DNA from: Limnoperna fortunei
Lineage: Eukaryota > Mollusca > Bivalvia > Mytilida > Modiolidae
NCBI GenBank assembly: GCA_944474755.1
Contig: OX104115.1
Span: 36,219,080-36,283,079, forward strand
Length of the DNA stretch: 64,000 nucleotides
Reading direction: 5' to 3'
The translations under genes and the position numbers were made by a program. Shown piece by piece: positions 1 through 64,000 of this stretch. The notes under the pieces are model-generated. The model worked only from the letters and a program-made list of their open reading frames with translations, had not been told where the DNA came from and ran no database searches. Within the stretch, counting starts at the first letter, position 1, and each line of letters starts with the position of its first letter.

Positions 1-281
1 ATAGGAATATATACAACGAACTGAAGACGAAGACGTGGTCGGTTTGAAGTGAATAACTGGCATTGACAACAGATGCAATTTACGATTTTCCGAGAAGATT
101 ATTAATAAAAACAAAAGAAGACTCAACAAAAAACAATATTCCGTATACTAATGTTCGTCATTGTACCCGCGGTTTATATTAACGTCATATGTGACGTCAT
201 ATCTGTTCAAACGGAACGGAAACCTAGCTAGACGTTCTTTCTTAAATACGAAGAGGAAAAACAATAGTTGTCGTTTGTTCA

Positions 282-385
282 ATGGATTTATCAGTGAAAA
301 TTGCTAGAGCTGTGCAGAGACATGGAGTTGGTAACAAATTCGTGCATCTTGCTATTTCGTTGATTTGTTGTGATCGCGAAAAAAG
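282..385 (+). CDS. possible first coding exon, unknown product
   Basis: An ATG at 282 opens a 35-codon frame beginning MDLSVKIARAVQRHGVG that runs into an AAAAAG|GTAATA donor-like site at 386; without splicing the frame stops just after it. No partner exon could be linked downstream and no family is recognised. It could equally be chance in AT-rich DNA. Confidence 0.18.
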
Positions 386-2531
386 GTAATATTACCGTTA
401 CGGCTATTGTGTGTATTTGAAATGATTCATAATTGAAATTACAAGAAACGCAATTTCAAAGTATCGTTTATACATGCCTTCACACTCGCATTTCATCCAC
501 ATTCGAATTCTGCTATTTCCGTCATTCAGCAATGTGTACAATGAATCCAAAACGAAGTGTACTGTTAAAATATTTTCTTGTATGTATTTGTCTATGAAAC
601 AAATGTGTGCAGCTGGTTCAATTAAATAGCTTTCCGTTTAAGCAATACATCGCTCAAGATATTTGAATCGCCAAAATTCGAGTGTACTGGCTTAATTTAT
701 TGTCTGAAGCATACACGACACATGGCCGCCATATTTGTTTACTTTTAGCAAAAAAAAGTAGTTCCCCAAAAGTCGTTCATGAAAGTATGAACGGATCTGG
801 GAAGTACTGGTTTATGGCCTTTTGACCAATCAAAAATGACTATAAACGTAAACGAATGTAAGATAAGAATTATTAAAAGTTGTTCTATAAGAGTTATACC
901 ACACCAAATGACACACATGCTGACTGTCTGTGGTGGCCATTTCGAATCCGAAATGGCTGCCAAAAAGTTCAAAATTGGTACAATGATACAGTTGACTATC
1001 CTGAGCAATTGTACAGAAAAAATTGACAAGAACGCCGCGCTTTAGAAGAAGCATTCGTTTCACCACCACCCCCCCCCACCCCAAAACGTCAACTTTGTCC
1101 GATTTCAACCAAATTTGATATGTAGGTAGATTCTAATGCACAAACTAAGAATATTATGTGACCGACTAATGTGTGTGGTCGTCAGGCGACTCTGTGTGAC
1201 TTGCTTGCAATCACAATCAGCACTAGTTATATATTATAGTGATAAATAAACATTTTAGTCTAGTAATAATTTATCGACAGATGGTGATGAATACATGTAC
1301 ATTTCGGTAACTAATTAATGAACCATGGAGTTTACCTTTCTTATCAATCTAAATGTGCATAAGAAAATTAAATATTCTATAATGTTTGTACTCTATGAAC
1401 TTCAGACACAATACACATTCATGTATTAAACATTTGGAACATTGGACCTTTAGAATAGTTAACATTTTAAGTAATGGACCTTTGAATTAGCCATTTAAGA
1501 ATGTGGCCATTCTGAGTACTAAAACTTTTTTCGGTTCAATTAGATGTCGAGTTTTAGGTATTTTATAGATAGTTAATCAGCCCTTCGTATTGATAAACGG
1601 CTTGTCGAGTCAACACGGGAGTTGCAAGTGAGTCTAAGCCTGATTTGGGGCATAGTGTGTTCACCGAAGAAATACAGAGGTTTTTTGCGGATTTCGAAAA
1701 AATATTTTGTCTTGCTTCATGATTATATAAATGTTTTAGACGAGTATAAGTAAATCGAGTATACATCATTTTTAGCTATATTGTATTCTTTGTTTGGAAT
1801 AAAGATCGATCAAAGATGTTCAAGGTTGCGCAGGTATCATATTTGTCTTAGCGCAAAATGATAATGTGTTTTTGCCAAAGGGTAAGATTGAAAGTCGCGT
1901 GAACTTTACTTTTAAATCATTTATGCCAGCTATCGTTTTAATTCAATATATGTAAACATCATAAGAAAATATTTTCAAATTACTCAAGATTTCAATTTAA
2001 AGATGCAGATTTCGATAAAATAATGCAGCTCAGCATGTTCGTCCAAATTAGACTGGAAACTACCCATAACATAAAGTCTATAGCCATGGATAGCTAAAAA
2101 AAATTACTCCACGTAGCGTTAAACGACATGCTTCACAAACACGCAACTTTTTCTTCTTATAACGTCAATCTCCTATCACAATTAAAGAAGAGGTAGTATT
2201 GAGATTCAGTTTTATCAACGGAACTTTTTATTTCATGTAATAATCACTTCAAAGTGTAACATATAAATGCAATTTAATAAGTTCTTGATCTCAAAGAACA
2301 TTATTAATTTGTGACTGTTTATATTTACAGTATTTGGGCGAAATAACGAAATGTAGACTTGGCAATAATATGTTTCAATACAACACACACTTGCTTATTT
2401 GAAAAAAACACACAACTACAACTAATGGGACAAAAAAGAAGATTGTTTAACTTTTTGAAGTTGACCGATACAATTTTTTTATTTGTATGTAGACCTCGGA
2501 ATTAATATCAACTCAATCATTGCTACGGACA
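386..2531. other. non-coding stretch, nothing recognised
   Basis: AT-rich sequence with only short spurious frames. A C-rich run lies near 1068-1081. No gene, RNA or clear repeat was identified. Confidence 0.5.
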
Positions 2532-2610
2532 GGTTGTGCTCGACTCCTACCTTAGTTGACAAGGATTGCCAGTTGTTCTAACGAAGGTTTGGACTTTTTT
2601 ACTTAGTACT
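2532..2610 (+). repeat. SINE fragment (post-B-box part)
   Basis: The stretch reading GTGCTCGACTCC, then TTAGTTGACAAGGATTGCC, matches the segment that follows the B box in the fuller tRNA-headed SINEs at 19.9, 20.2 and 62.0 kb. The tRNA-like head is missing here. Confidence 0.5.
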
Positions 2611-3346
2611 CAGTCTCAATTCATTGACGTCATGATATATCTAAATATTTATTTCTGGCAAGTTGTGATCAACTCTGATCTTTTATTTACAGTTTCCTGT
2701 CCAATTTTCTCGACGTGCAGTAAAACCTTCAATAAATAAACAATACACATAGACATCTCACAATAAGAACCCTAATTTTTTAGATGGTTGTAAAATGCAT
2801 GTCTCATAAAGCCGAGTATCAGTTTAGTAACATGTCACGTGTGCAACAGTTGATGTGGTGTCGAATGTTTACTTGGTATTTAGGGTCCAGCGTTCAATAA
2901 TTTGTTATTATTGCTGCGTAAGATATACATTGGTAACCGGCTAAGGAAGTTAATACTCAGTCTGTCTACTTTAGTTATAGCTGACACATCTTATATTTGT
3001 AGATACTATGCGGCCATAAAATGGATGTAAAATTGTTTGGCTAAAATAAAATTCTCAACACATTCAAATGATATTTTATTTGATACAAAAACATATTTAA
3101 ATTTGATTTGTAGTTTGAAATCTGATTGGCCAATCTCCGATGAACCACGCCTGACTACCTTGGGTCACATGGCGTATTTAAACGCCATTCAAATGAGAGT
3201 TCTGTAATGTCATTCTTATGATTTGATTTATGAGTAACTCTATTTTGAAAATTAAATAATAATCCCACTTTTTGATCTATTTACATCATTCCTATACTCA
3301 AAGTATGTTAAATCGTTTAACATGTTTTCAACCAAAAATATTCATT
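2611..3346. other. non-coding stretch
   Basis: No coding exon recognised. It lies downstream of the 3' end of the minus-strand cGAS-like gene and may contain its 3' UTR; no unambiguous poly(A) signal was identified. Confidence 0.4.
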
Positions 3347-6000
3347 TCATATTACTTTATGGATGGTTAAATCCTTTTCACAACAGCTGCACACCTGGTT
3401 GACCATCAACTCGGATTCATGCAAAACCAGTTCTGCGGCTTCATTTTCCCCTACAAGTTCTAAAGCAATATAATAAATCAAGTATGATAATATCTTATAT
3501 ACAATATTTTCCGGAATAAAATAATTCATAGTTATAGTAGCTTCCAAAGCCCTGACTGAGTTATAACATTGACTGATATACTTTCGATGGTAATGACACA
3601 AAAAACAAAGAAAATGTGCGTAGACTGCCGGTGGTACAATTATAAATTGTTCGTTTTAAAAAAATCTTTTTATCACTTTTGGAATTAGAGAACCATCATA
3701 AAACAACGGAATGTAAGAAAGACCCAGCTTAGTACAAGCACATAGGACTCCCATTTCCTTCAAGCAATTTAAATTTAGTATTTCATGCAATTTGCCTGAT
3801 AAAAAATTATTTAGCCTACATCCAATAAAGACTTTTTCTGCCGAACACTTTGTCAATGCATATGAAAGAACATAACAGGCTATATTGTATTGTTTCATTT
3901 TATAGAAAAAAGAGGCTAAAATAAGCCAACCCGACACGGCATCGTGATATAAACTCTGTAAAATGGAGCATAATGATGTTTTATATTGTTTATATATTGC
4001 TTTGTTTCCATTTTTGGCAGGGTACCACAATTGAGATCTGTGGAAATGGAAAATAGAATAACAGAACAGAAATATCAGTTTTAGTCGTGAAGAGTCCAGA
4101 AGAGTTATGTTCTGAAGCAATCTTTTAACACTGTAATTTAATGATTTTGCATCAACGCAAATATAATTGTTTAATATCGTCGACGAAAGAATATCTTCAA
4201 CGGAATTTGCAAACGACAGTGAGTTGTAACTAAATAAATTTTTTTCAGTGTGGAATTTCTGTAATTGTTTTGAAAGAAAAATACAGCGCCATTCCAAACT
4301 AATTAAACTGGTTAGATTTTCAAGCAAATGTGTACGCCTTCAATTTTGTTCTCAAACAAGTTATGGTCCTGGATGAAAAAATGAGGACACATTGTATATT
4401 TTACGCAATATATCAATCTTTTCACGCAATGCATGAAACATGGGATAAGATTTTCTGCTCACCACAAAGATACTGGCAACTCTTCTGATACCCAGAAAAT
4501 AATAGTTTTTATGAAATATGAACAAAGCACATCTTCGCATCTCTTGTCTCGGTTGATGACGTCTTTTAAAAGAATTTTCATCAGAGCATAACACACTAAC
4601 TGGGTATGTGTGAAAGAATATATCAGTAGCTTTTCACCAACGGAGAATGAAATTCTCCATTCTATGTCTTCGTTTGGTGATCCTGTACACCCTATAGGAA
4701 CAAATAATACACCATGATCAATAATTTTTGACATGACATCAACATCAGGCCACATCCCGCGGTGCCTTGTTATCCATTGATTTGCTGGGCTTATCCAGGA
4801 TTTGCAATGTAAACAATATGCATTGTCCATATATCCGTGAATGTCAAATAGACATGGACCGTGGACAACTTCCATGTATTGACTTATATCCCATGGATTA
4901 TTTGGATTACTCTTCTGAAACAATTTGTAAAGTTCACTAGATAGATACAAAACTCCATCAACTTCTCTGCATAATTCAATGTCTTCAGGAGCATAAGTGT
5001 GTAGTAATCTTAACTTAGTAAAGACACCGTTAGTATCTTCCATAGCATACACAGAACGTGTGTAAGCTGGGTCAAACTCTACTGTAGTTTTATCCTCAAA
5101 CACTGGCATTTTCCAATCTACATACATATAATCCTTATCACTTCCCTTCATTTCTAATCCTTCTCCCAAACTACCGCTTAGAATTCGCGGGAGACTACAA
5201 CGATCTTCCATACGGCTTCTAACTGTACTTATCATCCTCTTCATCTTTACTGAATTTTCCGTCCCGACGATATGCTTACACATGTAGTTAAACAAAGCTT
5301 TAGACATCTCAACGTTCGATGCTGTAAGAAAAGGATAAACGTAAACAACTTATTATTACAACTTACACAGCAAATAAAAAATAAAAATCTGATGATCTTT
5401 TTTTCGACATTATCTCTATCATATAACTATATATACGTACGAAAACCTAACAAGACATAGTAATAAATAGAAATTTGGCTAAAGTGTTACTCAAACCGGT
5501 TACTGTACTCGTTTGTATAGTTTATAAACTAATAAATTAAGAAGCTACCCTGGCTGTTTGATTTTTATAGCATTATTTTAACATCAGCCATATTTGACGA
5601 AAATTTAAATAATGTAATTGATATATCCCTGTGATATGATGACCTGCTTAACAGACAGTACAACAACCGTTTGTTATGACGCTAGTGGTGTCAATACATA
5701 CCAACGATTACCAAAAATATTTTTAAACGGGTATTTTGATAATATTATAGTATTTATTTGAATATTTATTTCTGTTAATCACCAAATTAAATGTTACTGA
5801 TAATTGCAAAATTGTTTTAAGTCTAGTGTAAATTTACATTTGTTAATCATTCCAATTCTGTGACAATTTTCAAAACGGAGCGTATATACAAAGTTCTTTT
5901 GTGCACCAATATAAATTTTAATCATATGTTTGTAAAAACAAGAAAAAATGTCATTTTATAGATCTATATGATGTTTTAACCAAAAATGCTTACCTGACAT
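3347..6000 (-). pseudogene. broken cGAS-like / Mab-21 domain nucleotidyltransferase
   Basis: Two-exon model. Exon 1 is the ATG codon at 6000-5998 plus TCA G, followed by a GTAAGC donor at 5993; exon 2 starts at 5321 after a CTTTTCTTACAG acceptor, restoring one frame into MSKALFNYMCKHIVG. The N-terminal core holds the nucleotidyltransferase signature SGSLGEGLEMKGSDKDYM, with both acidic residues of the SDKD motif kept. A Mab-21-type helical half follows (ISFSVGEKL, HTQLVCYALMKILLK), then a TPR-like C-terminus. This is the cGLR family, cytosolic nucleic-acid sensors that make cyclic dinucleotides upstream of STING. Three lesions are seen: an in-frame TGA at 4459-4461 after PVSLW, a frameshift near 4328-4335, and an in-frame TAA at 3656-3658. 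Homology continues past each one down to 3347. The N-terminal 282 codons are uninterrupted. It could be a pseudogene or an allele damaged by assembly errors; the preserved splice sites argue against a retrocopy. Confidence 0.82.
5322..5993 (-). other. phase-1 intron of the cGAS-like gene
   Basis: GT at 5993-5992 and AG at 5323-5322, with a pyrimidine-rich acceptor tract. Splicing joins ATG TCA G to CA TCG AAC GTT GAG ATG, giving a short N-terminal extension in frame with the nucleotidyltransferase core. Confidence 0.65.
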
Positions 6001-7447
6001 TTTTGCTTAGGATATCAATATTCCTATACAATACAGCTTTATTATTCGTCCATTTTCACGAGGCGATTGATTCTCAGCATTGATATACAATGTATTTATA
6101 TACTATAACAAGTGTATCATATAGTTCTTAGAACCCTGCAGCGGACGTGAAAACAATATGTGTTTTGTTTTAATTTTTTGTAGCAACAGCAAGAGATAGG
6201 TTTCCACTTTTAATTTCCTCACTTGGGTTATAAGAATCATAAGAATATGTGTATGTTTAACACAAAAATATTTTCTTTCTCTACACAATTCTCCACAATT
6301 CTTAAAGGAAATCTAAGTTTTCTTTACATTGGTTAAACCCTATTTCTCAGTTGACTGTATAACGTGTTTTCGTCCTACATATATAGCTAGGCGTAAACCA
6401 ACAATTCAATCAATTATATTATTCATAATCTTATTGTAATTTAATCTTATCTAATCTTACATTACGATGGCATATTTGATCTGAACCTTCATATTACGTT
6501 TCTATTATTTATAATAGAACATTCTTTTCTCATTGCATCATTGTACATTTATCTATTTTTATCAGAAAAGAATTGTAGATTCGACTGTATACAACCAAAT
6601 TAACATCTTTATGATATTCATAGATAGTGTCCCACATATTCCCCACAAATTGAAATTTGCATAGTTAGGTAATTGGCTCTGAACTGTTGGAATTTGCTTT
6701 TTGTTTTTTTTAATAAATTTTGACACTCTTGTTCTATAAAGGCAACAAGTTTCGATGGGGAGATGTATTATATTAAACCTGAAACATGAAGCAAGATTGT
6801 CTCCTATTTGAAGGATATGGCCTCCATGGGTTATGGATGCATATGCCAGGAAGTGTTGATTTAGCCTTTGGGGTATGCAGTGCATTCAGAGTTAAGAACC
6901 ACTGAGAGCCCATTTAATATGAAGTGTTTTTACTTATTTATACGAAAGTGGCCTGACGTAGGCCTATCGCCTTCGAAATTGCGAAAGCAAAAGTAAGTAT
7001 ATTGCAGTTGACATACTTTACTTAACTATATGTTATTGTTGTGAAATATGATCTTGGAAAAAGACTTCAGTTAATATTTAATGTTGATGAGAAGGATGTG
7101 AAACTTAACCACACCCCCCCCCCCCCCCAGTATAGGCGATGCCGGATATCAGCCTCCTGCAATTTCTGTTGGTTACTTTGAAACATTCACTATTCTTGAC
7201 TGTGTAAATACCGCATAGTATGCAATTCCATAATTCCTCCATATACAGTATTTATTGGTCAGAAAATTCAGATTAGATGGCTGAAAAATGTTACACATGG
7301 GACTGATTGCACTGTTTGTCTTACAGGCTGGTCTAATTCATAAACCTTCATCAAGTATTCGCATAATCCTTTTCTTCCACTTGTACCTGGAAAAGATGAC
7401 ATATTTTACTATTATTAGATGGTCGAAAATATAAGATTGATGATGGT
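6001..7447. other. non-coding stretch upstream of the cGAS-like gene
   Basis: It should hold the minus-strand promoter of the cGAS-like gene, but no convincing core element was identified. A run of 15 C residues lies at 7114-7128. Nothing else recognised. Confidence 0.4.
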
Positions 7448-7731
7448 GGGGTTCTTCAAATCTGAAATCTGCTACACTTGATAACTTACAGTCTGCATTT
7501 AAGAAGACACTGATTTCTCCACGGTTGAATGGCAGTATTTACATTGGAAACTTTGCACCTTATGAAGTATGTAATTATTTGAATAAGAGAGAACTTGATG
7601 TGGTAAAGAGTATAGATAGTACAATTGAGAATGGAGAGGATAGTAAAGGTCAGGGTAGTCAAATGCAAGTTGCGAAGGAAGACAAAGAAATAAAGGAAGC
7701 GGGAGAAATGGCGAGAGGAAAGACACTTTAA
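7448..7731 (+). pseudogene. possible coding remnant, unknown family
   Basis: An open stretch without a convincing start reads LQSAFKKTLISPRLNGSIYI and then GNFAPYEVCNYLNKRELDVV, followed by a charged, coiled-coil-like tail, to a stop at 7729-7731. Its composition is more protein-like than its AT-rich surroundings and suggests a piece of a mobile-element or host ORF. No family was recognised, and chance cannot be excluded. Confidence 0.25.
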
Positions 7732-8296
7732 AGTGTGAAAGTTGTAAATGGAAAATTTCTTGATTGTAGACTCAAGGCTGTGAAAAATATGAAGAGTGAG
7801 AAAGTACGTAAGCAAAGACAGTAATCACGACTGTGTAGTTGGTTAAGTGATTACAGGGAGTGACGCGACAAATAAAGTGAAATAGCATGAAAAGCAACAC
7901 GGTAAACAAAATTCCAAAAAGAAAGTGGGAAAAGACAAATAAAAGTGTTTCAAAACACACTTGATTTACAGCAGACATAATATAAGTCGTGTATTTATTT
8001 CTGACTTTGATGATATTACTTCTGTTGACTGGTGAAGGATGAAGGCGTGGATACATATGAGAGTTGTGTTATGTTTATTAAAAAATTTCTCCTGATCATT
8101 TGAGAATGAGTGTGAGTCTGATTATTGTTAAGTTAGCACACTGTGATATGCGTGGATATTGGGTTCATCTTTTTTTCCGTACAGTTGTCATGTTTGTGAG
8201 GAGAGGTTATGCGTTTCTGTACAGAATCACGTTACATAAATAATAGAGGTCACATGACCGGTCTCCATTTTAAGCTAACAGTAAGCAAACAGAGGT
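7732..8296. other. non-coding stretch
   Basis: AT-rich, with no recognised gene or repeat. Confidence 0.4.
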
Positions 8297-8515
8297 AACT
8301 GTCAATATTATCGATAGATGTAAATTTATAACTTTTCAAATTTAATGAACAATGGTTCATTTAAGTAAACCTTATGGATATCTGTGAGAGTAGAATAGGC
8401 TGTGGCAACTGTCAATATTATCGATAGATGTAAATTTATAACTTTTCAAATTTAATGAACAATGGTTCATTTAAGTAAACCTTATGGATATCTGTGAGAG
8501 TAGAATAGGCTGTGG
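8297..8515. repeat. 110-bp tandem duplication
   Basis: The unit starting AACTGTCAATATTATCGATA at 8297 recurs at 8407 essentially unchanged, ending GAATAGGCTGTGG in both copies. It contains the dyad ATGAACAATGGTTCAT. The near identity means a recent local duplication, or an assembly artefact. Confidence 0.93.
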
Positions 8516-11106
8516 TAGTAAATCTAGAATCAAAATCCGGAGCAAAACACAAGCCGATATTAAGATGTTGTCGACAACTTCTCTCCAGCAGCTTCTGGAA
8601 GCAACTTGCTTAAACTTAGCTATGATTTCTTGTGTCCTGGCACTTTATAGCCAACTGCAAAAGAGCCTTCAGATCAATGATCTTTGCTGAAACAACAATA
8701 AACTGAACTATTTCAACAATGAGTCGTGTATTATACAACCTTTCTGCTTACGAAATTTTACGATTGACCATGCAGGTATTCTATTCTGGTACCCCGACGA
8801 TGATATCCTCATGAGCCTAAGCGGCCTTCGGATATAACGTCAGGTCAGGAGCATTGGATTTCAACGGTGACAGCGTTGAAATTTGACGTTCGGGTATTCT
8901 CTAGACTGACCATTTAGTATTATAGATAAGTTCAAGTAGAACGAACGTATTATGACGTCATTCTCTTTGTGACGTTCAATGTTTACATTTCTCCGCTGAG
9001 TTTACATTATGATTTCATAATTTAAACGTAAAGGTTAAATATCATTTATATTTAAATTTTATAAAGAAAAGGTATTCCCAGATTTTAAAAAAGATTGCCA
9101 TGTGCATGTGATATTAAATGGCGTCATATTATAAACCAATGAAAATGCTTATATCGGAGGTCCTGACCAGGTGTTATATTTGAAGTGAAGCATGCGTCAA
9201 TGAAAAATATTGCACCAGGAGACCAGGTTAGCAGGTATTCTTGATACGATGTCAAAATAGGATAAAGTTAATATATTACTTACGGTAAGAACATTGGAGA
9301 AGGTGCATAAATTAAATCGCTTTACATTTAATCTTGATAAACAAATCGCAAAATAAAATAAGTGTTGTAGCTAAAGAGGAAAGCAATGGTGAATCTCAGA
9401 ATATTTGAAAATTTACAAAAGTGGCGTAGTAAATTCTATTAACATGGATATCTTTGATGCAGCCACTGGTCTATGTCTCTGCTGTTGGAGGACTGTAGTC
9501 CCTGAGGGAATCACCTGCCCAGTAGTCACACTTCGGTGCTGAAATATAAAGAATATGTTTAATTGTAGTTTAATTTTGTCAAAGTCATATTTTAGAAGAC
9601 TTTAGAAGTCACTTTTTCAGAAAGGTATAATCTCACTACTACTATTATTAAAATAGCGTTTAGTGCAGACTACTTTACACAAACTTCCTTTAGCATTAAC
9701 AATTAAGAATAATACGTACACAACAAAAAGTTGCGGAAAAGGAAATTTGTTAATTGGTTTGTACAGATTAACATTAAAATGTTCATTCTCATAATTATAT
9801 TTCTAAAAATCCTATAAAAATCATTTGTATACTCAACAAAAAAGGAAATCCTTGCTTAAAAGAAATTTTCACACTGAAAAAAACTAAAGAATATATATAT
9901 CTACATTAATGTTTTTTATAGGAACTGTATTACTTGCTTTTGTTGCTGGTATACTTGGACTAAGATATTACAGGCTGTATAGTCTCAAACGAGTATGGCT
10001 AGCTCAGGCATGTATCAGACACATACTAGTATTCCTTGTCACAGCCAAACTCGGGACGGGTAATACATATTGGTGTCTTCTTTTTTTATTGCATTCACGA
10101 CCTAAATCAAAGACAAAAAAGTGCTTAATCTGAGACTCCATATGTTACACCGAGTCATTTTTTTTAGTATAGGGTGATATAACATGTCATATCAGAATAA
10201 TATTTTATTCTTGACGTGTTCAATCTGCAATGCGATTGTTGCAGTAGACACTGCTAGCTAAGAATGGTTCAAATTAGTTCGGTAGTGTCAAGGAAATAAT
10301 TTCTATTTATAATTACACACCGGTAAAACATTGTATGGGTTTCCTAAGTAAATTGCCTAGTACGAGATCGTGTAATTCTAGAAAATGATGGAATTCTAGA
10401 AAAATAATAGTTTTTAGAAAACAGCAATTTAACTTATTTTGTTTACACTTATGATTCAGATGAAAAAAGAAAATTAAGCAATATAAAATAAAACTCATAT
10501 AAATTAGGAAATAAATATATAAATATCAAACAAAGGGAGCACAGATAAGATCCAAAGAAAAGTGGTGTGCTAGAATATAAAATTAAAATTATTCCGACCG
10601 CAATGTTTTTCACTATATATTGACTTTTTCTGTCTATAAAGCTTTCTTTATGTAAGAACTTTGAACGAAGCAAATTAATATATTCGGCATCTGCAAAACG
10701 CAGGTACGTTGTTATACTAAAATTCTTAAGAAAACAAAACCAAACCGCTATACACAGATAAAAATAAATAAATAAATTGATACCCTGGAGAACGAACATA
10801 GCGGCGAAAGCTCTAACAGGTTAAATTATGTGGAAAATTTGTGTAATTCTGTGTTGTTTTTTTACCCCGCTTCAAAGAAGATGGATATACTGGTTTTCCA
10901 CTGTCCATCCATCCGTCTGTCTCCAACATAACTTTCGTTAGACTTAGACAATTCATTATGTGAGTAATGGGGCTATACTGAGATAGCAGTAGATCAAAAG
11001 TTACTGGTTTCTCATATTGTTTCATTCAGTTAGAGCTTTGAGAAAATTCGAGATCAACATTTTATTATTTCTTTACATTTATTTATGTTGACACTGACTA
11101 AGGTCA
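8516..11106. other. non-coding stretch with dispersed-repeat fragments
   Basis: Around 9464-9545 the sequence (CTGTTGGAGGACTGTAGTCC, then CAGTAGTCACACTTCGGTGC) resembles a dispersed repeat I associate with bivalve genomes; that is recollection only. Around 10865-10925 there is a CCATCCATCCGTCTGTC tract like those of other mollusc repeats. The frames at 9909-10133 and 10313-10799 are AT-rich and unconvincing. Confidence 0.35.
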
Positions 11107-11770
11107 TTCATATATATACAGACGTCTAAGTATTGTTACAACAATATAATAAATCTATCTAGCGAATTTCTGAATCATCAGATATACAAGGTTAACATCA
11201 ATTTTTTTATTTGTACTTCTACAAATTAATCCCAACACTGTTAGAATTAGATTTTTAACACTGTCAAATTTTTGCTTACCCTCAACGGGAATCGAACTCA
11301 CACCGTTGTGACACTGTGGCACCAAATCGCCTGCACTATGTCCAGTGGTCTAGAACCCTCGGCCATATCAGCTTTATAACTAAAATATAGATTTATCAAC
11401 CTTGGTGAATCGTAGACATAGGTCTACATAGTACATGTGTACTAGCGTGTGACGATAGAGTTTTCGTATCCAATACGTATTAATCTGACAGTACATGTAA
11501 TCTAATGCAGCATTTTTGTATATAGGATGACAAAGTTACTTGTCATACTGTCACAGAGTCTATGGCTCTATGTCTACGATTCAGCCGGTTGATGAAGCTA
11601 TATTTTAGTAAGCAAACATTTGACAGTGTTAAAAGTCTTATTCTAACAGTGCTGGGCTTAATTTGTATATATAAAAAATTTCATATTAACCCTGCATTTC
11701 TGATGATTCAGAAATCTACTGGATAGATTTTATTATATGGTTGTCACAATATTTAGACGTATATATAAAT
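11107..11770. repeat. foldback element with tRNA-like SINE head in one arm
   Basis: The left arm (about 11107-11440) and right arm (about 11560-11770) are imperfect reverse complements; both contain, for example, AACACTGTCAAATNTTTGCTTAC. Only the left arm carries an extra ~97-bp segment between CTTAC and TAAAATATAG. Read on the minus strand that segment has a box-A-like ATGGCCGAGG and a box-B-like GAGTTCGATTCCCG, as in tRNA-Leu/Ser-derived SINE heads. Confidence 0.72.
11281..11377 (-). repeat. tRNA-Leu/Ser-like SINE head (pol III boxes)
   Basis: On the minus strand, ATGGCCGAGG (about 11369-11360, A box) and GAGTTCGATTCCCG (about 11299-11286, B box) lie about 60 bp apart. The spacing and the long variable-arm-like segment fit a class II tRNA ancestor. 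It is not a functional tRNA gene because no acceptor stem closes. Confidence 0.6.
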
Positions 11771-12330
11771 ATATAGAAGCAGTAAAAGAGTGAAAGTACT
11801 AGCGATATGATAAAATAAACAGATTTTTTCATGTGATTTTATTCTATATATATATGAATAAAGAATACAATCATGCACATGAAAAAATTTGTATATTGTA
11901 GGATTTCGCTAGTACTATCACTGCTTCCTGCAGCTCTTCAGGCGACAATAATGTATAATATATAAAATGCTAATGAAAACTGTAAAGTAAGGTTCTTCTG
12001 TTAATAAATTCAAGTATTATACCAGTAAAAATAATTGAATGAAATAATCCATCGGTCATCAAAAGAAACTGCGACGTCCATTATCAACTTAGGAATATAA
12101 ATGAAACGAAAATTTATAAAAATCTTATTGACATCTGTATCCAGCAAGTAATTTTATTTTGCATTCTTACAAGTGTTTTGGAAATTATACAATGCATTTA
12201 CGACATTTGCAGCAGGACCATACCACCTGTAAAATGTCAGGTGTGGAAAAATAGTAATTTACATTTTATAGTAGACTATTTAAATTCTATCATTCATTTC
12301 TTTTCCAAAAATCTATTTCTGTAACTAATC
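11771..12330. other. non-coding stretch
   Basis: AT-rich; nothing recognised. Confidence 0.4.
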
Positions 12331-12386
12331 TCATCTCATCTCATCTCATCTCATCTCAATCATATCATATCATCATATCATATCAG
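12331..12386. repeat. (TCATC)n microsatellite
   Basis: Five to six TCATC pentamers, then ATCAT/ATATC-type variants ending ATATCATATCAG. A compound pentanucleotide microsatellite. Confidence 0.9.
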
Positions 12387-13635
12387 ATTTTTTGTTGAAA
12401 TTGAACGAATGGAACCCTTTCGTAAATAATCTAATTCATAAAAATCGTTTTCACTTGAATAGTTTCAGTATTCTGGTAATCTAGACAGATTGATAATATG
12501 GTCGCTTGAATAATTCCTAGTATAAACATTGTGTCGGAGTCCGAGATGAGAACAACCGATACGACAAAAACAAATGCAATCCTTGTAATTTAATTGGCGT
12601 TCTCTGTAAGCACTTGTACTTTTATATAAGGTGTGTGGCACGCATGGTAATAGATTTTTTTTGAAACTTGGTAAAAATGACGAGACCAATGACTAATGGT
12701 TGCCATGGCAACTGGTTACCATGGTTTTGCACTAAAATAGGGCTGTCAATGTGCTAAAAGTCATTATTTTGTAAACTGAGCTGATGCAAAATGTACATGC
12801 TTATGGCCTATGATTATATTATCATGGCTACATTTTGTATTAGTGTAAAAACAAAAGTGCAGACATTTTTTTGAATGATGACATTTGATTGACTGATTTG
12901 AAAATATAAAAAGGGGGGAGGGGGGTAATTCCAAATATTGCAATCCTGGTTTTTAGGACTTTTTGATAGCTTATAGCAAATTTATGCGGGAAGGTAGAAA
13001 TAAAATTCATAAATAGCTAATAAATACTAGGTAGTATAAAATCATTTAAAGAAAAAAAGTATGGGGATCTTGTTTGCTAAGACGGTTTCCATGGTAACAA
13101 AGGTTCCGCCTTTTATAATTAGTTTTGGCTATGTTTTGTCTATTTGTAGTTAAAATAAAATATGTAATAATGTTTTTGTACAGTTTAATATCTCTTCTGT
13201 AGACTTTAACCATTAAAGGCATACAATAAATAACAAATACAGTGTTTACAATTTATTTCATGGCTGTTATGGTAATGCAGATGATCAATTTTAATGGAGT
13301 TTTGTCTTTGAAAAGAATTTCCACTGAAAAAATCTCCAATAATTATAAAACAGGTTAAAATGTTATTCCAATGTTAAAATATTTTTTCTTAGATATAACA
13401 TGATTAGTTTATTTGGTTGCTATGGCAACAGACCACCCAAAATCCTTATTTTTATGCTATCATATGTACAAGTGGTCAACAAAAATAAAATTTGTAAACA
13501 ACCAATGTATAATATTTGAGTGTAATTCTACCAGACATATTTTTATAATCTTGATAAAGCAAGGTTTTAAAATGATGTCCTTAAAGCTTTCTGTTGACAA
13601 TTCTATACTTGCTGAAAGGTTAATTCAAATATCCA
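12387..13635. other. non-coding stretch with X-box-like palindromes
   Basis: Contains the perfect palindrome at 12699-12712 and a related TTTCCATGGTAAC near 13087. A GGTTGCTATGGCAAC variant is at 13411-13425. No gene recognised. Confidence 0.4.
12699..12712. promoter_or_regulatory. RFX/X-box consensus palindrome GTTGCCATGGCAAC
   Basis: Perfect 14-bp inverted repeat identical to the symmetrical X-box bound by RFX factors, followed at once by a half-diverged TGGTTACCATGG. No nearby gene start is seen, so function is inference; it may simply be part of a dispersed repeat. Confidence 0.45.
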
Positions 13636-13710
13636 CTAGTGCTTGAGATAAAAGAAACTACAGACTCAGCTTACCCTACATCTTTTTGTTTGGACTTGCA
13701 TCTCAAATTT
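13636..13710 (+). pseudogene. possible remnant of a retroelement reverse-transcriptase ORF
   Basis: A short frame reads LEIKETTDS and then TSFCLDLHLKFD, resembling a block I recall from mollusc and cnidarian RT-bearing elements. The similarity ends after about 24 residues. Weak, from memory only. Confidence 0.28.
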
Positions 13711-15029
13711 GACATTATGTCAGTACAACAAGAAATTTCTCAGGGCCACAAAATGTATGCCGATTCAAGATTCATGAATTTTGAATGTCTAATTAGAAAA
13801 TGCAATCCTTTTCGAAGTATTCATGAGACTTGTGTGACTTGAATAGACGATACGAAAGACCCAGCTTAGATCAAATGTCAAGGCCTTACCAACATCGTGA
13901 TCATGAATTTTGCGTGGGATTTGTTCTTTCAAAAACCAATCTAATTGAAATTAGATCTCTTACTCTACACCCCTTTTTCCTGTCAATTGTAAAAAAGTCC
14001 AATTCCGGTTTATCTCAAATTGAAATCATACAGTGCGATGCAAAAGTATTTCACGCTTGATATTTTTTACATTATATTTCATATATATTCACTGTTTTCA
14101 AAAATTATTACCATGCCATTTTTTTAAATCTTTTGTGTAAATCAAAACCAACAGATGCAGCAATATTCCAAGTTTAAATTGTATATTTTGGCATCATTAA
14201 ATATTTGATGGTTTTGATTTACACAAATGAAATATTTTATGAATCAGTTTCCTTTATAATTTAACACAATATTTATTGGTAATTTTTTCTGCGTGTTCTA
14301 CTCCCGTACAAAAAATAGCCAAGAGGTTTTATCAGATTACCAAAATAAAGAAACAAACATTGGATAATTATGCATATTTTGGTTTTATTTCATGAAAATC
14401 TGTTAAGAAATGGTCTGGAAATAATGATATTATTGAAAATTGTAAAGTGTGAAATATCGCACTGTACATTTTTTGGTCCCCAGGTAGCACCTGTCTCAAA
14501 TTAAATAAAATTTCTAAATAAATAACCGACAAGCCCCTGTGGCAGAAATCACAAGTCATGCTTGCTTTAAAAATCAAACCCTTTCAATTAAATTTCCTGT
14601 TCCAATGGGTAACGGGTAACACAATTCCAGTTGTGGCAAAAACTTGATTAATATGCAGCTCAGTTAATCAACGGTCAACCTTTCTGCTGGTGGTATCCTC
14701 GTGCCCGTTGTCTATTATAATACCTGTTTTCTAATGTTTAATATGATTACTGCAAAGGAGTAGATTCAGTAACTATCAAAATCGGCCCCATCTCAGATCT
14801 TGATAATATTTGTTGTGTTAATAGAGGAGGGACTATAATAACTAAAACCGGTGCAAAAAAACAAAAAAATCGTCCATGGTTACCATAGCAACAGATCTGC
14901 AAATTAGGTGAAATATCATCAAATTTTTAATGCATCGAGTAATATGAAATAACTTGGCATTTAAAATAGCACAACATTAAAGAATATAGTCATGGATCAT
15001 TGCCACTAAGCCAGTTAAGCCTTGCTTAC
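13711..15029. other. non-coding stretch
   Basis: AT-rich sequence with another X-box-like motif, GGTTACCATAGCAAC, at about 14880. No gene recognised. Confidence 0.4.
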
Positions 15030-15960
15030 AAGTAATTATACCCCACGCAATGAAGTTGCAAGGGGTATACTGTTTCTGACCCGTCCGTCTGTCCGTCAGT
15101 CCGTGTTTTCTGTTGTCGCCTGGATAGCACTCTCATTTGTTAAAGGATTTTTACCAAACATTGGGAAATTGTTACAATTTGTACCTGCTAGGATAGGATT
15201 GATTCTCTGAGAAATCTGTGAAGGGGGACTATTTTTGGGGGGAGGGGGACTTTTTAAACATTCAATCATGTACATGTATAATCAATGTTGTCACCTGGAA
15301 AGCGCTTTTATTTCTTCATGGAATTTCGTGAAACTTTGGAAAATTGTTATTAATAGTAGTTGCTTGGATGGGATTGGTTTTCTGGAAAATTCATTAAGGG
15401 GGACCGTATTACTGGTTATTACTTGGTAAACTTTCATGTACATGCAAAATCAATGTTGTCACCTGGATAGTGCTTTTATTTCTTCCTATATTTCGTGAAA
15501 CTTTGGGAAATTGTTACCAATACTAGTACTAGGTGCTTGATTGGGATTGATTTTCAGGGAAATCTGTGAATGGGGTGGGGACCATTTTGTTCAGAAGGGG
15601 AGCTTAGTAAACCTTCATGTGCTTATTCAATGTTGTCCCATGATAGTGCTTTCATTTCTTGATGGATTTTCATGAAACTTTGGGAAATTGTTATTAATAG
15701 TAGTTGCGTGGATGGGAATGATTTTCATGGAAATTAATCAATGGGGACCATATTTTCGGGAGGGGAACTTAGTAAACTTTCATGTACAAGTACCTGTATA
15801 TAGAATTTTTTGCTCAGATACCACTTTCATTTCATACAGCAAGTTGTTGCCTGTGTATTTGTTCCCGATTTCAATGAAACTTTGGGAAGTTCATCTACAT
15901 TAACATAAAAGTTTCTTACTGCCACAGTGATGTAAAGGAAACACATGGGGTATTGTGAGG
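15030..15960 (+). repeat. degenerate ~190-bp tandem repeat with hairpin-type start
   Basis: Begins with the palindrome TACCCCACGCAATGAAGTTGC followed by AAGGGGTA and a GTCCGTCTGTCCGTC tract. Four to five diverged copies of a unit follow, containing CAATGTTGTC, CTTTGGGAAATTGTTA and TTCATGTAC. The start and the unit type resemble a dispersed repeat common in molluscs; the frames inside are not genes. Confidence 0.7.
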
Positions 15961-16184
15961 TAGATGATTGTCACTTTACAACTCATCCTCCACTTTATAT
16001 TGTTTTTTCTAACTTCAACACATAGACTTTTGTAGAACATTTTAGCAAACAAAAGCTTTTCTGCTTCTGCAGTGGTTTTAATTTTACATCCAAAAATATT
16101 TTTTTACCTTCAAGGACAATAACTCCTATAATATGTACACGTCTAAGGAAGGGGTCATCCACTAATTTAGCTCTACAAAAGTCC

Positions 16185-16187
16185 TCA
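16185..16187. other. target-site duplication TCA (left)
   Basis: TCA immediately before CACTATG at 16188, matching TCA at 21140-21142 after CATAGTG. Confidence 0.75.
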
Positions 16188-16752
16188 CACTATGAACCAA
16201 AGTAAGGACTGACATTACCATACACAGTTCAAATTAGATTGATAGAAACTGATAGTCACTGTAAATGTACTGTTCACGATCTGTAAATCACTGTATACTA
16301 TTCATACAGTTCTCGTCAGTCATTTACAATTTTTATTTTTTACTGATAGCTTCTGTCCTGAACTGAAACAGTTCATGACAGTTAAGTACAGTACTTTTGT
16401 AGGACTGAAAAGAACTGTTAGTCACTGCATCAGATCGTGTCAGTACTTTTAAATTTTTACCTGGATTTAGAATGACTGACATTCACTGTACCAGTCCTTG
16501 ACAGTGATTATCAATATTTACCTGTATTTAGAATGACTGATAATCACTGTAGAAGTCCTTGTCAGCCATTATCAGTTCTCACCTTGATTTAGAATGACTG
16601 ATGTTCATTGTAGCAGTCATTGTCAGTCATTATCAGTTCTTACCTTGATTTAGTACGACTGATGTTCAATGAAGCAGTCCTTGACAGTCATCATCAGTTC
16701 TTACCTTGATTTAGTATGAGTTATGTTCACTGTAGCAGTCCTTGACAGATAT
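16188..16752. repeat. left inverted arm of CACTA element with subterminal repeats
   Basis: After the 11-bp terminus come short CACTGT/ACAGT dyads, then about six units of ~61 bp (GACTGATGTTCA, AGCAGTCCTTGACAG, CAGTTCTTACCTTGATTTAG). Such arrays are typical transposase-binding subterminal regions of CACTA elements. Confidence 0.85.
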
Positions 16753-19700
16753 TATACTTTCTCTTCTATACCATTATATATATATATATATTGTTATTTG
16801 TAAACAAAGGCCAACAGTGAAGACTTGATTAAATGAGAGTTTTAATGGATACAAAATAGGAAATGTGTAAAATGAACCCCACAAGTCCATTTGTTTCCTA
16901 GGGCCAAAAATATTTTCGTTTTAAATCATTGTTCTTCCTAATATTAACTCTTCTTTCTTCTCATTTCACATTTGAATTTACATACTGTGACACAAATTTA
17001 TTGAACATGTTTTGACCAATGTTTGTAATAGTGCGATAAATTACCGGCATAAGCAGCTACATAACGTTACACCTGTACATATTTTTAATAAATTCAACAG
17101 AGCTGTCCAGTGCATCCACCAGGTGGACAAGGGACGCCTTCTCGTTAGGGGTGGTCAGGTCATAATACGGAAACCCTGACCACGGACAACAGTGAGTAAC
17201 ATGTTTGGAGAGTGCAACGCTCCTTGCATGATCTAGACTTTTTTGTAGATGTCAAAAAGAGTAGGCTCATTGTAGCTGCTACAAAATCCGAAATTTTCCG
17301 GCCCCCGTACCTAACCCCATACTTTTCCAGTTGCTTTGAAAATATTTGTTTATTTCGGTCCATTTTTCCGGAATTGTTTGTTAACATGCTCTCGTCCTAA
17401 ATAAAGCTGAAATTATACTTGCTGGATGTTAAGCAAATATTCAATCAATCAATCAATCAAGCATCATATCCTCTGGACCAACTTTATTGTTTGACATACG
17501 CCTTTTGGATATATACCGAAAGATATTTATTCCATATTACATTGTACTTTGTAAATTTCCTAGATTTGTGTAAGACTTTTATTTTAAAATAAAGGAGGTT
17601 TTAGTTGGGAGTTGTCTCTTTAAATAATTACAAAAGTTATAATTTCTGGAAGCATATTTTGTATACTCCTTATTTACAAATATATTTAAGACAAACTAAA
17701 CAAATGTAGTTTAATCCTTATAAAATTTTTAAGGTATGGGGTGGGTCATTATAGTATCGTGGTTTTATTTCAAAAATTTAGTGACCAATTATATTTCCGA
17801 CATGTTGATGCAAGTGAACACAGATAATCAAGTTCCAGCTGTGACAGGATGTTATTTAAATCTATACATGTATATTGCATTTTATCTCCAGCAGTGTTAT
17901 GTAACACCTGTCTTTATCTGTTTTTGTCTTTTCTACTTAACTTTACAAATTAAATCACAAACGAGAACTTACTATATTGAAAGGTTTGTTTGTTTTGTTG
18001 GTTTAAAAAAAAAATTATTATTACACTAAAAAGGATTGAAATTGAAGAGTCACTTCATAGTTTTTGTTAACAAAATCATCTTTGTTTTTGTTGTCTATGT
18101 GCATCGCCTAGGGAATATACCGAATAAACCGGCTTTTCTCTTGTGCGTGTGTGTGTGGGTAAAGGGGGGGGGGGGTTGCAATACAAAGGTTTAAACAACG
18201 TAACACTGTAGTCACTGCAAACGCTTCTTAAATAAAATCATCTTTGTTTTCTTTTTGTTTATATGCATCAGAAGGAAAATAAATGTGTGCATCGCCACGG
18301 GAATATGCCGATTGTAAACAATGACACGTTTTGTCAGTTAGGGAACAGGTAATTGTGCGCAATCATCCTGGACAAGGATTCAGATTCGCCAATTTTATAA
18401 TAATAATAATATAGATTTGCAGTTATGAAAGTTTCTGGTAACATTAGAATATTCGATCCTCCCCGTTTTTGTAAATATCCGACAATTGTATTGACAGACA
18501 ACGACGGGAGAATCGCCGACCCTGGTTAAGTACCGTACAAATTTAAATTAGAATCGAGTGCACCATTTCTTTTCATAATGCAAAGTCAAATACAAAGCAA
18601 TGCATCCGCATTTATAAGAGAGACTTTAGTTAGAAAAACATTTCGGCTACTCACCCACTCTTGAAAAGAAACAATAATATACATGGATTCAAATGAGACG
18701 AAAATTGAAAACATGTAATGATTTCAGTAATTCTTCGAATAAAAAAATAGTCACAAAAACTTAACGCGTTGTTAATACACGTAACACGTTATTTACACTT
18801 AAGTTTACCATGAGTTAAGATATTTTATTATTTGGAAAAAAAACATTTTCTTGTTTGAAGCTATACGCCACTATTAGCATTTTTTTCGACCAATTTTTAA
18901 TGGAAGAAGAACCTATAGAACTAGTGATAGCTCATACCCACAACTTTTCGGCTATTTAAGTCGTAATTTAGCTATTAGGTCCAGTAACTTGTTTTAAAAT
19001 TAAAGAGAAAGTTTTTTGCACGTGTTTGTATAATTTCTCCACTGTCTTCTTGCTATTTTATTGAAACAGACCTTCGGTGCGTTTTGTATTTCTATGATAT
19101 ATTTTTTATAAATTTAAATATAAATTTAAAAAAATTAAATACGCAGGAGACCTTCATATCTTTATGAACTAGAAAGTGATTTTTATTAAGTATAAAATTG
19201 GTTTCCGATTTTAAGTATCTGACAGGTGTTTGAAAATGTGTCGTGTACATGTAGCTACCTGGGGTGCAAAGGTATACTAGAGAAGTTGACTGCTTATTTG
19301 TTTATTGCAATAACCACACAACGATGATAAGGTGTTACTTTGAAGTGATTTATGTAAGTTTTATAACAAATTTTTATCTTGATAATTACTTTTAATTCCG
19401 AGAAACGTTGAAGGATCATATTACATTGAAGAAAATGTGCTGGAGATACATGTATTTATTGAGATTAATAGTAAAACTTCCTTTGTTGGAGAAGAAAATT
19501 TAAAAAAAAACGTCCGATGTTCACAAAGAAAAATTTCTTTCGTATATATTTGATAAAATGACATTGGACATTCTAGTTAATATTCTGGATAAAAGTTACA
19601 ATTTCAAATCAATTAGGATGCAAACGGTCATATTTAAAATACTAAAAAAATATACCAAGTTGTGGTTAATTACCAATAAACATAAATTAACAAATAAAAA

Positions 19701-19894
19701 TGTCTCCCTTTTTAGGAAAACATGTATGTACACATGTATTTATCCCATCGGCTTAAACTCGTACATTACATAGGTATAAACTTATTATGTAGCTGTTAAT
19801 GTTGTTTGTATCTGTATCTTGTGCTATAAATATTTTATCCATAATTTCTATATACATTTATAACAAAAGGCGGATTTATATCTGTTTAGTGTTC
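16753..19894. other. CACTA interior, non-coding
   Basis: Holds a (TA)n run near 16778-16791. At 17100-17465 lies a segment ending in (AATC)n, which may be the 3' tail of a LINE. A (GT)n tract precedes a 12-G run at 18164-18175. The frames at 17160-17400 and 17736-18029 match no transposase. Confidence 0.5.
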
Positions 19895-20030
19895 AGGGGC
19901 CTGCGTGGCTGAATGGTTAAGGTGGTGCGTCTACTATTAATCACATGGTCTGTCCATACTGAGGTTGCGGGTTTAATTCTGCGGACTGGGTGCGCTCGAC
20001 TCCAATTTTAATTAACAATGAGGTTTTATC
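19895..20030 (+). repeat. tRNA-headed SINE (copy 1)
   Basis: A-box-like GTGGCTGAATGGTTAAGG and, 55-60 bp later, B-box-like GGTTGCGGGTTTAATTC, then GTGCGCTCGACTCC and TTAATTAACAATGA, the body shared with the copies at 20.2 and 62.0 kb. Inserted inside the CACTA element. Confidence 0.75.
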
Positions 20031-20232
20031 ATTCAAACAAACAAAAACAAACTATTCAGTGTTCTATTTTATTATCTAATTCAGCCTATACATATATAGA
20101 CTGCCCATATATGAACATGTTCCCAATGACTAGGTCAGTAAAAAAGCTCATGAAAGAGATTTACTTTGCTTATAACCGCACCAACATTGAACAAACTTCT
20201 TTTTATTTTCCCGATGAACTCATATCGACTTG

Positions 20233-20450
20233 AAGGGGCCTCGGTGGCCCAGTGGTTAAGGTAGGTCCTCTACTATTGGTCAAGTGGTCTGTCAATACTG
20301 AGATTGCCGATTCGAATCTCACTGCGGGAATGTGCTCTTGACTCCAGTCTTAATTGACAGGGATTGCCCCTCCCAAAAAAACTGGACGCAATGATAAAGC
20401 TGAAAAATTGCCGAAAGTGGCATTAAATACTATTCCAACAAACAAACATA
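20233..20450 (+). repeat. tRNA-headed SINE (copy 2, near full length)
   Basis: A box GTGGCCCAGTGGTTAAGG, B box ATTGCCGATTCGAATCTC, body TGCTCTTGACTCC and TTAATTGACAGGGATTGCC, and 3' tail GCCGAAAGTGGCATTAAAT followed by CAAACAAACA. The best preserved member of this family in the window. Confidence 0.82.
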
Positions 20451-20605
20451 TCGACTTGAAATAATGTTGTGACTTTTAAAAAATCCTCTTTAATGTAATA
20501 TTAGTGTTAATGTTTATATGAAAAGCTGACATACTTTGATGCATTTTGCATCACCTTTTAAAAAACATATTTTGCAAGGCTAAATAAAAAAAATGCTCAA
20601 ATATC

Positions 20606-21139
20606 AGTTATTCTAAATAAAAGTAAGAACTGATGATGACTGTCAAGGGCTGCTTCAGTGAACATCAGTCGTACTAAATCAAGGTAAGAACTGATAATGA
20701 CTGACAATGACTGCTACAGTGAACATCAGTCATTCTAAATCAAGGTAAGATCTGATAATGGCTGACAAGGACTGCTACAGTGATTATCAGTCATTCTAAA
20801 TACAGGTAAATATTGATAATCACTGTCAAGGACTGGTACAGTGAATGTCAGTCATTCTAAATCCAGGTAAAAATTAAAAAGTACTGACACGATCTGATGC
20901 AGTGACTAACAGTTCTTTTCAGTCCTACAAAAGTACTGTACTTAACTGTTATGAACTGTTTCAGTTCAGGACAGAAGCTATCAGTAAAAGATAAAAATTG
21001 TAAATGACTGACGAGAACTGTATGAACAGTATACAGTGATTTACAGATCGTGAACAGTACATTTACAGTAACTATCAGTTTCTATCAATCTAATTTGAAC
21101 TGTGTATGGTAATGTCAGTCCTTATTTTGGTTCATAGTG
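20606..21139. repeat. right inverted arm of CACTA element
   Basis: Reverse complement of the left arm, with the same ordered units and roughly one unit fewer at the inner side; ends GGTTCATAGTG, then TCA. Confidence 0.85.
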
Positions 21140-21769
21140 TCATTGGGACGAAGTTGGGAGAACATCTTAAGTTAGCAATACATGTAGCACTTCTTTATCT
21201 CAATGGTTTTCATTTTATACAGCCAAAATGTCAAAAATGTTCAGATTTCACCGTTAAACGAAAATAACTCCTGTAATCAGTCATCGGACAAACTTGTTCC
21301 AATTAAAACATTTGTAGAGCTCAATAAGCAGGACATTTACTATTTAGTAAGGCAAAAGTTTGTCGTTATCTGCAATGGTTTACATTTTTTATTGGTAAAA
21401 TTCTCAAGTTAGCATTAAAGGACAATAACTTTCCAATCGCTGCAGTAAGCGTTCACAAACAACTATACTATTCCAGAATATTTCGTAATGTTTATGTAAT
21501 GTGGAATGTTCACAATACATTTAGACTCATTGGTGGTCATCACTATAAGTTAACATATGGCAAAAAACATATTTTATTCATTCAAAGATAAGGGTTTATA
21601 TCTCTTTCTTTCTCTTTCTCTCTCATTCTCATTTTGACAAATACATACTTGCATTAAGTTACATTATCTACTTATTTTCTAAGCAAGAAAAGCCAATATC
21701 ACATTAATAAGAATCATAATTTGGAAAAAAATACAAATAATTGCAGCAATATAAATATGTTTATAGATG
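21140..21769. other. non-coding stretch with CT-rich tract
   Basis: A polypyrimidine run of TCTTTC/TCTC repeats lies at about 21600-21632. No gene recognised. Confidence 0.45.
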
Positions 21770-22852
21770 ATCTTCCAATTTGGTCAAGACCCAAAACAAC
21801 TCTTTGATTAGAATTCTCCCTGAAAAGATCAGGTGAGGAAAAGTTAAAGGTCAACCTGGTTCAGCTTAGCCATGATTAGTAACAGTGTCCTTCCTAGAAA
21901 TTTTCAATAGAACGGCGTGTGAATTAGCACTGGCCCGCTGCACAGTGGCCAGTGAAAATCCTTTAGGGCAAGAGAAATTTAACTAATTTTATATTGGATC
22001 AATAGGACAAAAACAAAAAATCCAGGATTCGGACAAGTGAAAACACAAATCCTAATTGCCAAAACTGATAGCATCTTGGTAATCTGTATCTTCAGAATTT
22101 GCACAATTACATCTGTAGGCCTGATGAACTACTACTAAGGGAATGTTTTTAATGACCAGAAAGGCCTCACACGGTCTCCAGTCTGATGTTATAGCATCAC
22201 ATTTTATTTAATTCCAATATTGTATGTAACAATTAATTTCTTTGGTCAATGACGTTATCAAAATAGATTTTATTGATGTGTAGATCCTTTGAGTGTGGAT
22301 GATTTTAAGCAACAAAATAGTTCCTATTGTTATGATTTACAACATATATTATAACAATGAAACGCATGTATGTCATGGAATTATTAGTAATAAAGATCAT
22401 TTTGAAGGAATTTATTAATGTTTAAACTCCACTCTGGTAGTCACTGACAAACTTTACATAAAGTCCTTTGATCTTTATTCAGTTTGCGAGTGAGAAGATG
22501 AGTTTACACATTGATAAACTCCTCCAAAAGTATCTTTATTACTAAAATAAAGCTTATTGGAAATAAAAGGTGTTGAAAGGATCACATTCCCATAATACTA
22601 TAAGTGGTATTGTGGAGAACAGTCACCACTGAGTGACTTTTTCTTCATAACTGTAAAATGAATAATGTCATATGCTCAATGACCTATTCCAACTGTCACT
22701 GGCTATAAACTTTTAAAATTGGCCTAAAAAGAGTCAATTTTATGCACACAAATTTGTCACATTTTAATTTTTCTTCTTTCAACATGCATACTCGGTATCC
22801 AGTAGGCATATATAAAATTTGAGACAAAGTCTGTTTGACCAAATTGGAAGAT
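21770..22852. mobile_element. candidate 1.08-kb element with 18-bp perfect inverted ends
   Basis: ATCTTCCAATTTGGTCAA at 21770-21787 recurs exactly inverted at 22835-22852. An 18-bp match across 1.08 kb is unlikely by chance. No convincing target duplication and no coding capacity were seen, so family and boundaries are unknown. Confidence 0.42.
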
Positions 22853-23490
22853 TGTCAATTATGTGTTATCCTGCCCACAGACTGGTATAATAATCTTACA
22901 TTCCTTGCTTACGATTTATATTCCCTAAGGCTCAGGTACATTATCTGTTTATTAGGGCTAGCCCTGGTCAGGCTGGGATATAGAGACAGCCATATCACAA
23001 ATTAGCACTGAATCTGAATCCCACCCAGGCTCATGTTCAAGTCTAGACACATTTCCCCTTAAACTTAAATATAATGATCTTGAAAATGAACTGATCTTAC
23101 CTAAACATGTAGCTACATAACCTTTTTTTCAACCAATGACAGTTTTTACATGTTTCAAAGATTGCACTTGCAGTTGCACATAGTCATAAAGGACTTTGTT
23201 AAAAGGTGATTCTCTACAGTGTTGGGAATGAAATATTGAGGAATTAGAAAAGTATGCACGTTAATTGAGTTAGTCGTCACGATACCGTACCTTGTCCCTT
23301 TAGAATTAGAACTGATTATAACTGTTTCAACAGTGAACAATGGTCGTACACATTTTTATTTGTTTTGGCCAGTTTTGAGACTGTCGACAGACTACTTGTT
23401 TACTAAGACCAATATGTATGTGATTTATAGTACAATGTATACCATTATTATCTGCAAAACTGGGTTGTTGAGCCACTGTTCTCATTTGTC

Positions 23491-23530
23491 TTGTCGTCTG
23501 GTTGTTTACTTTGTCGTCTGGTTGTTTACT
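23491..23530. repeat. 20-bp exact tandem direct repeat
   Basis: TTGTCGTCTGGTTGTTTACT occurs twice in a row, followed by CG-containing sequence (TTCCGGCGGTACTTCCGG). Confidence 0.9.
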
Positions 23531-23624
23531 TCCGGCGGTACTTCCGGTAAATTCTGATAGTTCTCGAGTTGTTTCCCATGCGTCGTATAAAAAATTATAC
23601 TCGAGATTTTTAAAATTTGATATA

Positions 23625-23722
23625 GAGCACAGCCGTCGACAACTTCGTTGTTTGACTAAAACATTACAACTTTTTGCGGAGATCGTTTTATTCTCATTTG
23701 ACGGTTGTCGACCGCTGTGCTC
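23625..23722. repeat. 18-bp inverted repeat with 62-bp spacer
   Basis: GAGCACAGCCGTCGACAA at 23625-23642 and TTGTCGACCGCTGTGCTC at 23705-23722 pair with one mismatch, and AT-rich flanks extend the similarity slightly. Could be a mini-TIR or a hairpin. Confidence 0.75.
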
Positions 23723-25371
23723 ATATTTAATTTTATGACGAAAGTTCGAAATATCGAACAAAATGTCATCAAATGGCCATTCTCGTCAGTGAATGACCGG
23801 TGTTCTTGTAAAACGCACGGAAGTCTGTTAACAAATAATAGTATTTTTCTACAAAGGGGTGTTACCCCTATATAAAAACACAATCAATATAATTAAATAT
23901 GGAAGTCTATTTTTAAGTAAATACGAGGCCGTTCAACCTAGTTACCGAATCTACTCCTTTGGTGTGTATTTGGAAAACTGTTACAAAAAGAAATAAAATT
24001 ATCGAAAGTATATCTAAGGTCTGAAGAATAAATGGATAAAGTTTCTACTGGAATTTCAATGATACTGGAAAATTTTGAGTTGCAGGTAGTGCCAAAATTA
24101 AAAGTTGAAAAATGAGTTGGCAGCAGACAGTTTTTTTACATATTATTATACTATTATACCTTCACACTAAAGAGTACTTGTTTTACCCAAAAAAAATTTT
24201 CGGTACTTGTAAAAAACAATACAATATTTCACAGCATTTTTCCATAGCATAAAGACTTGATCCCCATATTGTTTTACTGATTTATAAACACAAATATCAG
24301 TTCTTCATATTTTTTAAATAGTTTTGTTGAAAATGCCTGCATCATTTTAAAAATGCATCTTGTAATTTGTGCTTTTCATAGGTCAATATTGGACTTTTTG
24401 GTTTGTTTCCATGACAACCAGACATATAAATAGTTTCCCTTTTTGTAACCCTTTCATGAGTCTTGGGCCAAATCTGTATCTATGCGTGGCAAAATGTTTC
24501 AAGTGCTTATAAAGAATGGCTATTAAGTTTCTGGAAACATCTACAAATCCTCTAAGTTTCGTCTAAGTACTACCATCTATGTACAAACTTTGTTTTTTGA
24601 ACACAACGCATTTAGTTTGACGAAAACCCACAATCCTTGTCCATTATAGATTGAGTCATTTTTTAAAAATTATTAATCCAATTTAACATGGTTTAAGCAA
24701 CATTCAAGGAACGAGAGTTACAAATCCTAAAGAAATATGAGTTGCGTCTCTTTCATCACATTGGCCTTGGTACATGTACATTATTATAATTATAATTCTA
24801 TTAATTTATTAATTAGAATATTAATAAAGAATTTCTACCATTTTATGTATTCAGGTAGTTGTCCAAGGAGATAACCCAGTTGACAATGGCCTCTTAATTA
24901 TTTTCGTATTAGGGAAACTATTAACATTTTTTGCTCTGACTCGGGCACCACGTTTCGTTGAGTAATGAGAGACCCCTCAAAACGAGCGAAATCATTTCAC
25001 TAATATCACATTAAATTTTAGGGGTGTCATGTCAGATAAAATTTTTCTCAAATTTAGAAACCCCGAAGGGTATTCAAGGAAACTCACAAACACCCATAAA
25101 GTAGTCCAGAAATGGGCTTTGCACAATCATCTGAAAAATATCCAATACATTTAACAAACTATATAAATAAATTTATTTATCAATTCTGTATTAAACTGCT
25201 TTTTAAATGCAGCTCTAATATCTAAATTCCTTTGAATAATAAATCCACTGTCTATGCTACAGCTCAGCGCAGCCAAAAATCAAAATAAGAACTAATTTCC
25301 TCTCCCTCAGTCAAAGGTCATTTACAGAGCCGTTGTCAGTTGTGCCAGATATCAGATTAATTTTGCTGTCG

Positions 25372-26525
25372 AATGTATATTTATTTTTTTAATTGGTATA
25401 AAAACAACTCTCGGGTCACAATAAATCGCAACAGTATTAAAATTACATACTTCCTCGGCACAGTAGTCAAGAGGAATCCAATATCAACCTGGTAACTACC
25501 AGCTCAAGTCTGTTTTTCATGACTGTTTCGATAAAACCATCAATTTCAATTGTTGTGGTCATTGAATTTGATCATCTGTAATTATGAAATATATTGTTAA
25601 AAATATAAGAATAAAATTGTCGATTTATTTATACTCTTCTCAATATTTGAGATGTGCTGAAACTGGAATTTCGGGAATATCAGCAAATCAATATCAAAAT
25701 GCAGTATTAAAAATTATTAAGGGTAACCAGCATTACAAAAATTACATTTAAGCATCCTCCTTTTTTCAGATCAAGGCAGATGGTGATTTCAGTTATTTAA
25801 TGAAACAATTACTGACTTTATATACGGTCCCTCTCAGAATTTCTTAGACCCTCAAAAATGTATATTTAACTCGGCTAGCGGCTCGGTGATAGCGACTAAT
25901 ATCAAAGTCCTTAATTTATATTATTACATGAATAGAATATTGCGTTTTTTATTGGTCTAAAAACAAGTTTTGTGTCACGATAAATCGCAGCAGTACTACA
26001 TAAAATGTTTGTACCCTGCACGATTCCGCTGCCTAGTAGTCAAGCGGAGTACGATATCGACCTGGCTTTTACGTTTTAGCCAATCAGAATAGCCGTCTTA
26101 ACAAATTCATTCGTCAAGTCAATTCGACTGTAATAATTGTACATCGTGCGTGACAACAACAAATGGTAGAAACGTCGTCTTTGCGATGTGTTGATTCATT
26201 TTTACTCTTCTCAATATTTGAAACTGGAATTTCAGGATTACCAGCAAATTGATATCAAAATGCAGTATTAAATAAAAAATATTCAGGGTTACAACAATTA
26301 CAAAATGTAAGCAGGGGCTCCAGTAGAAAAGGCATCCTCTGTTTTTCTGATCAAGGGAGATGGTGATTTTATTCATGTAATAAAACAATTAATCACTTTG
26401 ATATACGGTCGCTATAAGGTTTGATCAGCCCTCAAAAATGTATATTCACTCGGTGAATATTACATTTTATCTGGCTGATAAATCCTGATAGCGACCTACA
26501 TCAAAGTCATTAATTGTATATTAGC
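25372..26525 (+). repeat. two diverged direct copies of a ~590-bp sequence
   Basis: Blocks recur in order in 25372-25925 and 25930-26525: ATTGGTNTAAAAACAA, CACNATAAATCGCA, TACTCTTCTCAATATTTGA, GAAACTGGAATTTC, CAAAATGCAGTATTAAA, AGATGGTGATTT, CCCTCAAAAATGTATATT. Adjacent same-orientation copies indicate an old segmental duplication or two insertions of one element. Confidence 0.75.
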
Positions 26526-28124
26526 GACGCGTTGATTAAACCGTATAAGCGAATATTTAATAGTGAATCCAAGAGTTATATTCAGAATTTTAAAACACAA
26601 TAAGGTGACATGTTTTTATACGTTACATCAATTATTACAAATACCTTTGCAGTAAGGATTATATAAAACTATAATTGTACGACAGATGGAGAGAGGGACA
26701 ACTTACCGGTAAACTGTAAGCTATTAACCCCAAAAGCATTAACAAATCCTTATGTTGTGTGGAAATAATATTTATACTAAAAACTGCTAACATTTGCAAT
26801 AATGGATGGTGTAATTTAAAGTGTAAATGCACTGCCATTACTTGTCCCTTCCTAAAGTCTGGCAATCGGTTTATTTGCACCAGCAATAATTCGCCACAAA
26901 ATGCTGTCTTAAGTCATTGTAGATAATGTATCAGTATAGTTGTGTGTTCTTGTATAATAAAAATATGAAACAGTTTTGAGTTTAAATCAAACACATTATC
27001 TTTCTTTAAAAGGTAAATGTATCTATTATTAATAGTTAATTGTTGAATAATATAAAGATGTTTCAATGTATCACTTATCAAGAAATTCTAGTAATTAATA
27101 TAAGTAAAAACTTTCCGAGTGAGCAATAGTAGTGTCCGAGATGCAAGAAATTGTGTACAGGGTGTTGTCTTTCATGTCTACATCTATCTCTCAAATACGA
27201 TCGTATAAACATATACAACGCAATACAAAAACCAAAAACACACACAAAACACCGAAAGTGAGTTGACATATTCCCTGAGTCAAAGCTCTCGACGGGTTTC
27301 TAATTAAAGGCAGACACTGCTCACTCGTCCGGAGCACCTAAGTGTACTTATGGTTTCTATTGGGTTCAGGTTATTCAATTTATGTTTTTGTTTTGCATTG
27401 TATATGTTTGTCCATATCCGGATTTGTTGTCCCCTTTACTTGCGGCTCTTGTTTTACGGTCGGTTTCCTTCGATAGTTTCTTAATACCTAAATGCAATTC
27501 ACAAGGACCCAATTTAATATCAGCACTGTCGTGATCTTTTCTCTCATAGGTAAGAAGTAATAAACAAGCCATTGTAGGTCTTTGTACAGAATTGCATTTG
27601 GACAGGGAATATGTCATGATGTCTTCACAACAAAGGACAAGGTACATTTAGGATCATTTTGGCCCCTTTAGGAAACAACTAATTAATGTCAGCAGTGACA
27701 GGCTTAAAACATAAGTTTTAAAATATAAAGTTATTGTTTTGTTAAACACGTGTCTGTTTTCTTAGCAACCATAGAAAATATGTCTCCTATCAAAGCAATT
27801 TTTTTAAGTTTGCCCAAAACGACATTTTTATGTATTTGTATTATGATTTTCTAAGTGCAATTTTATTTGACGTTATCATTTAAAAGTTTAATACTGTCAG
27901 TTAATATGTTTGAAACACTTTTTCCATAGCAACCAATTTGAATCAATAAACAATTAATATAACAAATATATTTAATGTTGTATTAAGTTATTCTTTGAAC
28001 TTTGATTTCATTTTATAAAGAAGAAATCCATTAAAGATCTTTTCATAAGACTTCAGCATATCAGTATCCTGTATATATTAGCCTTCAGGGAGCATGAGTT
28101 ATGTTATGCATAGATTAATAGGTT
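26526..28124. other. non-coding stretch
   Basis: No recognised gene. The small minus-strand frames at 26659-27647 have no identifiable domain. A CCATAGCAACC motif lies at about 27926. Confidence 0.4.
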
Positions 28125-28915
28125 CTTTAATTCTCGTTTGGGAAAGACCAGCTGATCTTTAACGAGTGATAGAAATTTTATGTCTTTTCGCGAGTGGAGC
28201 GCAGCTTTCCCGAAAGCGCATGAAAGTACCTATTTCTTCCGTAAACCAACAACATTCACATCGCTATTTCTTCCGTAAATGGCCGATTTCTGGTACAGAT
28301 GACCTAGTACAGATGAGCTCACGCGCACACATCTATACTTTGCTGTGTCGTCCAATCAAAACGCCAGAAACAAGAACGTTGTTATGGAAGCACAACAACA
28401 TTCTTCTATGACGTTCTTGTTTCCGGCGTTCTGATTGGATGTCAGAGAAAATGGAGTATAAAACAATTGAGAGTCTATAGGATATAGCAATGTGAAATTT
28501 ATTGGTTTACGGAAGATATAAGTACTTTCATGCGCTTTTGGGAAAGCCCGTGTGAACTTTCACTCGTGATAGAAATTTTTATGCCTTTTGGCTCGTTCCG
28601 CTGCGCTCCACTTGCGAAAACACATAAAATTTCTATCAGTCGTGAAAGATCAACCGGTCTTTCCCCAAAACGTATGAAAGAACCTATTAATCCTATAGAC
28701 TCTCCATTGTTGTAGACTCCATTGTCTCAGACATCCAATCAGAACGCCGGAAACAAGAACGTCACACAAGAACGTTGTTATGCTTCCATACCAACGTTCC
28801 TGTTTCTGGCGTTTTGATTGGATGACGCAGCAAGTACAGATGTGTGCTCGTGAGCTTATCTGTACTGGGTCATCTTTACCAAAAATCAGCCATTTACGGA
28901 AGAAAATTTAAAAAA
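28125..28915. repeat. foldback element, ~640-bp palindrome plus partial third copy
   Basis: Arms 28266-28482 and 28690-28907 are close reverse complements containing GACGTTCTTGTTTCCGGCG and ATCCAATCAAAACGCCAG. The ~207-bp centre is itself palindromic (TGATAGAAATTTT / AAAATTTCTATCA). 28141-28255 repeats the central portion again. No ORF is meaningful. A transcript would fold into a long hairpin. Confidence 0.85.
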
Positions 28916-30264
28916 CTCTGCTTATTTATTGAGGATCTTTAAATGTACTTCAACAATCACTGGGGATTCTGTTTCCCGCCAATCATTCAATCACATAAAA
29001 TATGCATAAAAATCGTTGTATTTATTCATAAAACATAAGAATTTGGAACTTTGGAAGTTAAAGTATATTTTAATTGATTACGTTTTCAATGCTCTTTAAA
29101 GGTCAATATATGAGCCAATGCAAATGTATATCAGACTAAAAATTGCACCAGAGTGAAAATAACATAGACTAAATTAATATATAAATGCTAAAAAAATCAA
29201 CATAGGACAGTGAAAGAAACCTGTTTTATAATCACTTCTCATATACCTGAAATAGCTAAAGAATGCTTATAATCATAAGCATTTAGAAATGTTCAGAAGC
29301 TATAAAATTGATTGAAACAATGACACACAGCATGAACGCCTTATCATTTCGACTTCATCCTTAGTGATAAAAGTCACAATTAAGAAAAACAAATAATGGA
29401 GCAACATAATTAAAATTACATCTCTTATTTCGTCGCATCCTTTTGTTTTGACCCTCTTGCTGCCGAATATATTTTATTGATTTATCGCGCAAAAAGAAGT
29501 ATACAAATGAGTATAAGCTTGACCAAAATCCGCTGACTTTTACTATAGTTACACGCGATAATGAAATTTTTATATTTACGTACAACTTCCTTCAAATATG
29601 TTCTTAAAAATATATGTTAATTAGCTACTTCCAGCTTCAAACAATAAAATATGTAGTATAGAACACAATATTTGGGGGTGAAAGTAGTTTACGCATATTA
29701 TTTGATAAGTGGTATATGTATTTCATATTCCATTGTGTTCAAGAGCTCTATTTAAGTAGGACCCTATGTATACAATTTGATTATCGTCAGATAACATTCC
29801 GAACACTGATGAATACAGAAAACGGTAATTGATGTGACGTTACAAATTTATACATAAACATAGTTCTATTTGAAATAAGAAAAGAAAATTCTACCCTTAA
29901 AATAATGAATCGATGGTTGATGTAATAAATACAAGTAAAGTGCCTCCATGTGTCACTCGGACAATTTTAATGCATTATTTCGCTCGGTGTTTAATCTCTT
30001 GTGCTATTTATTTATTTATTTTGTGCAAATCAGGGATGACGAGTGCATTTTAACTGTAACAACTTCCGCAGATGTTTGACGATTCTCTGCTATTGATTCA
30101 TCATCGTTATCTTGTTCACAGAAATATTCGTCAAGTCTTGATCTGCGACAAAAATCGGAAATGTCATTAATAATTTCTGGTTGGTTCAAAATTCGTTGTG
30201 TAGTTTAAAATTTTAGTCCTAAGCAAAGTATATTAATCTGTGTATTGTAAAAACTTTTTGAAGA
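28916..30264. other. non-coding stretch
   Basis: AT-rich; no gene or repeat recognised. May include the unresolved 5' boundary of the Penelope-like element. Confidence 0.4.
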
Positions 30265-31490
30265 AAGATTTAATACATTAGGTTTCTCGGAACTTGCAAG
30301 ATAACGATTATGAATCAATAGTAAAAAAAATAAAAAGCAACTTCCGATCTAAGAAAGGAAGAAATAAAGCTCTAGACGACTTCTGTGGCCATATATCTAA
30401 ATTTCCAAATACGATTTATAATACAAGAGCTGTAAAATCTAATTTATCTATCCTACTCAAACCACTAATAACCCATGTACCTAGCTTTATTGGAGACGAT
30501 TTAGACAGGCTAAACCATTTACCAGAACGAGTAGAACCGAATTGTAAACTTGTTTCCTTTGATGTTGTTAACCTCTTCACCAACATACCTCACAATTACG
30601 GAATTAATGCAGTACAATATTGGTTAAATGCACAACCCGGAAGATCTACCACAGACATTTGAAAAGGAATTTATTTTAAAGGGACTTCGTTTTATTTTAG
30701 AAAACAATTATTTCAACTTTAACGAAAAAACATACCGACAAAAATCAGGTACTGCTATTGGAACCAAAGTCACCCCTACTTACGCTAATATCGTCATGGG
30801 ATTTCATGAAATAAAATTATATGAGCAATCTTGTCGCCTTTTTATAGACATCTTTGAAAGATATTTAATACAGAATTGGAAAAGATACTTGAATGATTGC
30901 TTTATCATTTGGAAAAAAGGCGAACACAAATTGCAACAATTTAAAGTTTTATTGAATAACATTGAAGAACACATTCAATTTACCATGGAAACCAGTAATA
31001 CAGAATTACCCTTTTGGACATATTAACATCAAAGAATAAAACGACAACTGAAACTGATATTTTTTTTAAACCTACTGACTCAAGCAATACCTACTTTATT
31101 CATCCTGTCATCTTAAGCATACGAAAAACAACAGTCCGTACAATTTAGCGAGAAGAATTTGCACAATTGCCTCAAACAACAACACCAGAGACGAAAGATT
31201 AAAAGAATTAAATATTATTCCCTTAAAACGAAAATTTCCAACCACACTGATAGACACGGGAATCGAAAAAGCAAAACAAATTAGTACTCAAGAACTAAAA
31301 CTTGTAAGAAGTAAAACTGAATAAAAGGTCATCCCATTCGTGTCAACATATCACCCAAAGAATGCTGAAATGTTTACACAGATTTACCAAAATTTGCCAA
31401 TTTTAAACACAGACGAGAAAATGAAGAAAATCATAGAGAATAATCTTATCATCAGGAGTAAAAGACAGTCGAAATCAAAATTATCAAGGT
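30265..31490 (+). pseudogene. Penelope-like element reverse transcriptase, decayed
   Basis: Homology runs from about 30280 in several frames: NRAVKSN-type leader, LVSFDVVNLFTNIPH (RT motif A), SGTAIGTKVTPTYANIVMG (the QxxGTAxGTKxxPxYAN block diagnostic of Penelope RTs), then RYLNDCFIIWKKG where the catalytic (Y/F)xDD is expected. The thumb-region hallmark NLARRICTI is visible near 31143-31170. Breaks: a frameshift near 30630-30645, a stop/frameshift at about 31015-31026, and a stop at 31321-31323. The first Asp of the catalytic pair reads as Asn. No GIY-YIG endonuclease is recognisable downstream, where the reading frame is lost. Clearly inactive. Confidence 0.85.
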
Positions 31491-32816
31491 GACAAATTCA
31501 TTACGTCTTCAAAACCTACATTTTAGAAACTCGAATATTCTTCTAGATATAGTAACATTTTTGATATTTTCGTGGTCAAAACGAGAAGATAGGGTACAAA
31601 TAGTTAAAACTCTGCTCCTACCCTTTGGAATAATTCTCTTGATTACTTCAGAACTGAAAACAGTTTCTTTCCATTTAAAAGCCAAATTCAGTCCTGGAAT
31701 GGTAAACAATTAACCAAATATGCTTTCTGATTTTTGACAAGCTCGTTCTTTTAATCACAAACTCATCTTATTTTGATCAACTGCTGTTGCTTTTATATAT
31801 TTTAATAAATGCTTTGTGCTTTGTGTTGCATTATATTACTCATGTAAACAAATACATAATTTGTTTTAATTGTGTACTATGATAACAACTATTTTGTATG
31901 GATTCCAGTGCTTATATGTTAATCAATTTTTCTTTCCCTATAATTCCCCCCTTTACTTCTTTATTCATTATTTGTTGTGCTTATAGATTGTAACTGCTAA
32001 TTTTATGTCATAGTGCTTATCAAAAACTACCTTGCGTGTTTTATTCTGCTTAGTGTATTGTAATTGCTGTTTGTACTGTCAGTGACTGTTGTAATGTCTT
32101 TTGGTGTATTTATACGGTCACAAGCTCTGTTAATTGTTTATACTGTCATGCCTGCGAATTCAAATAAAGTTTTCTTATCGTATCTAGAACATTTATTTTG
32201 ATGTAGCTAAATATATACATTTAAAGAATTTATTTTACTTTTTGTTGTACGTTAGTTCAATGAACATGGCCTCATATTTCTTTGATCCTTGATCTAATTC
32301 CATAAGTATCATACAGATAACTTTTTTGTAATTTTGTTTACCGCAAACTTTGTATATCTTTATTTAAATAGAAAAAATACATATTTTAGTGACTTTGTTG
32401 CATTGAATTATTTATAGTGTTTTATTCTTCGTTTCCATTGCTTTAAAACAATATCTGAAAGACTGTTTAATTCAGATACATTGGTCTTAAAATATATATA
32501 ATTTTATTATATTTGAACAAAATGTATTTAATTAAATCAGATTTCCCGGCTTTCTCTGTCGGTCTTCTTCTTACGGTTCATTTTCACCTTTTAGTTTTAT
32601 TAAAGGTTAAATTCAGAAAATAAACAACTTTGGACCACGATTCCTGTAAAAAAATAACAAATCATATCTTTTATATAGTAATAGTATTTTATAAGCAATT
32701 TAATCAAAATAATATAATTATATATTAAATATTTTTATGTTATTTTGAATTAAATTCTCTAAAATATTTTAATTCTAAATAATTGTATAAGCTAAACCAC
32801 TGTTTCCCACATTGTA
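31491..32816. other. non-coding, possible 3' part of the Penelope-like element
   Basis: Sequence near 32155-32190 (TGCGAATTCAAATAAAGTTTTC) contains an AATAAA signal that could end the element's transcript. The remainder is very AT-rich up to the LTR element. Confidence 0.35.
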
Positions 32817-32820
32817 TTTA
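32817..32820. other. target-site duplication TTTA (left) of LTR element
   Basis: TTTA directly before TAAAGCAGGG at 32821, matching TTTA at 52772-52775 after CCCTATCACA. Confidence 0.75.
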
Positions 32821-34139
32821 TAAAGCAGGGTGTGGTATAACACATGCTAAGGTTCTTATATCTTTATTCAGTAAAACTAGTATAAATGATAACCCTACAA
32901 AATACAACAATAAATATAAATAATGTGTAAATATACGGAGAAGTATATCACAATACAACAAAGTAAATATTGCTTATATATTATGCAACACAATATGCAA
33001 TTGCAAATTAACCAAATAAAATAGACGATCTCTATATTTAGCAGCTATACCAAATATAAATAATTACAGCAACAAGCTATATAAATTATGCAGTATACAA
33101 AAGAAAACATCTCCGTATCGCATTAAGATGTTAACTAACGAATAAAATGAAATATAAGTATTGATATAAAAACATACCAATCTATGGGATTAGGTTGCCA
33201 TAACATCTACATCCTATATAAAGTTATCAACATCAGGTGTACAATGTGTTTCCTGAAAACAATTAATAACCTTAAATACATTTGCTAATGGAAAATATTG
33301 TTTTAATCGTAACGTATATGAAAAATATACGAAATTCTACAAAAATAAGTTATATCTGAATAAAACAATTACTATATCGATCTTTGACTGTAAAATACTA
33401 TACGGTCGAAAAATACAAGGACCGTTTAAACATAATAGACCCATAACTGCAAGGGTCAAGGTCACACTCAAAATCACTCGAAAGCCTCTCATTCTACAAA
33501 CAAACTGCGGATCCATAAAAATCTTATGTTCACCGATTCATAAACTAACTCACGCCTAACATATCAATTGGACCAAGGGCATATTTACCGCAATCGGACA
33601 GAAATCAAATAACATGCACTGCATACGCCATTCACACACCACAAATAATATAAAATTATGCTCACCTGATACAATTAATCGTCGATCACAAGCTAGTAAA
33701 GCGATCCTAGGCTCACGAGTAAAATAACTATTTACTATAATGTAAAGAAAATGTCTGTAAACGATTTTCAATAAATAAAGTCTTATAGATCACTTAAAAT
33801 ATCACAAATTATATCCTCTGAATTTTCAGTTATTACCGCCATTAAAATTTCAAATCTTACTACTGGGGATTGTGTAAAAACCTGACCAATTGCAATTAAC
33901 AATAGAGAATTTACCCAGGTGTGACAATTAACCTTTTATGAATTGTACAGGTAGAAACAGTTACAACCAAGTCCAATGAAGCCCAACCAACAAATACTCA
34001 TCACATCCAAGAATCAGGCAAATAAACAGATGAACATATTACAAATAACTAAATAAATGCATGTAACGTATAACCCATATTATGCATAATAATAAATAAC
34101 TATACTTTTATAAAAACAATAAAAATACACCCTATCACA
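32821..34139 (-). repeat. 3' LTR of Gypsy element (1,319 bp)
   Basis: On the minus strand it begins TGTGATAGGG and ends CCTGCTTTA. It is uninterrupted, unlike its partner at 49758-52771, to which it is about 99.5% identical by eye. Contains an extended nuclear-receptor half-site GTCAAGGTCA near 33455. Confidence 0.92.
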
Positions 34140-34152
34140 TTCTCCCCCTGCC
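34140..34152 (-). promoter_or_regulatory. polypurine tract of Gypsy element
   Basis: Minus strand reads GGCAGGGGGAGAA immediately before the TGTGATAGGG start of the 3' LTR, the position where plus-strand priming occurs. Confidence 0.75.
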
Positions 34153-34280
34153 GCGAGAATGTCGCCCCTGACATAACAAAACAACAATAATCTTCCCCCG
34201 GTGACTATAGAAGACGTCCTCGTCTATCAGTCAGGTAAGTATATTAATTCTGAAAATAGAAGCAGGTAAGTAATATAAAA

Positions 34281-37262
34281 CTAATTATCACTCTTGGTTA
34301 TCAGCTTCAACATCGCTCTGGTTACTTCATCTCCAAAGGTATGAAACATGCCAGATGACGCAGCTGTTTTCAGATACTCAGCACGAACCATCCAATCTGG
34401 TTGGGCGGTTTTCAAAATTGGCGGTTGGACATAATCTTTGTATTTCGTTGTTGCTGTAGATGTTCGTGTTCTGGTAGATCGTCTAGGTTGTGCAACTAGC
34501 TCTTCATTATCATCATTATATTCATCTGTTGTTCTAGCATCATCGTCTGGAATTATACCAGCAGCTCGATCTTCTTGCGTTGTATCGAGCCCTGAACCTC
34601 CTGATTCCTCAGGCGAAGAAGCGTCCTCCTCCGGTCCAGAGTCCTCGTGTTCCTTGGTGCGGTCCCGATCGTCATCGGCGTTACCAGAAACAGTAGCTAC
34701 CTCTACAACCAATTGCTGATCGACATCTTCTGGGATGTTGTCATCAGGTTGTCCAAAATGAGGGGTATCCACTACATAATAAAGAACTGATTCCTCCTCA
34801 CTCTCTTCGTCAATGTCTGAAGCAACATCAATTGGAGTAGTCGGAATCTCTGGTAAAGCTGGTTTCTTTTCTCTTGGTCGAGGAACAGGCTTCTGACGAG
34901 TTGTGATCTCCTCAGTTTCCTCGTTGAAAATTCCAATAGGGAGCAGTTTGTTTCTGTGTAGAGTCTTCCTCTTCCCTTGTCCATTTTCTTTCTTTACAAT
35001 GTAAACAGGTACATCAATGTTGGGTTGGTCGAGGATGATATAAGGGTCTTCCTCCCATATATCTTCCAACTTGTGTCTTCCTTCGTGTGCAAGGATCTTT
35101 ACAAGCACTCTGTCTCACTTGTGCAGAATGGCTCCTTTTACTTTGGTGTCATAAGCGATTTTCTGTTTACTTTGTGCCTTGTCTGCAGCTGACGATGCTA
35201 ATTCGTATGATTTCTTTTATTTCTTTCTCAGATCTTCAATATATTTTGTCATTGGTTTTTGATCGCTGTCGCTGTTAAGTCCAGAGCTTAAATCCACAGG
35301 TAATCTAGGTTCCCGTCCGAACATTAAAAGGAACGGTGAAAATCCTGTGCTGTCGTGTCTTGTTGAGTTGTAAGCGTGAACTATGGGAGCGATGTAAGAT
35401 TTCCAATCTCTCTTCTGGTCTTTTTCCAGAGTGCCAAGCATGTTGATAAGGGTGCGGTTGAAGAGTTCGCACTGTCCGTTGCCTTGGGGATGGTATGGTG
35501 TGGTACGTGACTTCTTAATGCCGGCTATCTCACACAACTCCTTGACCAATCGGCTTTCAAAGTTGGCACCTTGATCTGTATGGATTCTAGCTGGTAATCC
35601 TTAGTGAACCACGAAGTTCCGAAAGAATGCTTCAGCCGTTGTTCTGGCAGTCTCATTCTTTGTAGGGATGGCATGAGCGTATCGTGTAAAATGATCAGTG
35701 ATCACCAATACGTGTTGATATCCTCCCTTGGAAAATTAAAGCTTTAGAAAATCCATGCAGACTATTTCCATGGGCTGTGTTGAAACAATGCTGTGCATCG
35801 GAGCTCTGTCACTTTGTGGTGTTTTCCGCCAAATACATCTCCTGCACTTCTGAATCCAATCTTCGATATCACGTGTCATTCCGTGCCAGACGAAGCGGTC
35901 CCTTATCATTGATGTGGTCCTATCTCTTCCCTGGTGTCCCATGTTGTTATGGAGAGCAGACAAAACTGTAGAGATCTGAGATTCGGGTAGTACAAGTTGA
36001 TTCTTTGTATCATCTTTGTTTTCTGTTCTTCTGTACAACACACCATCTCTGATCAAAAGTCTATAAAAGTTGTTGAACAGGGCATTACTAAATGGTGACG
36101 TTGGAATATCCTGTTTCTTCGGCTTAGTTTTCTTGCTAACCATTTCCAACCAATACTTAATGGTAGGATCGTTGAGTTGTTCCTCTCTGATATCTAGTTG
36201 GTGTTCTTGGAACATGTCTGGAATATCAACTAAATGATGACCGATGGACTCGATGTATGGAGTAGGCTGAGAAGATTTGCAGATGGCTTTCACTGACTCT
36301 TCTGTGATGTTATCTGGATGGGTCTTAATGCCAGGTAATCGTGACAATCCATCAGCATCAGCATTGTTCTTTCCTGGTCGATAGACGATGTTGAAGTCGA
36401 ACGATGCTAATGCTGCTAACCATCGGTGTCCTGTTGCATCTAATTTGGCCGTTGTTATGGCGTAGGTCAAAGGATTGTTGTCAGTGACGACTGTGAACTT
36501 CTGTCCATACAAGTAATCTTTAAATTTCTCAGTTACAGCCCACTTTAACGCTAAAAATTCTTGTTTGTGCACAGGATAGTTCTTCTCTGACTTTGTCAGG
36601 CCTCTGCTGGCGTAGGCAACAACTCGTGGTTTCCCTTCCTGTGTCTGGTACAGAACTGCACCGAGTCCGTTCTGGCAGGCATCTGTATGAAGTTCGAACG
36701 GGTGCTGGTAGTCAGGAAAACTCAAAATAGGTGGAGTGGCTAGGTGATTCTTGAGTTGTTGAAATGCTTTTTCCTGTTCCTCATCCCAGTGCCATGATTT
36801 TTGTTCCGGATTTTTCTTTACTTTCCTCCCTCTGGTTTTCTTCGACGTAGATGGCATGAGATCGGTTAGAGGTCTAGCTATTTTGGAGAAGTCCTGTATA
36901 AATTTCCGGTAATAACCTACAAAACCAAGGAACTGGCGAACTTCTTCAGGAGTTGTTGGTCTTGGCCAGTTGACAACCTTGTCAATCTTCTCTGGGTCTG
37001 GCTCCACTCCATTCTCCGACACAATATGGCCAATGTACTTCACACTGCGTTGGAAAAAGGAGCATTTCTTAGGTGACAGTTTGATTCCAACCTCTCGGAG
37101 TCGCTCAAAGACCCTCTCGAGTCTGTCTAGATGTTCCTCCGGAGTTCGTGAAAAGATGATCAGGTCGTCTAGGTATATAAAGCAAATCTTAGTATGGAGA
37201 TCCCCCAACATCTCTTCCATTAATCGCTGGTAAATGTTTGTTGTATTCGCTGTCTGGTACAA
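34281..37262 (-). pseudogene. Gypsy pol remnant: RT C-terminus, RNase H, integrase
   Basis: From 37262: RT resumes at YQRLMEEM and keeps the YLDD active site (residues 30-33 of this frame) and the YIGHIVSENG / FLGFVGYYRKF connection. RNase H follows with acidic residues in LHTDACQNGLG, HKQEF, TDNN and ADADG. Integrase has the HHCC zinc motif (HNNMGHQG to CRRC), and the three acidic core positions are visible (CMDFLK, HTDQGANF, GQCELFNR). The C-terminal domain after DRVLVKILAHEG carries an Asp/Glu-rich tail to 34281. In-frame stops: TAA 35736-35738, TAA 35601-35603, TAA 35217-35219, TGA 35115-35117. The first two-thirds of the RT is deleted; the protease end abuts RT near 37215-37245 in a different frame. 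Not functional. Confidence 0.93.
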
Positions 37263-37311
37263 CTAGGAACAAGCATGGGTAAGTCTTGTTGGTTGTGTCT
37301 GGAACCTGTAA
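37225..37311 (-). pseudogene. C-terminal end of the Gypsy protease, cut off by the DNA transposon
   Basis: The minus-strand frame reads VPDTTNKTYPCLFLVVPDSE, the usual end of a retropepsin-like region, and continues the protease that stops at 46613 on the other side of the 9.3-kb insertion. It runs straight into the RT deletion junction. Confidence 0.72.
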
Positions 37312-37772
37312 GCGAAACCGGAACTTGGTACTAGTTGAAGCGAGGCACGTCAAGTGACCAATGTCACTGAAGGTAAGAAAGTTTATTTTTTTCATATTTT
37401 ACCCACCTTTTTAAGTCGAGGAAGTAGTCTTTTGGAGCATACGATAATTGAGAAGTTGTGTGCCTTTGAACATAGTCGTATAAAAGGTTTATATGTGAAT
37501 ACGAGATAAAAAATGTTGACCTGGTACCGATGAAACGTGAGATCGTGACATCTAACATCATAAAATTAAACGATTTAACGCATATCTGATTGAACTAAAT
37601 GATAATTTTTGCTTAAACTATTTTACTGATAATAAAAATATATAAAAGAACGATGCTGAGATTGAAATGCCGAGTAAAATCTTGGAAACAATATCGAACT
37701 GGTGTACGGCAGCTTATTGTTATTTAGACAAGCAATGTACGGCAGCTTGAAAAATTTAGCGTACGGCAGCTT
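37312..37772 (+). repeat. left 461-bp TIR with three iterons and a splice donor
   Basis: Pairs with 46152-46612 nearly throughout. Iterons GTACGGCAGCTT lie at 37704-37715, 37737-37748 and 37761-37772. CACTGAAG|GTAAGA at 37373 is a strong donor pointing inward. Confidence 0.9.
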
Positions 37773-38039
37773 GTAATATCAATATGTAAAATTGTGTCAT
37801 ATTAGCGATTTACCTGTGTTTTCAGTCCTATTTTCGAACTAAAAACATGATTATACATCTTGGACAAAATTTTCTGCTGGGAATTTTCCATTTTGTTATT
37901 TTTATATTTAAAAAAAGAATACGTATTATGCTTCAATATCTTAATCTAAACACGAAACAAAAGATGATATCAATTACAAATCCATAACAAGCTATACGAC
38001 ATTGAGAGTTGTCCGATACGATAAGTCTATAAATGGTGT

Positions 38040-38320
38040 GTGTGGGGGTGGGGGGTGTCCGAATGGTCTAGGTAGTTCTATCTGAATAGATTACTGTAGG
38101 CTTTCACCTCTACGCTGTCGGTTCTAACCGCGCATCGGACATTTGCAAAAATGACTTATTATAGTATGTTCAACTAGCACTGAAATGTGAGAGGGTTTGT
38201 TCGTTGCTTGCCGCAGGTCGGTTGTTCTCCGGCATTATCCGGCCTCCTAAATCAGTGTAAATGACGTCACGATATAGTTGAATTATTGCTGAAAGTGACG
38301 TTAAGCCCTAACATGAAGTG
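38040..38320 (+). repeat. second type of tRNA-headed SINE
   Basis: Head GTGTCCGAATGGTCTAGG (A box) and GTCGGTTCTAACCGC (B box), closing with CGGACA, so an acceptor-like GTGTCCG/CGGACA pairing remains. The body includes GGCATTATCCGGCCTCC, and the tail GCTGAAAGTGACGTTAAGCCC resembles the tail of the 20.2-kb SINE. Lies in the putative 5' intron of the zinc-finger gene. Confidence 0.72.
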
Positions 38321-38563
38321 AAATATTTATTTAAATTATCTCGTTAACCTTTGTTAGTAATTTTGTCAAATTTCACGCTAAAAATTTTTTGGCACTCTCT
38401 CTCTCTTTTTTTTTTGGGGGGGGGGGTGTAGTGTTGTCTCATGTTTTTCATTTTTGGCTAATAGCTTTCTTCCGTCCACAAATGCCAGTTTTGAAGTATA
38501 TAGTTCACATTTAATTTTGAGGCTATCTTAATGTTTATTTTTTTTTAACATTTTACTTTTTAG

Positions 38564-39160
38564 ATGAATTCATCTATGTTGTCTGTGGACCTATCAGGGG
38601 AGGAAGAGGATGTCAGGCGAGTTTACAACTGTACATCTTGCGCGTACTATACATACAACAAGAGCAATCTAAACAAACATATGAAGAGAATGCATCGCGA
38701 CATCCGAAAACCAGAAACCAGCACTTGGATTTGTGATACATGCGGAAAAGTTTTAAAAAGTAAATTTGGTTTAGAATTGCATGTGAAAAATAGCCATACA
38801 AAAGAAAACCGATACTTATGCAACGTATGCCAGAAAGGTTACAATCAACGAATTCCGTTCCGTTATCATTTAGCGTCCCACTCAAATGTTGGACTGGACA
38901 AATGCAAGGCATGTAGAAAGGAATTTAATTCAAGTGGATCGTTAAAAAGACATTTGGAAACTTGTCCATCAAGTAAAAACAATAACAGGCCGAGTACTTG
39001 CCCCATCTGCCAAGCTACATTTGCTAGAAAATACAGATTGGATGAACACCGCCGTGGAAAACATGGAGAAGGGAAATATGCCTGTTCCTTGTGTGGAAAA
39101 ATATTTGGCTGGCGTTCATCGCTAAAAGCTCATTCAAAAGTCTGCAAACTGAAGATTTAA
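38564..39160 (+). CDS. C2H2 zinc-finger protein, six fingers (transposon cargo)
   Basis: 198 residues. The acidic N-terminus (residues 1-20) is followed by six C2H2-type fingers with Cys pairs at 23/26, 57/60, 86/89, 114/117, 146/149 and 174/177; fingers 4 and 6 end in His-Cys rather than His-His. A sequence-specific DNA-binding role is expected of such arrays; a role in binding the element's own ends is inference. The ATG at 38564 directly follows a CTTTTTAG acceptor, so a 5' non-coding exon is expected; the donor in the left TIR (37373) is the natural partner. AATAAA lies at 39289-39294. The frame is intact, unlike its neighbours, which suggests recent activity. No nuclease domain is present. 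Confidence 0.88.
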   Translation: MNSSMLSVDLSGEEEDVRRVYNCTSCAYYTYNKSNLNKHMKRMHRDIRKPETSTWICDTCGKVLKSKFGLELHVKNSHTKENRYLCNVCQKGYNQRIPFRYHLASHSNVGLDKCKACRKEFNSSGSLKRHLETCPSSKNNNRPSTCPICQATFARKYRLDEHRRGKHGEGKYACSLCGKIFGWRSSLKAHSKVCKLKI

Positions 39161-39300
39161 CATTCCTCGTGATTTGTAGCTTTTAATTATAATTTTTATT
39201 GTTACTACGCAGATAGCCTTTCTCATTTATTTGCTCAAATATTTATTTTGTTGTTATTTTTATTTTGTTTTTGAAAAACACGAGGTATAATAAAATATTA

Positions 39301-40411
39301 CGTATATTTTGCGTTGTTTTTGTATTATATGTTATGCCATCACTGCGTCCGTCGCCGTCGCCGTCTGTAAACTTTTATTTAAAAATCTTCTCTTCTGAAA
39401 CCGCTTAATCAAGTGCAACCAAACTTGGTCTGGTTGTTCTTTAGGATGTCCTCTACAAAACTATATGCTAACAATTTTAGGCTAAGGGCGGAGATTCAAC
39501 AAAAATACCAAACAGGAATATTCAATCTCAATATCCATGGAGGGAAGACACAATCATGTATAAGATTACCGGAGATTTTAAATCACAACAGTCCTGACTT
39601 AGTACAGGCATTTCAAATGAAATGGTGGGTTAAACCAGTTTTATGGTGCCGAACCCCCCACTCGCATTGCAGTAGTCCGATTTAATTTGGCAAGTTTTTT
39701 AATCCCATTTTTTAAAAATGCACTTAAAAGTTCTTTCTGGTGTAATGGAAATGAAAAAAAAAGATTCGGAAGTAAAAAAGGGGTATTTTCTGACATTCAT
39801 AACAGCGTGAAATTACAGCTTCGGAACATAATTTTTTACATGCTGTACACATGCAAATGTGACTAGACACACTGGTAAAGAAGACCAAGAAAAATACCAA
39901 ATGAATAGTTTCTAAAATAAAGAAAGAATGTGTCCATGGGACACGGATGCCCCCGCTGGCCTAAAAAGTTTACGTCCGACAGGTTTGAAAGTCGCTTAGG
40001 ACGCATAGTTTATCATACTGAACCATCCTACTAAGTTTCAAATCATTCCCATGTACGGTTGCTGAGAAAAGCTTGACGGAAATCTTCATGTTGATTTTGG
40101 TATCTATCCAGCGCCAAACAGGAAGTAGATGTCCGACAGGTCTAAAATTCGCTTAGAACGTATAGTTTGTCATACTGAACCATCCTACCAAGTTTCAAGT
40201 CATTCCCATTTACGGTTTCTGAGAAAAGCTTGACGGAAATTTTCGTACGGACGGACGTACGTACGTACGTACGGACGTCCATGAGTAAAACTTAATGCCC
40301 CCCGACATGTCGTCGCGGGGGCATAAAAAAAAACAAAGTCAGAAAACGTAATACACGATTTAAAAATTATAATTATTTAAATCAAACTAGATCTAGTTCA
40401 AGGTAACTAAA
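39301..40411. other. intergenic region of the TIR transposon with dispersed repeats
   Basis: At 39340-39660 there is a GTCCGTCGCCGTCGCCGTC repeat start. At 39946-40330 a repeat holds two ~160-bp copies (CATACTGAACCATCCTAC, GAGAAAAGCTTGACGGAAAT) ending in ACGTACGTACGTAC and a GCCCCCCGAC / GTCGCGGGGGC hairpin. These are dispersed repeats, not part of either gene. Confidence 0.6.
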
Positions 40412-40583
40412 TTAGTCAATCTCGATGCCTAATCTCTTGTGGGCCAAAATCTTGCTCTCATCACATTTGTGGTGTTGCCGCACAGGAGCAACACCTCTTG
40501 CAGCTTCATCTGGCTTTGCAATAGTCACCAATCGTCGTTTAGGTTTCCGTTTTGCTCGTTCAATACTATCAAAAATGTGATCC
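40412..40583 (-). CDS. last exon of YqaJ/putative transposase gene
   Basis: An acceptor TTTTACTTTTTTAG precedes position 40583. Joining AG (ending at 41426) to GGATCACATT restores an Arg codon and an in-frame, basic 57-residue tail: DHIFDSIERAKRKPKRRL, then RQHHKCDESKILAHKRLG, ending in TAA at 40412. The basic stretch may act in nuclear localisation or DNA contact. Confidence 0.75.
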
Positions 40584-41425
40584 CTAAAAAAGTAAAACAT
40601 TACAGGTAAATATGACAGTTACACAATTACAACAAGATATATTTGTGAGCTAATGCTCACTAGTGATACCACGCTGTTTTCTAAAATATTTTACCATAAT
40701 TGATTATCCCATTACATTCGGCGAAAATTTCCATCTATGTCGACTGTGTGTAAAAACCTACGTATGCAGCAAACAGGAAGTAGATGACCTAGGAGCATAA
40801 AATCGCTACACACCATATTGGACCTATGAGCACAAAATCGCAATACACCATATGGTTTTATAGGATAAAGCTGTATGCAAAATATCAGACCTGTACCTCT
40901 TGTAGTTGCTAAGAAATCTGTTTTATTACGGACAAAAGAACGACCAACGGACGAACGGACGGACGGAAGGACAGACAATAGTAAAGCAGTATACCCCCCA
41001 CTTCTTCGAAGAGGGGGTATAATGAAAGGGATATGGAGTATATATAGGCATGACACAGAATCACACAATAAAAGAACACCGTTTTCATTAATACTCTTCA
41101 CCCTATAGTCACAGGGAGTTTTCCAACGTCAAGTGTATATGTGTACTAAAGCCAGGGATTTCAAAACACCCTTTTTAGGAGTATTGCCCAGCACAGTGGG
41201 AAATATTGGGAAAACCGAGATTTTACTGGGTTTTACCGGGCAATACTGGGTACTTATTTTATTTCCTATAAAATTATCATTTTTGAAAAGGGGAAAATGA
41301 TATTATTGGGAAAATGCTTACAAATGCTTAACATGACACAAGGGTAAATAAAAGAAAACAACTGTAAATACTATCTGTATAACCACCGTCCACAAAATAA
41401 TAAAAAGTTCTGAACAATATCTTAC
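40584..41425 (-). other. 842-bp intron of the YqaJ/transposase gene with a dispersed repeat
   Basis: GTAAGA donor at 41425, AG at 40585-40584. Most of it (about 40640-41040) is a repeat with CGGACGGACGGAAGG tracts and a terminal TATACCCCCC / GGGGGTATA hairpin. Confidence 0.7.
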
Positions 41426-44400
41426 CTTACAGATATTTTGTGTACTATTGACGGGTAAATATAAAGAACATCGACTTCCATTCTTTCATCTGTATGTTGA
41501 AGGGCATTTACTGGATAAACTTTGGCTTGAGAGGTGTTCAGAAAGAATGGGCGACTTGGCATGAACCTAGTGTGGTTCATTTGACACGCCGATTCTATAG
41601 CTGAAGGAATATCTTCGGCTTTTATAACACCCGACCCTTTAGGGTCCAAGTCCTGGAACTCACCGAAGAAATTTTCGGCTTCTAAACTTCCAAGTGACCG
41701 TACATTGAAACGCCCAGATTTCACATAGGGATATATTTGTATTCTTCGGTCTATATTTGTTAAGTATCCTTGAAACATTATATTAGGGACTCCTCTAATG
41801 TGAGTTCCATAAGGCGGGAAGCTTAGTAAAGAAACACCATTCAATAACCAATTGCGAAGTACCAATCGTCTACAACATGTTTCTATTGCTGGTATACCTG
41901 GCGAATCCTCTGATTCATGAAACTCACGCATAATACGACAAAATGCTGCCTCTTTTTTGTGCCCCAATCGTTCCATTTCCGTTTCGACGCTTAACGAGAA
42001 TGTTGCCATTGCAATTGAGTCACTCTGCTTGTCTACGATATCTTCAACGTGAGAAATTTTTAGGTTCGTATTGTTGTTTTTTGCAACTTCTAACCATGCT
42101 TCCTTTTTAACTCCTCTCTCTGGAAATCCGTCTTTACACACTTTGACTCTACAATTGGTTAAAAGATGATGAATATCTAAGAAGGAAAATAAGTACGATA
42201 ATGTCGAAGGATTGTACTCAGGTCTAGAAAACCATATTACCTCACCAATGCCATCTACAAAGGTAGGTGTCTGAAAACAACTCTGCATTCTCCAGCTTGC
42301 AACTTTTTCTTGAAATTTATTTTCAGCTACTGCAGCATTTAGAAATTTTTTTGGAAGTGATCTCACAACTTTTCGACAAAGATTGACCAGAGTCTCAGGT
42401 TGCTTTTTCTTTTTAGCTTTAATTGGAGGAGATATTCGCGCACTTGTCGTTGCTTCAACCATCATATCTACAATTTTAGGTTTGGCCCAGGATTTACAGA
42501 TGTGAAGAGGTGTATTAGCATTTTCTTCTTTGAATACGTCATAACATAGCAAAATAACTTTCTTAGTCAATTTAGACATGAGGTCTCTGTTGCACATAAG
42601 TCTTTGAAATTCCTCAAACGTTTGTGGATATTTCTTTGACCATTCTTGGCGTTTTTGTACATACTGAAAGATTTTAAGAAGACAATCTCTATTTATGATA
42701 TTTTCAGAATCGACAGTTTCAATATTCGATAATGTTTCTCTCATATGCATATCGGCAACATCATTACTTTCTAACGCAAAATTTTCAACACAGGGTTCTG
42801 TTTGTTCCCCAGAAGTCTCCACTTGAAGAATGTCACTCTTTTCATTACTGACAACCATAGTTTCATCGAATAAGTTTTCATTGTCTTGTTCGTAAAGGCG
42901 GTCATATTCGAGGTCATTGACAATATTTACCCGCCTCGCACTACTTGTACAATGTTCCTGTTCCAAAGACGAGAGTGATTCTACAGCCGCGTTATCAATG
43001 CTTGCCATTGCCGAAGTAGGGAGATTTGACAACGCTTGATTTACATTGAAATTTCCAATTTCATCACTGTCATTTGTCTTCGTCGTTTTCTTTTCTCTCT
43101 TGCAAGTATGCAAATACGATAATAAATTTGAAGACATTCGATACAGCTTTTGTCCGTCTTTTAAACCTACTATGATACCTGATTTATTTCGTTGAAAATA
43201 CAAATTTTCTGTAACTTCTAAAAAGCTAGTAACTTTAACTAGTCCTGTCGCAAAGATTTCGTCATGAAGAGATTTCGCATTTCGTGTCTGGATTTCACAA
43301 AAATGCTTCTTCTGTAGCTCTAATATGGTTAAGGGCTCTTCATTTTCATCATGAAAAGCTAGCTTTGCCCACTGTCCATCGTATGATATGACTGGACAAT
43401 ATATTCCATAACGGAAAAGACTTTCAAGGACATCTTGTAACATTTTCCTCATTTGTTCTGCTCTCATACTATATCCCTTAAAGGCAAACGCTACAGGACA
43501 TGCATGAGGCATTTCTGCTTTGTACGTCCTGTCAAGGTCAGCAAGCATAAAAATCAAGACTTCTGTTGCTCTCAGTGTGCAAATCTTATGACATTCACTT
43601 ATGACATCTTCACATTTTATAAAGGTTCTCACAATTTCATCTAAGTGCAAATTACATTGTGTAAGGTTAATACATTCTTCGTGATAAATTCGCATATCTG
43701 AATTATTAAATGAAGAATGTTGACACGGAATAGCCGTACAAGACGGCAATTCAGCAACTAAGCGGACATTTGACTGACAAAATTCTTTTATTGAATATCT
43801 TATATCTGGGATATTCGGGTTTGTCACTTTGGGTATACATTTGTAATCAACAGTTTGAATAATGTTGTAAATTTTCTCCCATAAATTGGTATCAAAGGAG
43901 ACCTCCATAACCGTCATTGATTGGTCTGAAAATGACAAAAAAAGAAGTTTGTCAACTCCTAGTGAATTCATTTCACTTAATACTTGACACACGTAGTAGT
44001 GGGGGATGCCGTAGTGCACAGGGGTGGTGAATGTTTTATCAGGAAAATGGCATTTAATTTCTACACCATATATAGGTTTTTCGTCACTTTTTGTCCTTAG
44101 GCTTCCGTCCGGACTCACAACCAGAACTGTTTTGTCACCTTCTTTTTCTATATCCTTCTTCGTAAAAGGATAAATTTGGAGCAAAGGCAGGTAGGTACTT
44201 TGAAACCAATGTTGCTACAGCGTTAAGTTCATTTTTACTTCCGTGGTCAAACTTTTTTTGTAATTCGCTTGGGATTTCTTTTTCCGGTAGTTCTCCAGCT
44301 TTAATAAGAAGGTGCTCACGTTGTTTTTTTAAACCGTCTAGACCAATTGCAATATTTATACTACTCCCTGTGACAGTGGATTTTTTACGCTCGCTAAACC

Positions 44401-45784
44401 AAGCATCAGATCTCTGTTTTATCAAAGATGGGGTATATAAACAATTGCCCGTAAGGCATACCATATTGCCCTGTTTGTTCAATGAGACTATTTTCTCTGT
44501 CTTAAAATTTGATCCGGCATTCTTGATCAACGCAGCATACGTGCACAAAGAATCGTTGCAATTCACCAAGACCTCAATAGTATTTTCTATTTGATAAATT
44601 GTTGTTTTGACACTACTGATAACTATTGAAAATTGGCTATTTTTCCAATCAGTTTCACATTTGTCTTGAAGTTTTTTCAAAAACAGAACTTTTTTCACCT
44701 TCAGTTTTCTAAGATCACATATTCGTTCGCTGAGTATTGTCACAGTCTTTCTACATCCGTCTAAAATATGCTTCTTGTCATGTTCGCTGCAAGACAACAC
44801 AGCACAATGGTCAAAGGACAATAATTTTTGCAACAGTTCCTTTAATTCTCGCACATAGTTTAATTCGCTTGTAAGTCTAGATTGTCTTTCTCTAAATGTC
44901 GGAGAATCCTCATAACCCCAAAGATCTATTTCTCCTTTCGAACACGGGTTAATCTTTTTGCCATTTACGCAAAGTTTATATGTTTTTGTATGATCAGGAT
45001 CACATGCTGCCAAAGATGCAATCATGGCATTCATAATACCAGGAGACTTTTCGTCCACAACTTTTTTTTCATCCTCTAACATTTTCCTATCTGGAACGAT
45101 AAAGTTAATTTTTGAGGAAAAAGAACCAGAGTCAGCATTTCCACCAGTACATTTCGGGCCGCCCATAAATCTCAAAAAACGTCCGTGAAACAAACGTAAA
45201 CCGGTTTTCCAAAATAACTTGATTTCATTCGAGTATCGCATGTTATGAATTCCGTCACCAGTTCCAAACCACCTAACAACATCTAAAAAAAGCAAAAATG
45301 CTATATTGTCTAAAGGAAACGTTCTATCCTTTATCAGTTTATGAAAGAGTATAAATTCAGTTAATTTACCAGCTTTTTTTAGTTGTTCTACAACAGAGGG
45401 AAGCAGTGATATTATTTCTGAGTGTTCATTGTCCTTATTGTCGAGATATAAATCAGCTTCGCCAGTTTCATTTACTGCTTCAACATTGGCTACTACATCA
45501 TTATCGCTAGATTTTGTAACTTTTCCACAAGGACTATCTTTTACAACATTATTACATCTGGAAATGTGAATTGTGTTTGAACTTTCATTTATTGAAATTG
45601 TTCTTCCTTGTTGGCGGCATATTTCGGGAATTATTTTAAAATTATTAACTCTGGTGTTGTTTTCTTCCTTTATGGAAAATTTAAGAGTTTCTTCAGGATG
45701 GAATTCAATCAGATGTGTCACTATTTCCGAAAAGGTTGAATTGTAAATCTGTTTACAGTATATGCACATGTAACATTTACTCAT
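41422..45784 (-). CDS. YqaJ-like nuclease fused to a putative DDE transposase (one frameshift)
   Basis: The first frame (45784-44135, 549 codons) starts after a TTTGCAG acceptor. It has a CX2C...HX4H finger at residues 7-29, a conserved-looking middle (MRYSNEIKLFWK, RFLRFMGGPKC) and the start of a YqaJ-type PD-(D/E)XK domain (WFSERKKSTVTGSS from 462, HGSKNE 514-519). The second frame (44184-41422, 920 codons) completes it: VSPDG (23-27), YGVEIKC (39-45), HYGIPHYYVCQ. A long region follows with ISYDGQW (Asp269), FLDIHHLLTN (Asp670) and SLEAENFFG (Glu835), a spacing and context suggestive of an RNase-H-fold DDE enzyme; this assignment is tentative. The frames meet with a one-base shift near 44145-44165 in an A-rich run. 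The final exon is at 40583-40412. No family name can be given with confidence. Confidence 0.8.
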
Positions 45785-45792
45785 GGCTAGGC

Positions 45793-45939
45793 CTGCAAAG
45801 GAAAAAAAGGTAGTTTAACATAGGATATGTATTATGACTGTTTGTTTTTTAATATCGTTCAATACAGTACAAAATCATTCATAACAATGAAGTTGACTAT
45901 GTTAAGTTTGAGTAGGACGTAGAAGAAAATGAGACTTAC
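45793..45939 (-). other. 147-bp 5' UTR intron of the YqaJ/transposase gene
   Basis: A perfect GTAAGT donor at 45939-45934 and a TTTTTCCTTTGCAG acceptor ending at 45793 flank it, 8 bp before the start codon. Confidence 0.6.
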
Positions 45940-46151
45940 ATGCAATTATTAGAGAGGTGGGTGTGACCCGAGCGGCGGCGGAATTTAAGAACACCATCAT
46001 TACAAATAAGTGTTGGTCATACCCGTTTTGAAATGTTTTTTTTACAGAGACAATCCTCTTGAAAACAGTTATTAGTTGTTTATATATCATGTATGGCAAA
46101 ATGAAATGCGATATGAAACTTAAAAACAAGGACATTTTGTTTTATCTTAAC
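45940..46151. other. 5' non-coding region of the YqaJ/transposase gene
   Basis: Lies between the 5' UTR intron and the right TIR; the leader exon(s) should lie here. No coding potential. Small frames on both strands at 45902-46310 are AT-rich shadows. Confidence 0.45.
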
Positions 46152-46612
46152 AAGCTGCCGTACACAAAACAAATAGTAAATTTGCAAGTTCCCGTACATT
46201 TGTGTCATAAGCTGCCGTACACCAGTTCGATTTTGTTTCCAAGATTTAACTCGGCATTTCAATCTCAGCATCGTCTTTTTAATATTTTTATTATCAGTAA
46301 AATAGTTTAAGCAAAAATTATCATTTAGTTCAATCAGATATGCGTTAAATCGTTTAATTTTATGATGTTAGATGTCACGATCTCACGTTTCATCGGTACC
46401 AGGTCAACATTTTTTATCTCGTATTCACATATAAACCTTTTATACGACTATGTTCAAAGGCACACAACTTCTCAATTATCGTATGCTCCAAAAGACTACT
46501 TCCTCGACTTAAAAAGGTGGGTAAAATATGAAAAAAATAAAATTTCTTACCTTCAGTGACATTGGTCACTTGACGTGCCTCGCTTCAACTAGTACCAAGT
46601 TCCGGTTTCGCT
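46152..46612 (-). repeat. right 461-bp TIR with iterons and a splice donor
   Basis: Reverse complement of 37312-37772 with scattered differences. Iterons are at 46209-46220 and 46152-46163, with a degenerate one at 46186-46197. The minus strand carries the same CACTGAAG|GTAAGA donor at 46550. Confidence 0.9.
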
Positions 46613-47285
46613 CCCATACAGTGGTAATTCTACTTCAATGAAACCAATATAAGGCATTGGCTGTCCGTCAGCGCATTCAATGTGTAGAAGATAACTGAGT
46701 GACTGTAATGGTGTTGAGTAAAGGTGGTCGTTGTAGAAACTTTCGCTGATTGTGGATACAGTAGATCCTGTGTCAAGTAGAGCTTTAATCTGTAAACCGT
46801 TGATATTTATAGAAACTTCATTTGATGATCCTAAAAGTCCTGAAGTGTCTGATTGTTGGTTTGATGACTGTTCAAAGACAAAAGCTTGATGGAGGTTCAG
46901 AGCTCGAACTGTTTTTCTGGAGTGATCAAGGCGTACATGACAGTATGTAGAAATATGTCCAGGTTGGTTACATCTCCAGCATATAGTTTCATGTCTCTGT
47001 TGTCTATTAATAGGACGATAAATAATTGTCTCATCTGGATGATGTGGCGGGCAGGTGTCTCGTCGTCTGCACTTGATGTTCATTTCATCACGCTCTTCTT
47101 TCAAAGTCCTGACATCTCTCGAAAGCTGTTTTACTAAGGCTGTAAACTGCTGAATCTGTTTATTTTCCACAGTTGTCCGTTTAGCTGGAATGTGCGTCTT
47201 CTTTAGTGCTGGCTTTAGGTTATGTTGATTCTCAATCTCTCTTACTGCTTTAAGTAGTTCGTCAAAGTGTGTTATAGTGTCCTTC
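46613..47285 (-). pseudogene. Gypsy gag C-terminus (zinc knuckle) and protease, split by insertion
   Basis: This frame picks up the gag reading frame after a one-base shift near 47285-47300 and runs through YKKDTITHFDELLKAV-type sequence to the CCHC knuckle CWRCNQPGHISTYC and the retropepsin motif LLDTGSTVSTIS, with the single catalytic Asp of a dimeric protease. It continues to VELPLYG, where the DNA transposon interrupts; the remainder of the protease is at 37225-37311. gag and pro therefore share a frame in this element. Confidence 0.9.
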
Positions 47286-47865
47286 TTGTAACGGGAAACA
47301 TTTTTAGTTCCGGTCGAAGTCCATCGAAGAACTTGGAGGCTAGCATGTCATTGATCTCAGCTTCTTTGATGGTTTTTCTGTTCTTTGCTTTGCTTAGTAT
47401 CTCTTCCAGTCGACAAGCCCAGCGTACGACATCCTCATCTTCATGTTGTCTCGCAGTATAGAATTCTCCAAGCAATACTTCAGCAGGTGAAACAGAACCA
47501 TAAATGCTGTCCATCTTGTCAATGATGTCATCTATGTCAGCCTCTGGTCCAAGATGCATTAGGACTTTCATTGCAGTTTCTCTCATGGATCGTCTGATAG
47601 CCATCTTGATGGAATCATGGGTGTGTCCGGCTTGGATGAGGCATTTTACTTCATATCGCCAAAGATCGTATGTGGCGCCAGTTTTCTCATCTCCAGTAAA
47701 TGTTGAAATACGTGGTAAATACGCATCCCAGATATCATCATTGTCTTTGTATTCCTCCATCCACATCTTAAATTCCTCTGGCGTTGTTGCTGATGGTTTG
47801 ATGTCCATATCCTTGAAAGCAGTCATGATGTTGTTGATTTCATCCTGTGAAAGGTAATCCGACAT
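47272..47865 (-). pseudogene. Gypsy gag, N-terminal capsid-like part
   Basis: 197 codons from an ATG at 47865: a helical gag with DLWRYEVKCLIQAG, then LLGEFYTARQHEDEDVVRWA and a C-terminal domain reaching FFDGLRPELK. Structural protein of the virus-like particle. The frame then shifts and stops at 47272, while homologous sequence continues in the frame ending at the protease, so this copy has a gag frameshift. Confidence 0.88.
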
Positions 47866-49740
47866 GATAATGTGTAGAAATAAAATAATTTCCGCAAAAC
47901 TGAAAAAATAAGAATAGAAAATCTACAAAAAGAAATAACATGTATATGATGAATGGTCTACAAAAGAAATAACCATGCAGTTAAATTCATCAAAATACCT
48001 ACAAAACCTACAAAAGGAACAAATGCCTACAAAAAATGTAAAAATAAAGGCAATTAAGTTACTACAACAAAAACAAACATGCAGTTATCACCTGAAAAAA
48101 AAATATAAATAAATCTGAAAAGGAAAAAAAACGGAAGTGCGATGTCTGAAAAAAAAATAAACAAGCATTTAATCACCTACAAAAGAATAAAACATGCAGT
48201 TATAGTACCTACAACAACAAAGGATTGTTAAGTTCCTACAATAGATAAAAGGCTATAATACCTACAATAATCAAAAGAGTATTAACGAATAGTTAACTCT
48301 CTCTCTCTGCTGAAACACAACACATAAGAATACTAATGATTAACTACACCAAATATTAGAATAATGGATGTCTATAATCAAAACACACTAATAGTTTCCT
48401 GTACGCTGTTGTATACAGTATTAATTCCAAAACGCTGAAAATAATCGGTATAGTACGTAACCCTAGACTTACATACGTAATGTATTATATATATATACTA
48501 ATACTACATCTACTCGATATATATATATAACGTACCTGTTTTGGGGATGTTCCTACATCACAGCTATACCTCTGCAAACTACACACACCAACTACTCACC
48601 AGTACAGTCTTTACCTAAACTGAGTTCATTATACTATTATTATACAATATATTAATAATATGTTATATGGTACACTAAATAGTAAGCAATGTAATACAAT
48701 ATCAGGTTATAGTATCCGCTGCTTACTCGCGAAAAGAAATATCTAGTATACTATAACATAATATATTCAGTCTGCCAATATCTGGATCGCTGAAACCTAA
48801 ATGTATACAAGCACCAATCCGTCAAGCCCAAGAACCGAAGTAAAAGATCTACCCGTACAACTCAGTATATCAACACCTAAAAGTGTAACTATCTATGGTC
48901 TTTACTCTGTATTGGTCAGTAAACACTATACTTACTATCAACCTATACTTCAAGGACCTAGTGATCTATGTATTACTTACTTGTACATGTACATGTATGT
49001 GTCAATCCAATAACATCTAGTCACAACTGCGGCGCCAAGCTCAGTTTATAGAAATACTTACCAAACCTCAACCACTAATGCACCTAATCTGAGAATGGGG
49101 TAAGGGATGGGCAGTTATGAATCCATTTAATTATAGTTTACATCATAATTACATTGAATATAATACATGTACAACAAATCAAATGTACTATACAAAGTGC
49201 ACGAAACATATAGAAGTACACAAGTTCAAATGTCACCAATACTAATTAACAATTTAAGTACCACTACTCTCAAAACTTTACTAAATGTCAATTAAATAAT
49301 TAAAACCAATCGATATTTTGCCAAAATCAGAAACTCAAAATAAATTAACCAATTTTGACAAAGTTAAACCATAAACTGATTTGACCACAAAAATTTAAGA
49401 CCAAAATCTATTACAACTGGATTTAAAGTGACACTGTTAAACAATTTAACAAAACAGATAACAATACAATAAGTCTACATGTATAATTTACAGTCTTTCG
49501 ATCCTTAGATCAAAAATCAACTGTCAGATTGTAATGAAACATAATTAAATGTTAATATAACCCGCAGGTAATACAAGGTAACGGTCTAACATCGTTTACA
49601 TAAAAATCAATAAAGACGTTTACTGTCCATGAGTAGATTTCACATCAATCGGCGTAAAATTCCAGTAATGTGTATTGCATCAATGCATATGATCATAGTT
49701 GCTAAGTCTATATCTTCAGCCCGGATCCACCAGAAACCTC
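47866..49740 (-). other. Gypsy 5' leader, non-coding
   Basis: Nearly 1.9 kb between gag and the primer binding site. AT-rich, with a recurrent CCTACAAAA-type motif at 47920-48260 and (TA)n near 48488-48530. No ORF of interest. Confidence 0.6.
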
Positions 49741-49756
49741 ACAGACGTGGTCGCCA
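49741..49756 (-). promoter_or_regulatory. primer binding site of Gypsy element
   Basis: Minus strand reads TGGCGACCACGTCTGT one base after the 5' LTR. TGGCGAC is complementary to tRNA 3' ends of the GTCGCCA type, such as some tRNA-Ser; tRNA identity is inference. Confidence 0.7.
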
Positions 49757-50592
49757 ATAAAGCAGGGTGTGGTATAACACATGCTAAGGTTCTTATATCT
49801 TTATTCAGTAAAACTAGTATAAATGATAACCCTACAAAATACAACAATAAATATAAATAATGTGTAAATATACGGAGAAGTATATCACAATACAACAAAG
49901 TAAATATTGGTTATATATTATGCAACACAATATGCAATTGCAAATTAACCAAATAAAATAGACGATCTCTATATTTAGCAGCTATACCAAATATAAATAA
50001 TTACAGCAACGAGCTATATAAATTATGCAGTATACAAAAGAAAACATCTCCGTATCGCATTAAGATGTTAACTAACGAATAAAATGAAATATAAGTATTG
50101 ATATAAAAACATACCAATCTATGGGATTAGGTTGCCATAACATCTACATCCTATATAAAGTTATCAACATCAGGTGTACAATGTGTTTCCTGAAAACAAT
50201 TAATAACCTTAAATACATTTGCTAATGGAAAATATTGTTTTAATCGTAACGTATATGAAAAATATACGAAATTCTACAAAAATAAGTTATATCTGAATAA
50301 AACAATTACTATATCGATCTTTGACTGTAAAATACTATACGGTCGAAAAATACAAGGACCGTTTAAACATAATAGACCCATAACTGCAAGGGTCAAGGTC
50401 ACACTCAAAATCACTCGAAAGCCTCTCATTCTACAAACAAACTGCGGATCCATAAAAATCTTATGTTCACCGATTCATAAACTAACTCACGCCTAACATA
50501 TCAATTGGACCAAGGGCATACTTACCGCAATCGGACAGAAATCAAATAACATGCACTGCATACGCCATTCACACACCACAAATAATATAAAA

Positions 50593-52292
50593 CAAGTGTG
50601 GACACAGAAAAACGTCTCGCCTGCATTCCCCATCAGTAACGAAAATAAATTTCGTCATAAGCATTACGTAATAGCATTAAATATCAGCAGCGGCCTGTAT
50701 ACAAAATATTGTCACCATACCCTGCATAGTTACAGGGGAACAGTCGTAACCCAAAAACTTTAACATAGTCACTGGACCTTGAAATTGAGGTCAAGGTCAG
50801 GTGGAACCTACCAGACAGTCATGTACTAGTCATCAGCAACCTATACACCAAATATTGTCATCCTACCATGCGTAGTTACAGAGGAACTATCATAACCCAA
50901 AAACTTTAACGCAGTCGCTGGACCGTGAAATTGAGGTTAAGGTCAGGTGACACCTACCAGACAGTCATGTACTAGTCATCAGCAACCTATACACCAAATA
51001 TTGTCATCCTACCATGCGTAGTTACAGAGGAACTGTCATAACCCCAAAACTTTAACGTAGTCGCTGGACCGTGAAATTGAGGTCAAGGTCAGGTGACACC
51101 TACCAGACAGTCATGTACTAGTCATCAGCAACCTATACACCTAATATTGTCATCCTACCATGCATAGTTACAGAGGAACTGTCGTAACCCCAAAACTTTA
51201 ACGTAGTCGCTGGACCGTGAAATTGAGGTCAAGGTCAGGTGACACCTACCAGACAGTCATGTACTAGTCATCAGCAACCTATACACCAAATCTTGTCATC
51301 CTACCATGTGTAGTTACAGAGGAACTGTCGTAACCCCAAAACTTTAACGTAGTCGCTGGACCGTGAAATTGAGGTCAAGGTCAGGTGACACCTACCAGAC
51401 AGTCATGTACTAGTCATCAGCAACCTATACACCTAATATTGTCATCCTACCATGCATAGTTACAGAGGAACTGTCGTAACCCCAAAACTTTAACGTAGTC
51501 GCTGGACCGTGAAATTGAGGTCAAGGTCAGGTGACACCTACCAGACAGTCATGTACTAGTCATCAGCAACCTATACACCAAATCTTGTCATCCTACCATG
51601 TGTAGTTACAGAGGAACTGTCGTAACCCCAAAACTTTAACGTAGTCGCTGGACCGTGAAATTGAGGTCAAGGTCAGGTGACACCTACCAGACAGTCATGT
51701 ACTAGTCATCAGCAACCTATACACCAAATATTGTCATCCTACCATGCGTAGTTACAGAGGAACTGTCGTAACCCAAAAACTTTAACGTAGTCACTGGACC
51801 GTGAAATTGAGGTCAAGGTCAGGTGACACCTACCAGACAGTCATGTACTAGTCATCAGCAACCTATACACCAAATATTGTCATCCTACCATGCGTAGTTA
51901 CAGAGGAACTGTCGTAACCCAAAAACTTTAACGTAGTCGCTGGACCGTGAAATTGAGGTCAAGGTCAGGTGACACCTACCAGACAGTCATGTACTAGTCA
52001 TCAGCAACCTATACACCAAATATTGTCATCCTACCATGCATAGTTACAGAGGAACTGTCGTAACCCAAAAACTTTAACGTAGTCGCTGGACCGTGAAATT
52101 GAGGTCAAGGTCAGGTGACAGGTGACTGACTAGCAAGTACTCATCATAAGCTACCTCTGGACCAAATTTGATGGACCTAGGGCTTGGGCTTACAAAGTTA
52201 TGAAGCAAGATGTCAAGTGTTTACGCCGCCGCCGCCGCCGGATTCCCATACATATGTCTCGCCTCCAGCGACTTTCGTCGCAGGCGAGACAA
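50593..52292 (-). mobile_element. pearl-like (possible Helentron-type) insertion carrying satellite
   Basis: On the minus strand it starts TTGTCTCGCCTGCGACG with a hairpin (GTCTCGCC.../...GGCGAGAC at about 52255-52291) and ends CTGTGTCCACACTTG. The middle is a tandem array. There is no target duplication beyond T residues, fitting insertion at a TT dinucleotide. Hairpin end plus central satellite is the layout of bivalve pearl elements, later grouped with non-autonomous Helentrons; this assignment rests on layout, not on a search. Confidence 0.7.
50660..52125. repeat. 146-bp tandem satellite, about ten monomers
   Basis: The marker CAGACAGTCATGTACTAGTC occurs at 50812, 50958, 51104, 51250, 51396, 51542, 51688, 51834 and 51980, an exact 146-bp period. 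Each monomer includes GAGGTCAAGGTCAGGTG. Variants alternate between 51104 and 51688 (CCTAATATTG/TGCATAG versus CAAATCTTG/TGTGTAG), a 292-bp higher-order dimer. Confidence 0.95.
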
Positions 52293-52775
52293 TTATGCTC
52301 ACCTGATACAATTAATCGTCGATCACAAGCTAGTAAAGTGATCCTAGGCTCACGAGTAAAATAACTATTTACTATAATGTAAAGAAAATGTCTGTAGACG
52401 ATTTTCAATAAATAAAGTCTTATAGATCACTTAAAATATCACAAATTATATCCTCTGAATTTTCAGTTATTACCGCCATTAAAATTTCAAATCTTACTAC
52501 TGGGGATTGTGTAAAAACCTGACCAATTGCAATTAACAATAGAGAATTTACCCAGGTGTGACAATTAACTTTTTATGAATTGTACAGGTAGAAACAGTTA
52601 CAACCAAGTCCAATGAAGCCCAACCAACAAATACTCATCACATCCAAGAATCAGGCAAATAAACAGATGAACATATTACAAATAACTAAATAAATGCATG
52701 TATAATCCATATTATGCATAATAATAAATAACTATACTTTTATAAAAACAATAAAAATACACCCTATCACATTTA

Positions 52776-53757
52776 AGCTTTCAGAATTCGTTTTAGTTAT
52801 TAAAGAAATGGCAAAAAATATGTTCAATTTCTTCAGTTATTTGTTTCTTCCTCGACTTAGGTAATTCCTGATCTGGTTCACAATAATAAAGATATACCAG
52901 TTGGCGGGGAAAGCGTATGGTGGTCATCTAACTTGTAAGAATAGTTTTCATGTAAAAAACATATTGATGCGCAGAAAATATAGTATATAGCACACTAAAT
53001 ATGCGCAACTTATTGTAAATAGTATGCTAAAGCTGCCATTATTTGCATCGTCAATATTTTATGCATGTCAACACAATTTACTGTAAAATTAATGATCTGG
53101 GCACGAAACACTTGTTGTGGCAGTACAACCAGCCACTACACTGCAGCTTAAAGCCTTTGTTGAAATAATTTATGGACGTGTAAATTTCCCTTCCAATTCG
53201 TTTGCCTAAATAATATCTGCACCAATGCAAATGATTATTCATTATCCATTTTATTTATTTATCTATCTTTTTTGTTGTAAAATTTACTATGCAATGCACA
53301 CACCAGTAATTAACCAATTTCCAGTTTTACATGATTTATCTCCCTTTTGACTTCCAGTTAAAAGAAACTTCAGCTATTATCACCAAAAGACTATGATATT
53401 GAAATAAAGATTTTGGATTGTTTTTGTATTGTTTGTCTATGCCATTTAAATTGTCATCTAATTAACCTTATTAGTAGATGTTACTATAGCCATATTATGT
53501 AGGCAACAGGTAATTATAAGTTTGAATATTGCAATGGTCCCCGATCAGCCTACTGGATTTTAAAAAGTATCTAATAAATGTATGAGGTATAGGGGCCTTT
53601 TAAAGGCTGTTTAAATTAGTGTTTTTTATAGTTGGAATATTGTAGCATTTTAAAAGTTGGAATATTGTAGCAGACAAATGTTAGGTTGAAAAAACTATAC
53701 ATCTAATAATGTAATAATAATAATAATTAAGTAATAAAAAAACCAGCACTTAACTAA
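52776..53757. other. non-coding stretch
   Basis: AT-rich flank of the LTR element; nothing recognised. Confidence 0.4.
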
Positions 53758-53765
53758 ACACAGAA

Positions 53766-54153
53766 TAGGGGTGAAACGATTCTCCGAAGTACCGAAAATC
53801 CACGGTATTTTGGTGAATTTCGGTGTACGGTACAAAATTGTCAATTTTCTATTTGGTACGCGTTCGGGACCTAACATCACCATTTTAGCCTTTTCCGTTG
53901 GAATTCTTCAATGCGGAGTACTAAAATCCGCCATAGCTATGGCTGAGGAAACCGTGATTGCGGATGGTAGTGCCGTGATTAAAATAAAAGTTCCGCCGGC
54001 AATCTATAGATCTCAATATGAATACGTTTCACAAAAATCAATGAATATGTATATAACAATCGAATGTATCGTATCGTATCGTAAGTAATAGTATCGTTGA
54101 GAAATTCTACGATATGTATCGTATCGTTGAGTAACTGTATCGATTCACCCCTA
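53766..54153. mobile_element. hAT-type MITE (388 bp)
   Basis: Ends TAGGGGTGAAACGATTC and GTATCGATTCACCCCTA are inverted repeats of the hAT style. They are flanked by ACACAGAA (53758-53765) and ACACAGAG (54154-54161), an 8-bp duplication with one mismatch. Internal GTATCGTATCGT repeats; no coding capacity. Confidence 0.8.
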
Positions 54154-54419
54154 ACACAGAGTCATTTATTCACTTATTTGAGATGGAGGAGCTCTGATGC
54201 TAAGTGGGCGTAAGTCATTAAGTTGATGACGTTCCTTCAGTGTAGTGAGTCAGCAGTTGTAATAGTAAGAATCTGTATCCTATTCAGGGTTCTCGTTAGA
54301 CGCGTGGACGCGTCAAAGTTGTGTAGGACACGCCATTTCTAGATTCCGTGCATCCTCGGGACGCATCACAGTCAAATCATTTGCGTCCCTAAAATCAACA
54401 GCACGTCATTTACCTAAAG

Positions 54420-55228
54420 CAGTGCCTGAAATGGACAGTCGCCCACTCGCCAGTGGCGATTTAAACCTTGTCTGGGCGATTGACAGGTGCTCAAAGTAGA
54501 TGAAAAGCTGGCCCAAGGAAAAACGTCTGGGCGATTGGAAAAAAAATCGTCAACAAAATATTTTAATCGTCATTACACGCCGTGTCAATATTTATGGTAC
54601 CCAAATGATCTGATAAAACGGCCACGCTGATTGGTTGAAGTTCCAAACTTCAACCAACGAAAATTCAGTTAATATAAATAATCAGAAGACCTCAGATTTT
54701 ATCGTAACGATAACATTGAGTAATAGGGTTTTATCCTCATCGCTATATATTCCACGGTAAAGATGGCCACATCGTGGTTGTTTTTGAAGAGAACATCGAC
54801 TGCCGATGAAAAGAAACCTTCAAAATATGCCAAGTAAGAACCGTACATATATTTGCATTGTGAATTTGAGCCTTCTGAGTGTCCACACCATTCAATGATG
54901 TGTACTCGGCGCCGTGTAGTGTACATTATAACCTTTACCTTTTGTGCAAATTTATTGATCAAGTAGATTAGAGGTAGTTTACAGTGCCATTAAAACTAGT
55001 TCAATCCACCGTTTATTTTGAAAAGAGTGTACCGTCTTCCATATCTCTGGTATGCAGTTTCCTTATTGGTCTGCTCTTGTTTGACATGAGTAACCAACCC
55101 TGTTCAGTAATTTTGTTTTTTGCCTTTATTCTGTACTCATTGCTTGTCAACAAAAAATTGGGCAAGTCATAATCATTTTGGGCCAGTGATTTCAAATTTC
55201 TACTCGCCCAAAAAATTTACAGGCACTG
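54420..55228 (+). mobile_element. nested 809-bp hAT-like element with 5-bp TSD
   Basis: Ends CAGTGCCTG / CAGGCACTG, flanked by TAAAG at 54415-54419 and 55229-55233. The subterminal regions share the ACTCGCC motif. It retains one exon-like segment of a transposase gene at 54763-54833. A 5-bp duplication fits the hAT5-type group. Confidence 0.68.
54763..54833 (+). pseudogene. first-exon remnant of a hAT-type (ZNF862-like) transposase
   Basis: ATG at 54763 begins MATSWLFLKRTSTADEKKPS and runs to a GTAAGA donor at 54834. Short basic leaders of this WLFxKR type precede TTF/BED fingers in ZNF862-like hAT proteins (from memory). The rest of the gene is absent. Confidence 0.45.
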
Positions 55229-56270
55229 TAAAGCATACCAATGACACTTTTACAGCCGCATGTAATTCTATTTTTAGCTGTGATGCACAGCAGGTGAAAT
55301 GTATTTAAAAAAAACAAACAAGTTTTTATTAACCATAATGGTAATATCTTTCTTGTACATTGCGTCGAAAGTAAACAAACAGGTTTTCGATGTTCGTGGT
55401 TTTTAAACAGTAATTAAGTGGAACACCTGGCTTGCAACTTGATTTAAAAAGTTTTCTGTTTGAATAATAAATTAATTATTTCCATTAACTATTAGTGACT
55501 AGCTAGAGCTTGGAATCTTTGCTGGTTTACCTAACCTATAATTTAATACAAAATATTTGCAGCAGAAAGATTGTTGTCGATGTTTTTAAAATGTGACTAT
55601 TTGCAGCAGAAAGATCGTTTTCGATGTTTTTAAAATGTGACTAAGTGAAAAACTTGGCTTGTGACCTGATTGCAATGATTAAAAAATATTATTGTAATGA
55701 TTAAATGTCGAATGAACTTTTGTTATTTCAAATGAGGTTAAGCAGAAATATTGTCAAGTTTTGGATTGGTAAATTTAAACAAAATTTATAAAATTTATTG
55801 AAAAACTTGATAACTACTAAGTGATTTGAAATTTATGTATTATACAATTAGTCAAATTTTTTAAACTGAGGTGTTGCCTCTTATCACACTGAACCCATAT
55901 TTTCTCCCAGATGAAGCCATGCAGACTTCAAATAACCAACAGAAATAAATGGTGTTAATTCATAATTCCCTTCCATGAACATGATAAAATGATACTAAAA
56001 TCTTGGGAAACATGTAGATTAAGCTGTCATGTAGTAATGCATGGGTTTCAACAGGGATTTTAGTATCAAATAAAACATGAAGATGTTCATAATGTTACAA
56101 AACAAAACTTAATGTTTTACTCATGGTAAAGTCATGCAGTACCGGTAGTTTGGTTCGAGTCAACTTTATGGACTCACCAAGACAGATTGGGACTCATCAT
56201 TCCAAAAAGTGATGAGTCCCAGGACTCACCATAAAAAATTCCTAGTGAGAACTGAGAACCCTGTCCTATT

Positions 56271-57382
56271 GCTGTCTGTGTCCATTTTCCTTCGAGTGTG
56301 ATGTCTGTAACACCAATTTTGTTGAGATGTTTATTTAAATTAACCAATATATCCAGTTCTTAGCTGAAACAAAATTACTTATGTGTTTCTTGGTAACTTT
56401 GGTTTATTTATTTATTTGGTTTATTTATTTAATTTTATTTGATTGGCATATAACTGTCTGCCCTGTTTTGTCTCGTCCCAAAATTTTTGCCACATATTTT
56501 TCAAAAAGTTTTTACTTATAGTTTTGATATCCTTCTTGAATATGGGAACAGACACATAGATTTCCCCATTTATCAAGTTCAACTGACATAGGTAGTGCTG
56601 GTAATATCTTGTGTCTTTCGTTGTATATCTGGTCTTGCGCGAGTAGAGGGTTGGTATTTTTTTAACATTCCATTCTCTGTTACAAAGTTTGACAAATTCT
56701 TCTTCGTAAATTGTAGGGATAGGAGTAAGTTCTTTTTTGGCTCTGGCTTTCATGGACTAATTGATACTAATTACAAAATGTATATCATACAATACTTTAT
56801 GAAATGAAATTGGGTAATAAAACATGTTCATGTTAAAAAAAGAACTTTATTTTTCTACAAATTGTACATATTTTAATACTAAAATTCAGATAAATAAAGA
56901 TAAATTTACATTAAAAATAAATTACCTGTCAAAACATTTTTTAACACTGTCAAATAAAATGTTTTTAGTATAACTCAGCTGAGAAAGTATGAAATACAGT
57001 CTCTTTTTCATTAATAAAAAGTTATTTTTTTGTAAATCATAACAACTAGGTTCTTTAACAATGTACATACAGTGTTTAATTATTTGTTTCATTTTCTTTT
57101 CTTTGTTCTATAAATTAGTCCTCAGCCATTGTAGTATTAGATGTCTTAAAATATTGACAAATGTTGATTTTGATGACAGAGGCCCATACTCCAGTTGCAG
57201 GATGGTCATACATAGTTTTATTTTAAACGTTCCTTGGGTACATGTACTTTGTATTTAAATTCATAAAAAATTGAATTTTTGCTTATCTGGAACATGTTGT
57301 GCCTCTCTGCCTGTGGAATTATTATATTTCTTTAATTGTTACAGTATGATTGTACTTACTTAGATATGTTTGGATATTTCAG
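56271..57382. other. non-coding stretch with one open frame
   Basis: A (TTTA)n-like patch lies at 56400-56440. The frame at 56421-56753 is annotated separately. Otherwise AT-rich; could be 5' intron of the RRM gene. Confidence 0.4.
56421..56753 (-). pseudogene. 110-codon frame, possible mobile-element remnant
   Basis: Reads ELTPIPTIYEEEFVKLCNRE, then IPTLYSRK and a C-terminal KNMWQKFWDETKQGRQLYAN. The first block recalls the N-terminus of FLYWCH/MULE-type proteins and the last block the RNase H end of some LINEs; neither can be confirmed. Longer and less AT-biased than neighbouring frames, but with no intact domain. Confidence 0.3.
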
Positions 57383-57450
57383 TGATGGGTTGACGAGACA
57401 TCATGATGTATTCTGTATTTGTTGGCAAGCTGACGCCAAAAGTTACAAAG
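57383..57450 (+). CDS. RRM-domain protein, exon with start codon
   Basis: Acceptor GATATTTCAG ends at 57382. In-frame TGA at 57391 precedes two ATGs (57403, 57406), so translation should start here: MMYSVFVGKLTPKVTK, then a GTATGG donor at 57451. SVFVGKL is an RNP2 strand (beta-1) and the following residues begin helix 1 of an RNA-recognition motif. Joins in frame to the exon at 58508. The product is an RNA-binding protein; the specific family is not recognised. Confidence 0.62.
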
Positions 57451-58507
57451 GTATGGTACACATATAGTACTTTAAATAAATTGATTATACATTGATTGGG
57501 TTGATTTGAATTTTCTCCACTAATCCACAGTAGCCAGCCCACCAATATAATTTGAACTCTAATTTTGTAAAAATATAAGAACAACATACTTATGTAATTT
57601 ATCTAATTGTCTATAGTATACAAGCTTATAAACATGCAAAGAAGCAGTACAACTATTCTAAGAAGGTGGCAGGGTAGAAGAACTAGTAAGTCGATTCAAA
57701 TGTTGCCACATCAGCTGTGGCTATCTTGAAAAAGCAAAATTCATCTGGGCTGTTATTATTGTACATTTTAGCTCATCTAACTGAAATTTTAGCTGCTCTA
57801 AACTGTATACCTGCACATGTTACATGTACATATAACACAAACCCATTAGTTGTAAAAAGTCTTTGTACAAATTATTAGTATATACCTACATGTACATGTA
57901 ATTCTATATACTATACACCCTACTAACAATACTTATGTTCTTCCGTTCACAACATAACTTTTGTGACAGTTTTCTCAGCAACTACTTATCACAACCAATT
58001 TAAAATTGTATATATTACCTCACCATGTGGTCCTAAATTGCCAGTACCAATTTCAGTTATGTCCCATATCTACTTCCTGTTTACCGACTTGGCTCACTGG
58101 TTCCTTGTTTATTGATTTTTTATAAAAAAATAGTCAAAAGTGTAATTTTCAAAGCACAGACGTAGTGGCTAAATAGTATACAGGTATAATTCTGTAAAAA
58201 GAAGCTGAGCCAATACTTCAGGCTTGAGGAAATTGAGAAAAGGGGCTGGTTTACCAAATATGTGCCAAGCTGGATATCGGTGTTGCCAAGACACATTTTC
58301 TTGTTAGAGCTTTAAGAAGTAAAAATGATAAATACTGGTACAATATAAAATGCATCAGTTATCTGTAACTTACAAAAGGTGTTGAACTATATACATGTAT
58401 ATGTCATAAATGATATTGTAACGGGTCGTCATGTTTGTATGCTTAGGAGCATGTGCAATTTTGATATTATGAATGTTCTATTTCCTGTCTTGTAATGTAC
58501 ATTTCAG
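57451..58507 (+). other. intron of the RRM gene (1,057 bp)
   Basis: GTATGG donor to TGTACATTTCAG acceptor. It contains TACATGTACATG-type short repeats and no coding exon that I could see. Confidence 0.55.
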
Positions 58508-58596
58508 GAAGACCTGTATCCATTATTTTCTGGCTTTGGGGAAATAAAGGAGATCCATGTTTGTGTAAATAAAGAAAGGTTGAGTTACAGCTGTGC
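58508..58596 (+). CDS. RRM-domain protein, second exon
   Basis: Starts EDLYPLFSGFGEIKEIHVCV and ends SYSCA with a GTAAGT donor at 58597. LxxLFSxFGxIKxIxV is the classic helix 1 / beta-2 segment of an RRM, continuing the RNP2 strand from 57406 in the same frame. The RNP1 (KGFAFV-type) exon was not found downstream before the hAT-like element at 59735, so the gene is incomplete here or continues beyond unrecognised introns. Confidence 0.65.
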
Positions 58597-59726
58597 GTAA
58601 GTACCTTGCAAATAACTTTTTTTTTTCATTTTTAAGACAAATAGAAAATAAACTAACAAAATTACAAGAGCCATAAGTCGGGACGATTACAAGATCCTAT
58701 CTAAATTATTCATGTAAATTTAAACTGCTTATGGTACATAAGGCTTTCAAGCCGGCCCTTATTTTCCTATTTTTTACAAAAAGCCCTAAAATTCCCAATA
58801 AAAGCTGTAAAATCCTAAAAAAGAATTACTTTTCTGGTTAAAATCCTAATTTTTTTAATTTTCAAAATTTCAAAATTAAAAATAAAAAATTAACATAAAA
58901 TAGATTAAGGTTAAATGAAGCTAGCTTTAGTATACTTTCAGAAATATGAATTTGCCACCCAGGAGACTATTTGATGGTCATCCAAATGGTCTTCTGAATT
59001 GGGTAATTAACTTTTGTACTATTGTTCTGTGCCCAAAATGGTGAGTAAATCTAATTTTTCAGTCTAAAATCGTTAGAAAATAGCACCTTTTATCCCTTAT
59101 TTTTGTTTAAAAAACTCCTAAAAATTCCTAAAATTAGCCCTTAATTTTGTAGAATTTAGCCCTAAAAAAGCCCTTTTTTTGCAAGAAGTAGCTTGAGAGT
59201 CTGGGTACATATGTATGTCTTGAAATAAATCCTTCCGTAAGTAAGGGAATTTTCCAGGATTTATGAAAAATTAGTTAGATGCACAAAATCCTTGCAATTT
59301 TTTTTGCATTACATATTTAATCAAAAGGTGGAAGTCTGATCTATAAAACACTTTTCTTGGGGTTTTTTTATTGACGAGAAGCACCACTTAATCAAATTAC
59401 CTGTAGAAACATTGACACCAGCTGTGGCCAAGGTCAAGGTGAAATTGTTTAATTTCCAGTTGATTTACTTGGGTCATTAATATACCCCAATATAAACATT
59501 TTACAGAATTAATTTTTATCATTAAAGTGGTGAGCACAAAAAAGTTCCCTGCACGAGTCCATGTTCTTTAATAGTTTGTAACAAATTTGGCACATCACAT
59601 AATCACATTGCAGTAATTATGAGTTAAATGTGGCACATTTTGGTATTAAAAACATAAGTTTGAAATATTCAGCCATTGCAGCTGTAAGAAATGCAACCTT
59701 GCCATCATGCATGCCCAATATTACAT
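58597..59726. other. non-coding stretch, AT-rich repeat
   Basis: 58750-59200 has recurring CCTAAAATT / GCCCTTA motifs and imperfect inverted ends (GGCTTTCAAGCC, GTAGCTTGAGAGTC), possibly a small TIR element. No exon recognised. Confidence 0.4.
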
Positions 59727-60057
59727 ACCAGTAGCAGTGTTCAATCTAGAGCGCGCCATTGCACCATTCCCGCATTTTTTGTTGAATTGATGTGCTTAAA
59801 AAAAAAATCCTGGGTCATTACTGGCGCAACTTAATTTTTCATTGCTTTGAGAAATTCCCAAAGTCAACAGCTTTGAGAAAGTCCCTTTAAAATATACGGG
59901 AAATTTAACTGTATTCTCGGTCCTAAGTACGCTTTTTATCATGTACAATTACAATCTAGCAAGTGTCTAAATCACGTAGACAATATATTATCAATTTTTT
60001 TTATACATTGTTGTTCATGCTTCAAGATGAAGTGTATTTATTCATATTTTACTCCCA

Positions 60058-60372
60058 TTGGAGATAAACGTGCAAAAACATATGAAAATTAATATGAAGC
60101 GGGTACCGCGCCGACAGAGAATGCGAAACAGAACAATCAGCGCCGAGGACTGCATCATGATTTCATCGAATCCTATCAGTGTCACACAAAAATTTCAGGA
60201 TGGATGGTTATCTGATATTAAATATAAAGATTGGCTTAAGCTTAATTTTGATAAAGATAAACAACACATGACATGTTCCATCAGCATAAAAACTAATAAA
60301 AGAAATCCCTTCACTACCGGTTGCTGTAATTTTAGAACATCCACTTTAACGAGGCATATTAACACTAGTTGA
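60058..60372 (+). pseudogene. TTF/BED-type zinc finger of a hAT transposase, degenerate
   Basis: The frame holds KFQDGWLSDIKYKDWLKLNF, then NPFTTGCCNFRTSTLTRHIN: the N-terminal DNA-binding finger found in ZNF862-like hAT transposases. The expected CxxC reads CSIS, so the second zinc ligand is lost, and the frame ends (TGA) just after the finger. No catalytic domain follows. The last ~44 bp are repeated inverted at 60373-60416. Confidence 0.65.
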
Positions 60373-60416
60373 AGTGGACGTTCTAAAATTACAGCAACCG
60401 GTAGTGAAGGGATTTT
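60303..60416. repeat. 44-bp-arm hairpin made from the finger exon
   Basis: The sequence from AATCCCTTCACTACCGGTTG to TAGAACATCCACTT (60303-60345) pairs with AAGTGGACGTTC to GTGAAGGGATTT (60372-60416), one mismatch by eye, with a loop of about 26 bp. Confidence 0.88.
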
Positions 60417-60578
60417 GTTTTAGCAAACTGAATCTTAAGCCTTCACTTTTTGTTCTGGTTGTCATGTCTCTATATTGGTTTTATTGACCCCTAGTTATAA
60501 ATTCTGGCCCCCTATGGCAAGTTATTAGTGCCGTCATGACCCTCTTAGACCAAATTCTAGATTGAACACTACCAGTAG

Positions 60579-61234
60579 TACTGGATGTTATAGTTCCAAC
60601 ATTACACTGTGTACATGTACATAACACAAACTCTTCGGAACAAAATTCCTTCATATTTTGATATGCCCATCAAAGAAGAATGGTCATATTATGGGAACAC
60701 CCATGATGGACAGGTGGGTGGCATCCACAGCGATCTCTGCTCTCTAGCTCAAACAGTTGTTGTTCGATCTTCATGAAACTTGTGGAATTTGTTTTGAGCA
60801 TAATATCTCGGTCAAGTTCAATAACCAGCCAAATTGCTTCTGCTGCTTAAGAGTTATGACCCTTTATTTATACAAAAAATGGCTCTCTGACTTGCAAATA
60901 GTTGTCGTCCGGTCGTCATGAAATTTGGGGAAAATGTTTATGGGCATAATATTTCGACCCGGATTGATAACCAGCCACATTGCTTCAGCCACTTTAGATT
61001 TTATTGATACAAAAAATGGAAAATTTTTGACAGGCGTATTTTGTCGCACTTTTGGCTCTTGTTGCTTTATATATAAATTAAAATACAGAAAAATTTTGTT
61101 GTCTAAGGCTTCCATGTTTTAAAATCAAGTTATCGGGAAGTAAGTACAAAATGTATAATGTGATAAAAAAAATACACAACTGAAACATACTTTAAATTTA
61201 AATACAAGCATATGTGTATAGCACAGTTTTGGTT
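60579..61234. repeat. diverged tandem repeat, ~145-bp unit
   Basis: Two copies: CTTCATGAAACTTG...GAGCATAATATCTCGG...AACCAGCCAAATTGCTTC at 60768-60905, and GTCATGAAATTTG...GGGCATAATATTTCGA...AACCAGCCACATTGCTTC at 60911-61010. A pattern I associate with mollusc dispersed repeats. The open frames here are shadows. Confidence 0.65.
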
Positions 61235-61745
61235 GATTGATTGATTAATGGTGTTTAACACCTGAGCAGCAATATTTCAGCTATATTCAGGCAATGAACA
61301 TGAAATGGATGAAAAAATGAACATGAAATGATGATGAATGAAAATGGGATGGGACACAAGGAAAAATAGGGGTAACGGATTTTAGATTGCCACTGGCAAA
61401 AGGGAGGATGGATAGGGTCGGGCAATTTAGCCTCCTGTAGCGGGATCGAAATCCCTACTCATAGCGAATACTACAGCAGCGTTCTTTAACGTGTGAGGAA
61501 CGTGGCATTTTTCCCAACACGGTGCACTAATATGGTTTGCGGTCAAGTTTTCCGTATTATGGCCTGACAACCCCAGCTTGCCAGGGGTACCTCATTCAAC
61601 CACCTGGGGCACACATCCCAGTCGGTCTTTAGGCAAACCGACCTGACACGCCGGTCAGGGTACTGGGCGCTATTTAGTCGCCTTTTATGACAAGCTAGCG
61701 CAACTGCGGTCTATTCTTTTAGCAACCCGGATCCCACACGGGGCC
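61235..61745. repeat. dispersed repeat (GGTGTTTAAC ... GATCCCACACGGG)
   Basis: Begins with (TGAT)n and GGTGTTTAACACC, includes CATATTGCGG-like GTTTGCGGTC, TGACAACCCCAG, GTCGCCTTTTATGACAAGC and ends AACCCGGATCCCACACGGGG. The last blocks resemble a repeat I recall from many mollusc genomes. No coding function. Confidence 0.5.
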
Positions 61746-61989
61746 ACAGTTTTGGTACATGTAGATTTGCTGTTTTCACCCGTACACATAGAGTAGCAAC
61801 ACTCTTTGAGTTTTTTTGTGTATAATAATATATACATGCCATTCTTGTGATGCATCATATTAGGATGTTCATTCAAAGAACGGGCATGGGTGGGTACAAT
61901 TATTTGTGCCAGTCCTACTGGAGACAGGGGGAAGAGGCAGTCCAGATGGTGTTTGTTTACAGCTTATTGAATTCATATTGATATTTATC

Positions 61990-62215
61990 AAAAATGGAGG
62001 GCTACATGGGCAATTTTTTGAGGAAGTTAGTCATCTGGTTTTGATCATGTGCCTATCAAAACTGAGGTTGTCGGTTCAAGTCTTACTGTGGGGAGAATGT
62101 GCTCAACTTCCATCTTAGTTGACAAAAATGGCCAGTTTTTCCAACAAAGATTCAGGGTTTTCACATGTTACTCTGGATTCCTCCAGAAAAATATTTAAGT
62201 TGCATTTAACCTCAT
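61990..62215 (+). repeat. tRNA-headed SINE (copy 3, degenerate head)
   Basis: B-box-like GGTTGTCGGTTCAAGTC near 62066, then GTGCTCAACTTCC, TTAGTTGACAAAAATGGCC and TGCATTTAACC: the same body as the copies at 2.5, 19.9 and 20.2 kb. The A box is no longer clear. Confidence 0.68.
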
Positions 62216-62529
62216 TCATGTATACATGTATGCCCTTATTTTTGCCATGATATGAGGGTAAATGAAATAATCCCAATGGCAGACTTACATCACATTAAAG
62301 GTAAACCGGTAAAGTCAGCAGATCTAGAATCAATCAGTTTACACATACAAAAGCCATATAGCCTAGAAGTGATTAGACCCAGTTAGGGCCCAGCTTAAGT
62401 TGATAAGTGTGTCCGTCTGTCCAAAATCAAGTCTAGCCTAAAGGCTTTTGATATTTGGTATGTGGGTGGATAATATCACATACATGGCTGATGATCTTGG
62501 ACCTTGAACTTTGACCTCAATGACTGTGA
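62216..62529. other. non-coding stretch before the LINE
   Basis: No gene. Contains TTGGACCTTGAACTTTGACC just upstream of the LINE junction. Confidence 0.4.
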
Positions 62530-64000
62530 GGCCCACAGAGATTGATGCCATCTCATTAACTGAAGTTCAAGAAATTATAGAAACATATAACTTAGTTGAC
62601 CCATGGAGGATATGTAATCCTACTACTCATAAATACACCTGGTGGCAGCATTCTCCAATTAAACAGAGTAGAATTGACTACTTCTTAGTATCTGAGGATC
62701 TTTATTCTCTGTTAAAAAAGACGGACATAATACCAGGCTATAGAACAGATCACTCAGCTATACTCTTTAGTTTTTCTGTATCTTTAGCTAAGCGTGGTAA
62801 AGGTTATTGGAAATTTAACGCACAGTTGTTACAATACTCTGATTATGTCGCATTAATTAAAAAATGTATATATGACACAATTTCAGAATATCACTTGTCT
62901 GGGGACATAACAGACTTATTGAATGTTGGTTTGTCCTGTGATGACCAGATGTTTTTTGAAATTTTGAAAATGAAAATACATAGTATTACAATTTCATATA
63001 GTATCAATAAATCAAAACAAGAAAAGGGTGAGTTACAAAAAATTGAAGAAGAAATTCAGCTACTAGAAAATGATTTTCATCAAAATCCCTCAGAGGAAAT
63101 AAAAAACACATTAGATATTAAAAAATCTAGTCAAATACAGATGCGAGAAAAAATAGTTGATGGTATATTACTGAGATCCAAGGCAAACTGGTATGAATAT
63201 GGAGAAAAATGCTCAAAATTCTTTTTAAGTTTGGAAAAAAAAACTTCTTGTCAAAAACTGTTGTTGAACTTATTGATGATGAAGGTAAACAATTATCTAA
63301 TGGTGATGATATTTTAAATGAACAACAAAATTTTTATAAAAAGTTGTACACTTCAAGACATAACCGGAATAATAAATATTTACAAGGAAGCGCAATTCCT
63401 TTTTTCAACATAATGTTCAACTGTCTGATGATATGAAAGAATTTTGTGAAGGAAATTTAACATTTATAGAATGTGGTAATGCACTAAAAAATATGCCTAA
63501 TGGTAAGAGTCCAGGTTCGGATGGGTTTACTACAGAATTCTATAAATTTTTTTGGAAAGATATTGGTACTTTTATATATCGCTCATTAAAATATGGTTAT
63601 GAAAATAGTAAATTTTCTGAATTTCAATATCAGAGTGTAATAACCTGCATCCCAAAAGAAGGAAAGGATAGGAGATATATTTCGAATTGGAGACCAATAA
63701 GTCTCCTCAATGTTGATATGAAAATAGCATCCTCAGTAGTTGCCAATAGATTAAAAAATGTTCTTCTACATATCATAAGTGATAGTCAGAAGGGGTTTAT
63801 TAAAGGGCGTTTCATAGGGGAAAACACAAGGTTACTGTATGACCTTATGCATTATTTGGAAGAAAAAAACATGGAAGGCTTGCTTATACTAATAGACTTT
63901 GAGAAAGCCTTTGACTCAGTAGAATGGGATTTCTTAATTAAAGCACTTCAGAGCTTCAATTTTGACCCTCTGTTTGCCACTGGTTTCAAATATTGTATGA
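62530..64000 (+). pseudogene. 5'-truncated L1/Tx1-type LINE ORF2, running off the window
   Basis: LINE homology begins near 62530 in the C-terminal part of an APE-type endonuclease (RIDYFLVSEDLYSLL, YRTDHSAILF). It goes through a coiled linker (ILLRSKANWYEYGEK) into the reverse transcriptase: NGKSPGSDGFTTEFYKFFW, ISNWRPISLLN, SDSQKGFIKGRF and ILIDFEKAFDSVEWDFL, the motif carrying the first catalytic Asp. The RT continues past 64000, so the YxDD motif is outside. The endonuclease N-terminus is missing, as in 5' truncation during target-primed insertion. Two frameshifts: at a nine-A run near 63235-63243 and a T run near 63400-63406. Clade assignment (L1/Tx1) is from motif style. Confidence 0.88.

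What the first reader, a model, noticed from the sequence alone, without database searches (positions are those of the whole stretch)
37312..46612. A 9.3-kb TIR transposon encoding a YqaJ-like nuclease fused to a putative DDE enzyme
Seen: 461-bp inverted ends, insertion inside a retrotransposon protease, and a large gene with YqaJ-type motifs (WFSERKKS...TGSS, SPDG, VEIKC) plus candidate acidic residues in SYDGQW, FLDIHHLLTN and SLEAENFF. Known: YqaJ/lambda-exonuclease nucleases are typical of phages and recombination systems, not of the common DNA transposon superfamilies. Inference: an exonuclease-coupled transposition mechanism in a superfamily that I cannot assign.
Basis: partly seen in the sequence, partly recalled or inferred. 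Interest (0 to 1): 0.88.

Follow-up and report, generated by a model that had tools for sequence, protein, structure and literature searches.

The report
Transposon with nuclease inside its transposase
A recently moved jumping gene in what is probably a bivalve genome encodes a P-element-like cutting-and-pasting enzyme whose predicted catalytic core is interrupted by a whole phage-type DNA nuclease, a combination that could help explain how such elements cut both DNA strands.

Summary
The window carries one of at least seven copies of a 9.5-kb element (two are 5.1 and 11.7 kb; six aligned copies 99.5-99.8% identical) with about 418-bp inverted ends starting CACTGTATGGG. All six copies with two intact tips have 5-bp target duplications. 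The window copy lost about 13 bp at its left tip and is dead: frame break in the nuclease, first catalytic Asp reads Asn. Another copy keeps one 1455-codon frame.

YqaJ nucleases are known as a separate ORF (ISL2EU) and downstream of a transposase (KolobokE); my searches found none nested in the catalytic domain. Duplication length and missing THAP bar strict P membership. The nuclease's role is inferred.

The parts
37311..37717 (+). Left terminal inverted repeat (407 bp kept; the outer 11 bp CACTGTATGGG are missing in this copy)
46207..46623 (-). Right terminal inverted repeat with complete tip (reads CACTGTATGGGAGCGAAACC inward)
46624..46628 (.). Right copy of the inferred 5-bp target duplication GTAAT
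   Evidence: comparison with the related uninterrupted copy C15:37604360-37604480
37308..37310 (.). Remnant (GTA) of the left target duplication (inferred)
37704..37772 (+). Three subterminal 12-mers GTACGGCAGCTT (starting 37704, 37737, 37761), candidate binding sites
   Evidence: exact matches: 3 on the left in 6 of 7 copies, 2 in C13
46152..46220 (-). Two subterminal 12-mers in mirror orientation (46152-46163, 46209-46220)
   Evidence: 2 on the right in 6 of 7 copies, 1 in C15
38564..39160 (+). Second gene: single-ORF C2H2 zinc-finger protein, 198 aa, convergent to the transposase; open for 198 codons in 6 of 7 copies (changed C terminus in C14a)
   Evidence: 30% identical to the zinc-finger protein of family 2
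44135..45784 (-). Transposase gene, 5' part in this copy: N-terminal C2H2-like finger, region aligned with P residues from 134 on, first RNase H strand with D1 (codon 44963-44965, reads Asn here), coiled coil, start of YqaJ; frame lost near 44135-44184
41422..44184 (-). Transposase gene, 3' part in this copy: rest of YqaJ (D561, E577, K579), D2 (D804), DxxH (D1205/H1208), insertion domain, catalytic E (E1372)
43834..44416 (-). YqaJ / lambda-exonuclease-type PD-(D/E)xK nuclease domain (residues about 457-652 of the 1455-aa protein), nested between D1 and D2

Best explanation
The finding is one copy of a recently active cut-and-paste DNA transposon with two convergent single-ORF genes: a 1455-aa transposase and a small C2H2 zinc-finger protein. 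The transposase is predicted to have the fold of the P-element transposase (RNase H with D-D-DxxH-E and a helical insertion domain). Between the first RNase H strand and the strands that follow, that is between the first and the second catalytic Asp, it carries about 450 extra residues: a coiled coil and a complete YqaJ/lambda-exonuclease-type nuclease. SHOWN: bounded copies, ends, 5-bp duplications, the fusion in one ORF, conservation of both residue sets. PREDICTED from structure models: fold and nesting. INFERRED: the transposase, and perhaps the zinc-finger protein, recognise the CAC tips and subterminal repeats; the DDE site cuts and joins the 3' (transferred) strands across a 5-bp stagger; the nested nuclease acts on the other (5') strand, cutting or chewing the non-transferred strand at the element ends. 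In outcome this would resemble the TnsA (nuclease) plus TnsB (DDE) division of labour of Tn7 and the TnsAB fusions. I give the anatomy about 0.85 and the second-strand role of the nuclease about 0.45.
Confidence: 0.72

Rival explanations
1. The nuclease does not cut the second strand at the element ends. It resects the 5' strands of the donor break, so that the gap is repaired from a sister copy, which restores the donor element and raises copy number.
For: Lambda-exonuclease-type enzymes degrade 5' strands from duplex ends (established knowledge, recalled); the structure match is to this exonuclease group. An internally deleted copy (C14b, 5.1 kb) is what interrupted gap repair would leave (inference).
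Against: No excision footprint or repair product was examined; nesting inside the DDE domain suggests action at the active site rather than after release (inference).
Confidence: 0.35
2. [quoted passage not shown]
For: Kolobok shares the C/DxxH motif, and KolobokE has the same kind of nuclease (PMC9587614, sections 3 and 10). No Kolobok structure appears among the rows shown to compete with P.
Against: Kolobok has TTAA duplications and 5'-RR tips; here varied 5-bp duplications and CAC tips. The nuclease lies between D1 and D2, not downstream. No four-ligand zinc finger is conserved between DxxH and E: only 2 columns of that stretch hold C or H in 15 or more of 24 rows.
Confidence: 0.1
3. The nuclease is active but serves element defence (for example destroying competing DNA), or it is only a structural spacer.
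For: The function of the additional ORFs, the YqaJ one of ISL2EU included, was stated to be unknown (PMC4482050, passage).
Against: D, E and K conserved in 24 of 24 members (in the 54-row set one Q and one T occur among 52 rows with residues) argue against a spacer; constant nesting argues for a role in the reaction (inference).
Confidence: 0.12
4. A host recombination gene or a domesticated transposase, with coincidental inverted repeats.
For: Some public names call the relatives YqaJ viral recombinase domain proteins.
Against: At least seven near-identical copies at seven places, six with their own duplications, one inside a retrotransposon with a related uninterrupted site, and two further families with TIRs and duplications.
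Confidence: 0.02

Closest known systems
P superfamily (Drosophila P element, THAP9, zebrafish Pdre2)
   Different: A coiled coil plus YqaJ nuclease between D1 and D2 (530 residues apart against 73 in P); 401 residues between D2 and DxxH against 36 in P; no THAP found; 5-bp, not 8-bp, duplications; about 418-bp repeats against 31 bp; a zinc-finger partner gene.
KolobokE (PMC9587614, sections 3 and 10)
   Same: DDE transposase and lambda-exonuclease-like PD-(D/E)xK nuclease in one element.
   Different: Nuclease downstream of, not inside, the transposase domain; TTAA duplications; RR tips; zinc finger between DxxH and E.
ISL2EU (PHIS superfamily; PMC4482050, PMC9179366, passages)
   Same: Eukaryotic DNA transposon with a DDE transposase and a YqaJ exonuclease.
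   Different: Two separate ORFs in most autonomous families; Harbinger-like transposase with HTH or THAP.
RAG-like (RAGL) and Transib transposons (PMC7204232, passages)
   Same: Tips begin CAC; 5-bp duplications; two convergent genes (RAGL), a DDE protein and a smaller partner.
Tn7 TnsA+TnsB and TnsAB fusions (PMC8188705, passages)
   Same: A nuclease and a DDE transposase, in some systems in one polypeptide; without functional TnsA copy-and-paste products prevail.
   Different: Bacterial; endonuclease-type TnsA; no TnsC-like or targeting genes noticed in this element.

Membership tests
P superfamily | Signature D (strand 1), D (strand 4), [C/D]xxH after strand 5, E (helix 4) | tested here: met
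   D274, D804, D1205/H1208, E1372 invariant where present in 24 members; D274 in strand 268-277 and D804 just after strand 797-803. The motif is shared with hAT, MuDR, Kolobok and Dada, so it is not diagnostic alone.
P superfamily | Transposase fold incl. helical insertion domain between strand 5 and helix 4 | tested here: met
P superfamily | Detectable sequence kinship | tested here: inconclusive
   PF21787 in 7 of 24 members at E <= 0.1, not in P0029 itself, best 1.4e-5; profile comparison with 34 THAP9-like proteins not above shuffled controls.
P superfamily | 8-bp target duplication | tested here: not met
   5 bp in 8 of 9 insertions with both tips intact, none in the ninth.
P superfamily | N-terminal THAP domain | tested here: not met
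   No THAP among the six families matched by 24 members at E <= 0.1; a C2H2-like pattern in the first 90 residues of 11 of 24 (several rows lack the N terminus).
P superfamily | GTP use and 17-nt staggered cut | not testable with these tools
   Biochemical properties (PMC7776569, passages).
YqaJ / lambda-exonuclease nucleases | Pfam PF09588 over cut-off, PD-(D/E)xK residues, fold | tested here: met
KolobokE / Kolobok | TTAA duplication, RR tips, nuclease downstream of the transposase, zinc finger between DxxH and E | tested here: not met
   definition from PMC9587614 sections 3 and 10.
ISL2EU | Transposase and YqaJ in two separate ORFs | tested here: not met
   One ORF of 1455 codons, and the same order within single proteins of relatives.
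RAGL / Transib | CAC tips and 5-bp duplications | tested here: met
   Three families start CACTG, CACAC and CACAC; duplications as above.
RAGL / Transib | RAG1/Transib-type transposase and RAG2-like partner | tested here: inconclusive

The most novel reading that the evidence does not exclude
A superfamily-level group of animal DNA transposons in which a complete exonuclease is inserted into the catalytic RNase H domain of a P-like transposase, so that one protein with two active sites (DDE and PD-(D/E)xK) handles the two strands of each end: a eukaryotic, nested counterpart of TnsA/TnsB that combines a P-type enzyme with RAG-like ends (CAC tips, 5-bp duplications).
Probability: 0.4. Interest if true: 0.86.

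Novelty: new variant of a known kind. Interest (0 to 1): 0.72.

Why it matters
[quoted passage not shown] A transposase with a built-in, conserved second nuclease makes that question directly testable by separate mutation of the two sites. If the models are right, the RNase H fold of a transposase can accept a whole enzyme between its first and second catalytic residues, besides the known insertion site between strand 5 and helix 4. It also joins a P-type enzyme with RAG-like ends.

Tried and rejected
Tried without result: tblastn of the 1455-aa protein in phage records (none) and a scan of viral contigs with the family (43 pattern stretches, none confirmed), so no viral source is seen in these two collections. 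A PDB sequence search with the family profile gave two weak hits, the better to LHK-Exo (E 0.015). Profile comparison with THAP9-like transposases was not significant (a nuclease piece taken along as a control behaved alike, 65 of 150). In 11 further diverged loci of the genome I looked for TIRs within the flanks held and found them in one (C3, family 3). A YqaJ locus with a long frame (C11, L061), fetched as a possible KolobokE, is a separate YqaJ protein without an evident transposase (SAP- and SWIM-like stretches recognised by eye, untested). In the viral structure library the named hits among the 17 at E <= 0.001 are exonucleases or nucleases of the YqaJ/Cas4 kind. No solved structure of Kolobok, Academ, KDZ or Dada appears in the rows shown, so their folds are not excluded.

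Literature: full-text searches of the held library: YqaJ+transposon+transposase (16 papers), YqaJ+ISL2EU, YqaJ+'P element', YqaJ+mollus, P superfamily/insertion domain/RNase H, Academ+XPG (none on transposon nucleases by title), TnsA/TnsB/TnsAB (8 listed), THAP9/bivalve/TSD (8 listed), alkaline exonuclease+transposase, KolobokE. Nothing in the listings, abstracts and passages that I saw describes a YqaJ nuclease inside a P-like transposase. Repbase and subscription journals were not searched. Seen as passages: PMC4482050, PMC9179366, PMC10225492, PMC7826175, PMC7776569, PMC8230255, PMC8188705, PMC7204232. PMC9587614: abstract, sections 3, 9, 10, 11 and passages. PMC10294476: searched for five terms, none present.

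Choice of rows: alignment A1 holds the protein and 19 of the 28 homologues; A4 the protein and 23 of 58 homologues, taken for length; A2 53 of 58 and A5 51 of 58 homologues; A3 34 of the 120 listed of 589 THAP9-like proteins.
Full report
Setting. The window lies on contig C5 of an unnamed 1.34-Gb genome. A bivalve host is likely (inference).

The element. A genome search with the left repeat gave 15 matches, all 15 candidates scored: seven pairs of ends and one fragment of about 1 kb. Sizes are 9.46-9.48 kb in C14a, C13, C7 and C15, 11.65 kb in C5 (with about 2.3 kb extra), 5.1 kb in the internally deleted C14b, and 9.31 kb in the window with its shortened tip. Six copies (C14b left out) are 99.47-99.79% identical to each other. 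The tips are CACTGTATGGG. The two ends of a copy match at 97.8-98.8% over 405-419 columns in six copies and at 92.5% over 495 columns in C14a. The 12-mer GTACGGCAGCTT lies three times near the left and twice near the right end, about 400-475 bp from the tips; C13 lacks one on the left and C15 one on the right as exact matches.

Target duplications. ATTAT, AATTT, ATAAT, AATAT, ATCAT and CAGAC flank the six copies with two intact tips (6 of 6). The window copy has GTAAT on the right and GTA on the left, where about 13 bp are missing; a related retrotransposon copy on C15 runs through the site. The host is a Gypsy-like element (aspartic protease, reverse transcriptase, RNase H).

The transposase. 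In the window the gene is split into two overlapping frames, and the first catalytic Asp reads Asn; C14a shares this Asn, while C13, C7, C5 and C15 have Asp (2 of 6 copies that keep the region; C14b has lost it). In copy C7 one frame of 1455 codons is open. The other copies with the gene carry stops, frame breaks or an insertion. Relatives keep the same order in one protein.

Conservation. In 24 near-full-length members D274 is D in 24 of 24, D804 in 23 of 23, D1205 and H1208 in 23 of 23, E1372 in 22 of 22, and nuclease D561/E577/K579 in 24 of 24, gapped rows set aside. In the 54-row alignment, with many fragments, the same residues hold wherever present, except one Q at the nuclease E and one T at the nuclease K. 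THAP9-like proteins show D414, D516, D556/H559 and E768 in 34 of 34.

Against this: sequence profiles alone do not reach significance against shuffled controls, and the intact protein has no PF21787 match at E <= 0.1, although 7 of 24 members do. The link to P is therefore mainly structural.

Other families. A genome search with the protein gave 37 matches, 32 of 122 candidates being scored. Family 2 (C12:55430714-55439557, 8844 bp; C7:64290384-64299452, 9069 bp) has 65-bp repeats beginning CACACTAGG, duplication TAAAG in the C12 copy and none in the C7 copy, and a convergent zinc-finger gene. Family 3 (C3:39503563-39507108, 3546 bp, holding only an N-terminal piece of the gene) has repeats beginning CACACCGTAC and duplication ATGCA. 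A further fragment (C7:81.24 Mb, L050) has a two-finger open stretch in the same convergent position. The zinc-finger proteins of families 1 and 2 align at 30% identity (E 5e-21), partly expected for any C2H2 arrays, but both have a last finger with WRSS.

Mechanism. Shown: the element moves as a unit and makes 5-bp duplications. Predicted: a DDE site that cuts and joins, and a nuclease site with conserved residues. Inferred: the nuclease handles the 5' strand. P transposase cuts the 5' strand 17 bp inside the end, by an order and mechanism not currently known (PMC7776569, passage); Tn7 needs the nuclease TnsA for cut-and-paste, and TnsAB fusions exist (PMC8188705, passages). A nested nuclease is a natural candidate for the same task; donor-end resection is the main alternative.

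Known or new. YqaJ nucleases occur in ISL2EU as a second ORF, and a lambda-exonuclease-like one in KolobokE downstream of the transposase. Nesting inside a P-like catalytic domain was not found in the searches listed under Tried and rejected. Because duplication length and THAP fail, I do not file it in the P superfamily; it is built, and probably works, like a P transposase with an added nuclease, and may deserve its own superfamily.

Noticed in passing
window 44963-44965 and copy C14a: The first catalytic Asp reads Asn in the window copy and in C14a, which sit at different places; copies with a dead catalytic site may have been moved in trans.
   Followed up: partly
window about 37221-37232: The surrounding Gypsy-like element lacks about 1.04 kb that other copies have between the two parts of this flank.
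   Followed up: partly
G000:C5:18550008-18561658: The C5 copy carries about 2.3 kb of extra DNA inside the transposase gene (element 5219-7558).
   Followed up: no
window 39966-40244: Two 122-bp direct repeats (89% identical), followed by a short CGTACGGA-like array, in the spacer between the two genes.
   Followed up: no
G000, e.g. C12:23622900-23625300 (L058): The same genome has 16 further PF21787 loci besides three of this kind; 9 of the 16 match the model nearly end to end, so they have no insert there.
   Followed up: partly
G000, 150 places listed: At least 150 YqaJ domains (150 of 312 candidates scored), all in listed open frames under 600 codons; one (L061) is a YqaJ protein of at least 580 aa. 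A possible source of the captured nuclease.
   Followed up: partly
protein P0044: A relative is filed under a bacterial symbiont assembly (Candidatus Thiodiazotropha); host contamination is likely (inference).
   Followed up: no
window 47272-47865: The gag-like ORF of the Gypsy-like element matches the PNMA family (E 1e-8).
   Followed up: no
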